A DNA stretch of 64,000 nucleotides, taken from Deltaproteobacteria bacterium (GTDB lineage Bacteria; Bdellovibrionota; Bdellovibrionia; Bdellovibrionales; Bdellovibrionaceae). The notes beneath the pieces are model-generated. The model was given only the letters and a program-made list of their open reading frames with translations, did no database searches and was not told the origin of the DNA. Positions 1 to 64,000 of this stretch are shown here, in pieces (the first letter of the stretch is position 1; each line of letters opens with the position of its first letter). The DNA lies in the NCBI GenBank assembly GCA_017302835.1, contig JAFLCC010000003.1:124001-188000 (forward strand). The letters are read 5' to 3'. A program made the position numbers and the translations under genes.

Positions 1-1159
1 AACTGACTATCGGGACATGTTCATTTTTAAGTTGAGAATATATTTTTTCTTGTAACTCAAAATTTAGCAGTCCAGTGCAGGTAAGAGTTACGCAGGAAAG
101 CTGTTCGTCTAAAATTGAAAATGAAAAAGTTTCTTTTTTGATTTGTTCCAAAGTTTCTGCCGGAGCGGTGATCGTGATCAAATGTTCTGACTGGATACTT
201 AAAATTTGTGGAAAAATAATTTCTTTGTTTTGAAATTCATTTTTTAACCTTGTTAAGTTCTCGTGGAAAGATTCTTCCTTAAGTTTTATTCTTAAAATAT
301 CCCTGAAAGAGTTAATCGCTAATATTTTTGGTGTTTCGAATTGATGAGTGTCAGATTGAAAGATCATTTGTAATTCCTTATTTTTGAAAGAGTTGATCCA
401 GGTACCTTGCGATGAAGATATTTCTGCAGAGCCAATGTAAAGTTTTACATTTTTTCGAGCGGCTAATTCAGCAGAGCGGTAGTGAAGTACTTTGGCCCCC
501 CAAAAAGTCATTTCCATAAGCTCTTCGTAGTGGAGTTTCTGCAAGGGAATGGCATTGGGTACCACATGAGGATCAGCAGTGTAGATAGCGGGGACTTCTT
601 TTAAAATTTCACATTGTGTGGCTTGCAAAGACGCGGCGATAGCAACGGCAGAGGTATCGCTTCCACCGCGGCCAAGGGTGGTAATTTCTTTTGATAATGG
701 ACTCACTCCTTGAAATCCAGCAAGGATAACAATTTTGTTTTTATTTAATTCTTCAAGGACACGTGAGGGCTTGACCCCAATAATTTTAGCATCCACGTGT
801 GAACTGTTTGTCAAAATTCCAGCTTGACTCCCAGTAAAACTAATAGCTTCAAGTCCTTGATCAAGGAGGGCCATCGATAGCAAGGACATGGAAATTCTTT
901 CCCCGACTGAAAGTAACATATCCATTTCTCTTTGGCTGGGTCGACTAGACACTTGGTTGGCCAATTCAATAAGATTATTCGTGGTCTTTCCCATGGCTGA
1001 TACCACGATAACTAAAGATTCCCCATGGAGAGAGTCTTTCTTGATCCTTTGAGCAACGGCTTTGATTTTAGCAGGTGAAGAAACCGTAGCTCCGCCAAAC
1101 TTTTTTATCGTGATCAGTTTTTGGGTTGAGGTAATTTGAGTTGTCGTAACGATATTCAT
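1..1159 (-). CDS. lysC: Aspartate kinase (partial, runs off the window start)
   Basis: Translating the minus strand from the ATG at 1159 gives an open frame to base 1 (386 codons), so the C terminus is missing. Near the N terminus is the kinase signature KKFGGATVSSP, and further on TLGRGGSDTSA and YTADP, all hallmarks of aspartate kinases; the later part should be the start of the ACT regulatory domains. The enzyme phosphorylates aspartate in the first step to lysine, threonine, methionine and diaminopimelate. It is divergent from fliD, with about 115 bases between. The family is clear; feedback specificity cannot be read from this fragment. Confidence 0.93.
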   Translation of the reverse strand, partial: MNIVTTTQITSTQKLITIKKFGGATVSSPAKIKAVAQRIKKDSLHGESLVIVVSAMGKTTNNLIELANQVSSRPSQREMDMLLSVGERISMSLLSMALLDQGLEAISFTGSQAGILTNSSHVDAKIIGVKPSRVLEELNKNKIVILAGFQGVSPLSKEITTLGRGGSDTSAVAIAASLQATQCEILKEVPAIYTADPHVVPNAIPLQKLHYEELMEMTFWGAKVLHYRSAELAARKNVKLYIGSAEISSSQGTWINSFKNKELQMIFQSDTHQFETPKILAINSFRDILRIKLKEESFHENLTRLKNEFQNKEIIFPQILSIQSEHLITITAPAETLEQIKKETFSFSILDEQLSCVTLTCTGLLNFELQEKIYSQLKNEHVPIVS

Positions 1160-1274
1160 GAAAACCTTTCCAATCTAGAATAAAGCCCAATTTTTAAAAG
1201 TCAAATTATTGACCCGGGGGGAAGGAAGAAAAATCTGTTATGATGAAATGGAGTTGAAATAGAAAGGAATTCGA

Positions 1275-2645
1275 TTGCCAGCAATAAGGATTACCGGAAT
1301 GGCCTCAGGCTTGCCGCCAAATATAGTTGACCAGTTGGTTGAGGCGGAACGTATTCCCTTGAAGCAAATCGAATCAAAAAAAGTAAAACAAGAAGATATT
1401 TTAAAAATCGTTTCAGATCTTGATGCGAAGGTTGGTGAGATTTCCAAAAACTTAGGCGAGTTAACAAATACCAGGGGTTTTGTTGATACAAAACTAATTT
1501 CTGGTGATCCCAATATCATTGATGGAAGCGTGGATCCAGGGACTGTCGTCAATGGAGAGTATTCCATAGAAGTATCGCAATTAGCACAGAAGCCTGGAGC
1601 CATCTCCAATGGCTTTCCAGATAAAGACAAAACGCAAATGGGAGTTGGGTATATCAAATTTGACACTTCTGACGGCACAAAGGAAGTTTATATCAAAGGA
1701 GCGAATTCAACTTTAAATGGCGTTGTGGCACAAATTAACGGAGCGAATATAGGAATGAGAGCCACTGTTGTTGAGGATAAAAGAGATCGAGAAAACCCCT
1801 ATAGAATGTTGGTTTCTGGTTTAAAAACGGGTGATGACAATGGCGTTAAATTTCCAACCATTTACATGTTAGATGGAGATCAAGATATGTATTTTGATGA
1901 GGCCAGACCATCCCAAAATGCCAAGTTAAAACTGGATGGATTTGATATCGAAGTTCCAAATAATGTGGTGAACGATTTAATTCCTGGGGTGACTCTTAAT
2001 TTAAAACAAGCGGCACCAGGAAGGGAAGTCCGTCTATTTGTAAAAGAAAATTTTGAGGCCATTAGTGGAAAGATTAAAAGTTTCGTTGATTCCTATAATG
2101 TGGCTCTTTCTTTTCTGCAAAACCAACAAAAATTGCAGAAAGGTGCCAATGGAAAAGAGTCGCTAGGTCCCTTAGGGGGAGATTCTTTAACAAGGCAGGT
2201 AGAAAATGTTTTAAGAAGAATTGTATTGGCACCACAGATGGGTGTGAACTCAGATATTCAAACTATGAATCAATTAGGAATTGAGTTTAATAGAAATGGT
2301 ATTTTAAATTTCAATCAAGAAAAGTTTAATAAAATACTTAATGCCAAAGCTTCCGATGTCTCTGAGTTCTTTAAGGGTGATGGTCTATCCACTGGCTTTG
2401 TTAATAATCTTAAGAGAGAGCTTGGAAATATGCAAAATAACTCTTTTGGTGTTTTGGCAAATAGGAAAAAAGGAATACAAGAAAAAATAAATCGATATAA
2501 TACGCAAATTGAACAAAAAGAACGACAACTTGAAAAAAAGGAAGAGTCACTCAGAAGAAAATTTGCAGACTTAGAACAAAAAATGTCAGGCTTGCAAAGT
2601 CAAGCTTCTGCGGTGCAGGGAATAGGAAAACCCCCAGGACAATAG
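1275..2645 (+). CDS. fliD: Flagellar filament cap protein FliD
   Basis: 456 residues, the usual size of a FliD (HAP2). The N terminus has the FliD_N pattern (ITGMASGLPPNIVDQLVEAE), the centre carries FliD_C features, and residues 400-450 form a charged coiled coil before the end. FliD caps the growing filament and guides flagellin assembly. The start is TTG at 1275, preceded by AGAAAGGA at 1261-1268; no ATG fits as well. fliS follows after 74 bases, the classic order. No flagellin gene is adjacent in this window. Confidence 0.93.
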   Translation: MPAIRITGMASGLPPNIVDQLVEAERIPLKQIESKKVKQEDILKIVSDLDAKVGEISKNLGELTNTRGFVDTKLISGDPNIIDGSVDPGTVVNGEYSIEVSQLAQKPGAISNGFPDKDKTQMGVGYIKFDTSDGTKEVYIKGANSTLNGVVAQINGANIGMRATVVEDKRDRENPYRMLVSGLKTGDDNGVKFPTIYMLDGDQDMYFDEARPSQNAKLKLDGFDIEVPNNVVNDLIPGVTLNLKQAAPGREVRLFVKENFEAISGKIKSFVDSYNVALSFLQNQQKLQKGANGKESLGPLGGDSLTRQVENVLRRIVLAPQMGVNSDIQTMNQLGIEFNRNGILNFNQEKFNKILNAKASDVSEFFKGDGLSTGFVNNLKRELGNMQNNSFGVLANRKKGIQEKINRYNTQIEQKERQLEKKEESLRRKFADLEQKMSGLQSQASAVQGIGKPPGQ

Positions 2646-2719
2646 TATAAAATTAAAAAGTAGACTTAATAATTATTTTTAAAAACCGAGAAGGTGAGAC
2701 AAGGGAGCTACAGTAAACG

Positions 2720-3112
2720 ATGAAAAATGCATATCAAAAATACAAAGCAAGTTCGGTACAGACGGCAAGTAAGGAAAAAATATTATTGATGCTCTATGAA
2801 GGAGCCATAAAGTTTACGAAACTAGCCATCAAAGCGATGGAAGAAAAAAAAATTGCCGATAAAGGTTATAATATTGGCAGAGCCTACGATATTATCATGG
2901 AACTTAATAACACTTTAGATCATAAAGTGGGTGGGGAAATCTCGCAAAAACTGGAGGCCCTGTATGTTTTTATGATGAAACAATACACTGAAGCTAATTT
3001 TAAAAATCAAGTAGAACCATTAAAAAACAATTTAAAAATTATTGATAACTTGTACCAAGGATGGATAGGCGCTGTTGAGAAAATGAAGACAGACCAAGAA
3101 TTAAAAAAATAA
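2720..3112 (+). CDS. fliS: Flagellin export chaperone FliS
   Basis: 130 residues, typical FliS length. It begins with the characteristic NAYQKYKASSVQTASKEKIL and continues MLYEGAIKFTKLAIKAMEEK. FliS binds the C terminus of flagellin in the cytoplasm to prevent early polymerisation and hands it to the export gate. It sits directly after fliD, as expected. Confidence 0.93.
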   Translation: MKNAYQKYKASSVQTASKEKILLMLYEGAIKFTKLAIKAMEEKKIADKGYNIGRAYDIIMELNNTLDHKVGGEISQKLEALYVFMMKQYTEANFKNQVEPLKNNLKIIDNLYQGWIGAVEKMKTDQELKK

Positions 3113-3143
3113 GTTTACTAATTATAAATATCACGGAGGATAA

Positions 3144-3560
3144 ATGAAAAGAATACTCGAATTGATGGACCAGAAAAATCATTTCTTAGAAAAATTTTAT
3201 TCAGTAAATGAAAAGTCCATAGAGTTGTTTGTTAGAGACCAATTTGAAACTATTAATGAGTTCTATCAAGAAAGAGAAAATATACTTGAAATTATTAAGT
3301 ATATTGATAAAGAAATTAAAATTATATTTCAAAATGCACAACCTGATAACGAAAGAGATTTAGCTCAGTTTAGAAAATCGTTGAGTGTGAAGGATACTTT
3401 TGTTGAAAAAATTATCGAACAGGATATCGCTATCCTTTCCTGTATTGAAGCTGCAAAAAATCAAATTATTAAAGAATTGAAGGACGTAAAGCTTGGAAAA
3501 AAAGTAGTTTCTGCTTACAAAAATCCACAGAGCAAAAATAAACTGGAAGAAGTTATCTAA
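3144..3560 (+). CDS. Small helical protein in the FliT/FlgN chaperone position
   Basis: 138 residues, almost entirely predicted helix with regular leucine, isoleucine and charged residues and no signal peptide. A good ribosome site (GGAGG, 3135-3139) lies before the ATG at 3144. Sequence similarity to known families is not obvious by eye. Position after fliS and the long helical hairpin make it a probable FliT-like export chaperone (chaperone of the FliD cap), which is an inference from context. Confidence 0.7.
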   Translation: MKRILELMDQKNHFLEKFYSVNEKSIELFVRDQFETINEFYQERENILEIIKYIDKEIKIIFQNAQPDNERDLAQFRKSLSVKDTFVEKIIEQDIAILSCIEAAKNQIIKELKDVKLGKKVVSAYKNPQSKNKLEEVI

Positions 3561-3586
3561 TTTTCGTAAAGTTGATTAGGGCCCTC

Positions 3587-3611
3587 GCTAGAATAACTTT
3601 TCTGTTCTAGC
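3587..3611 (+). terminator. Hairpin after the fliD-fliS group
   Basis: GCTAGAA (3587-3593) pairs with TTCTAGC (3605-3611) across an 11-base loop. No T-run follows, so a rho-independent terminator is only possible. The intergenic stretch is about 200 bases. Confidence 0.3.
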
Positions 3612-3793
3612 TGGGAATTCTAACGGAGTCTAAGCGTTGATAAATTGACAAGACTTTCATAGGGATTGTCAACGATCAGATGTTGCTACAAATTCTTCTC
3701 TAAAATGTTACATATGGTGATGGCATTTATATTGCTGCTTAAATTAAATAAATAGAAGTGTCTGGAATGATACTTTTGTCTAGGAGAATTAAG

Positions 3794-4801
3794 TTGGAAA
3801 GCGATATGGAATTTGTTAAAAATCAGGAAAGATTTAAAACCAGCTCTGAAAAAGTTCAGATAAGTAGTCAAACAAGCAATCAGACGATCAAGAAGAAGAA
3901 AAAATTTGTAAACGATAAAGTTGCTACCTGTTTTTTTAATTCGAAGCTACTGCTTTTAAATAACGAGACCAGTTTGGCATTGAACTTGTTGCGCTATAGC
4001 TCCAATTGCGACTCTTATAATGGCTATGTTCTAGACGCCTTAAATGAAGCCCTAAGAAAATTAGGAAAGTTTGATGAATCTGAAAAAGTAGCTCAAAAAA
4101 ATTTCTTATATAACTACTCGATAGATAGATGTTTTGAGCTGGCGCAAATATATTTTTTAAAAAACCAAGATGAAGAAGCCTTAAAACTATATTTTGATTG
4201 TCTATCTCATGTTGTCGAAAACCAGAGTCAGCTTTTTGAAATATATAAAAATGTAGGAAATATCTATGTTAAGCTTAAAGAATTCGATCTCGCTGAAGAA
4301 TATTTTTATAAGGCCTATCAGATGGATATGAACTCCGATTTATTAATCGTAAATATTGGTGTTCTCGAATTTCAAAAAGAAGATATACAAAAAGCTACTG
4401 ATTGTTTTCGGCGGGCCATAGAAATTAACAAAAATAACGATAAGGCATGGGTGGGTTTAGCAATGACACATTTAGAATTTGGCGACAAAGAGTTATGTTG
4501 GGGAAATTTAATTAAAGCTTTAGATGTGAATCCAGTTAATAAGACAGCATTGATTTTATTAAGTCAGTTGTTTAACCAATCTGAACGAAATCAACAATGT
4601 AAAAAATTATTAATTGAATATCTCGAGCACCATAATTTCGATGAAGAAATATCGCTATTATTAATTCAAAATCTAATTTTTGCTGGCGATTATCAAAATG
4701 CCTTTCTTGAGTGTTTTAAAAGTCATCTTTGGAATCCAGAAAATAAAGAAATAGCAAGTGTTTATGTTGAACTTAATAAATTAATGGTTGGGGGGAAATA
4801 G
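3794..4801 (+). CDS. TPR-repeat protein of the putative flagellar glycosylation cluster
   Basis: The open frame extends up to GTG 3758, but TTG at 3794 is preceded at ideal distance by AGGAG (3782-3786), so it is preferred (335 residues). The protein has at least four tetratricopeptide units, such as YKNVGNIYVKLKEFDLAEEY and AWVGLAMTHLEFGDKELCW. There is no signal peptide; it should be a cytoplasmic scaffold. Its stop TAG overlaps the GTG of the next gene, showing translational coupling. TPR proteins often accompany glycosyltransferases acting on flagellin; the exact job is unknown. Confidence 0.8.
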   Translation: MESDMEFVKNQERFKTSSEKVQISSQTSNQTIKKKKKFVNDKVATCFFNSKLLLLNNETSLALNLLRYSSNCDSYNGYVLDALNEALRKLGKFDESEKVAQKNFLYNYSIDRCFELAQIYFLKNQDEEALKLYFDCLSHVVENQSQLFEIYKNVGNIYVKLKEFDLAEEYFYKAYQMDMNSDLLIVNIGVLEFQKEDIQKATDCFRRAIEINKNNDKAWVGLAMTHLEFGDKELCWGNLIKALDVNPVNKTALILLSQLFNQSERNQQCKKLLIEYLEHHNFDEEISLLLIQNLIFAGDYQNAFLECFKSHLWNPENKEIASVYVELNKLMVGGK

Positions 4802-5409
4802 TGATTCATTTTCTTGAAAATAAAAACGGAAAACTAATACCTTTTGCAGGTCCTAGGTCTTTGTGCTCTTTTCAAAGACCACACACAGAATCCTTGAATT
4901 GGTATAAGCAATACAACTTAAAAGGGCAGACGAATGTATGCATCTTGGGTGCGGGCGGGGGTTATCATTTGAAATACCTTCAACTGTTACACTCGAATCT
5001 TAAGATTACCGTTATCGATTTTAATGAAGATCTGTTGGACGCACTTGAGCTACAATTTAAAAAAAATAATAAAATTGAATTCATTTTCCTTGATCCTTTA
5101 AATGGATTTGCTGATTTTAAAAGAGTCCAAAATTACATTCAAGATCAGATGCCATTGATCATGCCATTTAGGCCAGGTTGGCAAGGAAAAGAAGAGTTAT
5201 TTCAGCAATTACTTCTTAAAATCACGCAAAGAGAAGCCAGTATTTTAAAACAAAATTGGGATCAAACAACTCAAGATGTGGCGCTGAACTGGGACTTGCT
5301 TTTGGAGGAAAAAAATTATCTGACATTGAAAAATTTAGTTCAGGCCTCTGATTCATTAAGGTCCTTTGACGAAAAAGTTCTTCATATTTTTGATGAGATT
5401 ATAAAATGA
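4801..5409 (+). CDS. Rossmann-fold (methyltransferase-like) protein
   Basis: 202 residues, GTG start overlapping the previous stop (TAGTG). Around residues 46-75 it shows a nucleotide-binding fold: VCILGAGGGYHLKYLQ followed by a strand ending in the acidic VIDFNEDLLDALE, the SAM-binding pattern of class I methyltransferases. No catalytic motif IV is evident, and the rest is unlike standard families, so it may bind a cofactor without methylating. It overlaps the next gene by four bases (ATGA). The N-terminal half of Maf/DUF115-type motility accessory factors is an alternative family. Confidence 0.65.
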   Translation: MIHFLENKNGKLIPFAGPRSLCSFQRPHTESLNWYKQYNLKGQTNVCILGAGGGYHLKYLQLLHSNLKITVIDFNEDLLDALELQFKKNNKIEFIFLDPLNGFADFKRVQNYIQDQMPLIMPFRPGWQGKEELFQQLLLKITQREASILKQNWDQTTQDVALNWDLLLEEKNYLTLKNLVQASDSLRSFDEKVLHIFDEIIK

Positions 5410-6503
5410 AGGTGCTGTTTGTTTCGCTAATGAGAATTGGCGACTTCTTAATGCACGTCAAAATTGCTGATTCCTACAGAAAAAAACATACAGAGGTTGA
5501 AATTCATTTCCTTGTTAATGACATCATAGGTGTAGAGTTTGAAAAGATTTTCCCTTTTATTTTTTTTCATCGGTTCCCCAGATTTAAGTATCAAAAAATG
5601 ATTAACTCCTTTGAAACGCCATTGATGTACCCCTTTTGGGATTTAAAAAAAAATATCAAAGCCCTGTTTGCCTGCGGTTATGATGAAATCATCGATCTTA
5701 CTTATCAGCAAATTTCAACTCAGTTTTTAAATATGATTCCAGCACCACGAAAAAGAGGAGTATTTTCTTGGGAGCCATTCATTACTTCTGATAATTATAT
5801 CAAAAAGTTTATAAATAAAATGCATGAACCAACTTCAAAAGTTCATTATTTGGAGCATTTAAAAAAGATTGCTGGTGTTGATTTGGAATTGTATTCGAGT
5901 TCGGGAGATAAAACGTCCAAGTTAGTTTTATTTCAAATAAGTACTAGCGATGCCAAAAAAAATTATGATTTAGTTAAGTGGAAACGAATTATTGATAAAC
6001 TGTCCGATCAATTTTCTGATTATTGTTTTAAAATAATTTGCTCTCACGAAGAGTTTTTAGCTTATAAAACGTTTTTTAACGTCTCTCAATTAGAGTCTGG
6101 AGATTTTCTAAATGCCTATGAGTTGCTTAAACAGGCAAGTCTTTTAGTGACTTTAGATACAGCCTTAAAGCACTTAGCAACTTGGACAAAAACATCAACC
6201 CTTGAATTGTCCATTGGCAGTAGTCATCCTTTTAAAACCGCGGCCTTTCAGGCGGGGAATTATATTTTATCTGCGGAAATGAATTGTCGTCCTTGTCAGC
6301 ATTCATTGGACTGTCCCTACAATAGAAACTTTTGTCAGGACTCCATTGCTGAAAATAAAATTGTAAATTTTGTTAGTGAATGGATTCAGAATCAAACCGT
6401 CAGCGAGTTTTCATTTAGAACCCTTAATCAGGGTTCCCGTTTTAGGATGGAAGCAAATTGTAATTTAAGTAGAGGGGAAGAATGGAACGAGATATCTATG
6501 TAG
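5406..6503 (+). CDS. GT9-family glycosyltransferase (heptosyltransferase-like), first copy
   Basis: 365 residues. It opens with the GT-B/GT9 N-terminal strand and loop MKVLFVSLMRIGDFLMHVKI and ends with the nucleotide-sugar half (LLVTLDTALKHLATWTKTST, then LELSIGSSHP), the pattern of ADP-heptose:LPS heptosyltransferases. A cysteine cluster near the end (CRPCQHSLDCPYNRNFC) is common in GT9 proteins of this type. The acceptor is unknown; neighbours suggest flagellin or a surface glycan rather than core LPS. Confidence 0.8.
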   Translation: MKVLFVSLMRIGDFLMHVKIADSYRKKHTEVEIHFLVNDIIGVEFEKIFPFIFFHRFPRFKYQKMINSFETPLMYPFWDLKKNIKALFACGYDEIIDLTYQQISTQFLNMIPAPRKRGVFSWEPFITSDNYIKKFINKMHEPTSKVHYLEHLKKIAGVDLELYSSSGDKTSKLVLFQISTSDAKKNYDLVKWKRIIDKLSDQFSDYCFKIICSHEEFLAYKTFFNVSQLESGDFLNAYELLKQASLLVTLDTALKHLATWTKTSTLELSIGSSHPFKTAAFQAGNYILSAEMNCRPCQHSLDCPYNRNFCQDSIAENKIVNFVSEWIQNQTVSEFSFRTLNQGSRFRMEANCNLSRGEEWNEISM

Positions 6504-6664
6504 AGTTTAAGGAATTAGAAAAAGACTTAAAGGAACAATCAGATAAAACTTTTTTAAAAGAGGGATTTAATAATTTAAATCAACTGCAAAGAATATTATT
6601 GGAGCTAGTGAAGGAGCAAATCGGGTATGAAAATTCTAATAGTTCAACTGGCAAGACTCGGTGA
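6482..6664 (+). CDS. Small coupled protein between two glycosyltransferases
   Basis: 60 residues, very acidic and helical. It overlaps the end of the first GT9 gene by 22 bases and the start of the second by 38. The ATG at 6482 follows GAGGGGAAG (6472-6480), a strong ribosome site, and its frame fills the otherwise empty 123 bases between the two larger genes. No family recognised. It could be a real small partner or only a coupling reading frame that delivers ribosomes to the next gene. Confidence 0.5.
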   Translation: MERDIYVEFKELEKDLKEQSDKTFLKEGFNNLNQLQRILLELVKEQIGYENSNSSTGKTR

Positions 6665-8117
6665 TATTTATATGTCCTGGCCTATCGCCAGAGCATTAAA
6701 GAGAAAAGATCCAGATTCAACGATTCATTTTTTCGTTCGAGAAAAGTTTCAACGTGCTTTGCTTGGGCTTGAAGAGAATGAGAGAACTCATTTGCTTAAA
6801 ACAAAAGAGATCATTGGATATGGTTTGGAAAATAGGAATGAACCAACCGAATATTTAGAACAGCAGCTAAACAGGATCAGAAATGAAAACTACAACTTGA
6901 TTATCAATTTGTCTTTCTCTCCAGTTTCTAGTTATATTTGTTATTACTTAAGTTATACGATTCCACAAGTTGCTGATTTTACTTTTACAAGAAGTTCACT
7001 AACCAGACCAACAATTGTGGGTTATACAAGAAACGCGGATTCCTCTTTTTGTTTGAAAGAAGCCGTTTCAGCTTACTATTATTCACAAGTAGGAACTGAA
7101 AAATATAATCGTTTTCATCTTATTGATATTTTTGCGAGTTTATGTGATCTGGATTTGAAACCACAGGATTATAAATACCCTTCTGAATTCAGTTTAAACA
7201 GCCCCATTGATGGAAAATATATTACCATTCAGCTTGGTGCCAGTCAGAAGAATAAAACCCTGACCCCCTTTATTTGGGCTCGAGTTATCAAAAAATTGTT
7301 GAGTTTTAAATTAGGGTACAAAATTGTTCTTATAGGATCCAAAGAAGAAGAAGAGCTTGTGGACGAGGTTTTTGCATTTAATAACTATAGTGAAATTATA
7401 AATTTAATTGGAAAGACAAATTTAGATGAGTTGTTTCCGATATTAAAAGGCTCAAGCCTTCATGTGGGTGGAGATAGTGTCTTTATTCATATGTGTAATT
7501 TGACTCAAACTCCCTGTCTCAATTTTTCATTTGAAACGGTAAAGTTTTGGGAAACTGGGCCCAAATCAAATGGGAGTTATGTTTTATTGAACATTTTACC
7601 AGCTAATGTTGAATCGACGGAAGCGGCTTCTGCAATTCATTCGGTGTTAACAAAAAATCCACTTCCTCAATTGATTTCCTATGTTCCAGAGGTCCCATGC
7701 TATAGTCTTAAATTTGATTTGGTAAATGATTTTGAATGGGCCTTAGTCAAGGCCTTGTATATTGGGGATTCATTTCCTGTTACCGAAGACATTCATTTTC
7801 ACGCGGCTATGGTGAAGCTCCATCGTGCCAACAATACGATTATCAATACATTAAACTCTTGTTTGGCCGAAGGAACAAGGAAATACCTTAAAATTTTAGA
7901 AGCAGAAGATGAAGTTTTTAAAGGGATCGCCAGGCTGAATTCAAAGGCGGGAATTTATATAGACTGGTGTCTAGCTGAAAAAATAAAAGTTCCGCCATTA
8001 ACCGAAAATAAAATTGTAGAATCCTATTTGAGAGTTCATAATGAGCTGAAGCTTATTATGAAGCCTTATTTGCTTGAAGAAGAACTCACTCAGGAAGAGG
8101 AAAAGAATCATGGATAG
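6627..8117 (+). CDS. GT9-family glycosyltransferase with long C-terminal extension
   Basis: 496 residues. The N terminus MKILIVQLARLGDIYMSWPI and the motif GSSLHVGGDSVFIHMCNL near residues 280-297 mark a GT-B, GT9/heptosyltransferase fold. Roughly the last 150 residues, helical and acidic, exceed the family's usual length of about 350 and may be a protein-binding domain. The first and second GT9 genes are not close duplicates. It overlaps the next gene by eight bases when that gene starts at 8110. Confidence 0.8.
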   Translation: MKILIVQLARLGDIYMSWPIARALKRKDPDSTIHFFVREKFQRALLGLEENERTHLLKTKEIIGYGLENRNEPTEYLEQQLNRIRNENYNLIINLSFSPVSSYICYYLSYTIPQVADFTFTRSSLTRPTIVGYTRNADSSFCLKEAVSAYYYSQVGTEKYNRFHLIDIFASLCDLDLKPQDYKYPSEFSLNSPIDGKYITIQLGASQKNKTLTPFIWARVIKKLLSFKLGYKIVLIGSKEEEELVDEVFAFNNYSEIINLIGKTNLDELFPILKGSSLHVGGDSVFIHMCNLTQTPCLNFSFETVKFWETGPKSNGSYVLLNILPANVESTEAASAIHSVLTKNPLPQLISYVPEVPCYSLKFDLVNDFEWALVKALYIGDSFPVTEDIHFHAAMVKLHRANNTIINTLNSCLAEGTRKYLKILEAEDEVFKGIARLNSKAGIYIDWCLAEKIKVPPLTENKIVESYLRVHNELKLIMKPYLLEEELTQEEEKNHG

Positions 8118-8799
8118 ATTCAAAATTAATGGACAAAAGTTAATTGATTTTTACAATAGAGATACCACTTTGGGGCAAGTTTTTAAAGATATCGAGTCTG
8201 ATTTAAAAAAATCGAATCAAGTGGTTTGTCAATACATAGTGAATGGAAAGGAGCTTGTTGAAGCCGAAGAGCAGGGCTATTTCGACATGAATCTTTCGCA
8301 AGTCATAACCTTAGAGTATCTTTCTGAAAATATTAATGAGCTATTGGTGGACGTTTTACAAAGTTGGATTGAGGCTTTTCCTGAAATGATACAGAATACC
8401 GAACTGATTTCAAAACAGATTAGATTTTCTGGAGTTCAAAGCGCCTTTAAGAAAATTGAAGTTTTGATTGAAAATTATGAGTATTTAATTTCAAGTGTTA
8501 TATCGATAAAAAATCTTATGGGAGACTCTGCTGCGGCGGGTCTTGCGCGGTTATCTGAGGCGGAGTTGAAAACAAAGACAATGTTAGAAGAAGCTCTAAC
8601 AGCAGTTGAAAAAAAGGATTTTGTCTGTTTAGCTGATATTATTGAGTATGAGTTAATTACGAGTTTGCAGAACTGGGAAAAACTTTTAGTCAATTTACTG
8701 AATCTCATAAATGGGGAAAAAACAGTTGATATCCACGCCAGAAACAACGGCTATAAAATCATATCCTCTTTTACTTCTAGGGGAAGAATGGCAAATTGA
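8110..8799 (+). CDS. Conserved helical protein of the glycosylation cluster
   Basis: 229 residues when started at the ATG at 8110, which follows AGGAAGAGG (8092-8100); an in-frame ATG at 8074 without a ribosome site would add 12 basic residues. No signal peptide or membrane helix. The N-terminal 50 residues look like a small beta-rich domain with the phrase VCQYIVNGKELVEAEEQGYF, the rest is helical. No family recognised. The position between a glycosyltransferase and a histidine kinase suggests a flagellum-linked regulatory or accessory role, which is unproven. Confidence 0.7.
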   Translation: MDRFKINGQKLIDFYNRDTTLGQVFKDIESDLKKSNQVVCQYIVNGKELVEAEEQGYFDMNLSQVITLEYLSENINELLVDVLQSWIEAFPEMIQNTELISKQIRFSGVQSAFKKIEVLIENYEYLISSVISIKNLMGDSAAAGLARLSEAELKTKTMLEEALTAVEKKDFVCLADIIEYELITSLQNWEKLLVNLLNLINGEKTVDIHARNNGYKIISSFTSRGRMAN

Positions 8800-10726
8800 A
8801 AGGGCTCTGAAAAGCTATCAGGGACCATTGAGAAAATTGTTTCATACCTTTTCCTATGCAGCATTCAGTCCTTTGGCAAATAAAAATCAGCTTATTGTGA
8901 AGTATGATTTAGTTTTGTTGTTTTATAAGGATTTATTAAGTGAAGAATTCTTTAATTCAATTCAAGACGTCAAACACCAAACAGAATTTATTTTGCTTAT
9001 TGAGGATGAAGATTTTGATTTAAAAAGACTTGTGAATCAATGGAGTCTAGTTAAAATTATTTCCTTTGCAGATTTTATTTCACCAGACTGGCCTGGAAAT
9101 CTAGAAATTCAAGAAAGAATCAATAGTAAGTTTGAAGAAAAAGCCTTAATAAAAAAAACTTTTGAACAGAAGAATTTATTAGATGAGCTGATTAAAGAGC
9201 AAGAGCTCATTATTTCGGAGAAAACCTCAGATATAGAATTTTCCAATAGAGAGCAGGATTTTAAACTAAAAAGAGAGAGAGTTGTTTTAAAGTTTATTAA
9301 AGATATTTCACTCAGTCAATCCTACGAGGAATTATTGAGAATGATTAAAAATGAATTCAAAGTTTTTCATGAACTTGGGGACATTTTTTTAATCAAAAAT
9401 ATTCATCATGAAAAAGTCTCTTTGTTGTCTAGCCAAAGTTCTTATTTGTGGAAAGAGCATTTTCAGGCAGAACTCAAGTTTAAATGTGAACTTAATTTTA
9501 ACTCCATTGAAAACTCAACAGTCATGGCAAATTTCTTATCAAGACCTTTCGGTAAGTTATATTTGTTTCCCTTAAGCCATGACTGTTATTTGGGCTTTGA
9601 AAATCAATTTAATGAAAATACAATCAAGGAGTTTTTTGATTTTTTCGAAGAAAGAAAAGAAGTCATTTTTATGGCATTCGATAAACTTTCCTCTGAATTG
9701 AATCTGAACCAATTTTCTTACAGATGGGAAAAAACTTTTGATGCCATTAAGGAGCCAATTGCCATAATTGATCAAAATTTTAATGTACTCAGATCCAATT
9801 CAGCTTTTGAGTTAAATCAACCCTCTTTAAAATGTTATGAGTTATTTGCAGGAATAAAAACAATCTGTCCAGGGTGTCCCTTAGTAGAAACCATTGAAAA
9901 ATCTCAGATGCAAAAAAAAGAAATTATTGTAAATAATAAAAATTTCCAATTGTTTAGTTATCCCATGCTAGCTAATTTGAATTTAAAATCTGTCGTCCAT
10001 ACTTATAGAGACCGAACTGAAGAGAAAAAACTATATTCGAAATTATTACAAACTGAGAAAATGTTATCTATTGGAAGGCTTGCAGGGCATCTGTCTCACG
10101 AGCTAAATAACCCTTTAACGGGAATCAGATCGATGGTTCAATTGTTAAAAGAGCAGGTGCCCGCTGAGAGTGAGCGGTTTTCTGATTTGGTAGAAATCGA
10201 GAAGGCCACAGAGCGGTGCTTTAAAGTTTTAAATAATTTTATGGAGTTTTCAAATCCGCGTAAAGTCAAATTAGAATCGGTAGATATTTCGGAAGTTGTT
10301 TTAAAAACAATTCCTCTTTTAAAGGTGTCCTTAAGAAATCATCTGTTAAATCTAAATTTGAATACGCATAAGAAATATATCATTGCTGATCCAAATATGC
10401 TCCAGCATGTAATTTTTAATCTGGTTAATAATTCAACACAAGCGCTTAAAGAAAAAGGTGAGATTCGAATTGATACTTTTTCCAAAGATAAAAAGGTGCG
10501 GTTAGAAATAACAGACACGGGAGAGGGAATACCAAATGAAATTCAAAAGTTTATTTTTGAGCCCTTTTTTACGACAAAGCCCGAGGGGGAAGGAACAGGC
10601 TTGGGGCTGAATATCGTTAAAAATATTGTAGAAAATACTCAAGGAAGAATTTTTTATGAAGCAAATACACCCAGAGGGGCAAGGTTTATTATAGAATGGC
10701 CAATTTATGAAAATACTCATCATTGA
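8711..10726 (+). CDS. Histidine kinase with degenerate receiver and PAS domains
   Basis: About 671 residues. In order: a receiver-like N-terminal domain lacking the phospho-acceptor pattern (about 20-135), a coiled coil (about 145-190), a GAF-like segment (about 195-320), a PAS-like domain with a cysteine-rich insert (CPGCP, about 340-440), the HisKA H-box GHLSHELNNPLTG with the phosphorylated His near residue 463, and HATPase_c with DTGEGIP and GEGTGLGL. There are no membrane segments. The start is uncertain: ATG 8711 overlaps the upstream gene by 89 bases, TTG 8726 is an alternative. It overlaps the receiver gene 3' of it by 20 bases. Resembles NtrB-type kinases that control sigma-54 flagellar genes. 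Confidence 0.85.
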   Translation: MGKKQLISTPETTAIKSYPLLLLGEEWQIERALKSYQGPLRKLFHTFSYAAFSPLANKNQLIVKYDLVLLFYKDLLSEEFFNSIQDVKHQTEFILLIEDEDFDLKRLVNQWSLVKIISFADFISPDWPGNLEIQERINSKFEEKALIKKTFEQKNLLDELIKEQELIISEKTSDIEFSNREQDFKLKRERVVLKFIKDISLSQSYEELLRMIKNEFKVFHELGDIFLIKNIHHEKVSLLSSQSSYLWKEHFQAELKFKCELNFNSIENSTVMANFLSRPFGKLYLFPLSHDCYLGFENQFNENTIKEFFDFFEERKEVIFMAFDKLSSELNLNQFSYRWEKTFDAIKEPIAIIDQNFNVLRSNSAFELNQPSLKCYELFAGIKTICPGCPLVETIEKSQMQKKEIIVNNKNFQLFSYPMLANLNLKSVVHTYRDRTEEKKLYSKLLQTEKMLSIGRLAGHLSHELNNPLTGIRSMVQLLKEQVPAESERFSDLVEIEKATERCFKVLNNFMEFSNPRKVKLESVDISEVVLKTIPLLKVSLRNHLLNLNLNTHKKYIIADPNMLQHVIFNLVNNSTQALKEKGEIRIDTFSKDKKVRLEITDTGEGIPNEIQKFIFEPFFTTKPEGEGTGLGLNIVKNIVENTQGRIFYEANTPRGARFIIEWPIYENTHH

Positions 10727-11060
10727 TGACGAGATCTTGGTTGCTAAGTCCTTTGAAAGGATCTTTGCAAAAAAACATCAGACCATGGTGGCCTATGATG
10801 GAAAAAGTGGACTGGAAAAATGGATCGAGTTTAATCCTGATATCGTCATTTTGGATTTCATTATGCCTGGTCTGAATGCGGATCAGGTAATTCAAAAAAA
10901 ACCAAAGGATTCTCACGCTAAAATTTGTTTAATTTCAGCATATATTGGGGATTCTGAAACGGAAACACAGATTTTAAAAAAAGTTGATTTATTCATTTCC
11001 AAACCCTTTGAAGATATTGTATTCGTTTCTAAAAAAGTTCTAGATATGGTTGGAGTCTAA
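10707..11060 (+). CDS. Stand-alone response regulator receiver
   Basis: 117 residues, a single REC domain: acidic pair IDDE near residue 7, phospho-acceptor Asp in VILDF at residue 50, a Thr/Ser position in LISAY and the conserved Lys in SKPFED. There is no output domain, so it acts by protein contact (CheY- or Spo0F-like) or as a phosphate relay. The 20-base overlap with the kinase makes it the likely partner. Confidence 0.88.
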   Translation: MKILIIDDEILVAKSFERIFAKKHQTMVAYDGKSGLEKWIEFNPDIVILDFIMPGLNADQVIQKKPKDSHAKICLISAYIGDSETETQILKKVDLFISKPFEDIVFVSKKVLDMVGV

Positions 11061-11061
11061 T

Positions 11062-11613
11062 GTGAGAATTATCGCAGGAAAATTTAAGGGGCATCATTTG
11101 GTTTCATTTCAAGCAAAACATATACGGCCAACTACAGACAGGGTTAAGGAAACATTATTTAATAAAATTCAATTCGAAATTGAAGGGAAAAGCGTGTTGG
11201 ATTTATTTAGCGGTACAGGCAGTCTGGGATTGGAGGCCTATTCGCGTGGAGCGAGGTCCGTTCATTTTGTGGATAATCATCCTAAATCGTTACAAATTTT
11301 GCTGAGTAATATTGAGAAATTAAAAATTCCAAAAACGGAGTATAAAGTGACCAAAATGGAGAGTGCTTCTTTTATTAAAAGTAAAATTCAAGCTCCTTTT
11401 GATATTATATTTATAGACCCTCCATTTACTGAAAAAATGGCCCATGAAGTAATGACTCAATTATCCCAAAGTCACTTGTTTCATGAGTCCACAATTATCA
11501 CCATAGAGTCCATTAAACAGGAACGTATGGATGACTCCTATTTTCCGCTCGTTCGCTACGATTTTAAAGATTATGGTGATAAAATCCTTTCTTTTTTTAA
11601 AAAACAAATATAA
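11062..11613 (+). CDS. rsmD: 16S rRNA (guanine966-N2)-methyltransferase RsmD
   Basis: 183 residues from GTG at 11062; TTG 11050 also opens the frame, but GGAG at 11052-11055 sits six bases before the GTG and the family starts RIIAGKFKGH. Motifs: RPTTDRVKETLFN, SAM-binding LDLFSGTGSLGLEAYSRGA and catalytic FIDPPF. RsmD methylates G966 of 16S rRNA during 30S assembly. It is followed closely by coaD, the common rsmD-coaD pairing. Confidence 0.95.
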   Translation: MRIIAGKFKGHHLVSFQAKHIRPTTDRVKETLFNKIQFEIEGKSVLDLFSGTGSLGLEAYSRGARSVHFVDNHPKSLQILLSNIEKLKIPKTEYKVTKMESASFIKSKIQAPFDIIFIDPPFTEKMAHEVMTQLSQSHLFHESTIITIESIKQERMDDSYFPLVRYDFKDYGDKILSFFKKQI

Positions 11614-11629
11614 TAAACTACACATATAA

Positions 11630-12148
11630 ATGAAAAATAAAAAAAACAATATAAACAGTAGAGTGATTTATCCCGGAAGCTTTGATCCCATTACGATGGG
11701 TCATGTGGATATCATCACCAGACTATCAAAAACATTCGAAGAAGTTGTTGTTCTTGTAGCAAATAATGCGCAGAAGGAATTTTTATTTAATGCTCAGGAA
11801 CGAAAAGATTTAATTTTACAAGCTTTGAAAGGGCAAAAAAATATTTCCGTTGATATATTTGACGGCCTAACCGTTGATTATATGAAAAAGCATAAAATTG
11901 ATAAAATCGTTAGGGGCTTAAGAGCGATCGTTGATTTTGAGTATGAAATGATCATGGCAAACATCAACAGAAAATTGGATCCAGAAATTGAAACTCTTCT
12001 GGTTTTTGCCAGTCCTGAATATTATTATATCAGTTCGCGGAGCGTGAAGGAAGTGGCTATGAATGGCGGAGCCTTGAAGGATTTTATTCCTGGGTGTGTA
12101 ACCAAACCATTACTAGACAAATTAAAAGTAATTAAAAAAAAGAAATGA
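11630..12148 (+). CDS. coaD: Phosphopantetheine adenylyltransferase
   Basis: 172 residues with the nucleotidyltransferase signature YPGSFDPITMGHVDIITR (T/HxGH-type) and the CoaD patterns VRGLRAIVDFEYE and SSRSVKEVA. It transfers AMP to 4'-phosphopantetheine in coenzyme A synthesis. The N terminus has about ten extra Lys/Asn-rich residues before the fold. Pairs with rsmD upstream. Confidence 0.95.
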   Translation: MKNKKNNINSRVIYPGSFDPITMGHVDIITRLSKTFEEVVVLVANNAQKEFLFNAQERKDLILQALKGQKNISVDIFDGLTVDYMKKHKIDKIVRGLRAIVDFEYEMIMANINRKLDPEIETLLVFASPEYYYISSRSVKEVAMNGGALKDFIPGCVTKPLLDKLKVIKKKK

Positions 12149-12158
12149 GAGGAAATAT

Positions 12159-13370
12159 ATGTTGTCAAAAAGAGCTTTGAATTTAAAACCATCTCCGACC
12201 TTATCTTTAGTTGCGAAGGCCAAAGAGCTTCAAGCTAAAGGTTTTGATGTTATTTCTTTAACCGTAGGAGAGCCTGATTGGAATACCTTTGCCTCTCCTT
12301 CGAATGCAGGCATCGCGGCCATTCAAAATAATATCACTAAATACACCCCTGCGAATGGAACCATCGAACTAAGAAAAAAAATTGCAGAAAAAGCAAAAGT
12401 TGAAATAGGATTAGAGTATGCTCCAACTCAAGTAACCGTAGGATCTGGAGCTAAGTTTATTATTTTTGCAGCATTGCAAATGATTTGTAATCCTGGCGAC
12501 GAAGTCATCATTCACTCCCCCTACTGGGTTAGTTATCCCACCATGGTAGAGCTTGCGGATGGTGTGCCTCGGATCATTCTTTGCGAAGAAAAGGAGGGCT
12601 ACAAATTAACTCCCGAAAAGTTAGAGCAAGCTATTAATCCTAAAACCAAAGCCTTCTTATTTTGTTCACCGAGTAATCCAACAGGCTTGATGTACACTAA
12701 GGAAGAGCTTCAAGCTTTTGCCGAAGTTTTCAGAAGACACCCTCAGGTGATCATTATTAGTGATGATATCTATAACAGTCTTGTTTTTGATCCTAAGAAT
12801 CGTGTGAACAATGTGGCCCCTCATATTCTGCATGTGGCTCCTGATTTAAAAGAAAGAGTTATCATGATCAATGGAGGTTCTAAAGCCTATTCCATGACAG
12901 GATGGCGGATTGGATGGGCCTTGGGGCCTCAAAAAGTAATTACAGCTATGGCAGATTACCAATCTCAATCTACGGGTTCTGCCTCTAGTATTTCTCAGCA
13001 TGCCGCTTTGGCGGCTCTTACAGATTGTTCAAAGGATATCGAGGCTGTTAATGTAAAATTAGCTCAAAGAAAAAATTTAGCACTCCAGGAATTTAAAAGA
13101 ATCCCTCAATTTATTATCAGTGAGCCTCAAGGGGCCTTTTATTTATGGGTGAATGTTAAATCTTTATTTGGAAAAAAATTTGAAAATACCTATATCGAAA
13201 ATGATAAAATGGTAGGTGATATCCTCTTAGAAAAATTCTATGTAGCAACGGTACCAGGTATCGAGTGCGGTAATCAGGGGTATTTAAGATTGAGCTTTGC
13301 AACCACCGAAGAAAAAATGAAATTAGCGGTGGACCGTATGGTTCAATTCGTTGGCCAGCTCACATCTTGA
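12159..13370 (+). CDS. Pyridoxal-phosphate aminotransferase, aspartate type (class I)
   Basis: 403 residues, fold-type I. It has TVGEPDWNTF near the N terminus, the aspartate-binding SPSNPTGLMY, IISDDIY, and the PLP-lysine motif NGGSKAYSMTGWRIGW. This subgroup (AAT Ib) transaminates aspartate and sometimes prephenate. A GAGG ribosome site lies 9 bases before the ATG at 12159, 10 bases after coaD, so it is probably co-transcribed. Confidence 0.9.
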   Translation: MLSKRALNLKPSPTLSLVAKAKELQAKGFDVISLTVGEPDWNTFASPSNAGIAAIQNNITKYTPANGTIELRKKIAEKAKVEIGLEYAPTQVTVGSGAKFIIFAALQMICNPGDEVIIHSPYWVSYPTMVELADGVPRIILCEEKEGYKLTPEKLEQAINPKTKAFLFCSPSNPTGLMYTKEELQAFAEVFRRHPQVIIISDDIYNSLVFDPKNRVNNVAPHILHVAPDLKERVIMINGGSKAYSMTGWRIGWALGPQKVITAMADYQSQSTGSASSISQHAALAALTDCSKDIEAVNVKLAQRKNLALQEFKRIPQFIISEPQGAFYLWVNVKSLFGKKFENTYIENDKMVGDILLEKFYVATVPGIECGNQGYLRLSFATTEEKMKLAVDRMVQFVGQLTS

Positions 13371-13383
13371 GGATGCTAAATGG

Positions 13384-14622
13384 CTATTTGAAGAACTGAA
13401 GTAGGGGCTCAATAATCCACGAATATAATTTAGTTAAAAAGGAGGGCTCCTCTAAAACTTTCGAATCCCTATTGTCAGTGGCATTAGGAGCTCTTTTCAG
13501 GTTGGTCGTTGTTAAACTGCATTTGTATTTTGCCACAATCGTTGAACCTGCTGGGACATTGGGTGTAAACACTAAACTTTGTCCCTGAACCGAAGAGCTG
13601 ATGCTATTATTTGCAGGTGTGATGGTCACAGAAACATTGTTGCTGACGGGATTGCAATCTAAGGGCATGGATCCTAATGAGTCGCTAATAACTTCATTGA
13701 AATAATTCAAGCTACTTGTGTAATCATTATCACAAATAGAACCAATGCCACCACCAGTTAAATTAGAGAGCTCTTCATACAGTTTTCCGTAGTGGGCTTT
13801 TGTTCCTTGATCATCTTGAATTTTTAAGCAAGTCGAATCTGTTGACTTGACGACAATGGAGTTGGCTCGGAAGCGAATCGCAGAGCTCAAGGTGGATTTG
13901 ACCTTATCAACGAGGATAGAAGGAAGATCGTCTTGTTCCAGTGTTTTTAGCTCATCAGAATAATATTTGAGTGAAGCGTTTCCGCCGATACTCCTCTCAT
14001 CTTCATCAGAAATAATAATATAGGCTAAGGCGGCATCTGGACGGTAACAGTTGTTATAGTCTTTATAGCTCACGTGCCAGTAACCGGCCTTAATCGCTCT
14101 TTCATCATTTGTATTTGCACTTCCTGTGGCAATATTATTTGCAATAGTGTTTCTAAAAATTGTCGAAAGATTTGCTGTTCCTTTTTTTAAGACCCATGAG
14201 GGTGTTCCTGAGTAGTCAGCCCAGTTTACTGACATACCCCAATAGTTTGTTCCGCCTGAAGGGATATAAGTAGTTACTGTTAAACACATTTGCCAATCAA
14301 TAGAAGCACTTTCAAGTTGCCCAACAAAATGATTTAATCTATCAGCAAGTTTTAAATTATCAGCATTCATGGAGCTTGAATTATCCACAATCAGAAGGAT
14401 ATCGACTTTATTTTGTTTTGAGGTAACTGTATAAGTTGTTTCGACATCTTTTGAACTTGTCCCTCCGCCACCCTGGCCAGTGGGAGTAGGATCTGTAGGT
14501 GTCTCAGGCGTGGTTGGTTGGTTAGAACTGGATGAAAATTTAACAGGGCTACAGCTAACAAATAAAACAAATATGAATGTTAACAAAGCCAAACTCACAA
14601 TTTTCTTAAAAACACCGTTCAT
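13384..14622 (-). CDS. Lipoprotein with von Willebrand A domain
   Basis: Starting at ATG 14622 (after AAGGGG) gives 412 residues with a clear lipoprotein signal, MNGVFKKIVSLALLTF then lipobox FVSC; an in-frame ATG at 14661 would add 13 non-signal residues. A Ser/Thr/Pro linker follows, then a VWA domain whose MIDAS strand reads ILLIVDNSSSMNAD (DxSxS). Such proteins bind a metal-dependent ligand at the envelope. The C terminus is hydrophobic-aromatic. Convergent with the aminotransferase gene; specific role unknown. Confidence 0.82.
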   Translation of the reverse strand: MNGVFKKIVSLALLTFIFVLFVSCSPVKFSSSSNQPTTPETPTDPTPTGQGGGGTSSKDVETTYTVTSKQNKVDILLIVDNSSSMNADNLKLADRLNHFVGQLESASIDWQMCLTVTTYIPSGGTNYWGMSVNWADYSGTPSWVLKKGTANLSTIFRNTIANNIATGSANTNDERAIKAGYWHVSYKDYNNCYRPDAALAYIIISDEDERSIGGNASLKYYSDELKTLEQDDLPSILVDKVKSTLSSAIRFRANSIVVKSTDSTCLKIQDDQGTKAHYGKLYEELSNLTGGGIGSICDNDYTSSLNYFNEVISDSLGSMPLDCNPVSNNVSVTITPANNSISSSVQGQSLVFTPNVPAGSTIVAKYKCSLTTTNLKRAPNATDNRDSKVLEEPSFLTKLYSWIIEPLLQFFK

Positions 14623-14891
14623 AAAAAAAAGCCCCTTCTTATTAGTTTCGGACTCATCCATACACCTTTTTTAGATGTATCAATATCAAGGCTATCATTT
14701 TTTTACATCGGATTGAAGGACAGAGAATAAACCTTGGTCTTTAGGAGAGGTTATCTCTCTAAAAGGAGTCTCAAACTAACAGCTAGGACTTTTGTAATTC
14801 CCCAAACCAGACTTGAGACTATTGAATGCAAATTTTATAATTATCACTGAATGAGCTGAATAAATAAGTTCATTAGATTAAAGGGGTTAAT

Positions 14892-15692
14892 GTGAATTTA
14901 AGTTTCTTAAGTTTATTAGTTATTCAATGTTTTATGTTTGGGGCTCTATATTTCTTATGGATTAGAATGCATAAAACCCCTGAAGATGACCCAAGGTTAA
15001 CAAAGGGTTTACAACTTCTTCAAAGTAAAATTGCTGTGTTAGAAGATCTTTCTGATAGAACGGAAACTCAGGTCAATCAATTAACTGCGTTAATGGAAAA
15101 CAAAATAAAGGAAATACAAGGAAAAATTATGGATGCTGAAAGAACAGCTAGCCTTGTGGAAAGCAAAATTCAAAAAAGCATGGAAGTGGCAAAAATTTTT
15201 CAAGATAAAATTCCTCACAAAGAAATTTTAGACCGACAATATACCATCAAGTATGTCAAAGCTGCTAAGTTGGCAAATCAGGGTCTTTCTATAGATGAAA
15301 TTTCAAACCAAGTTGACTTAACTCCTGCAGAAATTAATCTCATTTTAAAATTAAATAAAAATCAGCTGATGTTTTCAGAAGCGGAGCTGCCAGATTGGGT
15401 TTCGTCAGATTCACAGCAGGAATCAGCTAATTATCAAAAATCCCAGTGGCTTGATTTCGAAAAAACATTTGAGGTGCCGAAGGTAGATCAACAAAATCTA
15501 AAAAAACTAGGAGATCAGTTTAAAGAGGCTTTAGCTAAATCAGAGATTAATAAAGTTTTAAATTCTCAAGAAACTTTGCCTAAATTAGAATTAAATAATA
15601 TTTCAGTTTCTCAAGAAGCCTTAAACCAAAAAGGAAAAAGAGTATCAGTCAAACCTTTTGAATTTAAAAGAATTGAATCTGCGATAAATTAA
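14892..15692 (+). CDS. Membrane-anchored coiled-coil protein with HTH-like segment
   Basis: 266 residues, GTG start after AAGGGG (14881-14886). Residues 2-23 form one membrane helix, followed by a coiled coil (about 35-110) and a helix-turn-helix-like stretch (LANQGLSIDEISNQVDLTPA, about 130-150) resembling DUF2802-type proteins. The C-terminal third is low in structure. It may link the membrane to an unknown cytoplasmic process; no function can be assigned. Confidence 0.7.
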   Translation: MNLSFLSLLVIQCFMFGALYFLWIRMHKTPEDDPRLTKGLQLLQSKIAVLEDLSDRTETQVNQLTALMENKIKEIQGKIMDAERTASLVESKIQKSMEVAKIFQDKIPHKEILDRQYTIKYVKAAKLANQGLSIDEISNQVDLTPAEINLILKLNKNQLMFSEAELPDWVSSDSQQESANYQKSQWLDFEKTFEVPKVDQQNLKKLGDQFKEALAKSEINKVLNSQETLPKLELNNISVSQEALNQKGKRVSVKPFEFKRIESAIN

Positions 15693-15718
15693 GGTACGCT
15701 CCTAAGGGTCCTAATGGT

Positions 15719-16543
15719 CTAGACGGGTTTATTTGTTTTTTTTCCAGATTCTGGAAGAAGTCCCTTTTTAAAATGAATTAGACGGCTTAACCAAAATCCA
15801 AAAGAATCTTCTACAGAAGGAGCTCTAGAAGTTATCAGACTTCCTTGCTCGCTTAAATCACGAATCAATTTTCTTAAGTCCTCACTGTCTTTTTCGTTTA
15901 GAGCCAAACTCAGTCCATATCCCTTAGGAGTTACGTTGGCATTCGTGTAAATGACTTCTCCTAAAAAATGGTGAAGACGATTATTGAATTTAAAACTAAT
16001 TTCAACTCGAGCATTCTGATTTAGTTCTAAGCTTGTTTGTAAGAATATACCTGATTCAGAAATGTTTTTAATTTCTCCTTTAGTTTTTTGATCAATCCAC
16101 TTTACCTCAGTCTCAAATTCTGCTGCATATCTGGGTTTAGTTTCCCACCAGCGCAGGCGAGGGTCAAAATAGACAACTCTTACTTGAGGAAGTACAAAGT
16201 ATCCAACAACAATTATATTTATGAGGTAAAAAGAGATCAGATAGATTCCTAAATTCTGATTAGGTTGGCTTTGCCAAGAATAGTAACTATATAAAAAAGG
16301 GATTATCATAATTAAAAGATAAAGATAGTAACTCCATTTTTTGCACAAATATATTAGGAAGCCACCTACCACTGGAATAAGCAGAAAAATGGTCGTTCGA
16401 AGAAGCTCATTGGGTGTAAGTAGAGCCTTGATGTAGAGGAGTATAGATATTTTAGCTAAAAAAGAATTAGCAATAATATTCCCAATGGGGGATAGAACAT
16501 GCAGAAGTGCTATGATGATTAATGGCCATGGTTTTCTTTTCAT
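15719..16543 (-). CDS. Polytopic membrane protein with C-terminal PilZ domain
   Basis: 274 residues. The first 130 contain about four membrane helices; a PilZ domain occupies roughly 140-240, with NISESGIFL matching the (D/N)xSxxG half of the cyclic-di-GMP site. The preceding arginine motif is weak (KPRYAAEFE, only one clear Arg), so nucleotide binding is uncertain. Faces the convergent coiled-coil protein gene. Confidence 0.82.
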   Translation of the reverse strand: MKRKPWPLIIIALLHVLSPIGNIIANSFLAKISILLYIKALLTPNELLRTTIFLLIPVVGGFLIYLCKKWSYYLYLLIMIIPFLYSYYSWQSQPNQNLGIYLISFYLINIIVVGYFVLPQVRVVYFDPRLRWWETKPRYAAEFETEVKWIDQKTKGEIKNISESGIFLQTSLELNQNARVEISFKFNNRLHHFLGEVIYTNANVTPKGYGLSLALNEKDSEDLRKLIRDLSEQGSLITSRAPSVEDSFGFWLSRLIHFKKGLLPESGKKTNKPV

Positions 16544-16606
16544 TTATTACCTCTGATTGAGTATAAAAAAAAAAGTACTAAAGTCCAAGAAAATTCAGGT
16601 CTAGGT

Positions 16607-17311
16607 TTAAACTCCTAGATAGGACTTTCTGACTTCATCATTGTTCAGAAGTTCCTTGCCAGTTCCTTGGAGAGTTATATTTCCTGTTTCAAGAACATAG
16701 GCACGGTTTGAAATACTCAGAGCTTGTTTGGCATTTTGTTCCACAAGTAAAACCGTCATGCCTTGCGCATTTAGATTTTTTATAATCTGAAAAATCTGGC
16801 TCACGATAATAGGAGCCAAGCCAAGGGAAGGCTCATCCAAAAGTAATAATTCAGGTTTGCACATGATGGCTCTAGAGATAGACAACATTTGCTGCTCTCC
16901 ACCAGATAAAGTTCCGGCTAATTGATTAAGTCTTTCCTTGAGTCTTGGGAAAAGGTCAAAACAATGCTGTTCATCTTTGGAGATTTGAGCTTTGTCAGAT
17001 CGTGAGTAGCTGCCTAGTTGTAAGTTTTCTTTCACCGTCATTTGTGGAAAGATTCCTCTTCCTTCTGGAGACTGCGCGAGGCCTAATTTGACTCGGGCAT
17101 GGGCGGGAATATGACCTAAATTAGTACCATTCAAAAAAATAGAACCAGAGGATTCAACAATCCCAGAAATCGCTCTGAGTGTTGTGGTTTTTCCTGCGCC
17201 ATTGGCACCAATTAAAGAAACAATTTCACCCTTTGCAATTTCGAAAGAAATACCCTTTATCGCCTGGATAGCTCCATAATTTACAAATAAATTTTCGACT
17301 TTAAGGATCAA
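16607..17311 (-). CDS. livF: Branched-chain amino-acid ABC transporter ATPase LivF
   Basis: 234 residues with Walker A GANGAGKTTTLRA, signature LSGGEQQMLSISRA and Walker B LLLLDEPSLGL, typical LivF length and C-terminal LGV. One of two ATPases driving high-affinity leucine/isoleucine/valine or related amino-acid uptake. Last gene of the livJHMGF operon. Confidence 0.93.
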   Translation of the reverse strand: MILKVENLFVNYGAIQAIKGISFEIAKGEIVSLIGANGAGKTTTLRAISGIVESSGSIFLNGTNLGHIPAHARVKLGLAQSPEGRGIFPQMTVKENLQLGSYSRSDKAQISKDEQHCFDLFPRLKERLNQLAGTLSGGEQQMLSISRAIMCKPELLLLDEPSLGLAPIIVSQIFQIIKNLNAQGMTVLLVEQNAKQALSISNRAYVLETGNITLQGTGKELLNNDEVRKSYLGV

Positions 17312-17320
17312 TCTAATCTC

Positions 17321-18094
17321 CTATTCGTTGTCAACACCCAGGTAGGCTTCAATAACTTTTTGTGAGGACTGAATTTTAGTTGGAATACCTTCTTCGATTT
17401 TCACGCCGTGATCCAGAACAAAGATGGTTTCACAAATGCCCATTACTAATTTCATATCATGTTCAATTAATAAAACGGTTAAATTAAAATCTTTTCTGAT
17501 TTTAGCAATGAGTTCCATCAAAGAATGGGTTTCAGAGTGATTCATGCCAGCAGCCGGTTCATCAAGTAAAATCATTTCAGGATGGGTCATGAGGGCCCTA
17601 ACAATTTCAAGTTTTCTTTGTTCTCCGTAGGGAAGGCTTGATGCTTTTTCATCTATTTTATTTATGAGACCAAAAATGCTTAAAATTTCCTTCCCTTTGT
17701 TGGTAAGGGTTTTTTCTTCTTTTAAGAAAAGTTGATTTAAAGCGATGGCATCCCACCAACTATATTCGACATGTTGATGACCTGCGATCAACACATTTTC
17801 AAGTACACTTAAGTTTTTAAACAATCTGATATTTTGAAAGGTCCTCGTCAAACCTTTATTAGAAATTTGATAGGGTTTTAATCCGTTCAAAACGTGATCT
17901 CTAAAAACAACTTGTCCATGAGTGGGCTGATAGACCCCGGTGAGCATATTAAAAACAGTGGTTTTTCCAGCACCGTTAGGACCAATTAAACCAGCTAATT
18001 GGCCTTTAGAAATTTGCATTGAGAAATTATCAACAGCTTTTAACCCCCCAAATTGCATGGTTATATTTTGTACATCAAGGAGTGGTTTTGTCAT
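17321..18094 (-). CDS. livG: Branched-chain amino-acid ABC transporter ATPase LivG
   Basis: 257 residues from the ATG at 18094, which has GGAG six bases upstream; an in-frame ATG at 18130 lies deep inside livM. Walker A GPNGAGKTTVFNM, signature region LPYGEQRKLEIVRAL and Walker B MILLDEPAAGMNHSE, the last being LivG-specific. Overlaps the livM end by 20 bases; second ATPase of the transporter. Confidence 0.93.
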   Translation of the reverse strand: MTKPLLDVQNITMQFGGLKAVDNFSMQISKGQLAGLIGPNGAGKTTVFNMLTGVYQPTHGQVVFRDHVLNGLKPYQISNKGLTRTFQNIRLFKNLSVLENVLIAGHQHVEYSWWDAIALNQLFLKEEKTLTNKGKEILSIFGLINKIDEKASSLPYGEQRKLEIVRALMTHPEMILLDEPAAGMNHSETHSLMELIAKIRKDFNLTVLLIEHDMKLVMGICETIFVLDHGVKIEEGIPTKIQSSQKVIEAYLGVDNE

Positions 18095-19079
18095 TTTTTC
18101 TCCACAAATGAAATATTTCTTTCTCTCCAAATAAGCCTTGGGGTCTTAATATCATAATAAAAATAAGCGCAAGAGAATAAATGACCATACGAAGGTCTAC
18201 TCCTCCGGTAAATTCTTTTAGAGAACGCAAGATTTCAGGAAGGAGGGTGATGAAAAATGCGGAAGCTAAGCAGCCCGTCATGCTGCCCATTCCGCCAAGA
18301 ACGACCATGATGACGGCATCAATACTCATGAGAAAGGTAAAACTTGCCGGGCTTACATAATTTGTGAAATGAGCATATAAAGAGCCGGCGATGCCTGCAA
18401 AAAAACTGGAAACCACAAAGGCTTGGACTTTCATTTGTGTTGTATTAATTCCCATAGCTTCTGCTGCAATTTCATCTTCACGGACACTCAAGAACCCTCT
18501 GCCATGGCTGGATTTTAATAATCTCCAAATAACAAAAAAGCAAAGCAGAGCCCAGAAAGTAGCAAAAATTAAAGAGATGACGAACTTATCAATGATAAAG
18601 CCACCCAAATTTAACTCAGGCAATGAAGGGATCGAAGAAATACCAATGGACCCACCGAAGAAAGTAATATTATTTAAACTCACACGGATGATTTCGCCAA
18701 AACCTAAGGTGACTATGGCTAGGTAATCTCCCTTCAACCGGAGAGAGGGTAAACCGACGAAATATCCAACCAATCCTGCACAAAGTCCGCTTCCAAGAGA
18801 AATTAAAATGGCCACAGGAAGACCTAAAATTCCCTCAGGAAAAGGTAATTTTGTTGTCAGAATGGCAGTGAAATAAGCACCGATGGCGACGAAGCCTGCA
18901 TGTCCTAATGAGAACTGTCCTGTATAGCCATTAATCAAGTTGAGACTCATTCCCATGATTGAGTTCACAAACAGAAAAAGTAGCACTAATTGAATATATG
19001 AATTAGTAAGTAAGCCCAACGTACTAGCAACTAAGATGATAATGAAAGCAGAGAGGATAGGGGTTTTTAAAGCATTCAT
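18075..19079 (-). CDS. livM: Branched-chain amino-acid ABC transporter permease LivM
   Basis: 334 residues starting at ATG 19079, immediately after the livH stop (19081-19083). About nine membrane helices with the LivM signature NLINGYTGQFSLGHAGFVAI near the N terminus and MVVLGGMGSMTGCLASAFF. Forms the channel with LivH. Confidence 0.93.
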   Translation of the reverse strand: MNALKTPILSAFIIILVASTLGLLTNSYIQLVLLFLFVNSIMGMSLNLINGYTGQFSLGHAGFVAIGAYFTAILTTKLPFPEGILGLPVAILISLGSGLCAGLVGYFVGLPSLRLKGDYLAIVTLGFGEIIRVSLNNITFFGGSIGISSIPSLPELNLGGFIIDKFVISLIFATFWALLCFFVIWRLLKSSHGRGFLSVREDEIAAEAMGINTTQMKVQAFVVSSFFAGIAGSLYAHFTNYVSPASFTFLMSIDAVIMVVLGGMGSMTGCLASAFFITLLPEILRSLKEFTGGVDLRMVIYSLALIFIMILRPQGLFGEKEIFHLWRKNDKTTP

Positions 19080-19080
19080 A

Positions 19081-19983
19081 TTAAACTTTCTCGATAGTGT
19101 TTTTTCCAAAAATGCCTGCAGGTTTGAATAATAATATAAAAATTAAAATTCCAAAGGCTAAAGCATCTCGATACTGAGAAGACCCATAGACGACCACCAA
19201 TACTTCTGAAATTCCTAGAACCAGTCCTCCGACGACGGCCCCAGCAATACTTCCAATTCCTCCAAGAACAGCTGCTACAAAGGCTTTCAAGCCTATCATG
19301 GTGCCCATTAAGGGTTCAATTTTTTGATATTTAATTCCCACAAGGACGCTACCGATTCCAGCCAAAGAAGAGCCAGCAATAAATGTAAGGGCAATGGTTC
19401 GGTTCACATTGATTCCAAGGATCGAGGCTACGGCTGGGTTGTGACTTACAGCTCTCATTCCTTGTCCCATTTTGGTATGATAGACTAAAAAATGCAATCC
19501 CAGCATCGAGAGAAGACTAACTCCTAATATAGTCACATCGAATGTATTTATAGAAACCCCTCCAACTTCAAATAAGAGTTGATTATTGATCAAGTTGGGG
19601 AATACTTTTGGATCGGCTCCAAAAATAATTTGGGCAAAATACTGCAAAAACAAACTCACTCCAATGGCTGTAATTAAAACATTGAGTTTTGGTTGTTTTC
19701 GCAAAGGTCGATAGGCAAACTTTTCAATTGTTAAAGCCAACAAACTACAAAGAATCATTGTTATGACTAAAATAATAATTAATGTGGAATAGCTGGGTGA
19801 CTTCTCTAAATTTAAGAACTTTGCTGAATAGTAGGCAAAGAAAGCGCCCATCATGTAAACTTCAGAATGGGCAAAATTAATCATCTGCAAAATTCCATAC
19901 ACCATGGTGTAACCAAGAGCGATAAGAGAGTAGATACTTCCAATACTAAGACCATTAATAAAATGTTGAATAATTTCTTCCAT
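19081..19983 (-). CDS. livH: Branched-chain amino-acid ABC transporter permease LivH
   Basis: 300 residues, eight or so membrane helices. N-terminal GLSIGSIYSLIALGYTMVYG and ending region KAFVAAVLGGIGSIAGAVVG are diagnostic. Partner permease of LivM, second gene of the operon. Confidence 0.93.
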   Translation of the reverse strand: MEEIIQHFINGLSIGSIYSLIALGYTMVYGILQMINFAHSEVYMMGAFFAYYSAKFLNLEKSPSYSTLIIILVITMILCSLLALTIEKFAYRPLRKQPKLNVLITAIGVSLFLQYFAQIIFGADPKVFPNLINNQLLFEVGGVSINTFDVTILGVSLLSMLGLHFLVYHTKMGQGMRAVSHNPAVASILGINVNRTIALTFIAGSSLAGIGSVLVGIKYQKIEPLMGTMIGLKAFVAAVLGGIGSIAGAVVGGLVLGISEVLVVVYGSSQYRDALAFGILIFILLFKPAGIFGKNTIEKV

Positions 19984-19998
19984 GATTTAAATTCTGTA

Positions 19999-21129
19999 TT
20001 AGGGAGCAACCGTTGTCACATATTTTCTTTTTTCATTTTCAACTTGAACGACGACAGCACTTTTAACAGCATTTCTTTGATCGTTGATTGTAATATTGCC
20101 GGTGACACCAACAAAATCTTTGGTCTTGGCTAACTCGTCCCGAATATTTTTAGAAGTTAAATCCTTCGTTCGGGTCATGGCATCAGCTAAAATTTTAGCA
20201 GCATCATATCCTAAAGCGGCTAAGCCATCTGGAACTTCATTATTATATCTTTGTTTAAAGTTCTTAATAAATTCAACAACAATGGGACTTGTGGATTCCG
20301 TAGTGTAGTGGTTAGAAAAGTAATGACCGTTTATCGCTTCTTTTCCCACCTCATGAAGTTTTGGAGAGTCCCAGCCATCTCCACCTAATAGGGTGACTTT
20401 GATTTCAAGCTGCTTCACTTGCTGGGCAATCATCCCAACATCTGTATAATATCCAGGAATGAAAATAACATCAGGTTTTTTTGCTTTGAACTCAGTGAGC
20501 TGGGTTTTGAAATCCATATCCTTAGGTTGGTAGCTGAGATCAGCCACAACTTCTCCACCAAATTTTTTAAATTCAGCAGCAAAAACATTGGCCAGTCCTT
20601 CGCTATAGGTATCACCATTTTTTCTCAATACCGCAGCTTTTTTGGCCTTTAAATTCTCAGTTGCAAATTTAGCCATGACGTATCCTTGAAAAGGATCTAG
20701 AAAGCAAACGCGAAAAATATGGTCACCCTTTTCGGTAACTTCAGGGGCCGTCGAGCTTGGTGAGATCATTGGAATGCCGTTCTTTTGAGCAATTGGAGCT
20801 GCGATAATAGACCTCGAGGAAGCCACCTCACCAAGAAGGGCCATGACCTTATCTTGGGTAATTAAGCGAGTCACCACCTTTGCCGTTTCTTCGTTTTTTC
20901 CTTGATCGTCTTCAGTGATAAGTTTTATTTTTTTTCCTTTGATTCCACCCTTCGAGTTAATTTCATCAAAGGCCATTTTAATTCCTTTATTGGTAGAAAT
21001 TCCAAAAGTGGCATCATCGCCAGTCAGTGAGCCATACTCTCCAACAAGAATAACATCTTCTTTTTTGGTACAAGAACTTAATATCAATAAACTTAAGAAA
21101 AATAACTTTAGAAAATGAACAGATCTCAT
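19999..21129 (-). CDS. ABC transporter substrate-binding lipoprotein (LivJ/LivK type)
   Basis: 376 residues. Signal MRSVHFLKLFFLSLLI with lipobox LSSC, so it is a lipid-anchored binding protein, as usual where the cell envelope lacks a free periplasmic receptor pool or in this lineage. Peripla_BP_6 fold: VGEYGSLTGDDATFGISTNK, GEVASSRSIIAAPIAQ, PGYYTDVGMI. First gene of the operon; the true ligand (branched-chain or other amino acid) is not determined by sequence. Confidence 0.9.
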   Translation of the reverse strand: MRSVHFLKLFFLSLLILSSCTKKEDVILVGEYGSLTGDDATFGISTNKGIKMAFDEINSKGGIKGKKIKLITEDDQGKNEETAKVVTRLITQDKVMALLGEVASSRSIIAAPIAQKNGIPMISPSSTAPEVTEKGDHIFRVCFLDPFQGYVMAKFATENLKAKKAAVLRKNGDTYSEGLANVFAAEFKKFGGEVVADLSYQPKDMDFKTQLTEFKAKKPDVIFIPGYYTDVGMIAQQVKQLEIKVTLLGGDGWDSPKLHEVGKEAINGHYFSNHYTTESTSPIVVEFIKNFKQRYNNEVPDGLAALGYDAAKILADAMTRTKDLTSKNIRDELAKTKDFVGVTGNITINDQRNAVKSAVVVQVENEKRKYVTTVAP

Positions 21130-21206
21130 GGACTCTCCTTTAAAAAGAACACTGTCCTCATTTCTGAAGTCAGGGTCAATTTCAAATCTTTGATTGTCGC
21201 AGCAAA

Positions 21207-22022
21207 TTAATCTTCTGATTTTTCAATGGAGGTTCGAATTATTGATTTAATATGATTTTTTCTTTGGTTGCCTCCAACCAGATTTTTAAGTTGATCATGT
21301 AAAGACGAATCATTGATAAGGGCCCCGAGGGTGCCTTCGCCTTTGTCAATTTTCGTGATAATACGGTTCATTTTATCTAAGGTGTTTTTAAATTGTTGGC
21401 TTGGCAAACCATCGGCAGAGAAATCAGTTATCATTTTTAAGGATTCTTTACTTATTTTTTTAAAATCTTCTGATGAAGAGTTAAGATTTGCGATAATGTT
21501 TCCAATTTTATTTTCCGCATTTATGGTTTTCGTAAGTTTGTACATCTCATTGATGATATCGAAGATCTTTTCGCTCTCTTTTCCTCGCTCAGAAAGAACA
21601 TTGAAAAAATCAGTAGCTTTAGCAATTGGTAATGTTTCTCCATCTTCAACAAGATTTTGAGAATTGGCTCCTGGGATAATATAGATATATTTATCACCTA
21701 ATGCTCCTTGAGTACGGATCTCTGCTTGGGAACCTTTAAACACTCGCGATAAATACTCTTTTTCGATTTTCATTTTAACTCGAAGAGAGTTATTTTCAGG
21801 AACGAAATCTATGCGCTCGATATTTCCAATGACAACACCGGATAACGAAACAACGCTCCCACGCGCTAGACCTTGTACACTTTCAAAGTCAGCATATAAG
21901 CTCGAAAAGCTTGAAAATAAAGTTTTGTTAGCTCCTAACATAAAGATGGTACCCATAATGGCTATCATTCCTACGGATACGAAAATTCCTACTTTAATTT
22001 GGTTCATTTTACTGGATTCCAT
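21207..22022 (-). CDS. MCE-domain lipid-transport protein, MlaD-like
   Basis: 271 residues. One N-terminal membrane helix (about 10-30) followed by an MlaD/MCE domain (about 36-115; SSLYADFESVQGLARGSVV, GSQAEIRTQGALGDKYIYI), then a helical tail (about 140-260). MCE proteins form hexameric rings carrying lipids between inner and outer membrane. The ATG overlaps the ATPase stop (TAATG). Last gene of an Mla-type operon. Confidence 0.88.
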   Translation of the reverse strand: MESSKMNQIKVGIFVSVGMIAIMGTIFMLGANKTLFSSFSSLYADFESVQGLARGSVVSLSGVVIGNIERIDFVPENNSLRVKMKIEKEYLSRVFKGSQAEIRTQGALGDKYIYIIPGANSQNLVEDGETLPIAKATDFFNVLSERGKESEKIFDIINEMYKLTKTINAENKIGNIIANLNSSSEDFKKISKESLKMITDFSADGLPSQQFKNTLDKMNRIITKIDKGEGTLGALINDSSLHDQLKNLVGGNQRKNHIKSIIRTSIEKSED

Positions 22023-22747
22023 TAATGTGCCTCGCCGTTTATAAATTTATTTACAATTCCAGTTCTATCTTCATGAATTTCATCGATCTTCCCAGTAAAG
22101 GCAATTTTCCCATTGAGCAAGAAGCACATTTTATCACAAACAGCAAAAGCTGTTGGCATGTCATGGGTGACTAAAATGGAAGTTTTTCCCTGTGATTTTA
22201 ATTTCAAAATATGTTCTTGGATTTTTTTGGTATTGTAAGGGTCTAGTCCAGCCGTGGGTTCATCATAAAGGATGACGCTGGGTAAGGTCATTAAGGCTCT
22301 GGCTAAACCCACCCTTTTTTGCATGCCTCCAGAAAGATTTCCGGGAAATAAGTTTTCGTTATTAGCAAGTCCGAATTCCTGGAGCTGTTCTAAAATTAAT
22401 TTTTTAATTTCCAAATCTGGCAACGTTGTATGTTCTTTTAATGGATAAGCTAAATTTTCAAACACGGTCATGGAGTCAAAAAGGGCTCCACCCTGAAACA
22501 CATAGGCAACTTTTTTTCGAGTCTCAACCAATTGAGACTCGTTGTAATCAGTAATATCCTCGTTATCAATGATGATTTGCCCGCTATCTGGTTTTTCCAA
22601 GCCAATGAGACTCCTCAGGATGACACTTTTCCCAGCCCCCGAACCACCAATAAGTCCCATGCATTCCCCTTTTCCCACTTTGAAGGACACATCGGAATGA
22701 ATGATTTTATTTCCAAATGACTTTTTAAAGTGTTTGACCTCAATCAT
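22022..22747 (-). CDS. Mla-type ABC transporter ATPase
   Basis: 241 residues. Walker A GLIGGSGAGKSVILRSLIG, signature NLSGGMQKRVGLARAL and Walker B ILYDEPTAGLDP match MlaF (Ttg2A). It powers lipid movement with the permease upstream. Overlaps the MCE gene by one base and lies 7 bases after the permease gene. Confidence 0.9.
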   Translation of the reverse strand: MIEVKHFKKSFGNKIIHSDVSFKVGKGECMGLIGGSGAGKSVILRSLIGLEKPDSGQIIIDNEDITDYNESQLVETRKKVAYVFQGGALFDSMTVFENLAYPLKEHTTLPDLEIKKLILEQLQEFGLANNENLFPGNLSGGMQKRVGLARALMTLPSVILYDEPTAGLDPYNTKKIQEHILKLKSQGKTSILVTHDMPTAFAVCDKMCFLLNGKIAFTGKIDEIHEDRTGIVNKFINGEAH

Positions 22748-22754
22748 AAATTAC

Positions 22755-23549
22755 CTATGACATTCTTTCTAAAATCCAAAATAACTTAGATAAAAAGAAA
22801 TCACCTACCAAAACAAGGATAGAAGAAACCACAACAGCTTTTGTGGTGGCAATTCCCACTTCCTTTGTTCCATTTTTTACGGTTAAACCAAAGTAACAAG
22901 AAGGAATTGATATAAATAGTGCAAAGAAAAAACTTTTACCAAATCCTGCAAAATAATCTTTTAAAGTCACCGTCGTAAGAATCTTTAATAAATAAAAATT
23001 TGGATCTAACTTAAGCTCCGAGTAGCCAACAATTAAAGCACCAAAGTTGCTGACTATATTTGAAATACCCACAAGAATCGGAAGAGAAAGAAGTGTGGCC
23101 AAAACCCTAGGGATGACGATTTTTTTTATGGGAGAGGTTCCTAAGGCTCGAATGGCATCAATCTGTTGAGTTACAACCATGCTCCCAATTTCAGAAGCAA
23201 AACCAGCGCCGACTCTGGCCGCGACCATTAAAGAAGTAAAAACTGGACCCATCTCTCTAAGCACCGTTGCTGATACAAGTTTGGGGACATAAAGTTTCCC
23301 ACCAAATTTTTCAAGGCCAAGACCAAATTGGAGCGACATCACCATTCCGGTACTCAAAGCGGTGATGACAATAAGGGGTAAGGATCGATTTCCTACATGA
23401 AAGACCTGGTCGATAAGTAAGCGCCAGTAAATGGGGCCTTTAAAAATGTCTCTCGTTATTTGATAAGAAAGAATTCCAATTCCACCAAAAAAAGAAAGTG
23501 TTTCATTTAAAAATAAAATTAAGGGCGAGTTAAATATCAAGTCTGTCAT
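22755..23549 (-). CDS. Mla-type ABC transporter permease (MlaE)
   Basis: 264 residues, six membrane helices of the MlaE family: GNRSLPLIVITALSTGMVMS, REMGPVFTSLMVAARVGAGF and EIGSMVVTQQIDAIRALGTS are the strongly conserved core. Four-base overlap with the upstream lipoprotein gene. Confidence 0.92.
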   Translation of the reverse strand: MTDLIFNSPLILFLNETLSFFGGIGILSYQITRDIFKGPIYWRLLIDQVFHVGNRSLPLIVITALSTGMVMSLQFGLGLEKFGGKLYVPKLVSATVLREMGPVFTSLMVAARVGAGFASEIGSMVVTQQIDAIRALGTSPIKKIVIPRVLATLLSLPILVGISNIVSNFGALIVGYSELKLDPNFYLLKILTTVTLKDYFAGFGKSFFFALFISIPSCYFGLTVKNGTKEVGIATTKAVVVSSILVLVGDFFLSKLFWILERMS

Positions 23550-24037
23550 GGGGCCTTAAAACTTTCTTTGAACTGATTAAAAAAAGAAATCTCTGAATCA
23601 AAGTGTTCTTTTTTACCAGCAAATAAAAGAGTGTAAGTGCAGGAGTTTTTCTTAAGGGAAATCACATTCATTTTAATGGTCACTCCATCAAGGGTTCCAG
23701 AGGCAAGAGTTTCCTTGGCTTTTCTATGATTGAATTCTCGGAAATGGCTTTCGAGAATTTCAAGATTTTCAATACCTGATAAAGACTCAGATTCCAAAAG
23801 CTCTAAACTGGGATCCGTGTTAGCAGAACAATCAGAGAGGTAGGAGATAGAATTTCCCGTTTTTCTTGAAATCCAAACCCGGTCTCCTGTTTTTGAGGTG
23901 TGATCAAAAAAGGGGTCCGATGGAGCCGTAAAAATTAAATTTTTTGCTGCCTCGGGTTTTTGTGCAACGCCAATACTGATACAGCCAGAAATTATATACA
24001 TTGAAAAATATAAAACAAATTTTAAGTGGTTCCTCAT
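23546..24037 (-). CDS. Lipoprotein heading the Mla-type operon
   Basis: 163 residues with signal and lipobox IISGC. Features such as the pattern SISYLSDCS and a conserved Cys-Thr-Tyr near the end are seen in small lipoproteins next to MlaEFD in delta-proteobacterial genomes, but no biochemical role is known to me. Its bases 23850-23979, and the promoter-side stretch 24079-24166, reappear at 39690-39906. The intact copy is this one. Confidence 0.75.
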   Translation of the reverse strand: MRNHLKFVLYFSMYIISGCISIGVAQKPEAAKNLIFTAPSDPFFDHTSKTGDRVWISRKTGNSISYLSDCSANTDPSLELLESESLSGIENLEILESHFREFNHRKAKETLASGTLDGVTIKMNVISLKKNSCTYTLLFAGKKEHFDSEISFFNQFKESFKAP

Positions 24038-24166
24038 GGTGATTATATCGACAAGTTTTTAAAAAATTAGAGTCAAAAATATAGATTTAATTTAGTCAAA
24101 GATGTCAAAAGCAAGAAACCAGACTGACATAATGATGACAGGCTAGAAAATGAAAATTCTTTAAAT
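23850..24166. repeat. Left copy of island-flanking direct repeat (repeat A)
   Basis: Covers codons of the Mla lipoprotein, its start and the upstream region, ending TTTAAATG. Segments 23850-23979 and 24079-24166 match 39690-39818 and 39819-39906 with eight mismatches and one single-base indel by eye; the 99 bases between are absent in the right copy. Both copies end at the same base, after which sequences diverge. Confidence 0.92.
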
Positions 24167-24167
24167 G

Positions 24168-24255
24168 GAGGATTGGAAGAATTTAGCCCGAATCGTTCAA
24201 GCCCAACATCTAGGTTTTACTTGGTACTTGTTAAAATTGTGTATTTGGAATCGGT
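24168..24255. repeat. Repeat B, copy 1 (88 bp)
   Basis: Begins GAGGATTGGAAGAATTTAGC and ends TTTGGAATCGGT. It matches 31856-31943 over all 88 bases with five differences; shorter parts recur at 33826 and 39642. It directly abuts the left repeat A. Inside are two AAGCCC/TAGCCC hexamers nine bases apart. No clear coding potential is shared by the copies. Confidence 0.88.
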
Positions 24256-24258
24256 CTT

Positions 24259-24345
24259 TGGCATCAGCCGGACGAGCAATGTAGCTACAAATCTTCTCTC
24301 GCTTATCTCGCTCATTGGCTTTGGTAGCTACACCTGCATGGAGGG
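24259..24345 (-). pseudogene. Fragment of IS91/IS801-like transposase
   Basis: Minus-strand translation gives SLHAGVATKANERDK and REKICSYIARPADAK, matching the conserved Y2-transposase segment of the form LHA-x-V-x(3)-A-x(2)-R-x(3)-E-x(2)-CRYxARP. The frame is not open to a start and stops where repeat B begins, so it is a remnant of about 29 codons. Assigned by motif memory only. Confidence 0.5.
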
Positions 24346-24775
24346 AAAGAAATGTTCATACCGAGATCCCCATTCAACCACGAATCGGTTGACGTCAGAT
24401 CAAGAAATTCTGTCTCAACAGGAAATTCTGTCATAAGCATTCCAAAGTGAAGCCCCCCATAAGTTCCCGCTTAAAAATGAACTTGCAACACCTACAATGA
24501 CTGCCGCTAAAGAAGAAGCCTTAAAAAGAGTAATAGAAAAACTAAACCCTCCAAACATCGAGATCTTTTTAAAAAGACTTAGTTATTGCTTTAGAGGACT
24601 TATTTTAAAAAACCGGTGCAGACTCTTTGTAAAAATGAAGATTTTTTCCCTTTATTCTCACTTTGAAACAGTCCCAAACTTACTGGCTAAGTTTAATGCG
24701 AAAAATAATATATTCTTAAATTTTAATATCAAAATTAGGCTTTTCCTTATATCCTTAACAAGGGGAGTTAGAGCT
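24346..24775. other. Gap before the secreted heme-protein operon
   Basis: About 430 bases with no convincing gene. An open frame runs into the next gene from 24497 but has no ribosome site and low similarity to a signal peptide; the stretch at 24497-24590 looks protein-like (acidic helical) and may be another remnant. Confidence 0.5.
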
Positions 24776-26338
24776 ATGGGTATTTCATTCCGCAGTCATT
24801 TCGAAATAGCTATAGTTTGTTTTTATCAATTCGTTTCACCGGTATTTGCTCAAGTCCTGGAACAGCCTCGCTTACCAGAGCGGAAAATGTTATCAAGATG
24901 TTATTTTCATCTAACAGGTCATCAGCTAAAAAGTAGCGATCCGTTATGGGGACAACTTAAAAATCGAAGTGCTGTTTCCATCTGCTCTGAATTATTAGGC
25001 TCGCTTAAATTAGGCGCTGATGGGGTGCTCGTCCAGCCTAACAACACAGTTCAAAGAAAAATATTGAAACAGTTCGCAGACTTTCACCGCACTTGGATTC
25101 ATGGTTCTTGGGTTTTTCAAAATACCTTTCCGGATTCTTACGGAGGGGGTGTTGATATCTATGATGTGCAAGAACCCGCTCTTTATCTGACCCGGAACTT
25201 GGCGACTAGTGAACATTACTCAAAAGTTTTGCAAGGAAATAATACGGCTGTAGGGATCAGAGATAATACGAAACTAATTCCAGCCTTACCAGCAGCTGCC
25301 GGGGGATTCTTACGTCCTTCGCGAACAACGGTTAATGGCACCGAAGGCCCCAATCTTAATTCAACCATCATCAACTATACCACTTCCTCATCCTTTGGTT
25401 TAGCTGATTTGCTGGCCTTGCCTGTGCCTCTTATCCAAATGGGTGAAATTTACGGAATTGAAATGCGTTCCTATGTCGGCACTCCTCTGTTACCTGTAAT
25501 TTGGACCGAGCCCTACACGGCAGTCGCTACTTCGACTACTGAAGGAGTCACTGTTCCTCAGGCCTTTATGGCCAATCGAGGTGGTGGAGCTATTGGGTCT
25601 GTACCCTATATCATGTTAAATTTAGGTCATGGCTTTGATTACAAAGCTGATGGTGCGGCAAAACTTCCTCGGCGTTATATACTTTCAGTTTTCGATGATT
25701 TCCTGTGCCGTCAAGGACCCTTTGTTCGAGGCAGTGATGTTTCGATTTGGTTATCCGCAAAAAACGATGCCCCCGGTTTTAGAAAATCTGAATCTTGTTT
25801 ACGCTGTCATGCTTCCTTGGATCAATCGGCGATGGTCCTGCGCAATCTTCGATTCGGTGGAACCGCAAATGCGCCTTCTAATGCGATTTCGGACTATCGT
25901 ACACCCCCTGTATTGCTGACTTACAATGCAGACCAAGCGAGTCCCACTGAATTTTGGCCGTCCAGCAGTCAAACCAATTTTCATCGAAGCGCGCCAGCGG
26001 GCAAATTATATATGCGAAATATTGACGGCGCGATTGTTGATGTTGGATTGTCTAATTTGGAAAATTTGGGTCAGAGTTTAGCTAATACACCTGACTATTA
26101 TGCCTGCGCTGCCGCCCGCTATTTCGAGTATTTCACTAATAACAAAGTCCAGCTTTTAGATCCTTATGACATTTCCAATAATGACTATATGGAAAGTCTG
26201 AACGTCAAAGAAAAAGCCATGCGTGATTTTGTGCTAGGATTGGGAAGAAGCCTCAGGTCTGAAGGCGGCACATTGAAAAAATTAGTTATTCAAATTATGG
26301 AGTCTGATTATTATAGCCGCGCTAACTTTGGTCGCTAG
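24776..26338 (+). CDS. Secreted heme-motif protein (DUF1592/DUF1588-like context)
   Basis: 520 residues from ATG 24776, which has GGGGAG eight bases upstream and yields a signal peptide ending PVFAQ; the frame is open further upstream without support. One CxxCH heme motif (CLRCH, about residue 341) sits in the second half, and the end (CAAARYFEYFTN, later VIQIMESDYYSR) resembles the C-terminal part of planctomycete-type DUF1592/DUF1588/DUF1585 proteins. Those families pair with DUF1501/DUF1552 proteins exactly like the next gene. Base composition is visibly less AT-rich than the flanking flagellar genes. Substrate unknown. Confidence 0.75.
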   Translation: MGISFRSHFEIAIVCFYQFVSPVFAQVLEQPRLPERKMLSRCYFHLTGHQLKSSDPLWGQLKNRSAVSICSELLGSLKLGADGVLVQPNNTVQRKILKQFADFHRTWIHGSWVFQNTFPDSYGGGVDIYDVQEPALYLTRNLATSEHYSKVLQGNNTAVGIRDNTKLIPALPAAAGGFLRPSRTTVNGTEGPNLNSTIINYTTSSSFGLADLLALPVPLIQMGEIYGIEMRSYVGTPLLPVIWTEPYTAVATSTTEGVTVPQAFMANRGGGAIGSVPYIMLNLGHGFDYKADGAAKLPRRYILSVFDDFLCRQGPFVRGSDVSIWLSAKNDAPGFRKSESCLRCHASLDQSAMVLRNLRFGGTANAPSNAISDYRTPPVLLTYNADQASPTEFWPSSSQTNFHRSAPAGKLYMRNIDGAIVDVGLSNLENLGQSLANTPDYYACAAARYFEYFTNNKVQLLDPYDISNNDYMESLNVKEKAMRDFVLGLGRSLRSEGGTLKKLVIQIMESDYYSRANFGR

Positions 26339-26422
26339 CAGAATTTAATAAAAGTAGTAATTATAAGTAAACATAGTAGAAAATAAATAGGAACGACGGC
26401 AAAGGAAATAAAGGATCTTAGA

Positions 26423-28087
26423 ATGAAAAAATCGCGTCGAGATTTCTTGTTAAAAAGTAGTTTAGCCATAGGTTCTGGAGTCCTGGCTTCCAGACTTCCG
26501 CCGGTTGAAAAATTAGTATCCATCATGTCACAGAATTTCTTGAAGAAGGCAATTGCTGCTAACGATTCTCCGCTGGTGAACTATGTTTCTATAAACCTTT
26601 ATGGCGCCCCTGCCCGCTGGTGTTTTGATCAAATGCTGCAAACTAAAGATGGACAAAATATTTTGCCAAATCCCATGGTTGCTACTCGGCTAGTTGAGAA
26701 TGGAGCCACATATACCGACGCTAGCTATAGTGTTGTCGATTACAAAGGTGTCAAAGTCCCTTGGCTGTGGTCAACCCAAGTGGCCTCTGCAAAAGGTGGC
26801 TCAAGGCCCTTGAATGATTTGCTAAAGCACATGATCGTGTTTCGCGGCTATGGGACTAATGTGGACGGCCATCCCAGCAATTTTGCTAAACAAACAAATC
26901 CCGTCAGCGGTGCGGGCAGCGTAGGAGCCCATGTAGCTGATCATTCTGCAAAGATTTTTAGAGCTTTGCAATTCCCGCCCTTGTTCTCGGCTTCAGGTTT
27001 TTCATCCATCAAAGGTACTGGTTTAAGTGTTTTATTTCAAGGAGACCCAAAGACCAACTATGCGGCCACTCTGATGCAACCCTTTACCTCGCGCACGGAA
27101 TCGAAAGTCGTTGAGACATTGCGAAAACGTTATTCTAACTTCGTCGATGAGGCTCAGGATCAAATACGCCATTTAACTAGTCAACAAATCCAAGGCCTAA
27201 ATCCCCTGAATATCGATTTTGATAATTCACTTAAAACCTTGGCCGATGGCATTCAAGATCTGGATAACTCTTGGACGACACTCTACCAAAAATATGAAAA
27301 ACTGGTGATGACAACCATCAAAGACCGCACCGTTCCTGGGTTATCGGATTTGCCAGTGATCGCAACTCAAAATACCGTTTGGCAAATCGACTTAGGTACA
27401 GGAAAAACTATTCAACCCAATACCGGTAGCGATATTCGTGACTGGTACAATAATGTCAGCTGCGAAATGATGATATCTACTTTTGCACTGGCGGAATTTG
27501 TTTTGACTCGAGGTTATGGTTCCACCATTGAATTAAGTAATTTCGCACCAACCAATCTGATCGGCTTTTTTGATGGCGCGACCACAGCAAGCACTGGAAT
27601 TCATATTTTTGACCAACACGCCTATGGAAAAGTCCCAACTACGTATATGAACTCTGTGCTTTTTCGATCCTTGGGCAGTTGTTTGCTGGAATTGATGGAT
27701 CAACTTAAGAGCGCTGGAGAATTCGAAAAAACTTTTTTTCATATGGTGCAAGAATTTGGTCGTATCCCTCGCAATGATGGGACTGGTTCCGATCATGGAT
27801 TTAATAGTATGATTTCATCACTCATAACTGGCTGCCATGATGATAAACCGATTGTTTTGGGAAATATTTCCAAGGGTGATACAACGGGTACTTACACCGG
27901 AACTTTCGGAAATTGGGCTCCTACAAATGTAGGTGGAAGTAATCTCTATTTAGGGCCAGCCCATGTGACTTCCACAATCGCTAATCTGATGCAATTTACT
28001 TTAAATCCTTGGGGTAATTTGGCCCAGCCCTTGATTGTTCGTAAGGGTGCTAATTTAGAAATTAAAACGAGTGGAGAAATTGTGTGA
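26423..28087 (+). CDS. Tat-exported DUF1501/DUF1552-like protein
   Basis: 554 residues. N terminus has a twin-arginine signal (KKSRRDFLLKSSLAIGSG), so it is exported folded. The body contains HGFNSMISS near the end and repeated Ser/Thr-rich segments in line with the DUF1501/DUF1552 superfamily, related to alkaline phosphatases/sulfatases but with unknown reaction. It is preceded by the heme-motif gene (84 bases) and its stop overlaps the next start (GTG in TGTGA). The pair suggests a periplasmic redox-linked hydrolytic or binding complex. Confidence 0.72.
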   Translation: MKKSRRDFLLKSSLAIGSGVLASRLPPVEKLVSIMSQNFLKKAIAANDSPLVNYVSINLYGAPARWCFDQMLQTKDGQNILPNPMVATRLVENGATYTDASYSVVDYKGVKVPWLWSTQVASAKGGSRPLNDLLKHMIVFRGYGTNVDGHPSNFAKQTNPVSGAGSVGAHVADHSAKIFRALQFPPLFSASGFSSIKGTGLSVLFQGDPKTNYAATLMQPFTSRTESKVVETLRKRYSNFVDEAQDQIRHLTSQQIQGLNPLNIDFDNSLKTLADGIQDLDNSWTTLYQKYEKLVMTTIKDRTVPGLSDLPVIATQNTVWQIDLGTGKTIQPNTGSDIRDWYNNVSCEMMISTFALAEFVLTRGYGSTIELSNFAPTNLIGFFDGATTASTGIHIFDQHAYGKVPTTYMNSVLFRSLGSCLLELMDQLKSAGEFEKTFFHMVQEFGRIPRNDGTGSDHGFNSMISSLITGCHDDKPIVLGNISKGDTTGTYTGTFGNWAPTNVGGSNLYLGPAHVTSTIANLMQFTLNPWGNLAQPLIVRKGANLEIKTSGEIV

Positions 28088-28779
28088 AAGCCTATTTAAA
28101 TTATTTCCTATTTTTTTCTGCTTCATTGACTCTTGCGCTGTGGTTCCAGAATTGTTCACAACTTTCATCTTCTGGCAATCAGACCGAGAATATGCCTGCT
28201 GCGCTAGAGGTGTCCCATCCAGACCCTGCTCCCAACTTAGAAAAAACCGCTACTGGTATCACACTGATTGATCGAGTCGGCGTGACTTCGGTACTGGAAA
28301 ATGTATTTCTCTCAGGCCTCAGCAGTGAGGCTGATCGAAATACTTTTTTTGATTTAATAAACGCAGAAATCAGACCACAACAACATGCTTTTGGCCGCCC
28401 CTGCGATATTGTGGCTCAAGGGACTTTTGCAGACTGTTTTTACAATCTGACTAATTTGGAAATGGGAATGTGGAAATCCACTTCAACGGTTCGCGAGTCT
28501 TCACGCATTCAGCTTTGCCGGCGTTTGGTTGCTACCGATAGCCTGTTGAATTCGGCAGTCAATCAAGTCAAAGGACAAGATCTAACCCCAAATGTGACGT
28601 CGCTACAGAAAACTGTGCAACTTTTTTACCCCGCCTGGGAGGCGGAATCCATTACTAATGTGGTTCAAGCCTTGGTCACGATTGATAATAAAATGGCGGT
28701 TAATTCTGAAACTATGCTCGATCGTTGGAGGCTAGTATTTTTAAGTGTCTGTGAAACAGCCTATTGGGAGATTTTATGA
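28084..28779 (+). CDS. QNC-type lipoprotein of the heme-protein operon
   Basis: 231 residues, GTG start overlapping the previous stop. Signal followed by lipobox ending LWFQNC, a form common in Bdellovibrio lipoproteins. Remaining sequence is helical with three later Cys residues; no domain recognised. Overlaps the next gene by four bases (ATGA), so the four genes form one translationally coupled operon. Confidence 0.72.
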   Translation: MKAYLNYFLFFSASLTLALWFQNCSQLSSSGNQTENMPAALEVSHPDPAPNLEKTATGITLIDRVGVTSVLENVFLSGLSSEADRNTFFDLINAEIRPQQHAFGRPCDIVAQGTFADCFYNLTNLEMGMWKSTSTVRESSRIQLCRRLVATDSLLNSAVNQVKGQDLTPNVTSLQKTVQLFYPAWEAESITNVVQALVTIDNKMAVNSETMLDRWRLVFLSVCETAYWEIL

Positions 28780-30047
28780 AATCACATCCACATAACTCAC
28801 TGATTGCATTTTTATTTATCTTCACGCTAGTTTTGGTTTATCAGAATTGTGCACCAAGATTCCAAACCGAAGATTTAAGCAGTATTAATTCCACAAATCA
28901 AAATACGGCAAACACATTTATGATCGATTCAAGTTATTTGGGTGCAGACTTTTCATGGTCCACTTTGAATCAAAATTCAAAAATGAATCGAAATAATTAT
29001 GATCGCATCGAAAGATGGTACGATGCGACCGGAAAGTTCATACCCTTGTATCCTGCCTTTGTAGCCGGAACCAAAACTTTAGATATGGACCATTCGGCAC
29101 TTTGGAAGAGTACTGAAAAAGGTCCTCGGCTAAGTTTTGAAGCTAGAACATCGTTGACAAGTATTGCTCAAGATTCCTCTGCCTTTTTATCGAAAGAATA
29201 CAGCATACTTTTGTTTGTGGGTAATTTGAAAATTCCCACTACTACCGAAAATGCCACTGACCCAAAGCGCATTCGCCTATTTACTCTGAGTCCAGTCAAC
29301 TCCGAAGAAGCTGGACTTTTTGTTGTTGATGTATTTAAAGATGCTAATAAGAAGGCCAATTTTCAAGCGACCTATTGGTTCAACGGTACTACATACAGTA
29401 CTAGTATATTCAGTTTGCCCGGAGAGAATTTAGCCCAAGGATTTGCTATTGCAGTAAGGTATCCTACAAATGGAAGGGAACTGATGCTTGCAATCAACGG
29501 CGAATTGGGCTCTGAAAAGACTTCTGTCGTTGGAACACTTCCTAATATGGGCTTCGTCAATCGTAATTTAGAGTTACACTCAAGTTATTATGCGAATCAA
29601 GGCAGTTTTGAATTTGCTGAAATAGGGGTTTTTAAAAAATCACTTTCTGATGAAGAACTCAAATCCCACTCTTTAGGACTTTTTAGGACCCATGAACTGC
29701 AGTTACCTACAAGCATTGCTGATGATGACAGTAGCGGGGATCGGGATTCAAATGAGAATCCTAAGGAAGTGACCTTCTCTTCAATCAAAAGTATTTTTCA
29801 AAAATCAATTAATGGCAGCACTTGTATTGGCTGTCATTCCGCGTTCCTTTCTTCTCGCGATTCCCTGCTCGCAGCTACAACGCAAGGCAAAGGTAACTGG
29901 GTTGTACCTGATAACTCTGCAGGGTCTCTGCTGATCAAATCCCTTCGCCATCAGTCTTCTGCCACGGCTATGCCCCAAGGAGGAGGACAAATGGCAGAGA
30001 CCGATATCGCAGCCTTAGAGAACTGGATTCAAAAAGGTGCTAAGTGA
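28776..30047 (+). CDS. Lipoprotein with LamG-like domain and C-terminal heme motif
   Basis: 423 residues from ATG 28776 (an ATG at 28764 lies inside the upstream gene). Lipobox VYQNC. Residues about 50-300 have the beta-sandwich character of concanavalin/LamG domains (GSFEFAEIGVFKKSLSDEEL). A short cytochrome-c-like domain closes the protein: CIGCH near residue 349, then PDNSAGSLLIKSL and AMPQGGG with a terminal ENWIQKGA, the usual planctomycete-type cytochrome c tail. Probably anchors a heme to the outer membrane or surface. Confidence 0.78.
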   Translation: MKSHPHNSLIAFLFIFTLVLVYQNCAPRFQTEDLSSINSTNQNTANTFMIDSSYLGADFSWSTLNQNSKMNRNNYDRIERWYDATGKFIPLYPAFVAGTKTLDMDHSALWKSTEKGPRLSFEARTSLTSIAQDSSAFLSKEYSILLFVGNLKIPTTTENATDPKRIRLFTLSPVNSEEAGLFVVDVFKDANKKANFQATYWFNGTTYSTSIFSLPGENLAQGFAIAVRYPTNGRELMLAINGELGSEKTSVVGTLPNMGFVNRNLELHSSYYANQGSFEFAEIGVFKKSLSDEELKSHSLGLFRTHELQLPTSIADDDSSGDRDSNENPKEVTFSSIKSIFQKSINGSTCIGCHSAFLSSRDSLLAATTQGKGNWVVPDNSAGSLLIKSLRHQSSATAMPQGGGQMAETDIAALENWIQKGAK

Positions 30048-30620
30048 TTCAACTTTCCTATCTCAAATGTTTTCTTAGTCAAATCAGTACTCAGTCCGGG
30101 TTTTTGGAATCTATAAAAAACTTGGTCTTTCTTAACTGAGTTCGGTTTTTTACCCGCAATTTGTCCGTACCTCGGTTCAGCAATTCAAGCAAAACTTCAT
30201 GTACATCAGCCATTGCAAGATACAAAGTTTTGGCTTATTTTTTACTACGAGGCCGTCAAACTTGGTGCCCTTGATTTGTACTTTGACGCCAAATTCATCA
30301 GGGCCAGCCTTGCTTGAAGAGTTGTCCACTAAAAGGGGGGAAGTTCACAGCGGAGTTCTGGTTTTTCCTGCGGCAAAATGAAAATTATTGACGCTATCGC
30401 GGCAGCAGACATCCACAATGAAAATCACAACCCTTTTGACTGCAGAATATTGCGCCGAATATGGAGATTCTCACTGCACTATTCGGTTAAGTCTGAGCAG
30501 AAACCAAAGTTATTTAACAGCTATAAAAGTTGTTGGATTTTCTGTTGAATACTACGTCAATTATCAGCCCTCTGAGCAGTAGAGGCCAGCCCGCGTCGAC
30601 CGCCGCGTGTCCACTGTGCT
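30048..30620. other. Gene-free stretch with eroded coding traces
   Basis: 573 bases. Short open frames exist on both strands but none has a ribosome site and family resemblance. On the minus strand near 30230-30330 the translation KAGPDEFGVKVQIKGTKFDG looks protein-like but meets stops on both sides, so it is probably an old remnant. Confidence 0.5.
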
Positions 30621-31142
30621 CTACTTCGGACATTCCACATTTTTAGGCGGCGGAGTGGGCGATGGGGGTGGAGTTTTCGAGGTGTCCCCACTCAGTACAA
30701 TATCAGAGCAGGAATAATACCTGGTCGGTGGATTTCTGTCCGTCATCAATTGGATCATTTGAAGCGTGCATTGATCACAGCTGACATTTGGTAAAGTCAA
30801 AGTAGTGCTGTACTGATGTGGTAAATCGGTTGTCGAGTCTTTGTCATCGACGACTGTTTTTAGCAAAGTAAAATTAACATCGTTTGCGAGCGAAAAATAG
30901 AATTCAAATTGTCCAGGATGATTGATGGTCTCCTCCCAGTTTAGAGTGATCGTTTCACCCGGTGCAAACGTTTTTGCAGAGTTAGTTCGCGGCACACCGC
31001 CACAAGGGCCCGTTTTTAGACCATCGCTGCTACTGCGGGGAATTAACGCAGCAGAGGACTTGATTCGGGCATGGCCAAATGAAACTGTAGGGTAGGCGAC
31101 AAAAATCATCAAAGCTATCATTGTATAAGTCTTATTTTCCAA
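30621..31142 (-). CDS. LPMO-like secreted copper-protein candidate
   Basis: 173 residues. A signal peptide ending SFG is followed directly by His24 (HARIKSS), so the mature protein would begin with His as in lytic polysaccharide monooxygenases; a second candidate ligand is His75 in INHPGQFEFYF. The pattern PCGGVPR and the paired Cys in CDQC match the family named SCE4755 polysaccharide-monooxygenase-like proteins, as I recall it. Ends with a Pro/Thr-rich tail. Such proteins oxidise chitin or other polysaccharides, or carry copper. It overlaps the upstream lipoprotein gene by 11 bases. Confidence 0.68.
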   Translation of the reverse strand: MENKTYTMIALMIFVAYPTVSFGHARIKSSAALIPRSSSDGLKTGPCGGVPRTNSAKTFAPGETITLNWEETINHPGQFEFYFSLANDVNFTLLKTVVDDKDSTTDLPHQYSTTLTLPNVSCDQCTLQMIQLMTDRNPPTRYYSCSDIVLSGDTSKTPPPSPTPPPKNVECPK

Positions 31143-31656
31143 CCGACAAAATCCTTTCTGTGCACGTCTCTATTAAATGATGGACAGCCTCTGAAAGTGA
31201 ATTTCCTTGCTCTGTGAGGAGAGCGTTTTGATTTTTGCCATCGGGTGATTTATCAAAAAGAGAGCACCTAATTTCCATTCGGTTATATTCATCCCCGAGG
31301 GGGAGCGACCTTTGTGAGGCGTCTTTTGTATTGAAAAAATACCTATGAATTTGAATGCAAGTTGAGCCAAAGGAGCTGCAGTCGCTTTCAATAAAGTGAG
31401 AATTTTCTACTTCCGGAGAAAAAGTTGAAACATCACATTCAATGGCCTTGAGATCAGTGCAGGATATATCATTTCTCATGATGAGCAGATCTAGGCGGTC
31501 GTTTAACATCTTTGCGGTGCACTGAGAGCTGATATCACTTTTTACCAGGCTCTTACTTTGATCAACGGATGAAAATCCTTCGCCGCAATTCTGAAAAGCC
31601 AGCATGATCCCAACACTAAACACAAAGCCGAAAATAATAAAAGGACCTTTTCTCAC
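31132..31656 (-). CDS. FQNC-type lipoprotein paired with the LPMO-like gene
   Basis: 174 residues with lipobox LAFQNCG, the Bdellovibrio-like form. The mature part has eight or more Cys, suggesting disulfides. No known domain. The 11-base overlap with the LPMO-like gene implies a joint function at the outer membrane. Confidence 0.72.
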   Translation of the reverse strand: MRKGPFIIFGFVFSVGIMLAFQNCGEGFSSVDQSKSLVKSDISSQCTAKMLNDRLDLLIMRNDISCTDLKAIECDVSTFSPEVENSHFIESDCSSFGSTCIQIHRYFFNTKDASQRSLPLGDEYNRMEIRCSLFDKSPDGKNQNALLTEQGNSLSEAVHHLIETCTERILSVGK

Positions 31657-31855
31657 ACCTTTGATTTTACTTTAATTTTCAACAAATGCTAAGCTTTTTA
31701 AATGGTCAGCGAGGATATAAACTCAATCGGTTGGATTTGATGATAGCTTCTAGGAATGGGATTTCTCGGATTGAGAATAGTCATTTGCAAAAGCAGGGAT
31801 TGAAGAGCAAATGCGACTAAAGAATTGAGACCCTAATTCCGATGATTAGGTGACA
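31657..31855. other. Intergenic region before repeat B copy 2
   Basis: About 200 bases between the divergently arranged cargo blocks; nothing convincing seen apart from the likely promoter of the lipoprotein/LPMO pair. Confidence 0.4.
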
Positions 31856-31943
31856 GAGGATAGGAAGAATTAAGCCCGAATCGTTCAAGTCCAACATCTA
31901 GGTTTTACTTGGTGCTTTTTAAAATTGTGTATTTGGAATCGGT
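31856..31943. repeat. Repeat B, copy 2 (88 bp)
   Basis: Same 88-base unit as 24168-24255 with five substitutions and no gaps. It lies 193 bases before the large secreted protein gene. Same orientation as the other copies. Confidence 0.88.
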
Positions 31944-32136
31944 GTCATATTAATTGACATCAAGGGTGACAATTTGAAAAAAAAACGAGCTTCATAAATC
32001 CCAAAAGAAAAGAATTTTTTAATTCAAAATCAAGTTAAAAAAAATAGTTTCGTCATAAAGTTAGCTCTGACCGGGAACCGCTGGAATAACTCTTAGGCAT
32101 TCTTAAGTTGATCTGAAATTGCAACCAAAATAATGT

Positions 32137-33831
32137 ATGATGAAAACTTTAGTATGGACAATAATTGTATCGATATTAGGAACGCAAAGTCTTTCATTTG
32201 CTAGTAGATCTGCGAAATCATGTCAGCTTTTTTATAAAAATCGGTTTTTAACTCAAATTCATCCAGAATCAATTGTTGGTAAAGTCTTTTCTCCACAGAA
32301 TGGGAGTTCTCTTTATGTTGGTAAAGACGGCCGATTTTATGGTCTCAAACGACCTATTGAATACAGTAATTCAGTTAGAATCAATAAGAAAACTAATAGT
32401 TCCAAGGTTGTTGTAAACCCCGATTTTGGCCCTTTTCTTTTAAATGATTCGATGATTATTTCCTATGATAAAGGTCAGTTTTTTGCCATTGTCCTAAACG
32501 ATTTGTGGAGCGAGACCTTCACAGGACCAGAAGCTAAAGACATTCAAATTATAGGCAAAGGAAAAAGTATTTTGGTTACCACCACTGATAGTCAACTATT
32601 GAATTTAACTCCTAATGCCTTTGACTTTGGAAAAGGTATATTAACAAATTATAATAAACCTATTGCTGAAGATGTATTACATCATCATGTATTTAATCTC
32701 CGCACAAATGGAAATGACCATGAATATTTAGGTGTGATTTCTAATTCGGGAAGTTATCATTTTTATGAGCTGGAAAATAAGAGAAATGGACATTCAGTGA
32801 TGACATCTTTTTCTCCTATCGCAAGTGAATTGTTATCCCTGGCTCTTTTCCAAAAATTTCAAGAAGCTTCACCTATGGATTCACATAAAATGATTGTTCA
32901 GATATTTAACGACTTCCTTCGTGTTGCTGTCACAATGAAGTTAGATGCCACTATCAAAGATTTAGACTTTAAAGTGAGTAGCCCAACATTAAGATATAAA
33001 ATGTCTGATCTAGCTAATCTTAAAAAAGAACCGCCTCAAGTTTCTCGTATATCTAATAATCCTATTTCCTATAGAACGATGGGTGGCTCACCGCTAATGG
33101 ACCCATCCGATTTGCCTTATCAAATTGTGGTTCCAACAGGTCTGCGTGGCGATTTTAAAATTGCTTCAACTCCTATGGATGACATTGCAACGAGTTTACC
33201 AAATGGAGTAAATGAAAATCTATTTGTGGACCCTCAGTCAGGAATCATCGCGCATATTACGAACACTAATCAAGTAGCTTTGTATTCAAGGGACGCTCTT
33301 TCTACCGAGTTAATTTCCTTAGAGAATCCTGGGAAAAAATTCAATCAAAAGGTGGAATCGCATCAGATTAAAAATCTGGAGTGGATAGGACGAGGTTTCT
33401 ATTTACTGGCAAAAACAGATGGACCCATTTTGCATTTGTTTCGACCCTCCGTAATTGGCGCAACACTTAAGGCTTCAGAACGATTTTACATTCATAAAGA
33501 TGTGCATGCGTCAGGCTCCAATGCTTTTTTAAAAACAGACAATTCTGTTGTTTTGGAGGCTGGCATTTATTCAAGTAAGAATCTCACTACAAATGAGTTT
33601 AGCGATTTTGTAGTTTCTTTTTGGTCAGATGGGACTTTAGCAATGCATGCATTTAAGTCAATCCCAGGATTTGGGTTCTCTCTTGAATTAGTCGGCAAGG
33701 AGATGGCAAATTCTTTAGTTGAAGATTTTCAAGTCGAACTGCAAAAAACAGGATCCTCGCGCAAAGCCTTAGATCATTTTTTTAATACCTATTTTAGATT
33801 TGCCACACAATTCATAAACATTGGTGGATAG
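32137..33831 (+). CDS. Large secreted protein, possibly beta-propeller
   Basis: 564 residues with an N-terminal signal peptide (MMKTLVWTIIVSILGTQSLS, cleavage near FAS). Repeating strands such as GSSLYVGKDGRFYGL, GKSILVTTTDSQLLNL, SGIIAHITNTNQVALYS and RGFYLLAKTDGPILHLF have the spacing of propeller blades. No enzyme motif seen. The stop codon lies inside repeat B copy 3. Not recognised as a known family. Confidence 0.7.
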   Translation: MMKTLVWTIIVSILGTQSLSFASRSAKSCQLFYKNRFLTQIHPESIVGKVFSPQNGSSLYVGKDGRFYGLKRPIEYSNSVRINKKTNSSKVVVNPDFGPFLLNDSMIISYDKGQFFAIVLNDLWSETFTGPEAKDIQIIGKGKSILVTTTDSQLLNLTPNAFDFGKGILTNYNKPIAEDVLHHHVFNLRTNGNDHEYLGVISNSGSYHFYELENKRNGHSVMTSFSPIASELLSLALFQKFQEASPMDSHKMIVQIFNDFLRVAVTMKLDATIKDLDFKVSSPTLRYKMSDLANLKKEPPQVSRISNNPISYRTMGGSPLMDPSDLPYQIVVPTGLRGDFKIASTPMDDIATSLPNGVNENLFVDPQSGIIAHITNTNQVALYSRDALSTELISLENPGKKFNQKVESHQIKNLEWIGRGFYLLAKTDGPILHLFRPSVIGATLKASERFYIHKDVHASGSNAFLKTDNSVVLEAGIYSSKNLTTNEFSDFVVSFWSDGTLAMHAFKSIPGFGFSLELVGKEMANSLVEDFQVELQKTGSSRKALDHFFNTYFRFATQFINIGG

Positions 33832-33853
33832 GAAGAATTAAGCCAGAATCGTT
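33826..33853. repeat. Repeat B, copy 3 (28-bp partial)
   Basis: GGATAGGAAGAATTAAGCC then AGAATCGTT, identical to the start of copy 2 except one base. The TAG stop of the secreted protein gene (33829-33831) is within it, so the repeat supplies the end of that gene. Confidence 0.75.
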
Positions 33854-34064
33854 TTGGGTTTTGTTCGCAACCTCGTCTCCCTCAAATTCATGACGCAAGA
33901 TTTGCTCAACTATGGGGAGTATTACTTAAATTTTTCAAGTTGCTGGAGATATATATGAAAACGATTTTTTATTATTAACGTTGATTGCGTCTAATCTATT
34001 TGGTGGAGAAAAGAATGCTTACATTGAATCCTTCTTCTAAATCTATGAAATTGAATTCTTACAG
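33854..34064. other. Short gene-free stretch before the IS3 remnant
   Basis: About 210 bases. Possible small remnants only; no start, ribosome site or recognisable domain. Confidence 0.4.
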
Positions 34065-34229
34065 GTAAGGTATTTTGCTACCTTCCAAGAAGCTTACAAG
34101 CAAACCATGGAGTTTATTGAATTTTATAATACTAAAAGAAAACATGGCTCCTTGAAAGTGATGGCTCCATTAGATTTTAAAAAATGTTATAAAAACGATT
34201 CTATTGCTGAAGTGGAAGTGAGACTTTAG
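34065..34229 (+). pseudogene. C-terminal fragment of IS3-family transposase
   Basis: In frame from 34065 the translation includes ATFQEAYKQTMEFIEFYNTK then RKHGSLKVMAPLDF and a stop TAG at 34227. This is the conserved end of the IS3/IS150 OrfB integrase (the FIEFYN-x(2)-R-x-H-x(2)-L pattern). The DDE core is missing. The bases after it (TGTCCATAATTAAGGGG near 34278) look like an IS end, directly before the antitoxin remnant. Confidence 0.75.
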
Positions 34230-34346
34230 CATGAAGAATTTAAATCAAATTTTAACACAAGTGTTCGCATCGAAAATGTCCATAATTAAGGGGTTGACAG
34301 GGAATCAACGTCCCCAAGAACATTTAGGGCTAACTTAAAAGAATAT

Positions 34347-34553
34347 ATGGATATGGCTGATGAAAAGCCCTTACGTATTCAAAAGCGTGAAGGTAATGCC
34401 TGCGTTTTAATGTCTGAGGAATACTACGAAGGGTTATTGAATGAGATTTCTTCGCTACAAAAAAGCTTGCTCTCTGCCAACCAAGCTTTAAGAGGTGAAA
34501 TCATCGAATATAAAATTGGCGATAAAGATCGTTTGAAAAGATTTAAAAAATGA
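34347..34553 (+). pseudogene. YefM/Phd-like antitoxin, N-terminally damaged
   Basis: The frame reads, before the first ATG at 34347, STSPRTFRANLKEY, the normal N-terminal half of YefM/Phd antitoxins (operator-binding), with a stop upstream and no start codon. From 34347 on it gives MDMADEKPLRIQKREGN, VLMSEEYYEGL. So the gene is cut at the IS3 remnant. It overlaps the toxin remnant by four bases (ATGA), the usual antitoxin-toxin coupling. Confidence 0.65.
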
Positions 34554-34741
34554 AGATTGTTAAGACCCAGCAATTTGAAGATGATCGACTCCACATTGAA
34601 GATCATATTTATAATTCAAATGAGTATGATATAAAATTTGTCGATAAATTTATAGATGAGCTAGACGCTGCTGTTCAGTGGGTTCATTCAGTGCACCTTC
34701 AGCTTGTTGCGCCAAACTCGAAGCATTTTGCACATTCATAG
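34550..34741 (+). pseudogene. RelE/ParE-like toxin truncated by inverted flagellin sequence
   Basis: The first 43 codons (MKIVKTQQFEDDRLHIEDHI, ending DELDAAVQW) resemble the N terminus of RelE/ParE/YoeB toxins. From about 34681 the frame runs on the antisense of a flagellin gene, so the last residues are not toxin. The catalytic C-terminal half is lost; non-functional. Confidence 0.6.
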
Positions 34742-34952
34742 TCGCAGACTCAAAACCCTAAGCTTGTGATTTTAAACTTTCAGCGATGGTTTGTCCTGAA
34801 GGACCCACACTGCTATTGGCAAACCTAGATCCACTTGCAAGTTATTGCATGGATACTTTTAACTTTCTTTGATTTTGCGAAAGATGTCTCCGCGCTGTCA
34901 ATGCAGCGACTTGCGAAGTAATACGCAAGCTAGGCTCCCTTACCAAATCCAT
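34681..34952 (-). pseudogene. Flagellin N-terminal domain with two in-frame stops
   Basis: From ATG 34952 the minus strand gives PSLRITSQVAALTARRHLSQ, then stop, LASGSRFANSSVGPSGQTIA, stop, and NVQNASSLAQQAEGALNEP. These are the conserved bacterial flagellin N-terminal helices, including the residues that contact neighbouring subunits. TAA at about 34833 and TAG at about 34759 replace probable CAA and CAG codons. The gene ends abruptly in the toxin remnant. It is a dead copy with no C-terminal half, unlinked to fliD. Confidence 0.88.
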
Positions 34953-35250
34953 GTTGGTAAATTTCTCTGGCGCCAACACTTAAAAACCAGAATGTTTCAA
35001 ATTGATAAAAATGGCAGATCTAGTTCAGTCACGTCCTAGCCCCCCAAAAAAGCCCTAATGACCTCAAAATGCAGTCTTAACATCTATGAATTACTACGCG
35101 CGGTAATTATCAATACTTGTTAAGAATTTTTGAAATTATATTAAATTGTTCAATGAATTCAAGAGGTTGAAGTTTTCAATTTGAAACACCGTTGGTTAAA
35201 CAACATAATCGCCGATGTAGCATATAGTGCTCAGCAAAAATCACGCCGAT
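34953..35250. other. AT-rich stretch before hipBA 1
   Basis: About 300 bases; no gene on either strand. It probably holds the hipBA promoter at its right end. Confidence 0.4.
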
Positions 35251-35298
35251 TGTATATTATAATGTTCATAGTTGTATATTATGTATATTATAATATGC
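35251..35298. promoter_or_regulatory. Triple TGTATATTAT repeat, probable HipB operator
   Basis: Three direct copies of TGTATATTAT at 35251, 35273 and 35282, the last extending into the perfect palindrome ATATTATAATAT (35285-35296). They lie 42-90 bases before hipB. HipB-type antitoxins repress their own operon from such sites; assignment by position and symmetry. Confidence 0.5.
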
Positions 35299-35339
35299 AG
35301 TTTAGTTGATTTTTCCAAAAAACAGCCGATACTATAAGT

Positions 35340-35681
35340 ATGAAAGCGAAGAAAGAAAGAGTCTATTCAAGACACACCAAAGAAGCAGCCATTTTACTTG
35401 GTAAGCATATCCAATTGGGCCGCAAAGAGCGCTTCCTCACCGAAACAGATCTTGCGGACCGTGCTGGCATTTCGCGCGTCACTTTACAGAAAATCGAAAA
35501 GGGTGATCCTAAGTGCGAACTGGGATTATACTTTGAAGTTGCCACCATCGTTGGAGTTCCTCTATTTGGGGCGGACTCTTCTTTTTCTCTTTCACCCAGC
35601 ATTGAACGTATAAATGATAAGCTCGCACTTCTTCCTAAAAGCATTCATAAAAAGAAAAAGGAAGTAGATGATGCCTTCTAA
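35340..35681 (+). CDS. HipB-like antitoxin (module 1)
   Basis: 113 residues. XRE-type helix-turn-helix about 30-65 (TETDLADRAGISRVTLQKIE), a dimerising C-terminal part and a basic tail. Overlaps the toxin gene by 14 bases. It would bind and inhibit HipA and repress the operon. Confidence 0.85.
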   Translation: MKAKKERVYSRHTKEAAILLGKHIQLGRKERFLTETDLADRAGISRVTLQKIEKGDPKCELGLYFEVATIVGVPLFGADSSFSLSPSIERINDKLALLPKSIHKKKKEVDDAF

Positions 35682-36981
35682 ATCTAAAACTTATAATGAA
35701 GCTTATGTTTGGATTTGGCTGCCTGATGAAGTAAATCCCGTCGTCGCAGGAAAACTGACTCAAGATGGAAAGTCTTTTGTTTTTAATTATGGTCAAAGCT
35801 ACTTAGAAAGACCAAATAAAATTTCTATTTATACACCAGAGCTTCCTCTTAAGCCCGGCATGTTACCCCTGTTAGGAAATTTAACAATACCAGGATGTAT
35901 ACGAGATGGCTCTCCTGACGCCTGGGGAAGACGTGTTATTATTAATAAAAAATATGGAGTCACAGGGAAAGCCATTGACCAACATCAACTTGATGAGCTG
36001 ACTTTTTTATTAGAGTCAGGCTCTGATCGTATTGGCGCACTTGATTTTCAAACATCTCCCACAGAATACAAACCACGCCTATCTCTGCACGCATCCCTTG
36101 ATGAACTTCTGCACTCAGCAGAAAAAGTGGAAAAAGGAATTCCTTTAACCCAAGCCTTGGATCAGGCACTTTTTCATGGCAGCCCTATTGGCGGCGCACG
36201 ACCCAAAGCTCTTATTGATCATACCGATAAAAAATATATCGCGAAATTTTCTTCGACCTCGGATTTATTCAGCGTAATCAAAGCTGAATTTATTGCCATG
36301 CGCTTGGCAAAGCAGGCTGGCATTGAAGTTGCCAATGTGAGACTGGAACAGTCCTCGAAAAAAGATGTTTTGCTTATTGAGCGCTTTGATCGCGTCCCTA
36401 CAAAAAAAGGTTGGCAGAGAAAAAATATGATTTCAGCTCTGACCATTTTTGAATTTGATGAAATCGTCGATGTTCGCTATACCAGCTATGAATTGCTAGC
36501 AGAAAAAATCAGGCATTCGTTTTATGAGGCTTCAAAGACCCTTAAGGAGCTTTACAAACGTCTAGTCATTAATATTTTGGTCGGAAACACAGATGATCAT
36601 GCCAGAAACCATGCTGCCTTCTGGGATGGGAAAATGTTAAAGCTGACTCCAGCCTATGACATATGCCCACAACCTCGCACTGGTGGCGAAGCTTCACAAG
36701 GCATGCTTATTCATGGAAATAATCGAATGAGCCAATTGAGAGAGTGTATTGCTGTAGCTTCGCACTTTCAGCTATCAAGAAAAGAATCTATGTCCATTAT
36801 AGAAGAAATTGCTAACATCATTATTGATAATTGGAAAGAGACTTGCGAAGAATCGAAGCTCTCTGAAGTTGATAGAAAACTATTTAGCTCCCATCAGTTT
36901 TTCAACCGGTTTGCTTTTGAAAATCTTGAGGGTGATAGCCAACATCTAGAAAAGTTGGGACAAAAATTTAGAAGTTTTTAG
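35668..36981 (+). CDS. HipA-like Ser/Thr kinase toxin (module 1)
   Basis: 437 residues, full HipA length. N-terminal HipA_N/couple domain (YVWIWLPDEVNPVVAGKLTQ), the ejectable P-loop region HGSPIGGARPKALI, and the kinase motif GNTDDHARNHAAFWDG with following DxxxxY (PAYDICP), all retained. Known HipA proteins phosphorylate glutamyl-tRNA synthetase or other targets and cause growth arrest. Start is ATG 35668 or the adjacent 35671. Appears intact. Confidence 0.88.
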   Translation: MMPSKSKTYNEAYVWIWLPDEVNPVVAGKLTQDGKSFVFNYGQSYLERPNKISIYTPELPLKPGMLPLLGNLTIPGCIRDGSPDAWGRRVIINKKYGVTGKAIDQHQLDELTFLLESGSDRIGALDFQTSPTEYKPRLSLHASLDELLHSAEKVEKGIPLTQALDQALFHGSPIGGARPKALIDHTDKKYIAKFSSTSDLFSVIKAEFIAMRLAKQAGIEVANVRLEQSSKKDVLLIERFDRVPTKKGWQRKNMISALTIFEFDEIVDVRYTSYELLAEKIRHSFYEASKTLKELYKRLVINILVGNTDDHARNHAAFWDGKMLKLTPAYDICPQPRTGGEASQGMLIHGNNRMSQLRECIAVASHFQLSRKESMSIIEEIANIIIDNWKETCEESKLSEVDRKLFSSHQFFNRFAFENLEGDSQHLEKLGQKFRSF

Positions 36982-37022
36982 CGAAGTTAAGATAAAAAAA
37001 TCTCAATTTGAAAATAATATTT

Positions 37023-37236
37023 CTAAGTTTTAAAAATTCTAAATTTTCTTAAAAAAGCTGATTTGCTTTTAACGCCTTCAACATTCTTTGTGCTGTTCTT
37101 TGACTTTAGAAACGCTAGCTCTCTTAAAGTCTCAAATCTTTTTCTACGATAAGACTCTTGTTTAAATCGATCAAAATTAAAACGAAATGTGTTGATTGGC
37201 CAAGTTTATTAGTCTTATTTTTTTTGCTGACATTTA
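37023..37236 (-). pseudogene. Frameshifted small gene remnant
   Basis: Reading from ATG 37233 the minus strand gives MSAKKIRLINLANQ then a stop; one frame over, the text RFNFDRFKQESYRRKRFETL and RELAFLKSKN continues to a TAG at 37023. The two together look like one gene of about 70 codons broken by a frameshift. Its start lies right after the stop of the small gene upstream (TAAATG). Family unknown. Confidence 0.35.
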
Positions 37237-37404
37237 AAATGGAGATTTGTAGCAACACTTTTTTCGAATTTTAACTTCCCTAACTTTCTCTAATTTATCG
37301 TCCGGAATAAAAATTAATTGCCATGATTCTTTATTTGTTGCGGGCTCCGTAATTTTATAAGCGTAAATGGTGTCGCTAAAAAAATAGCTGTTGGGTGTAC
37401 TCAT
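37234..37404 (-). CDS. Small hypothetical protein (56 residues)
   Basis: From ATG 37404: MSTPNSYFFSDTIYAYKITE, later ESWQLIFIPDDKLEKVREVK, ending with CCYKSPF. The composition is protein-like, but no ribosome site is visible and no family was recognised. It may be the first gene of a decayed pair with the frameshifted remnant after it. Confidence 0.4.
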   Translation of the reverse strand: MSTPNSYFFSDTIYAYKITEPATNKESWQLIFIPDDKLEKVREVKIRKKCCYKSPF

Positions 37405-37468
37405 AATTTTACGAACTGCGAGCTGAACTCATAATAAATCACCCCGCAATTGAAAAGACGGTGGAAGA

Positions 37469-37786
37469 CTAGGGCAGATTAAAAAAATAAAACTTTGGTG
37501 ACTGCCTTTGTTGCTTACGAATGGACTTATGGAATCCAGAAAGATGGAATCCAAAATGGGTTTCTTCAAGAATCTCATAGTAGTTCTGAATTGTTGCTAC
37601 CTCGACACCAGTTTCCCGAGAAATAGTAGAGTAGTTCAATACTTCATATTTATCGGGTATATAAGTAGTTAAGTAAAGCTGTGATTCAAAGAGCGCTACG
37701 ACGGCTATTGAGCCAGCATTATTCACGATATCGTGTGAATTTATTAAATTTACCCATTTTAGCGCTACTTTTGTCTTATTATTCAC
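37469..37786 (-). pseudogene. DUF4143/AAA ATPase C-terminal fragment
   Basis: The stretch YEVLNYSTISRETGVEVATI to IRKQQRQSPKFYFFN matches the wHTH-like part of DUF4143 in AAA_14 ATPases. The ATPase domain and the end (normally KFYFFDxGV) are lost. The GTG at 37786 lies in a HipB operator; the first 30 codons therefore are not ATPase. Treated as a remnant. Confidence 0.7.
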
Positions 37787-37859
37787 TTGATCGTATGAAT
37801 TATAGTTAAATTATTTCATTTTTTTGAAAAAATAGGTTATATTCATACGAACATATGAA
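37722..37859. promoter_or_regulatory. Three HipB-type operators at 60-bp spacing
   Basis: TTCACGATATCGTGTGAA (37722-37739), TTCACTTGATCGTATGAA (37782-37799) and TTCATACGAACATATGAA (37842-37859) share the form TTCAY-N8-RTGAA, exactly 60 bases apart. This is the same architecture (5-base arms, N8) as the known E. coli HipB sites. The last site covers the ATG of hipB at 37855. Confidence 0.72.
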
Positions 37860-38136
37860 AAAAAACATTAATACATCCATAAAAGATCTAGGGCTTCTAA
37901 TAAAACGTGAACGTAAACAGTGTCAGCTAACGCAAACACAGCTTGGTGAAATAACTAACACCAGCATCAATTTCATAAGCCAAATTGAAGCTGGAAAAGT
38001 TACGGCTCATATTGGTAAGGTGTTCCGTGTGCTTCAGGTTTTAGGAATAGAATTACATATTCAAAGAGGAGCCTTAGGACTTGTGATCCCTTCAGAAAAA
38101 ACACCAGTTAAAAAAAGTAATAGCGGGGAAAAATAA
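37855..38136 (+). CDS. HipB-like antitoxin (module 2)
   Basis: 93 residues with an XRE helix-turn-helix at about 15-60 (LGLLIKRERKQCQLTQTQLG, then ITNTSINFISQIEAGK). The C-terminal tail is Lys/Ser-rich. Its own promoter/operators lie over and before the start. Unlike the module 1 antitoxin in sequence; separated from the toxin by 2 bases. Confidence 0.85.
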   Translation: MKKNINTSIKDLGLLIKRERKQCQLTQTQLGEITNTSINFISQIEAGKVTAHIGKVFRVLQVLGIELHIQRGALGLVIPSEKTPVKKSNSGEK

Positions 38137-38138
38137 CT

Positions 38139-39323
38139 ATGGATTCAAAGGCCGTTAATAAACTAAAGATTTTTAAAAATGAAATTTTAGTTGGAAACCT
38201 GGAAAGAACTAACGATGGCTGTTGTATTGAATTGACTGATGAATTTAAAAAAACGAAAAAGAACTTAACTTTTAAAATTTCATCTGAAGAAAAAAAGATT
38301 GAATTTAAAGGAGTCGGACTGCCACCATACTTTGCAGGATTGTTGCCAGAAGGGCTCAGACTAAAAGCTTTAATTAAAAGATTAAAGACCTCTCAAGATG
38401 ATTTATTTAGTATACTTGTGGCATCTGGAGGCCAAACCATTGGTGATATTCATTTCGAAAATGACGAGTCCTTGACCAGTATGGAGGACTTGCTGAATGA
38501 CTTTAATTCTATCAAGGAGCAACTTCATCAGGGACAAGATCCTGGGCACAATGCTATTGCAGGAGTACAAGATAAACTTTCAGCAGATCGAATTTCTTTA
38601 CCGACAACAATAAAGAAAAGAAATAAAAGTTATATTTTAAAATTAACGTCAACTGAATTTCCAGAAGTGATTCAAAATGAATGGCAGTGTATAGAAATAG
38701 CCAAAGCCTGTGGTCTTAGTATAAACAAAGCACAAATTGTTAAAGACGCGAAACAAAATCCAGCATTGTTGGTGGAAAGATTTGATCGCGAATGGAATAA
38801 GCTAGAAAAAAAATGGCAATGTTTTCATCAAGAAGATGCTTGTCAGTTTTTAAATCGTTACCCTGCAGATAAATACCGACTGACTTTTCAAGAAATTGCC
38901 GATGAGGTTGCAAACCTTGCAACAAGTCCAGAGATCGAAGTTTTAAATCTTTTAAAGTTAAAAGCTTTTTCTTATTTAATAGGCAATGGAGATTTGCATG
39001 CAAAAAATATAAGTCTGACTCAAAAATCAGAAAGTGATATTTGCAAGCTGACACCATGCTATGATTTGGTTTGCACGGCTTTGTACGGTGATCAGAAAAT
39101 GGCGTTAATGTTTTTAGGTAAAAACCAAAATTTAAAAAAGAAAAACTTTATCGAGTTCGGTCAGAGATATGATATTCCAGAAGCCGCTACAGTTTCAATG
39201 TTGGAAAAATTAGTTAGCCAGTTTGAAAAGAACTATCAACATTTTTTTTCTTTCCCTCTGGCTAAGAAAAAAGGGAAATTTCTCAATCAGTTTTTTAAGG
39301 AAAGAATCAAACACTTGTTGTAG
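38139..39323 (+). CDS. HipA-like kinase toxin (module 2)
   Basis: 394 residues. HipA_N region (GVGLPPYFAGLLPEGLRLK), the P-loop AGVQDKLSAD, and the catalytic loop GNGDLHAKNISL with PCYDLV downstream. Lower-length HipA subgroup than module 1. The conserved LPEG, AGVQDK and D-x-H-x-KN residues are present, so activity is expected. The last codons abut the LysR remnant. Confidence 0.88.
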   Translation: MDSKAVNKLKIFKNEILVGNLERTNDGCCIELTDEFKKTKKNLTFKISSEEKKIEFKGVGLPPYFAGLLPEGLRLKALIKRLKTSQDDLFSILVASGGQTIGDIHFENDESLTSMEDLLNDFNSIKEQLHQGQDPGHNAIAGVQDKLSADRISLPTTIKKRNKSYILKLTSTEFPEVIQNEWQCIEIAKACGLSINKAQIVKDAKQNPALLVERFDREWNKLEKKWQCFHQEDACQFLNRYPADKYRLTFQEIADEVANLATSPEIEVLNLLKLKAFSYLIGNGDLHAKNISLTQKSESDICKLTPCYDLVCTALYGDQKMALMFLGKNQNLKKKNFIEFGQRYDIPEAATVSMLEKLVSQFEKNYQHFFSFPLAKKKGKFLNQFFKERIKHLL

Positions 39324-39498
39324 GCACGACACAATCAATCCCATCACGAACCAAATCTACTGTCCGATCTGCACAACTGAGTTCAATATCCAGCTCAGGG
39401 TACAAATCGGTAAACTTTGATAGCAAAGAGAATTTCCTTACATCTCGCCAAGTACTGCTGACCTTCCGGTGTCAGTGAGACCTGTCTTGTTGTCAGGT
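39307..39498 (-). pseudogene. LysR-family regulator remnant
   Basis: Minus-strand text TRQVSLTPEGQQYLARCKEI is the end of the LysR DNA-binding domain and linker; a +1 shift later gives FTDLYPELDIELSCADRTVD LVRDGIDCVV, the beginning of the effector domain. The two pieces are too close, so an internal deletion and a frameshift are both present. Neither end is intact. Confidence 0.7.
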
Positions 39499-39641
39499 AT
39501 TAGTAAAACCGGGAAGGGCTACTATAATTTAAACAGCAGCGTAGTGCCACTGAGAAAAAAACAAGGCACTGTTGACATCAGAAAGAACAACATCAGTACT
39601 GATGCGCTCCTTGAGTAACTGCGATTTTTTTGATTTTCTTT

Positions 39642-39688
39642 GAGGAAAAGAAGAATTAAGCCCGAATCGTTCAAGCCCAACATCTAGG
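39642..39688. repeat. Repeat B, copy 4 (47-bp partial)
   Basis: GAGGAAAAGAAGAATTAAGC to CATCTAGG, two to three differences from copies 1 and 2; then joins repeat A copy 2 after one base. Same orientation as the other copies. Confidence 0.85.
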
Positions 39689-39689
39689 T

Positions 39690-39906
39690 GAATTTCCCGT
39701 TTTTCTTGAAATCCAAACCCGGTCTCCTGTTTTTGAGGTGTGATCAAAAAGGGTTCCGATGGAGCCGTAAAAATTAAATTTTTTGCTGCCTCGGGTTTTT
39801 ACGCAATGCCAATACTGAATAAAGATTTTATTTAGTCAAAGATGTCAAAAACAAGAAACCAGACTGACATAATGATGACAGTCTAGAAAATGAAAATTCT
39901 TTAAAT
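39690..39906. repeat. Right copy of island-flanking direct repeat (repeat A')
   Basis: 217 bases that copy 23850-23979 and 24079-24166. It contains an antisense-oriented broken piece of the Mla lipoprotein gene without its start. After 39906 the sequence is unique (core flagellar operon). Confidence 0.92.
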
Positions 39907-39950
39907 GCATCTTAGGCATTTTTTTCCTCTACTTTGATATGAGTTTGTTT

Positions 39951-39966
39951 TGGCACCTAAAGTGCA
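39951..39966 (+). promoter_or_regulatory. Possible sigma-54 promoter of the hook-basal-body operon
   Basis: TGGCACCTAAAGTGCA has GG and GC separated by ten bases, as in -24/-12 elements; the second box has GTGC in place of TTGC. It would start RNA close to the ATG at 39980. Plausible because flagellar genes of this lineage and the nearby AAA+ regulator use sigma-54, but only one site. Confidence 0.35.
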
Positions 39967-39979
39967 ATTAGTAATTTTA

Positions 39980-42700
39980 ATGATAAAATTTTTTTTGATA
40001 GGTTTCTTACTCGTAGTTAATTTGAGCCTTGGAAAGAGTGCTGAGGAGACTACGGTTAAAGGAAAAATAATATTTCAGGACGATACGATTCACTTAGAAT
40101 TTTCTGGCAAAAACTCTTGGAATTATTCAATTGATAAAAAAGCACAAGTCGTTCAGATTTTGATTGATCCACTTGACATGGAAACGATTAAAAATATTTT
40201 AAGATTTAAGTCTAGCTTGTTAAAAAAAATTAATGTTTTAGAGAATCAAGAAGACCACAAAACTTTGATTAGTTTTGAATTGGCAAATGATTTAGAAATT
40301 TTCGATTATCTGGTTGAATCGCCATCTCGACTCATTGTGGATTTGTATCAAAAACCTACCGAGAAAAAAAATACAAAAGCTCAAAATGTAAAAAAAATCA
40401 AATCAGAGACAAAAGAAAATAGGGCGCCCGCGTCCGCTGATTTTCTGAAGTTAGAGGTTGAAGGACCTGTATTGTCGCAGGTGAAACAGGAAAAAAATAA
40501 ACTTGCTGGGATCTATGACGGCGCTGATCCTTTTTATGAAAGATTTTCGATGAAGGATTATGAAATCAAAGAAGAATCGATTATTATGAGTAAGGAAAAT
40601 TATTATATTCCTTTCCCAGATATTGATTTACCTGTCGTGGATTGGAATAAAATTAAAAATGCTGAGACCGTGTTTCAAATCGCTCCAACGGAAGAACCTG
40701 AAAATAAGCATGTGAGGCTTTTACAAACATTGATGAATAATAAAAGACCCCAAGTTTTTTTTAAAACCTATAACTGGTTTCAAGAAAAGTATCCTGAATC
40801 GGAATATTCTGACATTGTGAAAAATATGAGTATCCAAGTTCACTTGAGCGAGTGGGAAAGTAAGAATGATGCTCACCACTATGACTTAGCTGTACAAAAA
40901 ATGAGAGAGATTATAAATAAAGATGGAAAACATCCCATGGCCGAAAAGTATTCAATGCTTTTAGGTATTTTAGCCTATGAAAAAAAAGATTATTTTAACT
41001 CATTAAGGTCATTTCAAAATCACATGAGTCAAGAATTATGGAATAAAAAGGGCTCTTACTCTGCTGATTTATCCGCATTAGGAATAGGTCTGAGCTTTTT
41101 AAAGTTGAATCAGTTTGAGGACGCTTATCGAGAATTTGACAAATTAGAAAATTCATCAGTGTTCGATGATTTAAAAAGTGAAGCCGCTTATCGAAAAGGC
41201 GATGTCTTGTTAAGGCAAAAAAAATATGATTTAGCGATTAAGGAATACAAAGCGGCGATTGCAAGAAGGCCTAAAAGTGAATTGAAATTTCCCAATGCAT
41301 TTTATAATCAAGCACAAGCGCAATTTTTATTAGAACAATATAAAGAGAGTCTGAACACCTACCGGGAGTTCATAAAAAAGTTTCCCCAAGATAATGTATC
41401 TCCTTATGCAATGACTCGAGTGGGAGAACTGCTTGAAATTCTGGGGGCCGATAAAACAAAGGTCATTGGAGCTTACTTGGAAACCTATTTTCGAAGTGGA
41501 GAGAATCCGTCTGCTATTGTCGCTAGACTCAGATTGTTAACTGCTAAAATGAAAGGAATGAAGCCGAAGGAAGTGGATAGCACGATAAAAGAAATTACGG
41601 AGCTCATTAAGAGGTCTGACTTGCCAGGAATTCAACAATTTGCAACGGTTCTCATTGCTGAAGGGTTTCAGCAAAAAAAGAGTTATGATAAAGCTCTAAA
41701 TTTATTAATTACTTATTATAAACAAAATCCTAGTATCGTTGATACAAATTTATTTTCTAAAAGAATTGTTTCAAATATTTTTGAAAAAATTGAAACAAGC
41801 GTTGGAGCAGGTGATTTCTTATCAGCACTTAAGATATATAATGAATATTATGATAATTGGCTTAAACCATCGACAAGACTAGATATAAAATACCAGATAG
41901 GGCGTGCCTATGAACAAGGTGGAGTTTATGAGCCAGCCATAAAATACTATTCTGAGGTTTTAAATAAAGTGTATTCTTATCGAGGGAGCAGGGAGGGTAG
42001 AGAAAAGCTCGTGAAAGAAAAACTACCTTCAGAGAGCTTGCTAAACTTACGACTGGCTGAAGTTGAAGACAAAAATAAAAATTACAACAAGGCATTTGAA
42101 TACTTAAAGGCGATAAAAGAGCCTAATCTCTTGTCAGAATCAGATCAGATCGCCAGAATAATCCTATCCACCTCGCTTTATGAAAAACGAGGGGACTTCG
42201 ATACGGCAATTCTTTATTTGACTGAACTGCTGACTTATTGGAAGGGGCAGCCCTTTCTTGTGGCTGAACCTTATTTTAAATTGAGTGAGTTGCAATATAA
42301 AAAAGGGGAAAAGGAAGAGGCTTTAAAATCTCTAAATAAAATTGCGACATTAATGGATGATACCAACTTGGTAAGTATCGATCTATATAGAAAGTCTTTG
42401 GAAAAATTAGCCAGTATCAATGAAGAAAAAAAGGATTTTGATCAAGCTATTTTTTGGTATGAAAAACTGCTTGATAAGTTTGAAGACAAGATCTCAATGG
42501 CCTCCATAAGGTATCGGTTGGGAAAGATTTATTTTGATATAGGAAAAATTCAAAAAGCCTCTGAAATCTGGGCTAAATTTAGGGGAGATAATTCGGAGTC
42601 ATGGAAGAAAATTGCTAAAGAACAAATCCGTTCCTTTGAATGGGAAAATGAAAATAAAAAATTTATCGATCGATTTCCCGCATCTAAAAACACACCTTGA
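39980..42700 (+). CDS. Large AMIN/TPR protein heading the flagellar operon
   Basis: 906 residues from ATG 39980 (a TTG at 39950 overlaps the putative promoter). Signal peptide MIKFFLIGFLLVVNLSL. An AMIN-like beta domain (about 25-115; SIDKKAQVVQILIDPL) precedes many TPR units over 250-890, including AAYRKGDVLLRQKKYDLAIK. Probably periplasmic or outer-membrane-associated, acting in flagellum or stator assembly; AMIN domains bind peptidoglycan or secretins. No ribosome site visible, a point of doubt for the start. Confidence 0.72.
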   Translation: MIKFFLIGFLLVVNLSLGKSAEETTVKGKIIFQDDTIHLEFSGKNSWNYSIDKKAQVVQILIDPLDMETIKNILRFKSSLLKKINVLENQEDHKTLISFELANDLEIFDYLVESPSRLIVDLYQKPTEKKNTKAQNVKKIKSETKENRAPASADFLKLEVEGPVLSQVKQEKNKLAGIYDGADPFYERFSMKDYEIKEESIIMSKENYYIPFPDIDLPVVDWNKIKNAETVFQIAPTEEPENKHVRLLQTLMNNKRPQVFFKTYNWFQEKYPESEYSDIVKNMSIQVHLSEWESKNDAHHYDLAVQKMREIINKDGKHPMAEKYSMLLGILAYEKKDYFNSLRSFQNHMSQELWNKKGSYSADLSALGIGLSFLKLNQFEDAYREFDKLENSSVFDDLKSEAAYRKGDVLLRQKKYDLAIKEYKAAIARRPKSELKFPNAFYNQAQAQFLLEQYKESLNTYREFIKKFPQDNVSPYAMTRVGELLEILGADKTKVIGAYLETYFRSGENPSAIVARLRLLTAKMKGMKPKEVDSTIKEITELIKRSDLPGIQQFATVLIAEGFQQKKSYDKALNLLITYYKQNPSIVDTNLFSKRIVSNIFEKIETSVGAGDFLSALKIYNEYYDNWLKPSTRLDIKYQIGRAYEQGGVYEPAIKYYSEVLNKVYSYRGSREGREKLVKEKLPSESLLNLRLAEVEDKNKNYNKAFEYLKAIKEPNLLSESDQIARIILSTSLYEKRGDFDTAILYLTELLTYWKGQPFLVAEPYFKLSELQYKKGEKEEALKSLNKIATLMDDTNLVSIDLYRKSLEKLASINEEKKDFDQAIFWYEKLLDKFEDKISMASIRYRLGKIYFDIGKIQKASEIWAKFRGDNSESWKKIAKEQIRSFEWENENKKFIDRFPASKNTP

Positions 42701-42709
42701 GGAGAAAAT

Positions 42710-43570
42710 ATGAGTCAATTGGGTTTAAAAAATATTCAATACAAATCGGAACAAATGGAGCAAATAAATAAGTTAATTCATTCGTTGATACCCGTTGAAT
42801 CCAATTTAAATATTTTTGGACCATCCGGTTCTGGAAAATCAGCATGGATGAATTACCTTATAGAAAAGTCAAATATCAGTGGTCAAGTATTAAGATTAGA
42901 TATCAAGGAAATGGATGAAGGCCTTTTTAAAGAAGTGTTAGAAAAAAATTCTTTTCGCTATATTTTGTTAGAAAATATAGAATATTTGCATAAGGAAAAT
43001 CAAACGTGTTTGGCACAGTATATTCAAAAAAGCGGATTGATCTCGAAGCCAGTTATTTTATCGACCTCGACAAGAAATTTAACCGAAATAGCGAAAGAAG
43101 GTCTGCTACGTCAAGATTTGTACTATAAGCTAACTGTTTTTAAAATTGAGTTGCCTTCTCTGAAAGAAATTTCAGAAGATATTCCCGTTCTGGCAAATTG
43201 GTACGCTCAATTGTTTGCACCTAATTATAAAAAGGGTCCTCTGAGTCTCACTCCGGAGGCCCTACAAAAATTGAGTATGTACTTTTGGCCTGGTAATATC
43301 TCTGAACTGGAAAGCGTTATGGAAAGAGCCGTCATACTTTCGCAAGAAAATGTTATTAGTGAAAAACATATTAGGTTTGATGACTTTCAAAAACACTCAT
43401 CTTTGAATTTAAGTATGGGTATGTCTTTGTCTGAAGTGGAGAAACGCTTGATCCTGCAAACTCTTGAACATACTGAAAATAACCGAACCAAGGCGGCTCA
43501 TATCCTTGGAATTAGCATTAGAACCTTGAGGAATAAAATCAACGAATATAAAGAAGCGGGGATTCTATGA
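42710..43570 (+). CDS. Degenerate sigma-54-type AAA+ regulator (FlrC/FlgR-like)
   Basis: 286 residues: no receiver domain, an AAA+ domain with Walker A GPSGSGKS (37-44) and, as Walker B, ILLENIEYL near 85-93 where LDEIG is usual, then the arm LRQDLYYKLTVF and a Fis-type helix-turn-helix (NRTKAAHILGISIRTLRNKI). The GAFTGA loop that contacts sigma-54 is absent (about 40 instead of about 70 residues between Walkers). It may not hydrolyse ATP. ATG 43567 of flgB overlaps. Confidence 0.82.
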   Translation: MSQLGLKNIQYKSEQMEQINKLIHSLIPVESNLNIFGPSGSGKSAWMNYLIEKSNISGQVLRLDIKEMDEGLFKEVLEKNSFRYILLENIEYLHKENQTCLAQYIQKSGLISKPVILSTSTRNLTEIAKEGLLRQDLYYKLTVFKIELPSLKEISEDIPVLANWYAQLFAPNYKKGPLSLTPEALQKLSMYFWPGNISELESVMERAVILSQENVISEKHIRFDDFQKHSSLNLSMGMSLSEVEKRLILQTLEHTENNRTKAAHILGISIRTLRNKINEYKEAGIL

Positions 43571-43971
43571 GTTTATTTGATAAAACGACCTCGGCGCTGC
43601 AAACATCTTTAGGGATGAGGCAATTAAGGCATAATGTGACTTCATCAAATATTGCGAATGCGGAAACTCCAGGATATCATGCTAAGAAACTGGATTTTGA
43701 AGAAGCTCTATCTCGGGCCATCGATTTGGAAGGTTTAAAGAACATGTCGACAAGCCATGGAGATCATATGATCGTGGGTGGAAAGACAGCTAAAGTCAGA
43801 CCTGATATTTATGAAAATCCTGAAGGAGCCGTCAACAATGATGGCAATACCGTTGACCTAGAAAAAGAAATGTCTGCCCTGTCAGAAAATGCTGTTTTAT
43901 ATAAAGCGGCCTTACAATTGATAAATAAAAAAATGGCGGCACTTAAATATGCCGCAAGTGAAGGAAGATAG
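43567..43971 (+). CDS. flgB: Flagellar basal-body rod protein FlgB
   Basis: 134 residues, FlgB length. Typical features: MRQLRHNVTSSNIANAETPGYHAKKLDF and the C-terminal NKKMAALKYA. Proximal rod component. Overlaps the regulator's stop (ATGA) and precedes flgC by 7 bases. Confidence 0.93.
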   Translation: MSLFDKTTSALQTSLGMRQLRHNVTSSNIANAETPGYHAKKLDFEEALSRAIDLEGLKNMSTSHGDHMIVGGKTAKVRPDIYENPEGAVNNDGNTVDLEKEMSALSENAVLYKAALQLINKKMAALKYAASEGR

Positions 43972-43978
43972 GTAGACT

Positions 43979-44422
43979 ATGGCTGATTTTATTTCAGGAA
44001 TGAGAATATCTGGTAGTGGAATGACAGCGCAACGAACTCGTTTAAATACCATTTCTTCAAATATTGCAAATATAAATACGACACAAACTCCAGAGGGTGG
44101 GCCCTATAGACGAAAAGATGTGGTTTTCGAGGCCATGCCTGATACCAAAAATTTCGGAGAAATTTTGACTTCCACGAATCCGAAATCGAACATGCAAAGA
44201 GTGCAAGTCTCTGACGTGATCTCTGACAGGAAAGCTCCCTTGTTAAAATATGAACCTGATCATCCAGACGCAAATCCCGATGGTTATGTCGCCTATCCAA
44301 ATATAAACCTAATGGAAGAAATGACAAATATGATCCAGGCAACTAGAGCCTACGAAGCCAACGTCTCTGCACTTCAGGCATCCAAAGACATGGCATTGAG
44401 TGCTCTTGAAATTGGTCGATAG
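43979..44422 (+). CDS. flgC: Flagellar basal-body rod protein FlgC
   Basis: 147 residues with the rod-protein N-terminal pattern SGMTAQRTRLNTISSNIANI and the C-terminal MIQATRAYEANVSALQASKD. Proximal rod subunit. Followed by a repeat element rather than immediate fliE. Confidence 0.94.
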   Translation: MADFISGMRISGSGMTAQRTRLNTISSNIANINTTQTPEGGPYRRKDVVFEAMPDTKNFGEILTSTNPKSNMQRVQVSDVISDRKAPLLKYEPDHPDANPDGYVAYPNINLMEEMTNMIQATRAYEANVSALQASKDMALSALEIGR

Positions 44423-44445
44423 TGAGACAGGGGTTAAGCCTATGT

Positions 44446-44507
44446 CTCAACTCTTCGTTCTCGTCGGTCGGACACCTTGCGACCTGGCTTCGCCAAGCCT
44501 CAGTCGC
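44446..44507. repeat. GC-rich flagellar repeat element R, copy 1
   Basis: CTCAACTCTTCGTTCTCGTC, GGTCGGAC and a short TGGC/GCCA stem. It matches 49756-49817 over 62 bases with seven differences. The neighbouring TGAGACA and TGTCTCA pair as an outer stem. Noncoding, in the flgC-fliE gap of 168 bases. Confidence 0.8.
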
Positions 44508-44590
44508 TCTTGGAGATTGGGCCAGATTTATGAATTGTCCCTTTAAGCAATTCGATTTTTAAGATAAAATAAACTATAAAGTGAGGATCC

Positions 44591-44956
44591 ATGGACGGGT
44601 TTACAGTTAAAAATTCCAATCAATTTTTAAATTCTGGTTCTTATTTAGATCAAAGATCTTTAAAAGTAGATAATGCTATCGTTGATAAAAACAAAGATTT
44701 AAATGGAAGTATTGCTCCCGATAATCAAATCGTTGGAAAATCTTTTTCAGATACTTTGAACGAGGCTATCAAAGGTGTCAATCAGTTGCAAAAAACAAGT
44801 GATAAGGCGGCTCAGGATTTGGCTACGGGGAAGACGGATAATGTGGCTGATGTGATGATTGCAGCCGAGAAAGCAGATATTGGATTAAGAGTTATGGTTC
44901 AAGTAAGGAATAAAATAATTGATGCTTATAATGAAATTATGAAAATGCAGGTATAG
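44591..44956 (+). CDS. fliE: Flagellar hook-basal body protein FliE
   Basis: 121 residues; C-terminal half carries the FliE signature SFSDTLNEAIKGVNQLQ and ADVMIAAEKADIGLRVMVQV. FliE joins the MS ring to the rod. GAGG precedes the ATG. Confidence 0.92.
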   Translation: MDGFTVKNSNQFLNSGSYLDQRSLKVDNAIVDKNKDLNGSIAPDNQIVGKSFSDTLNEAIKGVNQLQKTSDKAAQDLATGKTDNVADVMIAAEKADIGLRVMVQVRNKIIDAYNEIMKMQV

Positions 44957-44968
44957 AAGGGAAGTGTT

Positions 44969-46624
44969 GTGAATAAAATTTTTGCAGGTATATTAGTTCA
45001 ATACCGTGAATTTTTTAAAAATTTAGGTCCAACTAAACGGTTATCAGTAATCATGGTTTCTATTATTGCTGTGGTGGTAGTGGTGGTCATATTTATGATG
45101 GTCTCAGGGAAAGATTATGTCCCTTTGTTAACCCAAATACCTAATGAACAAATGCCCTTAATTGTTCAAAAATTAAATGAAAAAAACGTGCCTTTTCAAC
45201 TCAAGGAAGATGGTAAAACTATTTTTGTTCCTAAAGATTTATTGCACTCAACACAAATGACGTTGATGGCAGAAATTGGTTCAGCTAAAATGGGAAGCAT
45301 TGGTCTTGAAATTTTTGATAAACAAGATTTCGGAATTAATTCCTATGCGCAGAAAATAAATTTTCAAAGGGCCATCCAGGGTGAATTGATTAGAGCCATA
45401 AATACCTTAACAGCGGTAAAACAATCTAAAGTTCTTTTAGCCCTACCAAATAAAAAAACATTTTTAGAGGAAGGGGGAAAACCTTCTGCCTCTGTGGTTG
45501 TCGAACTTCATCAAGGAAAAGAACTGGGTCCCGATCAAATAAGAGGGATTCGGTACTTAGTTGCTAATGCGGTTGAAGGTATGGATCCAGATAATGTGAC
45601 GGTATTGGATGAGCGTGGTAAAGTTTTAACAAAGCAAGGTGATGGCAGCACTGCCGGTTCAAATGAAATTTTAGATCTTAAGAGCAAGATAGAAAAAGAA
45701 TATGAAGCCAGAATTGAAAGTATTTTAGCAAAAGTGGTTGGGCAATCAAAAGTTGTAGCTAAGGTAAATGCCACGCTAAATAATAAAATAATTTCTTCCG
45801 TAGAAGAAATTGTGGATCCAGAAAAAACAGCTATTCGTGCCCAACAAAGTGAAGAAGAGTCCTTGGATGGTTCACGGGTAAACCCAGCGGGAGTCCCTGG
45901 TTCTAGAAGCAATCTTCCGGGAGCTGAAGACGCTGGTCAAGTCGGTTTTAAACAAGATGTGAAAAAAGAAATTAAAACGACTAATTATGAAGTTCCAAAA
46001 ACCGTAAGAAATGTAAAGGAAGCCGCAGGTAATTTAGAAAAAATATCGGTGGCGGTGGTTGTTGACGGAACCTTTCAAAATATTAAGAACACCCAGGGAG
46101 TTGAAGAGCTGAAATATGTTCCAAGAACTCAAGATGAACTGCAAAAATATGAAACTGTGGTCAAAAATGCAATTGGATTTAATTCCGCGAGGGGTGATTC
46201 GGTTAAGATTGAGAATATTCAATTTCAGCCTGAGGATTTTTCTGAAGCTGAAAAGCTATTAACAAATTTAGAGAAGCGAAAATTATTGCAAGCGATATTT
46301 AAGTGGGCCTTATTGGCATTTTCTTTAATTTTATTTTTCATCATTGTGGTCAGGCCATTCATGCAGTGGATTACGGATTCATTTCAAGATTCTGTCGATG
46401 AAATGTTGCCAAGAACCATCGAGGAACTTGAAGAGCTACAGGCTGTTGATAGCACGCTTCCTGGGATGTCAGCTGCCTTGCCGGTGTTGCAGGAATCAAT
46501 GGACCCTGAAAAGGCTGAGTCTGAATTATTAAAAGATAGGATATTAACAATTATGCAAAAAGATGAAGAAAAAGCCGCTAATGCTTTTGGTATGTGGTTA
46601 GTTCGAAAGGATGAAAAAGCATGA
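44969..46624 (+). CDS. fliF: Flagellar MS-ring protein FliF
   Basis: 551 residues, GTG start. One N-terminal membrane helix (about 25-45), YscJ-like domains with INFQRAIQGELIRAINTLTA and a second membrane helix before the FliG-binding C terminus (LLAFSLILFFIIVVRP). Forms the inner-membrane MS ring. Four-base overlap with fliG. Confidence 0.94.
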   Translation: MNKIFAGILVQYREFFKNLGPTKRLSVIMVSIIAVVVVVVIFMMVSGKDYVPLLTQIPNEQMPLIVQKLNEKNVPFQLKEDGKTIFVPKDLLHSTQMTLMAEIGSAKMGSIGLEIFDKQDFGINSYAQKINFQRAIQGELIRAINTLTAVKQSKVLLALPNKKTFLEEGGKPSASVVVELHQGKELGPDQIRGIRYLVANAVEGMDPDNVTVLDERGKVLTKQGDGSTAGSNEILDLKSKIEKEYEARIESILAKVVGQSKVVAKVNATLNNKIISSVEEIVDPEKTAIRAQQSEEESLDGSRVNPAGVPGSRSNLPGAEDAGQVGFKQDVKKEIKTTNYEVPKTVRNVKEAAGNLEKISVAVVVDGTFQNIKNTQGVEELKYVPRTQDELQKYETVVKNAIGFNSARGDSVKIENIQFQPEDFSEAEKLLTNLEKRKLLQAIFKWALLAFSLILFFIIVVRPFMQWITDSFQDSVDEMLPRTIEELEELQAVDSTLPGMSAALPVLQESMDPEKAESELLKDRILTIMQKDEEKAANAFGMWLVRKDEKA

Positions 46625-47655
46625 AGGTCTATAAACCTGAAATGGTAGAATATGATAGTTTAAAGGGCTTTGATAAAGCAGCCATTTTACTGAATTATCT
46701 AGGTAAAGATGCAGTGAAAATCTTATTAAAACGCATGGAAGACGCTGATATCCGAAAGCTGATAAATGTGATGAATAAATTTCGCGTGGTTCCCGTTCAT
46801 GTAACTAAAAAAATTCTGGAAGAGTTTTATGAGATGATCAGCGAAACTGATGACTATATTTTTTCTGAAACGATATCCAGCAAGGACAGCATTGTCGATG
46901 CCTTAGGTGAAGATAGGGCTCGAGGGATTCTTGGCGGTTTAAATATCACTGCGGGAAATTCTCGGTCTCTAGAGTCATTAGAGATGGTGGATGCTAAATC
47001 ATTGGCAAATTTCCTGGTTAATGAGCACCCGCAGACGGTGGCAGTGATTGTCGCTCACCTGGAGCCAGAGAAAAAAGGTGAAGTTTTAAAGCGTTTGCCA
47101 GAAACCTTGCAGGCAGAAGTAGTTTTGCGAATGGCAAATCTAGAGCATGTGGATCCTGAATTGATTTTAGAGATCGACAAAGTATTAAAGAACCAATTAG
47201 CAAACACAGCCAGCGTTGAACAGTCTACTCTTGGAGGTGTCCAACCCGTAGCAGAGATGCTCAATGTGATGGATAAAAATACCGAAACATCCATTATGTC
47301 TCGATTGGAAGAGAAAGATCCTCTTTTAGCTGAAGAGATTCGAAAGCTGATGTTTGTATTTGAGGATATCAGTAAAATCGATGATCGTGGAATTCAAACA
47401 TTGTTGAAAGAAGTGCCTAACGATAAACTAATCTTAGCACTTAAAACAGCCAATGAGGACATTAAGCAAAAAATATTTAAAAATCTATCAGGTCGTGCTG
47501 CTGAAATGTTAAAAGAAGATTTAACGAGTATGGGTCCTTCTAGGCTTTCAGATGTTGAAAGAGCACAGCAGGAAATTGTAAACGTTGCTCGAAGACTTGA
47601 AGCGGAAGGTAAAATATTAATTGCAAGAGGCGGTTCTGAAGATGCCATGGTATAA
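46621..47655 (+). CDS. fliG: Flagellar motor switch protein FliG
   Basis: 344 residues. N-terminal KAAILLNYLGKDAV, middle EHPQTVAVIVAHLEPEKKGE, and torque helix LMFVFEDISKIDDRGIQTLL with charged residues that contact the stator. Binds FliF and responds to FliM. Confidence 0.94.
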   Translation: MKVYKPEMVEYDSLKGFDKAAILLNYLGKDAVKILLKRMEDADIRKLINVMNKFRVVPVHVTKKILEEFYEMISETDDYIFSETISSKDSIVDALGEDRARGILGGLNITAGNSRSLESLEMVDAKSLANFLVNEHPQTVAVIVAHLEPEKKGEVLKRLPETLQAEVVLRMANLEHVDPELILEIDKVLKNQLANTASVEQSTLGGVQPVAEMLNVMDKNTETSIMSRLEEKDPLLAEEIRKLMFVFEDISKIDDRGIQTLLKEVPNDKLILALKTANEDIKQKIFKNLSGRAAEMLKEDLTSMGPSRLSDVERAQQEIVNVARRLEAEGKILIARGGSEDAMV

Positions 47656-48421
47656 TCGTTCTGTCTTAAAAAAAGAGTTAGCTGAAAGCAGGGTCATGGA
47701 GTTTACTCCTGCAAAATTCGATCTGGGAACTTCTCTTCAAGCTTTAGAGTATATGGAAGAAAGGAAAAAGGGGTCCGACTTTTTAATGAATCCTGTAATT
47801 CAAATACAAACGGGTGTTGATCAGTTGCAAAGTGAAAATATTGATAAAATGGCTGAAGAGTTGGCTCTAAATAAAATTCAAGATATTCAAGAGAATTCTT
47901 ACAAAGAAGGTTATGAATTAGGATTAGATGAGGGACTAAAAAAAGCCTATCAAGAAAAAAATTCTGAATTGATTTCTAAATTGGACGAATTTGAAAGCCT
48001 CATGGAAAGATTAACCCAAATTAAAAAAGACTTAGAAATCCATAATGAATCTCATTTAGTCAGGCTCATTTATCATATGGTCGAAAGGGTATCGTTACGG
48101 CACGTTGAACTTGACAATAATATTTTGGTGGATGTGATGAGGCAATCATTGAGTCTAGCACAAGACGAAGAGAATGTCGTTGTTCAAGTATCAAAATCTC
48201 AGTTTGAGTTTATAGAAGACTTAAAGAAACAAACAGCTCGAGAATTTGATTTTTTGCGAAAGATTACCCTTGAACCAAATGAAAGCATCACTGCCGGTGG
48301 GTGTATTGTTCAAACAAATTACGGAGAAGTAGATTCAAGAACAGAACAGCGATTGGAAAAGTTATGGAACAACCTTAAGGAATCTCTGCCTAAGGTAAAG
48401 AATGAACTAAAATATGAATGA
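47642..48421 (+). CDS. fliH: Flagellar export apparatus protein FliH
   Basis: 259 residues if started at ATG 47642 (an upstream ATG at 47621 lies inside fliG). Helical N-terminal half, V-ATPase E-like C-terminal domain; overlaps FliG by 14 bases and FliI by 8. FliH regulates the FliI ATPase. Confidence 0.85.
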   Translation: MPWYNRSVLKKELAESRVMEFTPAKFDLGTSLQALEYMEERKKGSDFLMNPVIQIQTGVDQLQSENIDKMAEELALNKIQDIQENSYKEGYELGLDEGLKKAYQEKNSELISKLDEFESLMERLTQIKKDLEIHNESHLVRLIYHMVERVSLRHVELDNNILVDVMRQSLSLAQDEENVVVQVSKSQFEFIEDLKKQTAREFDFLRKITLEPNESITAGGCIVQTNYGEVDSRTEQRLEKLWNNLKESLPKVKNELKYE

Positions 48422-49736
48422 AATCAATTTTGAAAAGTATAGCCATTTAATTTCAAACATTCACCTTTCGAAAGATAGTGGAAAGGTAAAAGAAGTCGTA
48501 GGAATGATTATTAAGGGTTATCTTCCTGGTGCGGCGATTGGAAGTATTGTTGAAATTTTCCCACATGGTACCGAAAAATTTTTTTTAGCTGAAGTTGTTG
48601 GATTTAAAGATAAAGATGTTTTGATGATGCCATTAAATGATATGCGTGGAGTGGGGCTAGGGGCTAAAATTGTTTTATCTAAACAAATTGCAACCATCAG
48701 GGTCGGGCAGGAACTTATCGGTAGAGTGGTTGATGGCCTAGGTCAACCTTTAGATGGGTTGCCTCCGATAGAGGATTTCCAAGAAAAGTCCTTATATGCA
48801 GAAGTTGTCAATCCCTTGCAACGTAAGCCCATTAATCAATCGCTGGATTTAGGTGTGAGAGCCATCAATTCTTGTCTGACGGTGGGGTTAGGTCAACGGG
48901 TAGCTATTATGGCGGGGTCAGGAGTTGGAAAATCGGTGCTTCTAGGAATGATGGCTAGATATACGAATGCAGATATCAATGTTATTGCCCTCATCGGAGA
49001 GCGTGGTCGAGAGGTGAGAGAATTTATCGAAAATGATCTAGGCCTTGAGGGGATGAAAAAGTCAGTGATTGTTTGTGTTACCAGTGACCAAAGTCCATTG
49101 ATACGAATGCGGGGGGCCTTTGTGGCTACAGCGATAGCTGAGTATTTTTGTGGATTAGGAAAAAATGTATTATTGATGATGGACTCGGTCACGCGTTTTG
49201 CAATGGCACAAAGAGAAATTGGATTAAGTACAGGAGAGCCACCCTCATCTAAGGGCTACACCCCAAGTGTGTTTGCACATCTTCCTAAATTACTCGAGAG
49301 AGCTGGAAACTTTGAAAATCAAGGAAGTATTACGGGTTTGTACACGACTCTTGTTGAGGGCGATGATATGAATGATCCCATCGGAGATTCTGTAAGATCT
49401 ATTGTGGATGGACATATCGTTCTTTCAAGGCAACTGGCGCAAAAGGGGCATTTCCCTTCAATTGATATCCTTGCAAGCGCGTCCAGAGTGATGAAGAATG
49501 TTACCCAATTGGAGCACCAAAAGTTAGCTCAAAGAATAAGAGAAACTCTAGCAGTTTATAAAGATGCAGAGGATCTAATTAATATTGGTGCCTACAAGCC
49601 AGGGGCTAATCCGAAAATTGATAAGGCAATTAAATTGATTGATCCCATCAATGAATTTTTGCGACAAAGGGTTGAAGATGGAACTCGTTATGCCCAGACG
49701 ATGAGACTTTTACAGCAATTATTTGTTGGTCAATAA
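48414..49736 (+). CDS. fliI: Flagellum-specific export ATPase FliI
   Basis: 440 residues. Walker A MAGSGVGKSVLLGM, IALIGERGREVREFIEND, Walker B VLLMMDSVTRFAMAQREIG. Similar to F1 beta. Energises export with the proton motive force. Confidence 0.95.
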   Translation: MNEINFEKYSHLISNIHLSKDSGKVKEVVGMIIKGYLPGAAIGSIVEIFPHGTEKFFLAEVVGFKDKDVLMMPLNDMRGVGLGAKIVLSKQIATIRVGQELIGRVVDGLGQPLDGLPPIEDFQEKSLYAEVVNPLQRKPINQSLDLGVRAINSCLTVGLGQRVAIMAGSGVGKSVLLGMMARYTNADINVIALIGERGREVREFIENDLGLEGMKKSVIVCVTSDQSPLIRMRGAFVATAIAEYFCGLGKNVLLMMDSVTRFAMAQREIGLSTGEPPSSKGYTPSVFAHLPKLLERAGNFENQGSITGLYTTLVEGDDMNDPIGDSVRSIVDGHIVLSRQLAQKGHFPSIDILASASRVMKNVTQLEHQKLAQRIRETLAVYKDAEDLINIGAYKPGANPKIDKAIKLIDPINEFLRQRVEDGTRYAQTMRLLQQLFVGQ

Positions 49737-49861
49737 TCAGTGGTCACTCATAGGACTCAACTCTTCGTTCTCGTCGGTCAGACTCCTTGAGGCTTGGCTT
49801 TTCCAAGCCTCAGTCGCCTCCCTCCTGCGGCCTCGATTTGAGTCCTATGAGTGACCACTGA
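49737..49861. repeat. Repeat element R, copy 2, within a 24-bp inverted repeat
   Basis: Outer arms TCAGTGGTCACTCATAGGAC plus TCAA at 49737-49760 pair perfectly with 49838-49861. Inside, GAGGCTTGG (49789-49797) pairs with CCAAGCCTC (49803-49811), extended by one more base pair. The 62 bases 49756-49817 match copy 1 at 44446-44507. GC-rich and noncoding, starting just after the fliI stop; the fliI-fliJ gap is 205 bases. Confidence 0.88.
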
Positions 49862-49941
49862 GAAATAAAATCTAAGCTCTACAAAAGTCACAAAAATCAA
49901 TTATTTTAAAAATATTTTTTAAAGCATGATACTATTTAATA

Positions 49942-50403
49942 ATGAATTTTAAATTTCGAATGCAGAAAGTTTTAGAACATCGTAAAACACTAGAGGACAT
50001 TGCTAAATCAGAGTTAGAAGATGCTATTTTTAAGTTTAATAATGAAGTTCAAAATCTTCAAAAAATGATAGATGAAAAAAAAAATTCGCGTGTCGTTACT
50101 TATCATTTTCAAACAGCTAATCAAATATCAAGTCCTGAGAAAAAATTTATTTTTTCTCAGGCGGAATCTTTTCAAAGGCTCCAGGACATAAGGATTGAGA
50201 CTCAGAAAGAAGTCATAAGAAATATTGAAAAAGAAGTCGAGGCCAAAAGGGAATTTTTGAAAATCAAAGCAATTGATTATAAAATAATAGATAAGTTTAA
50301 AGAAAAGAAAAAAGAACAATTTCTTGAAGAACTGAAAAAAAATGAACAGTCTCAAAATGAAGAAACAGTAATGCTGAGATTCGTCTTAGGAAATAAAAAA
50401 TGA
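49942..50403 (+). CDS. fliJ: Flagellar export protein FliJ
   Basis: 153 residues of continuous coiled coil beginning NFKFRMQKVLEHRKTLEDIA, the FliJ pattern. A central stalk-like part of the export ATPase. Overlaps the next gene by four bases (ATGA). Confidence 0.88.
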   Translation: MNFKFRMQKVLEHRKTLEDIAKSELEDAIFKFNNEVQNLQKMIDEKKNSRVVTYHFQTANQISSPEKKFIFSQAESFQRLQDIRIETQKEVIRNIEKEVEAKREFLKIKAIDYKIIDKFKEKKKEQFLEELKKNEQSQNEETVMLRFVLGNKK

Positions 50404-51308
50404 ACGGTTATGATAAATATTTAAAACAGGTAGAATCCAAAGCAAACAGAGGAGATAAATTATCTTTTTCTCGTAGTCAATTTTCAAATAAGAAAACAAG
50501 TTCCGACCCGCAAAATAATCGTGACCAAAGATTTAATCGTGATCGAAGGTTTAAACAAGATCAGCAGATTAAAAGAGATCAACAGGTTAAACCTAAAAAA
50601 AGAATTCCCATGTTGAGCGTTGTGTTTTCATTGATAGGCTTTTTTTTGGCCTTATGGGGGTACGAAAATCAGCCTCAGCTAGATAAGTGGATTAACTCAA
50701 TTGAAATATCATTTACGACCAAGTCCTTTAGTAAGGAGGCTTCTTCGGAGCCTGCACATCATCCAGAGAAAAAAGAGCCTGATGCCGTCGAAGGGGCAGT
50801 AAAACCACAAGAATCAAAGTTAGAAAATGATATTGTTGATTTTAATTTTATAAAGGATTTTCAAGAGCGAAAAAAACAACTGGATTTAAAAGAAGAAGAA
50901 TTAAAAAAATTGGAATCAGAAATCGTTAGTCAGCGTGAAAATATTGATAAAAAACTTGATGAAGTAGAAAATATCAGAAAAAAAATAACTCAGCAACTTG
51001 AGGATAGAGTCAAAGCTGATGAACAAAAAATTGACACCCTTGTTCAGGTTTACAGTCAAATGAAACCCCCACAAGCAGCCAAAGTTTTTGAATCCATTGA
51101 TGAAGACTTGGCAGTCGAAGTCCTGACTAAGATGAAGAAAAAAAATGCTGCAGAAATTCTAAATTTATTGAAGCCTGAGAGGGCTCAAAGCCTTTCAGAG
51201 AAATTTGCAGGTTATAGAAGAAAGCCATCTAGTATAGGTTCTGAAGCAAAAAATTCGGAAACAAGAAACAATGAGGAATTAAAGAATGTTAATAGCAAAA
51301 AACCATAA
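50400..51308 (+). CDS. MotE-like flagellar protein
   Basis: 302 residues. One membrane helix at about 63-82 (MLSVVFSLIGFFLALWGY), a long coiled coil (about 155-205) and the C-terminal MgtE-N-like segment TLVQVYSQMKPPQAAKVFES then LTKMKKKNAAEILNLLKPER. MotE stabilises stator proteins. The N terminus is a basic DRDRRFKQDQ-type repeat, which is unusual. Confidence 0.78.
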   Translation: MNGYDKYLKQVESKANRGDKLSFSRSQFSNKKTSSDPQNNRDQRFNRDRRFKQDQQIKRDQQVKPKKRIPMLSVVFSLIGFFLALWGYENQPQLDKWINSIEISFTTKSFSKEASSEPAHHPEKKEPDAVEGAVKPQESKLENDIVDFNFIKDFQERKKQLDLKEEELKKLESEIVSQRENIDKKLDEVENIRKKITQQLEDRVKADEQKIDTLVQVYSQMKPPQAAKVFESIDEDLAVEVLTKMKKKNAAEILNLLKPERAQSLSEKFAGYRRKPSSIGSEAKNSETRNNEELKNVNSKKP

Positions 51309-51340
51309 CAACCTAAACAATTTTAACGAAAGGAGATTGA

Positions 51341-53251
51341 TTGAACCTGCAGGCCATGTCTGCATCGCCCCTAATGGAAATGTCAGCCAAGACAAAAATT
51401 CCAATTCGCGATGTGGAACAAAAGGATTCTGCTGACAGTGAAAAAAGTTTCGATCAAGTTTTAAAACAGAAAACTAATTCGCGGTCAGCTAACAAACCGC
51501 AGATTTTGTCTCAAGAGAAGAACACTTCTGAAAATGAAGCTTCAAATATTGATTCTGAAGATGATAATAAAGATAGTTTTTCGAAGATAAAAAAAGAGAC
51601 AAATGAAAGCGTGGCTGGAAGGGATGCAAAGAAGGATTCAAAAGTTAAAAAATTCATGGACTCATTTGAGAGTGAATTTCAAGTGCCCCCAACTCGACTA
51701 GTTGAGGTCATCAGTCAGTTAACGCCTGAACAATTATCAGAGTCTGCAGAGCAAACTGCTGATTCGGTAATTGATCAGTTAAACTTGGATCCCCTTGCAA
51801 AACCAAAGGCTAAGAAGCAATATTTAGAGTTGATACAGGATTTGAATCAGATTTCTGTGGCAAACCAACAATTGACACCTTTACCAGGGTTATCGTTGAT
51901 GGGTTTAGGAATGGCTCAAGAGCGATTTCAAAAAATGAAATCACAGAGAGAAGTTCTTCAGAAGTCAATTGATCAAATGAACCAGAGTTTTTGGAAGCCG
52001 CGAGAGGTATTTAAAGACAACACTCTTGTAGAGCTTTCTAAATCAGATATTTTGAGCGGTTCAGAATCTGCTGTTCCAACTAAGATATCTCGTTTGGTGG
52101 AACCTGATTTTAATAATCAATTGATGAATCTAACAGATTCAAACAGTCAGCTAGATTCAGAACTTTCAAATCAAGTGTTGACTACAAAGTTTGATGGCCA
52201 AACTGAGTTGCCAACAATAGATTTACTGCATCCGTCAAAAGCGGCAACTGTTGAGAATATCACGACAGTCCCAAACATTCCAACAGTCCTGACAGTCCCA
52301 GCTGTTGCGACTCCCGGTATGGCTGAGGCGGAAGTAATCGCAGCAACAGCCGGTGCTGCTGCAGCAGGAGCAACGGCAACAGCAAACACAAGTGCAGTGA
52401 CCGCAGCTGAATGGCGTCGAGAGGATCCAAAGATTCAACAACGGGACTCAGAGTTATTAAATACGGACCAGATGAATTCTTCTCTTTTAAAGAAGACGGA
52501 GGCTCCAGAGAGGTTTAAAGAAGGACAAAGTGCTACTTCCTATTTTGAAGGGCAAGCTCAAGGAAAAGAGCTTTCTAAAACTCAGAGATCTAACAAATCA
52601 AAGGGTGAGGAGCTGAAATCTCTTTTTGCTGCCCAACTGGGAAATCAGATTTACACTGAGGAGAGCGCGCGAGGAGAAGCCACTTCTGCCAAACTAATTC
52701 CTAAAGAGCTAACGCCAGCTGAGATTGATAAAAACATTCAAAATGTCATGCATCAGGCTCAGTATTTAGTTAAAAAGGGTGGAGGCGAAGTGAATGTCAA
52801 AATGAGTCCAGAGGGACTTGGACAAATTCAGTTGAAGGTAGAATTGATCGACGGCAAAGTGCAGATGCAAATGGTTACCGATAATAAAGAAACTAAAAAG
52901 ATTTTAGAATCTAATATGGGTGATTTAAAAGACCAGTTGTCTTCACATAAGTTGAATATCAACTCAATCAAAATTGATACGGTTCAAGGTGTTAATACCG
53001 ATGTGGCTACAAGAAATCAAAACTCTTTGGACCTATCGCAAAACCAATCAGACAGACAAACCAAACAATTTTGGAATCAGTTTCAAGATCAGTTTGGCAG
53101 AGGTCCTCAAAGGGAGGCTTTGTTTCAACCACCACAAGTAAAGGGCTATGCTAAGAAAAGCTCTCAGCCCATTGCTCCTGCAGAAAGCTCACAATTGCTT
53201 TCTGCACGAAGAGAAATGGGTAAGGGAAGTGGGCTGAATTTGGTAGCTTGA
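51341..53251 (+). CDS. fliK: Flagellar hook-length control protein FliK
   Basis: 636 residues, TTG start with AAAGGAG five bases upstream. Long low-complexity linker (Ser, Glu, Gln, and an Ala-rich stretch about 330-360), then a Flg_hook domain: GGGEVNVKMSPEGLGQIQLK and DLKDQLSSHKLNINSI. A molecular ruler switching export from hook to filament. Confidence 0.88.
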   Translation: MNLQAMSASPLMEMSAKTKIPIRDVEQKDSADSEKSFDQVLKQKTNSRSANKPQILSQEKNTSENEASNIDSEDDNKDSFSKIKKETNESVAGRDAKKDSKVKKFMDSFESEFQVPPTRLVEVISQLTPEQLSESAEQTADSVIDQLNLDPLAKPKAKKQYLELIQDLNQISVANQQLTPLPGLSLMGLGMAQERFQKMKSQREVLQKSIDQMNQSFWKPREVFKDNTLVELSKSDILSGSESAVPTKISRLVEPDFNNQLMNLTDSNSQLDSELSNQVLTTKFDGQTELPTIDLLHPSKAATVENITTVPNIPTVLTVPAVATPGMAEAEVIAATAGAAAAGATATANTSAVTAAEWRREDPKIQQRDSELLNTDQMNSSLLKKTEAPERFKEGQSATSYFEGQAQGKELSKTQRSNKSKGEELKSLFAAQLGNQIYTEESARGEATSAKLIPKELTPAEIDKNIQNVMHQAQYLVKKGGGEVNVKMSPEGLGQIQLKVELIDGKVQMQMVTDNKETKKILESNMGDLKDQLSSHKLNINSIKIDTVQGVNTDVATRNQNSLDLSQNQSDRQTKQFWNQFQDQFGRGPQREALFQPPQVKGYAKKSSQPIAPAESSQLLSARREMGKGSGLNLVA

Positions 53252-53369
53252 TCAAAGTCGGAATTTTTACTTAGTGATTCCACCTTGTTTTTAAAGGATG
53301 ATAAAATCTAAGGAACAGGAACCTGGGGAACAATGTGGAATCACTTTATCTTACATATGGGGGAGTTTT

Positions 53370-54377
53370 ATGAGTGTGATGGGAGCAAAGCAAGGAACAA
53401 AGTCTTTTGGTCAAACGCAAACAGCGCCAGTTTCTCAAAACTCGATTTCTAGTAATTTGTCAGCAGGAGACATGAAAAAATTGGCAGGGGAGGATGTGGG
53501 CGATGTCTTAAATAAAGTCGCTGATCCTAATTGGATTGATCCTGGAAAAAAAATGAGAACTGCAGGTAATGATAAGATGGACAAGGATGCTTTTTTTAAA
53601 CTCATGTTAACACAAATGAAAAATCAAGATCCCATGAATCCAATGCAGTCTCATGAAATGGCAGCCCAGTTGGCTAGTTTTACTTCTCTTGAGCAAATGC
53701 AAAACATGAATAAAACCTTAACCGAGATCAGCAATGCACAGAAGCCTGCAGAGCAGTTTCAAGTTTTACAGTTCTTAGGAAAAACAGTATCAGGAGACTC
53801 GTCAAAAATTTTCAGAGCCAAAGGAGATAAGGATCATGATATTTTATTTGATTTACCAATGAATGCAAGAGAAGCCGAGATTAAAGTAAAAAATGCGGAT
53901 GGAGAGTTAGTCAGGACTTATAAGCTGAGCAACTTAAAGCAAGGTTCAAATCGATTAGCTTGGAATGGCATGGATGAAAAGGGAACGATTTTACCCGAAG
54001 GGGAATATCAATATTCAGTGGAAGCAAGAAATGACCAAGATAAAAAAATCGCAATTAAAACAGATTTTGAGGGTGCCATTACTGGAGTTAATTACACCAA
54101 GGAGGGGCCCGTTCTGATGGTTGGAAATCAAACCGTCCGTCTTCGAGATGTGAAAAAAATACAGAATGAAAATAAACCAACTGAAAATTCAGCACTTCCA
54201 ACTCAGACACCTACAACTCAGACGCCCACAACTCAGACGCCCACAACTCAAGCACCGCAAGCGCCAGTGACAGCAAAAACGCAAGGAGCTCCTGTCGCTC
54301 CTCCAAAATCAAAGTTATTAGAGCAGGTTGGACTGTCCTCAGAAATGATGGCTAAAATTGCAAAAGAAACAAATTAA
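53370..54377 (+). CDS. flgD: Flagellar hook capping protein FlgD
   Basis: 335 residues from ATG 53370 (after GGGGGAG); an upstream in-frame ATG at 53298 has no site. FlgD core FFKLMLTQMKNQDPMNPMQS and the FlgD Ig-like part NRLAWNGMDEKGTILPEGEY. Near the end a repeated TQTPT unit forms a tandem repeat (54190-54250). Scaffold for hook polymerisation. Confidence 0.88.
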   Translation: MSVMGAKQGTKSFGQTQTAPVSQNSISSNLSAGDMKKLAGEDVGDVLNKVADPNWIDPGKKMRTAGNDKMDKDAFFKLMLTQMKNQDPMNPMQSHEMAAQLASFTSLEQMQNMNKTLTEISNAQKPAEQFQVLQFLGKTVSGDSSKIFRAKGDKDHDILFDLPMNAREAEIKVKNADGELVRTYKLSNLKQGSNRLAWNGMDEKGTILPEGEYQYSVEARNDQDKKIAIKTDFEGAITGVNYTKEGPVLMVGNQTVRLRDVKKIQNENKPTENSALPTQTPTTQTPTTQTPTTQAPQAPVTAKTQGAPVAPPKSKLLEQVGLSSEMMAKIAKETN

Positions 54378-54425
54378 AGGTTAACAAATTAAAGGTAACG
54401 AATTAACAATTAATAAGAGGAAATA

Positions 54426-54860
54426 ATGAGTCAAGAGGGATTGGTTTGGCGGGAATGCAGTAGTTGTAAAAAAGAAATAAATTATAATTCAAAATACTAT
54501 GAATGCAGTGTTTCTACTTGTGGTGGGCATCGAACAGGCTACGTGTTTTGTTCAATTCCTTGCTGGGAGAGACACTTACCAGGAGCTAAACATCGAGATG
54601 CCGCAGCGGTGGAAAAGGTGGCACGTCGAATCGTGGTTACAAATACTTCAATCCAAGCTCCTCTACATAAAAAGGCAGATCAAGAAATTCTTGTGGTGGT
54701 CTCTAAAGTTAAATCTTATATCAAGGCTCAAGCTGATATGAATGTTTCAGATGATATCATGGAGACTTTATCTCAACGAATTCGTTTCTTCTGCGATGAG
54801 GCTATAAAGAAAGCCCAAAGCGATGGGCGTAAAACAGTACTAGATAGAGATCTACGATAG
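54426..54860 (+). CDS. Zinc-finger plus histone-fold protein
   Basis: 144 residues. Eight potential zinc ligands (Cys 11, 14, 27, 32, 42, 46; His 50, 56) form a cross-brace like a ZZ/MYND-type finger. From about 84 to 144 lies a histone fold: ILVVVSKVKSYIKAQ, SDDIMETLSQRIRFFCDEAI and a closing SDGRKTVLDRDLR, very like the bacterial histone fold of Bdellovibrio. Located after flgD by 49 bases, it has its own ribosome site (AGAGGAAATA). Function in the flagellar operon is unknown; DNA-binding is likely. Confidence 0.8.
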   Translation: MSQEGLVWRECSSCKKEINYNSKYYECSVSTCGGHRTGYVFCSIPCWERHLPGAKHRDAAAVEKVARRIVVTNTSIQAPLHKKADQEILVVVSKVKSYIKAQADMNVSDDIMETLSQRIRFFCDEAIKKAQSDGRKTVLDRDLR

Positions 54861-54965
54861 ATAGTCTAGAAATTAATTATTTTTGGTACAGGACTTGAAA
54901 GTCAGGATCGTGATAGTTCAAAATGAAACAAGATAGAAAAAAAGGAAATAGGTTTAAGTAAGTAA

Positions 54966-55400
54966 ATGGATATAAAAAAGATCGGTCAGCTAGATACATT
55001 AATGCCAAATCCTGTAGGGAAGAATTACATTCCCGGTCAGGGGCCTTCTTTTAAGGAAACCTTAGCTAAGACTTCACCTACAGAAACTTCAAAACTTGAT
55101 TTGAAAAAAAGTTTGCAAGGTCTGCAAAACTTAGGAGTTGTTGATACCGGAATAAAGTTTTCAAATCATGCCATCGATAGAATGAATTCTCGGGGAATTT
55201 CGTTTAAGCAAGAGGATCTCAGCAAATTGAATGAAGCTGTAGATAGAGCTGCGAGTAAGGGGAGTAAAGATTCCTTAATTTTAATGAATGATACGGCTCT
55301 TATCGTGAGCGTGAAAAATAGAACTGTCGTAACCGTGATGGACAAAGCCACCTTAAAGGAAAACGTTTTCACGAATATTGATAGTACAATTGTGATGTAA
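54966..55400 (+). CDS. Flagellar operon protein (TIGR02530-like)
   Basis: 144 residues. The second half IKFSNHAIDRMNSRGISFKQ, KGSKDSLILMNDTALIVSVK and NRTVVTVMDKATLKENVFTN is the highly conserved family found upstream of flgE. It has no assigned biochemical role. The first half is variable. Confidence 0.85.
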   Translation: MDIKKIGQLDTLMPNPVGKNYIPGQGPSFKETLAKTSPTETSKLDLKKSLQGLQNLGVVDTGIKFSNHAIDRMNSRGISFKQEDLSKLNEAVDRAASKGSKDSLILMNDTALIVSVKNRTVVTVMDKATLKENVFTNIDSTIVM

Positions 55401-55505
55401 AATGAAAATTTATTCAGCGGAAGTGCTGGATAAAAAATTTAACTAAACAGGGCTGGTCCTCTTTGAGGGGGCCCTCCAAAAATAAGAAAATGACATGGAG
55501 GTCAT

Positions 55506-56789
55506 ATGGGTATTCTTTCGTCTCTTTACACCGGTGTATCAGGAATGACAGCACAGGGTGAAGCCTTAGGTGTTATCGGTGATAACATAGCCAACGCTAA
55601 CACAATTGGATTTAAAGCCTCAAGAGCTGAGTTTCAAGATATTATTTCAAAAAATTTAAAAGGGATATTGGGTGGAAATCAAATTGGGCGAGGGGTGAAA
55701 ATCGGCGCGGTAAATCCTATATTAGTGCAAGGTAATGTGGATGCTACCGAGAAAGTGACTGATCTTGCGATATCTGGTGATGGCTATTTTAAAGTTAAGG
55801 GAAGCGACGGGGAATCCTTTACACGAGATGGTTCTTTTCACTTCGATAAAGAAGGGAACTTGGTAACCAATGATAATCAAAGGGTTCAAGGGTTTATGAC
55901 AGATGAGAAGGGAAATATTTTAAACAAACTTGGGGATATAAAATTTCCTAGGGCTTTGATTCCAGCAAAGGGGACTCAAGAGCTTAAATTAGATTTAAAT
56001 TTAGACTCCAGATTTGAACCTAATAAAAAATTTAATATTGAAGACCCGTATTCGACATCTCATTACTCTACAGGAGTTGAGATCTATGATACCCAAGGGA
56101 ATAAGCATTTGGTTTCCTTTTTCTTTAATAAGGTTGCAGACCGTAAATGGGAATATAAAGGACTTGTTGATGGTAAAGAAGCCAGTGGTGGGGAAGCAGG
56201 TAAATTGGCTGAGGTCTGCGCCGGAAAGTTGGAATTTACCGAAGATGGAAAATTAAACAAGCAAGAATTAACTGATTCTATGTTCAATTTTTCAGGAGGA
56301 GCTCAACAAAATCAAAAAATTAAAATTACTTTTGGAGATGCCATTTCCGAAGGCGGCAAGGGGATTGAGGGAACTAAGCAATACGGAAAAAGTTCGGATT
56401 TAATTTCTTGGCATCAAAATGGAGCTGCTGCGGGAACCATCACAGGCCTATCTTTCAATGATGATGGCGTCTTAACCGCCGTATATTCAAATGGACAGGC
56501 AGCTGATTTAGCCCAAATATCGCTAGCTAAGTTTGAAAATGCCGAAGCCATGTTCAAGGTGGGGAACAACCGTTTAAAAGAATCAAGGGATTCAGGAGGT
56601 CCTTCCATGGGCTCACCTGGAAGCGCAGGTCGTGGAAAAATTTATGCAAAGTCCTTAGAAAGATCCACTGTGGATATTGCCACTGAATTTGTTAACATGA
56701 TTCAAAATCAAAGAGGGTTTCAGGCCAATGCCAAGACCATTACAACAACAGATGAGCTTTTAAATGAGGTTATCCAGCTCAAACGTTAA
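55506..56789 (+). CDS. flgE: Flagellar hook protein FlgE
   Basis: 427 residues. N-terminal SLYTGVSGMTAQGEALGVIG, NANTIGFKASRAEFQ, and C-terminal EFVNMIQNQRGFQANAKTIT with TTTDELLNEVIQL. Builds the hook. Preceded by a GGAGG site and followed by a strong terminator. Confidence 0.95.
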   Translation: MGILSSLYTGVSGMTAQGEALGVIGDNIANANTIGFKASRAEFQDIISKNLKGILGGNQIGRGVKIGAVNPILVQGNVDATEKVTDLAISGDGYFKVKGSDGESFTRDGSFHFDKEGNLVTNDNQRVQGFMTDEKGNILNKLGDIKFPRALIPAKGTQELKLDLNLDSRFEPNKKFNIEDPYSTSHYSTGVEIYDTQGNKHLVSFFFNKVADRKWEYKGLVDGKEASGGEAGKLAEVCAGKLEFTEDGKLNKQELTDSMFNFSGGAQQNQKIKITFGDAISEGGKGIEGTKQYGKSSDLISWHQNGAAAGTITGLSFNDDGVLTAVYSNGQAADLAQISLAKFENAEAMFKVGNNRLKESRDSGGPSMGSPGSAGRGKIYAKSLERSTVDIATEFVNMIQNQRGFQANAKTITTTDELLNEVIQLKR

Positions 56790-56799
56790 GACGGAACGA

Positions 56800-56885
56800 C
56801 TTTAGGTAAAACCTAAAGAACCTGTCCTCAAAAGGTCATTAAAATTAAAAGCCCTATCTTGTTTTAGTGAACAAGATAGGGCTTT
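56800..56885 (+). terminator. Terminator hairpins after flgE
   Basis: A small stem CTTTAGGT/ACCTAAAG (56800-56818) is followed by AAAGCCCTATCTTGTT (56848-56863) and its perfect complement AACAAGATAGGGCTTT (56870-56885) around a six-base loop. The A- and T-runs on both sides suit a terminator. It ends the hook-basal-body operon. Confidence 0.85.
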
Positions 56886-57002
56886 CGCATTTAGTCAGAA
56901 GCTTTCATGGACCTCATTCATAGTTTCATCTATAATTTCCGCTGTTACCCAGGGATATACAGCGTTATGCCTAGGCGTACCCCTTGATTAAAGGAGTTCT
57001 TA

Positions 57003-57629
57003 ATGAAAAAAATTGTTTTCTTTTTATCAGTTTGCTTTGCTCTAGTCTCATGTAAAGAGATTTCAGGGAGTTTTATTGTTACCAAAGATTTTAAAGCTCA
57101 AGCAAAAAACAATTGTGGTTGGGATCCTTTTGGCCATTGTGAACCCTTAAAAGAAGTTACTATTCAACCTGGAAACTACAATTCAAAAATAAATTTTTCT
57201 TCTAAAGACCTGATACGTATTGAATTAAAGGCAAATAAAATTACGGAGACGATTATTTTAAAACGGCCACTCAATTTTGAATTTCCTTTAAATGGTAGTT
57301 TTTTACTATTGGCTAAAGATATCCATCAAGATTTTGATATCAAAGGATCCGTGAACACGACGGTGTCTAATTCTCCAAATCGAAGAGAATATGAGTCTTG
57401 TACCTACACTGTGAATGATTATGTTTGTTATCCTGGTGGTAATGGCCATCCTCAATGCAGTTATCAACCAAGACAGGTTTGGGGATACAGACTCGTAGAG
57501 TATTATCTTAGAACGACGGCTCAAAATTTAGCGGCTTTCTTGATTCAGGCGAATGAGGATCTGGCTCGCTTTGAGGGGCAAAAGATAGATTCCGAAAAAA
57601 TCTACCTATTTCAAAGTTTTTGCCGGTAG
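57003..57629 (+). CDS. Small secreted lipoprotein
   Basis: 208 residues, signal and lipobox LVSC. Mature protein is Cys-containing (about five Cys) and beta-rich. Domain unknown. The TAG stop overlaps the GTG start of the next gene. Confidence 0.7.
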   Translation: MKKIVFFLSVCFALVSCKEISGSFIVTKDFKAQAKNNCGWDPFGHCEPLKEVTIQPGNYNSKINFSSKDLIRIELKANKITETIILKRPLNFEFPLNGSFLLLAKDIHQDFDIKGSVNTTVSNSPNRREYESCTYTVNDYVCYPGGNGHPQCSYQPRQVWGYRLVEYYLRTTAQNLAAFLIQANEDLARFEGQKIDSEKIYLFQSFCR

Positions 57630-58051
57630 TGACAAAATCCAGGAAACATTCTTTTTTAGTCCTAAGATTAAATCCTGATGAAGATTTAAAAAAAAAGATA
57701 GCTTCAATTTGTGAAAAAAATAAGATCATGGCTGGTGCTGTCGTGTCTGTTGTTGGAAGCTTAAAGAATTTAAATATACGATTAGCAAATTCAAATGCTT
57801 TTTTAAAACGAGAAGAGAAAATGGAAGTGCTATCCTTGCAAGGGTCTATTTCAGTTTCGGGAGTTCATCTTCATATCTCTGTAGCGGATAGCAAAGGTAA
57901 TGTGATGGGTGGTCACCTTATGGATGAGAACCTTATTTTTACCACTCTTGAAATGGTGATCCTTATTTTTGAAGATTTAATTTTTGATAGAAAAATAGAT
58001 AACCATACCGGGTACAAAGAGTTAATAATTAATGGTTCAAACTTGAGTTAA
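57629..58051 (+). CDS. PPC/DUF296-domain protein
   Basis: 140 residues from GTG 57629 (TTG 57620 also possible). The pattern GSLKNLNIRLAN, GSISVSGVHLHISVAD and VMGGHLMDENLIFTTLEMVI is the plant-and-prokaryote conserved domain, trimeric and found in DNA-binding or acylation-related proteins. Function unknown in bacteria. Confidence 0.83.
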   Translation: MTKSRKHSFLVLRLNPDEDLKKKIASICEKNKIMAGAVVSVVGSLKNLNIRLANSNAFLKREEKMEVLSLQGSISVSGVHLHISVADSKGNVMGGHLMDENLIFTTLEMVILIFEDLIFDRKIDNHTGYKELIINGSNLS

Positions 58052-58246
58052 GGGTCCTAACAACGTTCCAATTTGAGAATCAAGATTTTTTAACTCAATA
58101 GTTTCAATAGTTATAAATAAATAGATTCGATTTAGATATTGAATTCATAAAACTTGGAAGCCTCCCTGATTTTTTGTCAAATTACGACAGGTCCATTAAA
58201 ATCATCTTTGTTACTCTTGGTTAAATCAAAATTGTGGAGTCTCAAC

Positions 58247-59458
58247 ATGTTAAACCTGATGAAATTTATACCCAAAAATGTGAAGTATCCAATTCTAAGG
58301 TCCATGCTGGCACTTCCCATGTCCCTTCCAAAGGAATTGCATTTTGAAATAGCCACAACAGAGGCGCAATATTTAGGAGCATTTAGAATTCTTCAAGAGT
58401 GCTATTTAGAAAAAGGGTATGCGAGTTCAAATCAATCAAAAATTCGGATGACTCCTTATCATTTAATTCCGACAACGACAGTTTTATTAGCCTACTGGAA
58501 AAATGAAATCGTTGGAACTGTGAGTTTAATTCGAGACAACTCATTGGGCTTGCCGATGGAAAAGATATTTGATCTTTCGGACCTTCGAAAAAAAGATGGG
58601 GTGTTGTGTGAAATTTCTTCCTTGGCTATTAAAAAAGAATTCAGGGGGCAAGACGGGCAGCTTTTTTTCCCATTCATGAGATATATGTGGAATTTGTCCT
58701 ATCATTTTCTGGACATTGACTATTTTGTCATTGCTGTAAATCCTTCAATGTATGAGTTGTATGAATCCATTTATCTTTTTGAGACCTTAAAAAGAAAATC
58801 GGTAGTGAGTAAATATGATTTTGCAAATAACAATCCTGCTGTTGGTCAGTATATCCATTTAAAGTCATCATTCGACAAATTTGATTCTGTTTACAGAAAT
58901 AACAATATCAAATCAAATTTTGGATACTATATGAAAAACTCAACGATTTTCCATGAAAAATTTCCTTTGCAAGAATTCTTTACTCAGGTTTATTCACCCG
59001 TCAGAAGGGAATGGATTCCTAAACTTAAACATTTGCTATCAGAGCCTTATACAAAGGAATTAAGTAATAAACTAGCAAGGTGTTTTGGTTATCCATCAGA
59101 AGAAGGGATGATAATGAATCCAGAGAATCATCGTTACCGTTATCCGGTATCCTTTCAAATCCTAAATTATGAAGGCTCAAAAGTTGTCAATATCTCTAAA
59201 ACAGGAATTGCCTTAAAATCAACTTTTCCTATTCCTCCAGAGATTCCTATTTTTTTAACTTGTAAGATTGGTCCAGAGAAAAAAACAACGATTGTGGTTG
59301 AAAAAGTCCGGGAAGATCGACAATCTGGCATCATTGGAATGAAGATTATTAAAGAATCAGAATCTTGGAATCATCTTATATCCTCATTTCAAAATGAGGG
59401 CAATAAACATTATGACTTTGACAGCGAGTCGAGTTTAGGATTCAAATCAACTGGATGA
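58247..59458 (+). CDS. GNAT/N-acyl amino-acid synthase-like protein fused to PilZ
   Basis: 403 residues if started at ATG 58247 with GGAG at 58236-58239; longer in-frame starts are unsupported. N-terminal half (about 30-270): YLGAFRILQECYLEKGY and VGTVSLIRDNSLGLPMEK, CEISSLAIKKEFRGQ, the acyl-homoserine-lactone-synthase-like GNAT fold (FeeM type). C-terminal PilZ (about 300-390) with YRYPVSFQILNYEGSKVVNI and SKTGIAL, fitting a cyclic-di-GMP site. Four-base overlap with the AraC gene. Confidence 0.75.
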   Translation: MLNLMKFIPKNVKYPILRSMLALPMSLPKELHFEIATTEAQYLGAFRILQECYLEKGYASSNQSKIRMTPYHLIPTTTVLLAYWKNEIVGTVSLIRDNSLGLPMEKIFDLSDLRKKDGVLCEISSLAIKKEFRGQDGQLFFPFMRYMWNLSYHFLDIDYFVIAVNPSMYELYESIYLFETLKRKSVVSKYDFANNNPAVGQYIHLKSSFDKFDSVYRNNNIKSNFGYYMKNSTIFHEKFPLQEFFTQVYSPVRREWIPKLKHLLSEPYTKELSNKLARCFGYPSEEGMIMNPENHRYRYPVSFQILNYEGSKVVNISKTGIALKSTFPIPPEIPIFLTCKIGPEKKTTIVVEKVREDRQSGIIGMKIIKESESWNHLISSFQNEGNKHYDFDSESSLGFKSTG

Positions 59459-60294
59459 TTAATTCCTCGTTAGATTCAAAAATTGAAACAGAACTAGTGG
59501 TAAAATCCTCAACATATGAATCAAGGATTTTACGTATAGAACCTCATTTGTCGTACTTTTCTAGAATTCATCATTGGCCTCAAAATGCTAATGAAATTGA
59601 TGTGTTTGGCCCTTGTTGGAGTCTGGCTTTGTTTAATTTTCAAAATGACGAAGTTTGTATTAAACGCAGGGGACAGCTCATTTCATTAAACGGATATCAG
59701 GCCGTATTTATTCCTCCATTTTCTGTAATTGATTGGCGTCTAAAAGGTGGAGAGATTCAATTTGAAGGAGTGATATCTAATCATCCAGTCACCGGGGATT
59801 TGCCCAATGAACCCTATCTGATAAAGAACAAGAATTTAAATAAAATTCCCTCTTCTATAGCCGAATTATTTCGCCTCCTCAAGGAGGCTGAGTTTATCGT
59901 GGCTGTTGGAAAAGAAGAAGCTCCTTCAGCGGTGGCTTCCAAAACAAAAAATTATATCGATAGACATTTTGATAGTGAACTGACGATGGCAGATGTTGCC
60001 AAAAGTCTTAGATTAAATCATTCAGTTATGGACAGGGCCTTTATAAAAAATTATGAAATGTCACCTGTTGAGTATCGAAATAAATTAAGAGTCCTTGAGG
60101 CTGCACATAGGATGATTTTAGAACCTAAATCCGTAACTCAAACCACTTTCGAAGTTGGATTTTTAGGAACAAATAATTTTAATAAGCAGTTTAAAAAAGT
60201 AATGAATGTTTGTCCTTCCAAGTATTCTAAACTAGTTTCTGACAAAAAACTTCAGAAAAAACTTCAGAAAAAACTTCAGAAAAAACTTCTTTGA
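59455..60294 (+). CDS. AraC-family transcription regulator
   Basis: 279 residues. Two helix-turn-helix motifs at the C terminus (LTMADVAKSLRLNHSVMDRA; TFEVGFLGTNNFNKQFKKVM). The N-terminal part is a cupin-like sensing region. The last codons are four units of KLQK from a 12-bp repeat. Likely a local regulator of the preceding GNAT-PilZ gene. Confidence 0.83.
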   Translation: MINSSLDSKIETELVVKSSTYESRILRIEPHLSYFSRIHHWPQNANEIDVFGPCWSLALFNFQNDEVCIKRRGQLISLNGYQAVFIPPFSVIDWRLKGGEIQFEGVISNHPVTGDLPNEPYLIKNKNLNKIPSSIAELFRLLKEAEFIVAVGKEEAPSAVASKTKNYIDRHFDSELTMADVAKSLRLNHSVMDRAFIKNYEMSPVEYRNKLRVLEAAHRMILEPKSVTQTTFEVGFLGTNNFNKQFKKVMNVCPSKYSKLVSDKKLQKKLQKKLQKKLL

Positions 60295-60365
60295 CAAGTT
60301 CTCTTTTTTTCCGCCAGAATTAAAGGTGGCAGTAATAGCATAGCCTTAGAGAGGACTTTTGAAAA

Positions 60366-61250
60366 ATGAAGGACACAACATTTAATTACCCTGTCGCTTT
60401 TTCAAGGAATATAGGCTGGATTACAGATGAGGAACAACTAGTTTTAAAATCTAAAAGAATTGCCATTGCAGGTCTTGGGGGTGTGGGCGGAATTCATTTA
60501 ACCACCCTTGTTAGGATGGGTTTTCAGAAGTTTCATATAGCTGATTTTGATTTTTTTGAAATGCATAATTTCAATCGCCAAGCTGGCGCCTTTATGTCCA
60601 CCATCGGTAGGTCAAAGCTGGACGTCATGAGGGAAGTGGCAATGGATATCAATCCTGAAGTTGAGATTGTTCCTTTTCCCAAGGGAGTGTGGCCGGAAAA
60701 TGTGGATTCTTTTCTCAAGGATTGTGATTTATACTTAGATGGTTTAGATTTTTTTTGTTTTGATATCCGAAGGCTCGTTTTTGCAAAGGCCTATGAAAAA
60801 AATATTCCAGCAGTCACGGCAGGTCCATTGGGAATGGGTTCTGCTTTGGTGAATTTTCTTCCAAAAGGAATGACCTTTGATCAGTACTTTGGGTTATCAA
60901 ATGCTAAAGATGACGAGGAAAAATCAGTCTTATTTGCCTTAGGTTTATCACCTTCCAGAATGACTTTCAGCTATTTAGTTGACTCCAAAAAAATTGATTT
61001 TAAGAATAAAAAAGTACCCTCAACACCTATGGGCTGTCAAATGTGTTCTGCAGTAGCTGGTGCGGAAATCATTAAAATTCTATTAAAACGGGGCCAGGTA
61101 TCTCAGGCTCCTGTTTCTATCCAATATGATGCTTATCTAAACAAAATCGTTAAAACTTGGATTCCTTTTGGATACAAAAATCCAGTGCAAAGACTCAGAA
61201 TCTATATCGCTCTTAGGATTTTTAAAAAATCCTATGGATCCTCATCCTAA
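60366..61250 (+). CDS. ThiF/E1-like adenylyltransferase
   Basis: 294 residues. Nucleotide-binding [17 protein letters not shown] and [16 protein letters not shown] match ThiF/MoeB. One Cys pair in GCQMCS remains of the usual two zinc pairs. It adenylates the C terminus of a small carrier protein; none is adjacent, so the partner is unknown. Not a tRNA-t6A dehydratase by obvious signature. Confidence 0.83.
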
Positions 61251-61338
61251 GAAGAAGGGTTTTGACTTCACATTTTTCTTAAGACAGTATAAAGCCCATT
61301 CTAAGAATAAAAATACAAACACAAAAAAAGGAGAAATA

Positions 61339-62328
61339 ATGTCAACAATGAAAACTCCAGTAAAAGTTTCCGTAACGGGTGCTGCTGGGCAAATTGGTTA
61401 CAGCTTACTATATAGAATCGCTTCAGGTGAAATGCTAGGTAAGGATCAACCTGTGATATTACAGTTGTTAGAATTAACGCCAGCAATGCAAGCTTTGAAG
61501 GGTGTCGTGATGGAGCTGGAAGACTGCGCGTTTCCTTTGTTGCATCAGGTAACCGCTTCGGATGATGCAAAGGTCGCTTTTAACGACACGCAAATTGCTT
61601 TGCTAGTGGGTGCCAGACCTCGATCTAAAGGAATGGAAAGAAAAGATTTATTAGAAGCCAACGCTCAAATTTTTACAGCTCAGGGAAAAGCTCTAGATGA
61701 AGTTGCCAATAGAGATGTTAAAGTTTTAGTTGTTGGAAACCCAGCAAATACAAATGCTTATATTGCTATGAAGTCTGCAAAATCTTTAAAAGCAAAAAAT
61801 TTTACAGCCATGTTAAGGCTTGACCATAATCGCGCTTTATCTCAATTGGCGACTAAAACCAAAAAACCCGTAGGATCTTTTGAAAAAATGATCGTATGGG
61901 GAAATCATTCACCAACGATGTATCCCGATTATCGATTTGCCAATATTCAAGGTCAATCAGTCAAAGCTATGATCAATGATGAGGCCTGGTATAAAGAAAC
62001 GTTCATTCCTACTGTTGGAAAAAGAGGAGCCGCCATTATTGAAGCCAGAGGATTGTCTAGTGCTGCCTCTGCTGCGAATGCAGCCATTGGTCACATGAAA
62101 GACTGGTGGTTGGGTTCTGAGGGCAAGTGGGTCACGATGGGCGTGCCTTCTGATGGATCATACGGAATACCAGAGGGGATTATTTACGGTTACCCTTGTG
62201 TCTGTGAAAATAAAGAATACAAAATTGTCCAAGGTTTAGAAATTGATTCTTTCTCAAGAGAAAAAATGGATTTTACTTTGAAAGAACTTACTGAAGAAAG
62301 AGATGGAGTTAAACATCTTCTTGGTTAA
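61339..62328 (+). CDS. mdh: Malate dehydrogenase
   Basis: 329 residues from ATG 61339 with AAAGGAG upstream (an ATG at 61168 is internal to the previous gene). [20 protein letters not shown] (NAD-binding) and the catalytic [12 protein letters not shown], the type seen in actinobacteria and delta-proteobacteria. Oxidises malate to oxaloacetate. Confidence 0.95.
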
Positions 62329-62376
62329 ATTAAGTAAGAAATTAGTTATTGGAGATTAAACAAGGCGCTCAGAAAT

Positions 62377-62406
62377 GAGATAGTGAGGCAAAAACCTCAC
62401 TATCTC
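62377..62406. terminator. Bidirectional terminator between mdh and the lipoprotein
   Basis: GAGATAGTGAGG (62377-62388), a six-base loop CAAAAA, then CCTCACTATCTC (62395-62406). A 12-bp perfect stem that serves the two convergent genes. Confidence 0.8.
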
Positions 62407-62417
62407 CAATTGAAAAG

Positions 62418-63686
62418 TTATTTTTTACAAACTACATTTTGAGTTAAGAGCCATCTATCTGCATCTTTATTGATAAAAGTTCCACCAAATGAAGGATCTT
62501 TTAAAGAGATTGCTTGACCACAATTATCATAATCCTTTGGTGTTAAGCTGAGGAGGTTTTCAACAGGATTTTTGGTTAAAGCAAAGTAATCGACTTCATA
62601 TTCCTCATTTTTAGAACCAAGATGAATTTTCATTGTTTTCGCTAAGAGTTGCTCAAGAAGAGCCAATGATTTTAGCGATTCTTGGGCATTGGTAACACAA
62701 AGGCCTTCGTGAAACAAAGCTCCTTTTCGTTGTTGAGGTTTATTCATTCCTAATGGACAAAGCTGATTTTGGTAGTTGATGGCCCATCTACCTGCATTGA
62801 CTAAATCAGAGCCCATAGGAATAATTTCCTTTAATAAATTGTCTTTTCTTAATTTTCCAAATTCTGGCATATTTTCTGAAATAAATCTTTCAACCTCTTT
62901 AGGGCTAGTTCCTTCTTTTATAGTCACCGTTTTGAAAAGTTCGGACCCTTCAAAGCTATAAGCTGTGTAGAAATTTAAGTATAAAATATAACCAGCAGTC
63001 ATTTGTCTTAAGGCAATTAAATCAGGTGTAGAAATTATCTTTTTTCCAACGATACTCATGTCGCATTTAAATTTGTAATCTTTTTCATTGGCTCTGATGG
63101 TTTCACATGAATAGGAGTTTGGATCTTTAAGACTTGCCTCTAAGGACTGGGCATTGAGTTCTAAGGTAAATGTTTTGTCCTGATTAACAATCAGAAACTT
63201 TCTGAAATCATTTAATGCCATTTGATATTCAGTAAACCAAGATTGAATGTCTTTTACATTTTGAATATCTTCCTTACCAGCCAATAGAAATTTCTTTACA
63301 TGTAAATTTGGAATATTCTCTAAACTATTTTCATACTCAGTAAAATTTCCATATTTTTTAACTAAGGGTTTAACTCTGGTAAGAATTCCCTTGGTGCTTA
63401 AAAAAGATTTTAAAAAGCTCTTATAAAACTGAGCCTTTGTATTATTAGCATCTTTTTCCAACGCAATATCTAAAATCTTATCGGCATGCATAAATTGAGT
63501 GGGGGTTAATAATTGTTCAGCAGCATCAGTAAGTTCCTCTGATGACATGGTGGCATTGGCTTCTACGATTTTAGATGAGGTATTGACAGCTAATCCATCT
63601 TCACGTTTTGACTGACAGGCCGACAGGCAAGCGAGTTGACTCAGAAGTCCTAGCGTAAGTAGGCCTTTAAAAAATTGTGTTCTCAT
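62418..63686 (-). CDS. Lipoprotein of unknown function
   Basis: 422 residues. Signal MRTQFFKGLLTLGLLSQLAC with lipobox LSAC. The mature protein is largely helical with TPR-like regions near 50-90 (AAEQLLTPTQFMHADKILDI; ALEKDANNTKAQFYKSFLKS). Four Cys in the C-terminal half. No family recognised. Convergent with mdh. Confidence 0.75.
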   Translation of the reverse strand: MRTQFFKGLLTLGLLSQLACLSACQSKREDGLAVNTSSKIVEANATMSSEELTDAAEQLLTPTQFMHADKILDIALEKDANNTKAQFYKSFLKSFLSTKGILTRVKPLVKKYGNFTEYENSLENIPNLHVKKFLLAGKEDIQNVKDIQSWFTEYQMALNDFRKFLIVNQDKTFTLELNAQSLEASLKDPNSYSCETIRANEKDYKFKCDMSIVGKKIISTPDLIALRQMTAGYILYLNFYTAYSFEGSELFKTVTIKEGTSPKEVERFISENMPEFGKLRKDNLLKEIIPMGSDLVNAGRWAINYQNQLCPLGMNKPQQRKGALFHEGLCVTNAQESLKSLALLEQLLAKTMKIHLGSKNEEYEVDYFALTKNPVENLLSLTPKDYDNCGQAISLKDPSFGGTFINKDADRWLLTQNVVCKK

Positions 63687-63932
63687 GTATTCTCCGTGAG
63701 CCGGGTTAGTCCGGCAGATTGGTTGTTATTGTTTTTTGTTCTTCTGACTTTATTTATATTTGCTGATTTGAAGGCGGTGTAGATTTAGTTTGTAAATAAT
63801 TAACTAGATTAGTTACCTTTTTGTAAACTCTATAAATTTTATAATTCAGAAAGAATCCAATCTGTGGCAGGTAGGAGCTTGATATTTTTGGGTAAACTGG
63901 CCTTTAGGTGCACTCTCATCATTCATCAACTG

Positions 63933-63980
63933 GATTAGGATCTAAACCTACTTGTTGCTAAATTGGTTTAGATCCTAATC
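63933..63980. other. 16-bp perfect inverted repeat near the window end
   Basis: GATTAGGATCTAAACC (63933-63948) and GGTTTAGATCCTAATC (63965-63980) around a 16-base loop. It could be a terminator of the following gene, or a protein-binding or cruciform site. The flanking region 63687-63932 has no gene and should include the lipoprotein's promoter. Confidence 0.6.
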
Positions 63981-64000
63981 TACATTCTAAGGTACAAAAC

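Follow-up and report, generated by a model that had tools for sequence, protein, structure and literature searches.

A ZZ histone gene among the flagellar hook genes of one genus of Bdellovibrionaceae: domain conservation, genomic setting and possible function

Bacterial histones constitute a recent field of research, and the ZZ histones, which carry a zinc finger ahead of the histone fold, are a subfamily within it. A gene for such a protein lies among the flagellar hook genes in a stretch of 64,000 nucleotides (hereafter, the window) from a member of Bdellovibrionaceae (contig JAFLCC010000003.1), which raises the question of whether its position tells us what the protein does, or whether protein and position call for separate explanations. 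A preliminary description of the locus, made from the sequence, had proposed a link between DNA compaction and flagellar gene control. In this work, we analyzed the two domains of the protein, its family, and the setting of its gene across related and unrelated genomes.

The gene, its neighbours and the histone fold

The four genes of interest are encoded on the forward strand in the order flgD, ZZ-histone gene, TIGR02530 gene and flgE, and the features considered here are the following:

53298..54377, + strand, flgD, hook-capping protein, upstream neighbour (PF03963, 1e-20; PF13860)
54426..54860, + strand, ZZ-histone gene, 144 aa with zinc finger, linker and histone fold (open reading frame and translation, ATG start)
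54447..54617, + strand, N-terminal zinc finger, residues 8-64, candidate ligands C11, C14, C27, C32, C42, C46, H50 and H56
54618..54680, + strand, variable linker, residues 65-85, with an RRI[VI] motif at 67-70
54681..54857, + strand, HBb-like histone fold, residues 86-144, with RD clamp R135/D142 and DNA-contact equivalents S93, K94, K96, S108, K136, T137 and R141
54966..55400, + strand, TIGR02530 flagellar protein, downstream neighbour (TIGR02530, 7.8e-38; PF12611, 8e-11)
55506..56789, + strand, flgE, hook protein (PF07559, 9e-21; PF06429; PF00460)

The gene had been placed between flgD and flgE, and it is indeed flanked by both, but it does not adjoin flgE, because the TIGR02530 gene sits in between. 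The gap from flgD measures 48 nt in the window and 8 nt in four congeners; this close spacing on the same strand suggests that in this genus the gene is probably co-transcribed with the flagellar operon. Rfam and tRNA scans of the whole window returned no matches, and promoter and terminator scans around the gene gave counts similar to those of shuffled sequence. In within-genus comparisons, dN across the whole gene was 0.008-0.25 and dS was mostly saturated; purifying selection on the gene is strong, and since both domains are kept across the order and dN lies far below dS, this is a real gene, far beyond chance.

The 144-aa product, whose C-terminal end reads ...SDGRKTVLDRDLR, joins a zinc finger and a histone fold in a single protein, as the preliminary description had it. 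Pfam and NCBIfam searches with the protein gave histone matches that were all below threshold, and nothing else. Residues 87-143 match HBb/Bd0055 (PDB 8cmp/8fvx) with an E-value of about 5e-10, the identity of the histone part to this protein is 46% over 57 residues, and its family-profile match to HBb (Bd0055) reaches 2e-18. The three-helix histone fold that had been anticipated appeared in the AlphaFold2 prediction (20 homologues), with helices at 83-103, 109-132 and 140-143 and a pLDDT of about 80-90 from about residue 91 onward, and HBb structures were the top structural matches of the predicted fold in both Foldseek and VIA-align (for the latter, Z 6.9 over 57 residues at 1.7 A).

HBb contacts DNA through T8, S9, K10, K12, T23, S24, A25, K52, T53 and R57 (PMC11317129), and the equivalents in the window protein are V92, S93, K94, K96, V107, S108, D109, K136, T137 and R141, that is, 7 of the 10 are identical and the positions of T8, T23 and A25 differ. 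The RD clamp is kept (R135/D142, corresponding to HBb R51/D58), and so is D133 (HBb D49). The R, T and D of the RKT motif (R135, K136, T137 and D142, spaced RKTxxxxD) occur in 40 of 41 relatives, with one gap, and the K in 38 of 41. Because the HBb contact residues, the RD clamp and D133 are retained, the histone domain of the window protein likely binds DNA. With the clamp, most DNA contacts and 46% identity, this domain resembles HBb as represented by PDB entries 8cmp, 8fvx, 9ezz and 9f0e; unlike HBb, which has neither finger nor linker, the window protein carries about 80 N-terminal residues, including the finger, ahead of the histone fold.

The zinc finger and the ZZ histone family

Across 41 sequences, seven of the eight candidate zinc ligands never vary and C42 is present in 40, while across 70 diverse finger sequences, gathered with a pattern requiring these ligands, all eight are invariant. 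Residues W8, V29, S30 and F41 are likewise invariant in all 70 and, furthermore, K15, I18, T31, R36, P52, A61 and E63 are fixed in most of them; among closer relatives, K15, I18, T31, R36, G38, P52, A54 and A61 are invariant or nearly so. The finger is conserved no less strongly than the histone part. Within the genus, conservation extends to both domains but not to the linker: the linkers of the window protein and of congener G003 show identities of 0.21-0.38 to those of the other congeners, and residues 71-80 were predicted with pLDDT below 50, although R68 is found in 39 of 41 sequences. The protein comprises, in sum, an HBb-like fold, a variable linker and a strongly conserved two-site finger, the latter present in one copy per genome beside a short histone.

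Predicted on its own, the finger reached a pLDDT of 83. Its Foldseek matches were all weak and led by ZZ and MYND domains (BIG ZZ domain first, E 0.22), and VIA-align gave Z 5.0 at most, with the p62 and HERC2 ZZ domains at about 3.6-4.2. Pfam searches with the 70 finger sequences produced weak, mixed matches (C1, VATC, FLZ, FCS, HIT), and ZZ was absent among the matches listed (25 of the 27 weak ones). The finger resembles eukaryotic ZZ domains (HERC2, p62, p300, BIG, PRT1) in its predicted cross-brace zinc fold and in these recurring weak structural matches; unlike them, it shows a spacing (C-x4-C, C-x3-C-x3-H-x5-H) that also resembles MYND, HIT and FCS, the similarity being weak. ZZ is used here as the published name. 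Eukaryotic ZZ binding-pocket residues are reported as not conserved in the bacterial finger (PMC11390915).

The suggestion that zinc-finger histones might form a family led to a published one. ZZ histones have been described as proteins of the alpha3 subfamily with an N-terminal C4 plus C2H2 finger and a C-terminal bacterial-dimer-like fold (Schwab et al., 2024, PMC11390915), and the product of the window gene belongs to this kind, probably together with Bd3044 of B. bacteriovorus. The published ligand profile is C10 C13 C41 C43 / C26 C31 H49 H55 (PMC11390915), and the window ligands C11 C14 C42 C46 / C27 C32 H50 H56 equal these positions plus one, with the fourth Cys as the exception at +3 (C46, with CxxxC spacing), leaving the printed C43 without a literal match. 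The window protein further shares with ZZ histones the bacterial-dimer-like fold, the single copy beside a short histone and the motif given as RKTxxxD, the RKTxxxxD spacing being printed in the same paper for nucleosomal histones. Its linker is shorter than in most ZZ-histone relatives (144 aa in total vs. about 150-195). Bacterial dimer histones are short single folds with no extra domain, and the window protein falls outside that class; a separate short HBb-type histone is encoded elsewhere in the window genome (G000:C1:284729-284908).

Two histones are known from Bdellovibrio bacteriovorus: Bd0055 (HBb), which is abundant in chromatin, and Bd3044, which is longer, less abundant and said not to substitute readily for Bd0055 (PMC10627809). 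The ZZ histone of this species is described as low in abundance (PMC11390915). Bd3044 is presumably the ZZ histone of strain HD100 and the counterpart of the window protein, an assignment that rests on papers describing a second, longer histone and, with no locus tag given, an HD100 ZZ histone. According to one review, deletion of both histone genes is lethal (PMC11318664); the failed deletions found in the primary paper concern bd0055 (PMC10627809).

A genome-wide scan yielded 465 confirmed relatives, those with names belonging to Bdellovibrionota, Myxococcota, Binatota and others. A histone match of some kind was found in 99 of 100 related genomes and the full finger-histone protein in about 40, and in the phylum sample the finger occurred in 133 of 282 Bdellovibrionota genomes, in one copy each except for one fragment. 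In addition, proteins of 74-138 aa with the finger and no histone fold were read in 19 genomes, and about 27 of the 133 finger-bearing Bdellovibrionota genomes (about a fifth) encode this form, many of them with a separate histone match too. The available text of the ZZ-histone literature makes no mention of such finger-only proteins. Since the finger occurs without a histone fold, it suggests a function of its own. Many finger-only C-termini read [VI]ILRR, resembling the linker RRI[IV] of ZZ histones (L185-L204; for instance L185:4366, - strand, and L186:4121, + strand).

The flagellar location across genomes

The ZZ-histone gene lies directly 3' of flgD in all six genomes of the genus. The downstream flagellar genes can be read in four of these (the window, G003, G005 and G002), since two contigs end just past the ZZ-histone gene. 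Outside the genus, linkage to flgD was seen in none of 75 named ZZ-histone loci and in none of 35 further loci from relatives, with neighbours identified by BLAST against the window proteins, so that diverged flagellar genes may be missed, and with many loci on short contigs. The conserved position that the preliminary description had asked about thus holds throughout the genus and, in the loci examined, stops at its border. In other genera, the 24 relatives whose locus is readable have flgD followed directly by the TIGR02530 gene and flgE with no histone gene, which is the ancestral order, and in closed genomes of a related genus the ZZ-histone gene and flgE are about 358-380 kb apart.

In a tree of 76 sequences, the proteins from the flagellar locus formed one clade (support 100/100) inside the Bdellovibrionota ZZ histones. 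This single clade, the empty site in the 24 relatives and the presence of the gene in all six genomes point to a single event, apparently an insertion that placed the gene 3' of flgD and 5' of the TIGR02530 gene in the common ancestor of the genus. In the same tree, a sequence labelled Streptomyces griseus (L080) grouped with the Bdellovibrionota ZZ histones, and is probably a mislabelled record or part of a contaminated bin.

Conversely, 51 near-complete relatives carry flgD and lack a ZZ histone, and of 20 single ZZ-histone genomes from outside Bdellovibrionota, whose completeness is not known, 6 showed no Flg_bbr_C gene; together, these observations indicate that an association with flagella is neither needed nor general. 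Presence of the ZZ histone and of flgD, tallied from tables, showed no association (p 0.53), in a test of low power because nearly all genomes carry flgD. The flagellar setting of a ZZ histone is new relative to the literature that we found, but it is confined to one genus; it sets the window copy apart from other ZZ histones. The proposed connection of DNA compaction with flagellar control finds no support as a general one, since the flagellar siting is limited to this genus and seems to have arisen by one insertion.

Outside the genus, we found no widely shared ZZ-histone neighbours and no conserved neighbours related to metal homeostasis; the largest neighbour groups were a signalling-domain family, at 10 loci and in varying positions, and a subtilase-like secreted protease. 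The latter is encoded directly downstream, about 290-320 bp away, at five related loci (L076, L090, L091, L095 and L106). In L113, flgF/flgG-like rod genes (685-2304) lie about 6 kb from the ZZ histone on the opposite strand, probably by chance. Within the genus, flgE of G002 is split in two open reading frames (L046:4575-5902), possibly through an assembly error. A PF10136 'site-specific recombinase' gene separates the ZZ-histone and TIGR02530 genes in some congeners, directly following the former (L043:10320-12281, E 4e-134; L046:6699-8648); we considered it as a mobile-cassette partner and rejected it, as neither the window nor G003 has it there and homologues of greater divergence occur elsewhere in many genomes.

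Possible function of the protein

We consider it reasonably probable that the protein is an accessory histone that binds DNA and, through its finger, docks a conserved partner, and that its gene moved once into the flagellar operon without taking on a flagellar role. By analogy with HBb, the histone domain would dimerise, and would bind and bend DNA without sequence preference, and a flexible linker would join it to the finger. The finger would act as a protein-docking module, because its non-metal residues are as fixed as its ligands and because it also occurs alone, although it could equally bind nucleic acid rather than protein. With the finger docking a protein and the histone domain on DNA, the protein would bring one conserved partner to DNA, or would mark sites in chromatin for that partner. 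After its single insertion downstream of flgD and ahead of the TIGR02530 gene, in the genus ancestor, the gene would now probably be expressed with the flagellar operon and would have no part in the building or regulation of the flagellum.

The retained HBb-like contact residues, the abundance of HBb in chromatin and the many genomes holding a ZZ histone alongside a short histone would also suit a general nucleoid protein, namely a second, minor histone compacting the chromosome, in which the finger adds DNA affinity or multimerisation and recruits no partner. We regard this as rather unlikely: the ZZ histone of B. bacteriovorus is reportedly of low abundance and Bd3044 reportedly no ready replacement for Bd0055, the conservation of non-ligand finger residues exceeds the need of a DNA-affinity patch, and the finger is missing from about half of the Bdellovibrionota sample. 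That the eight fixed Cys/His ligands of a C-rich finger joined to a DNA-binding fold form a zinc- or redox-responsive sensor, with zinc loss or Cys oxidation switching DNA binding by the histone, is extremely improbable given the lack of conserved metal-homeostasis neighbours and the finger-only proteins with no DNA-binding fold to switch; moreover, two-site cross-brace fingers with both zinc sites fully ligated are usually structural.

A regulator that binds DNA and controls the flagellar operon, acting on the flgD/flgE or other flagellar promoters, would fit the fixed position after flgD in the genus, on the same strand and with short gaps. Its position is absent, however, from every other lineage examined, the distribution described above runs against it on both sides (ZZ histones where no Flg_bbr_C gene was found, in genomes of unstated completeness, and flgD with no ZZ histone), and the protein of the genus has no new domain, its histone and finger matching those of relatives; we therefore hold this explanation to be very improbable. 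A role in flagellar expression specific to this genus may exist, but the position among flagellar genes most plausibly reflects a relocation that changed expression, and should not be taken as evidence for function.

Through the move of the gene into the hook operon, a chromatin protein could have become subject to flagellar gene control, and remodelling of the nucleoid would then keep pace with flagellum building and the motile phase; this seems distinctly unlikely, and if true, it would be the first bacterial histone with expression wired to motility. The insertion in this genus, while no proof of a connection between flagella and chromatin, offers a natural example of a change in the expression context of a histone gene. 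For the family as a whole, a finger that is conserved no less than the histone part and that also occurs as a stand-alone protein makes the partner of the finger the key question.
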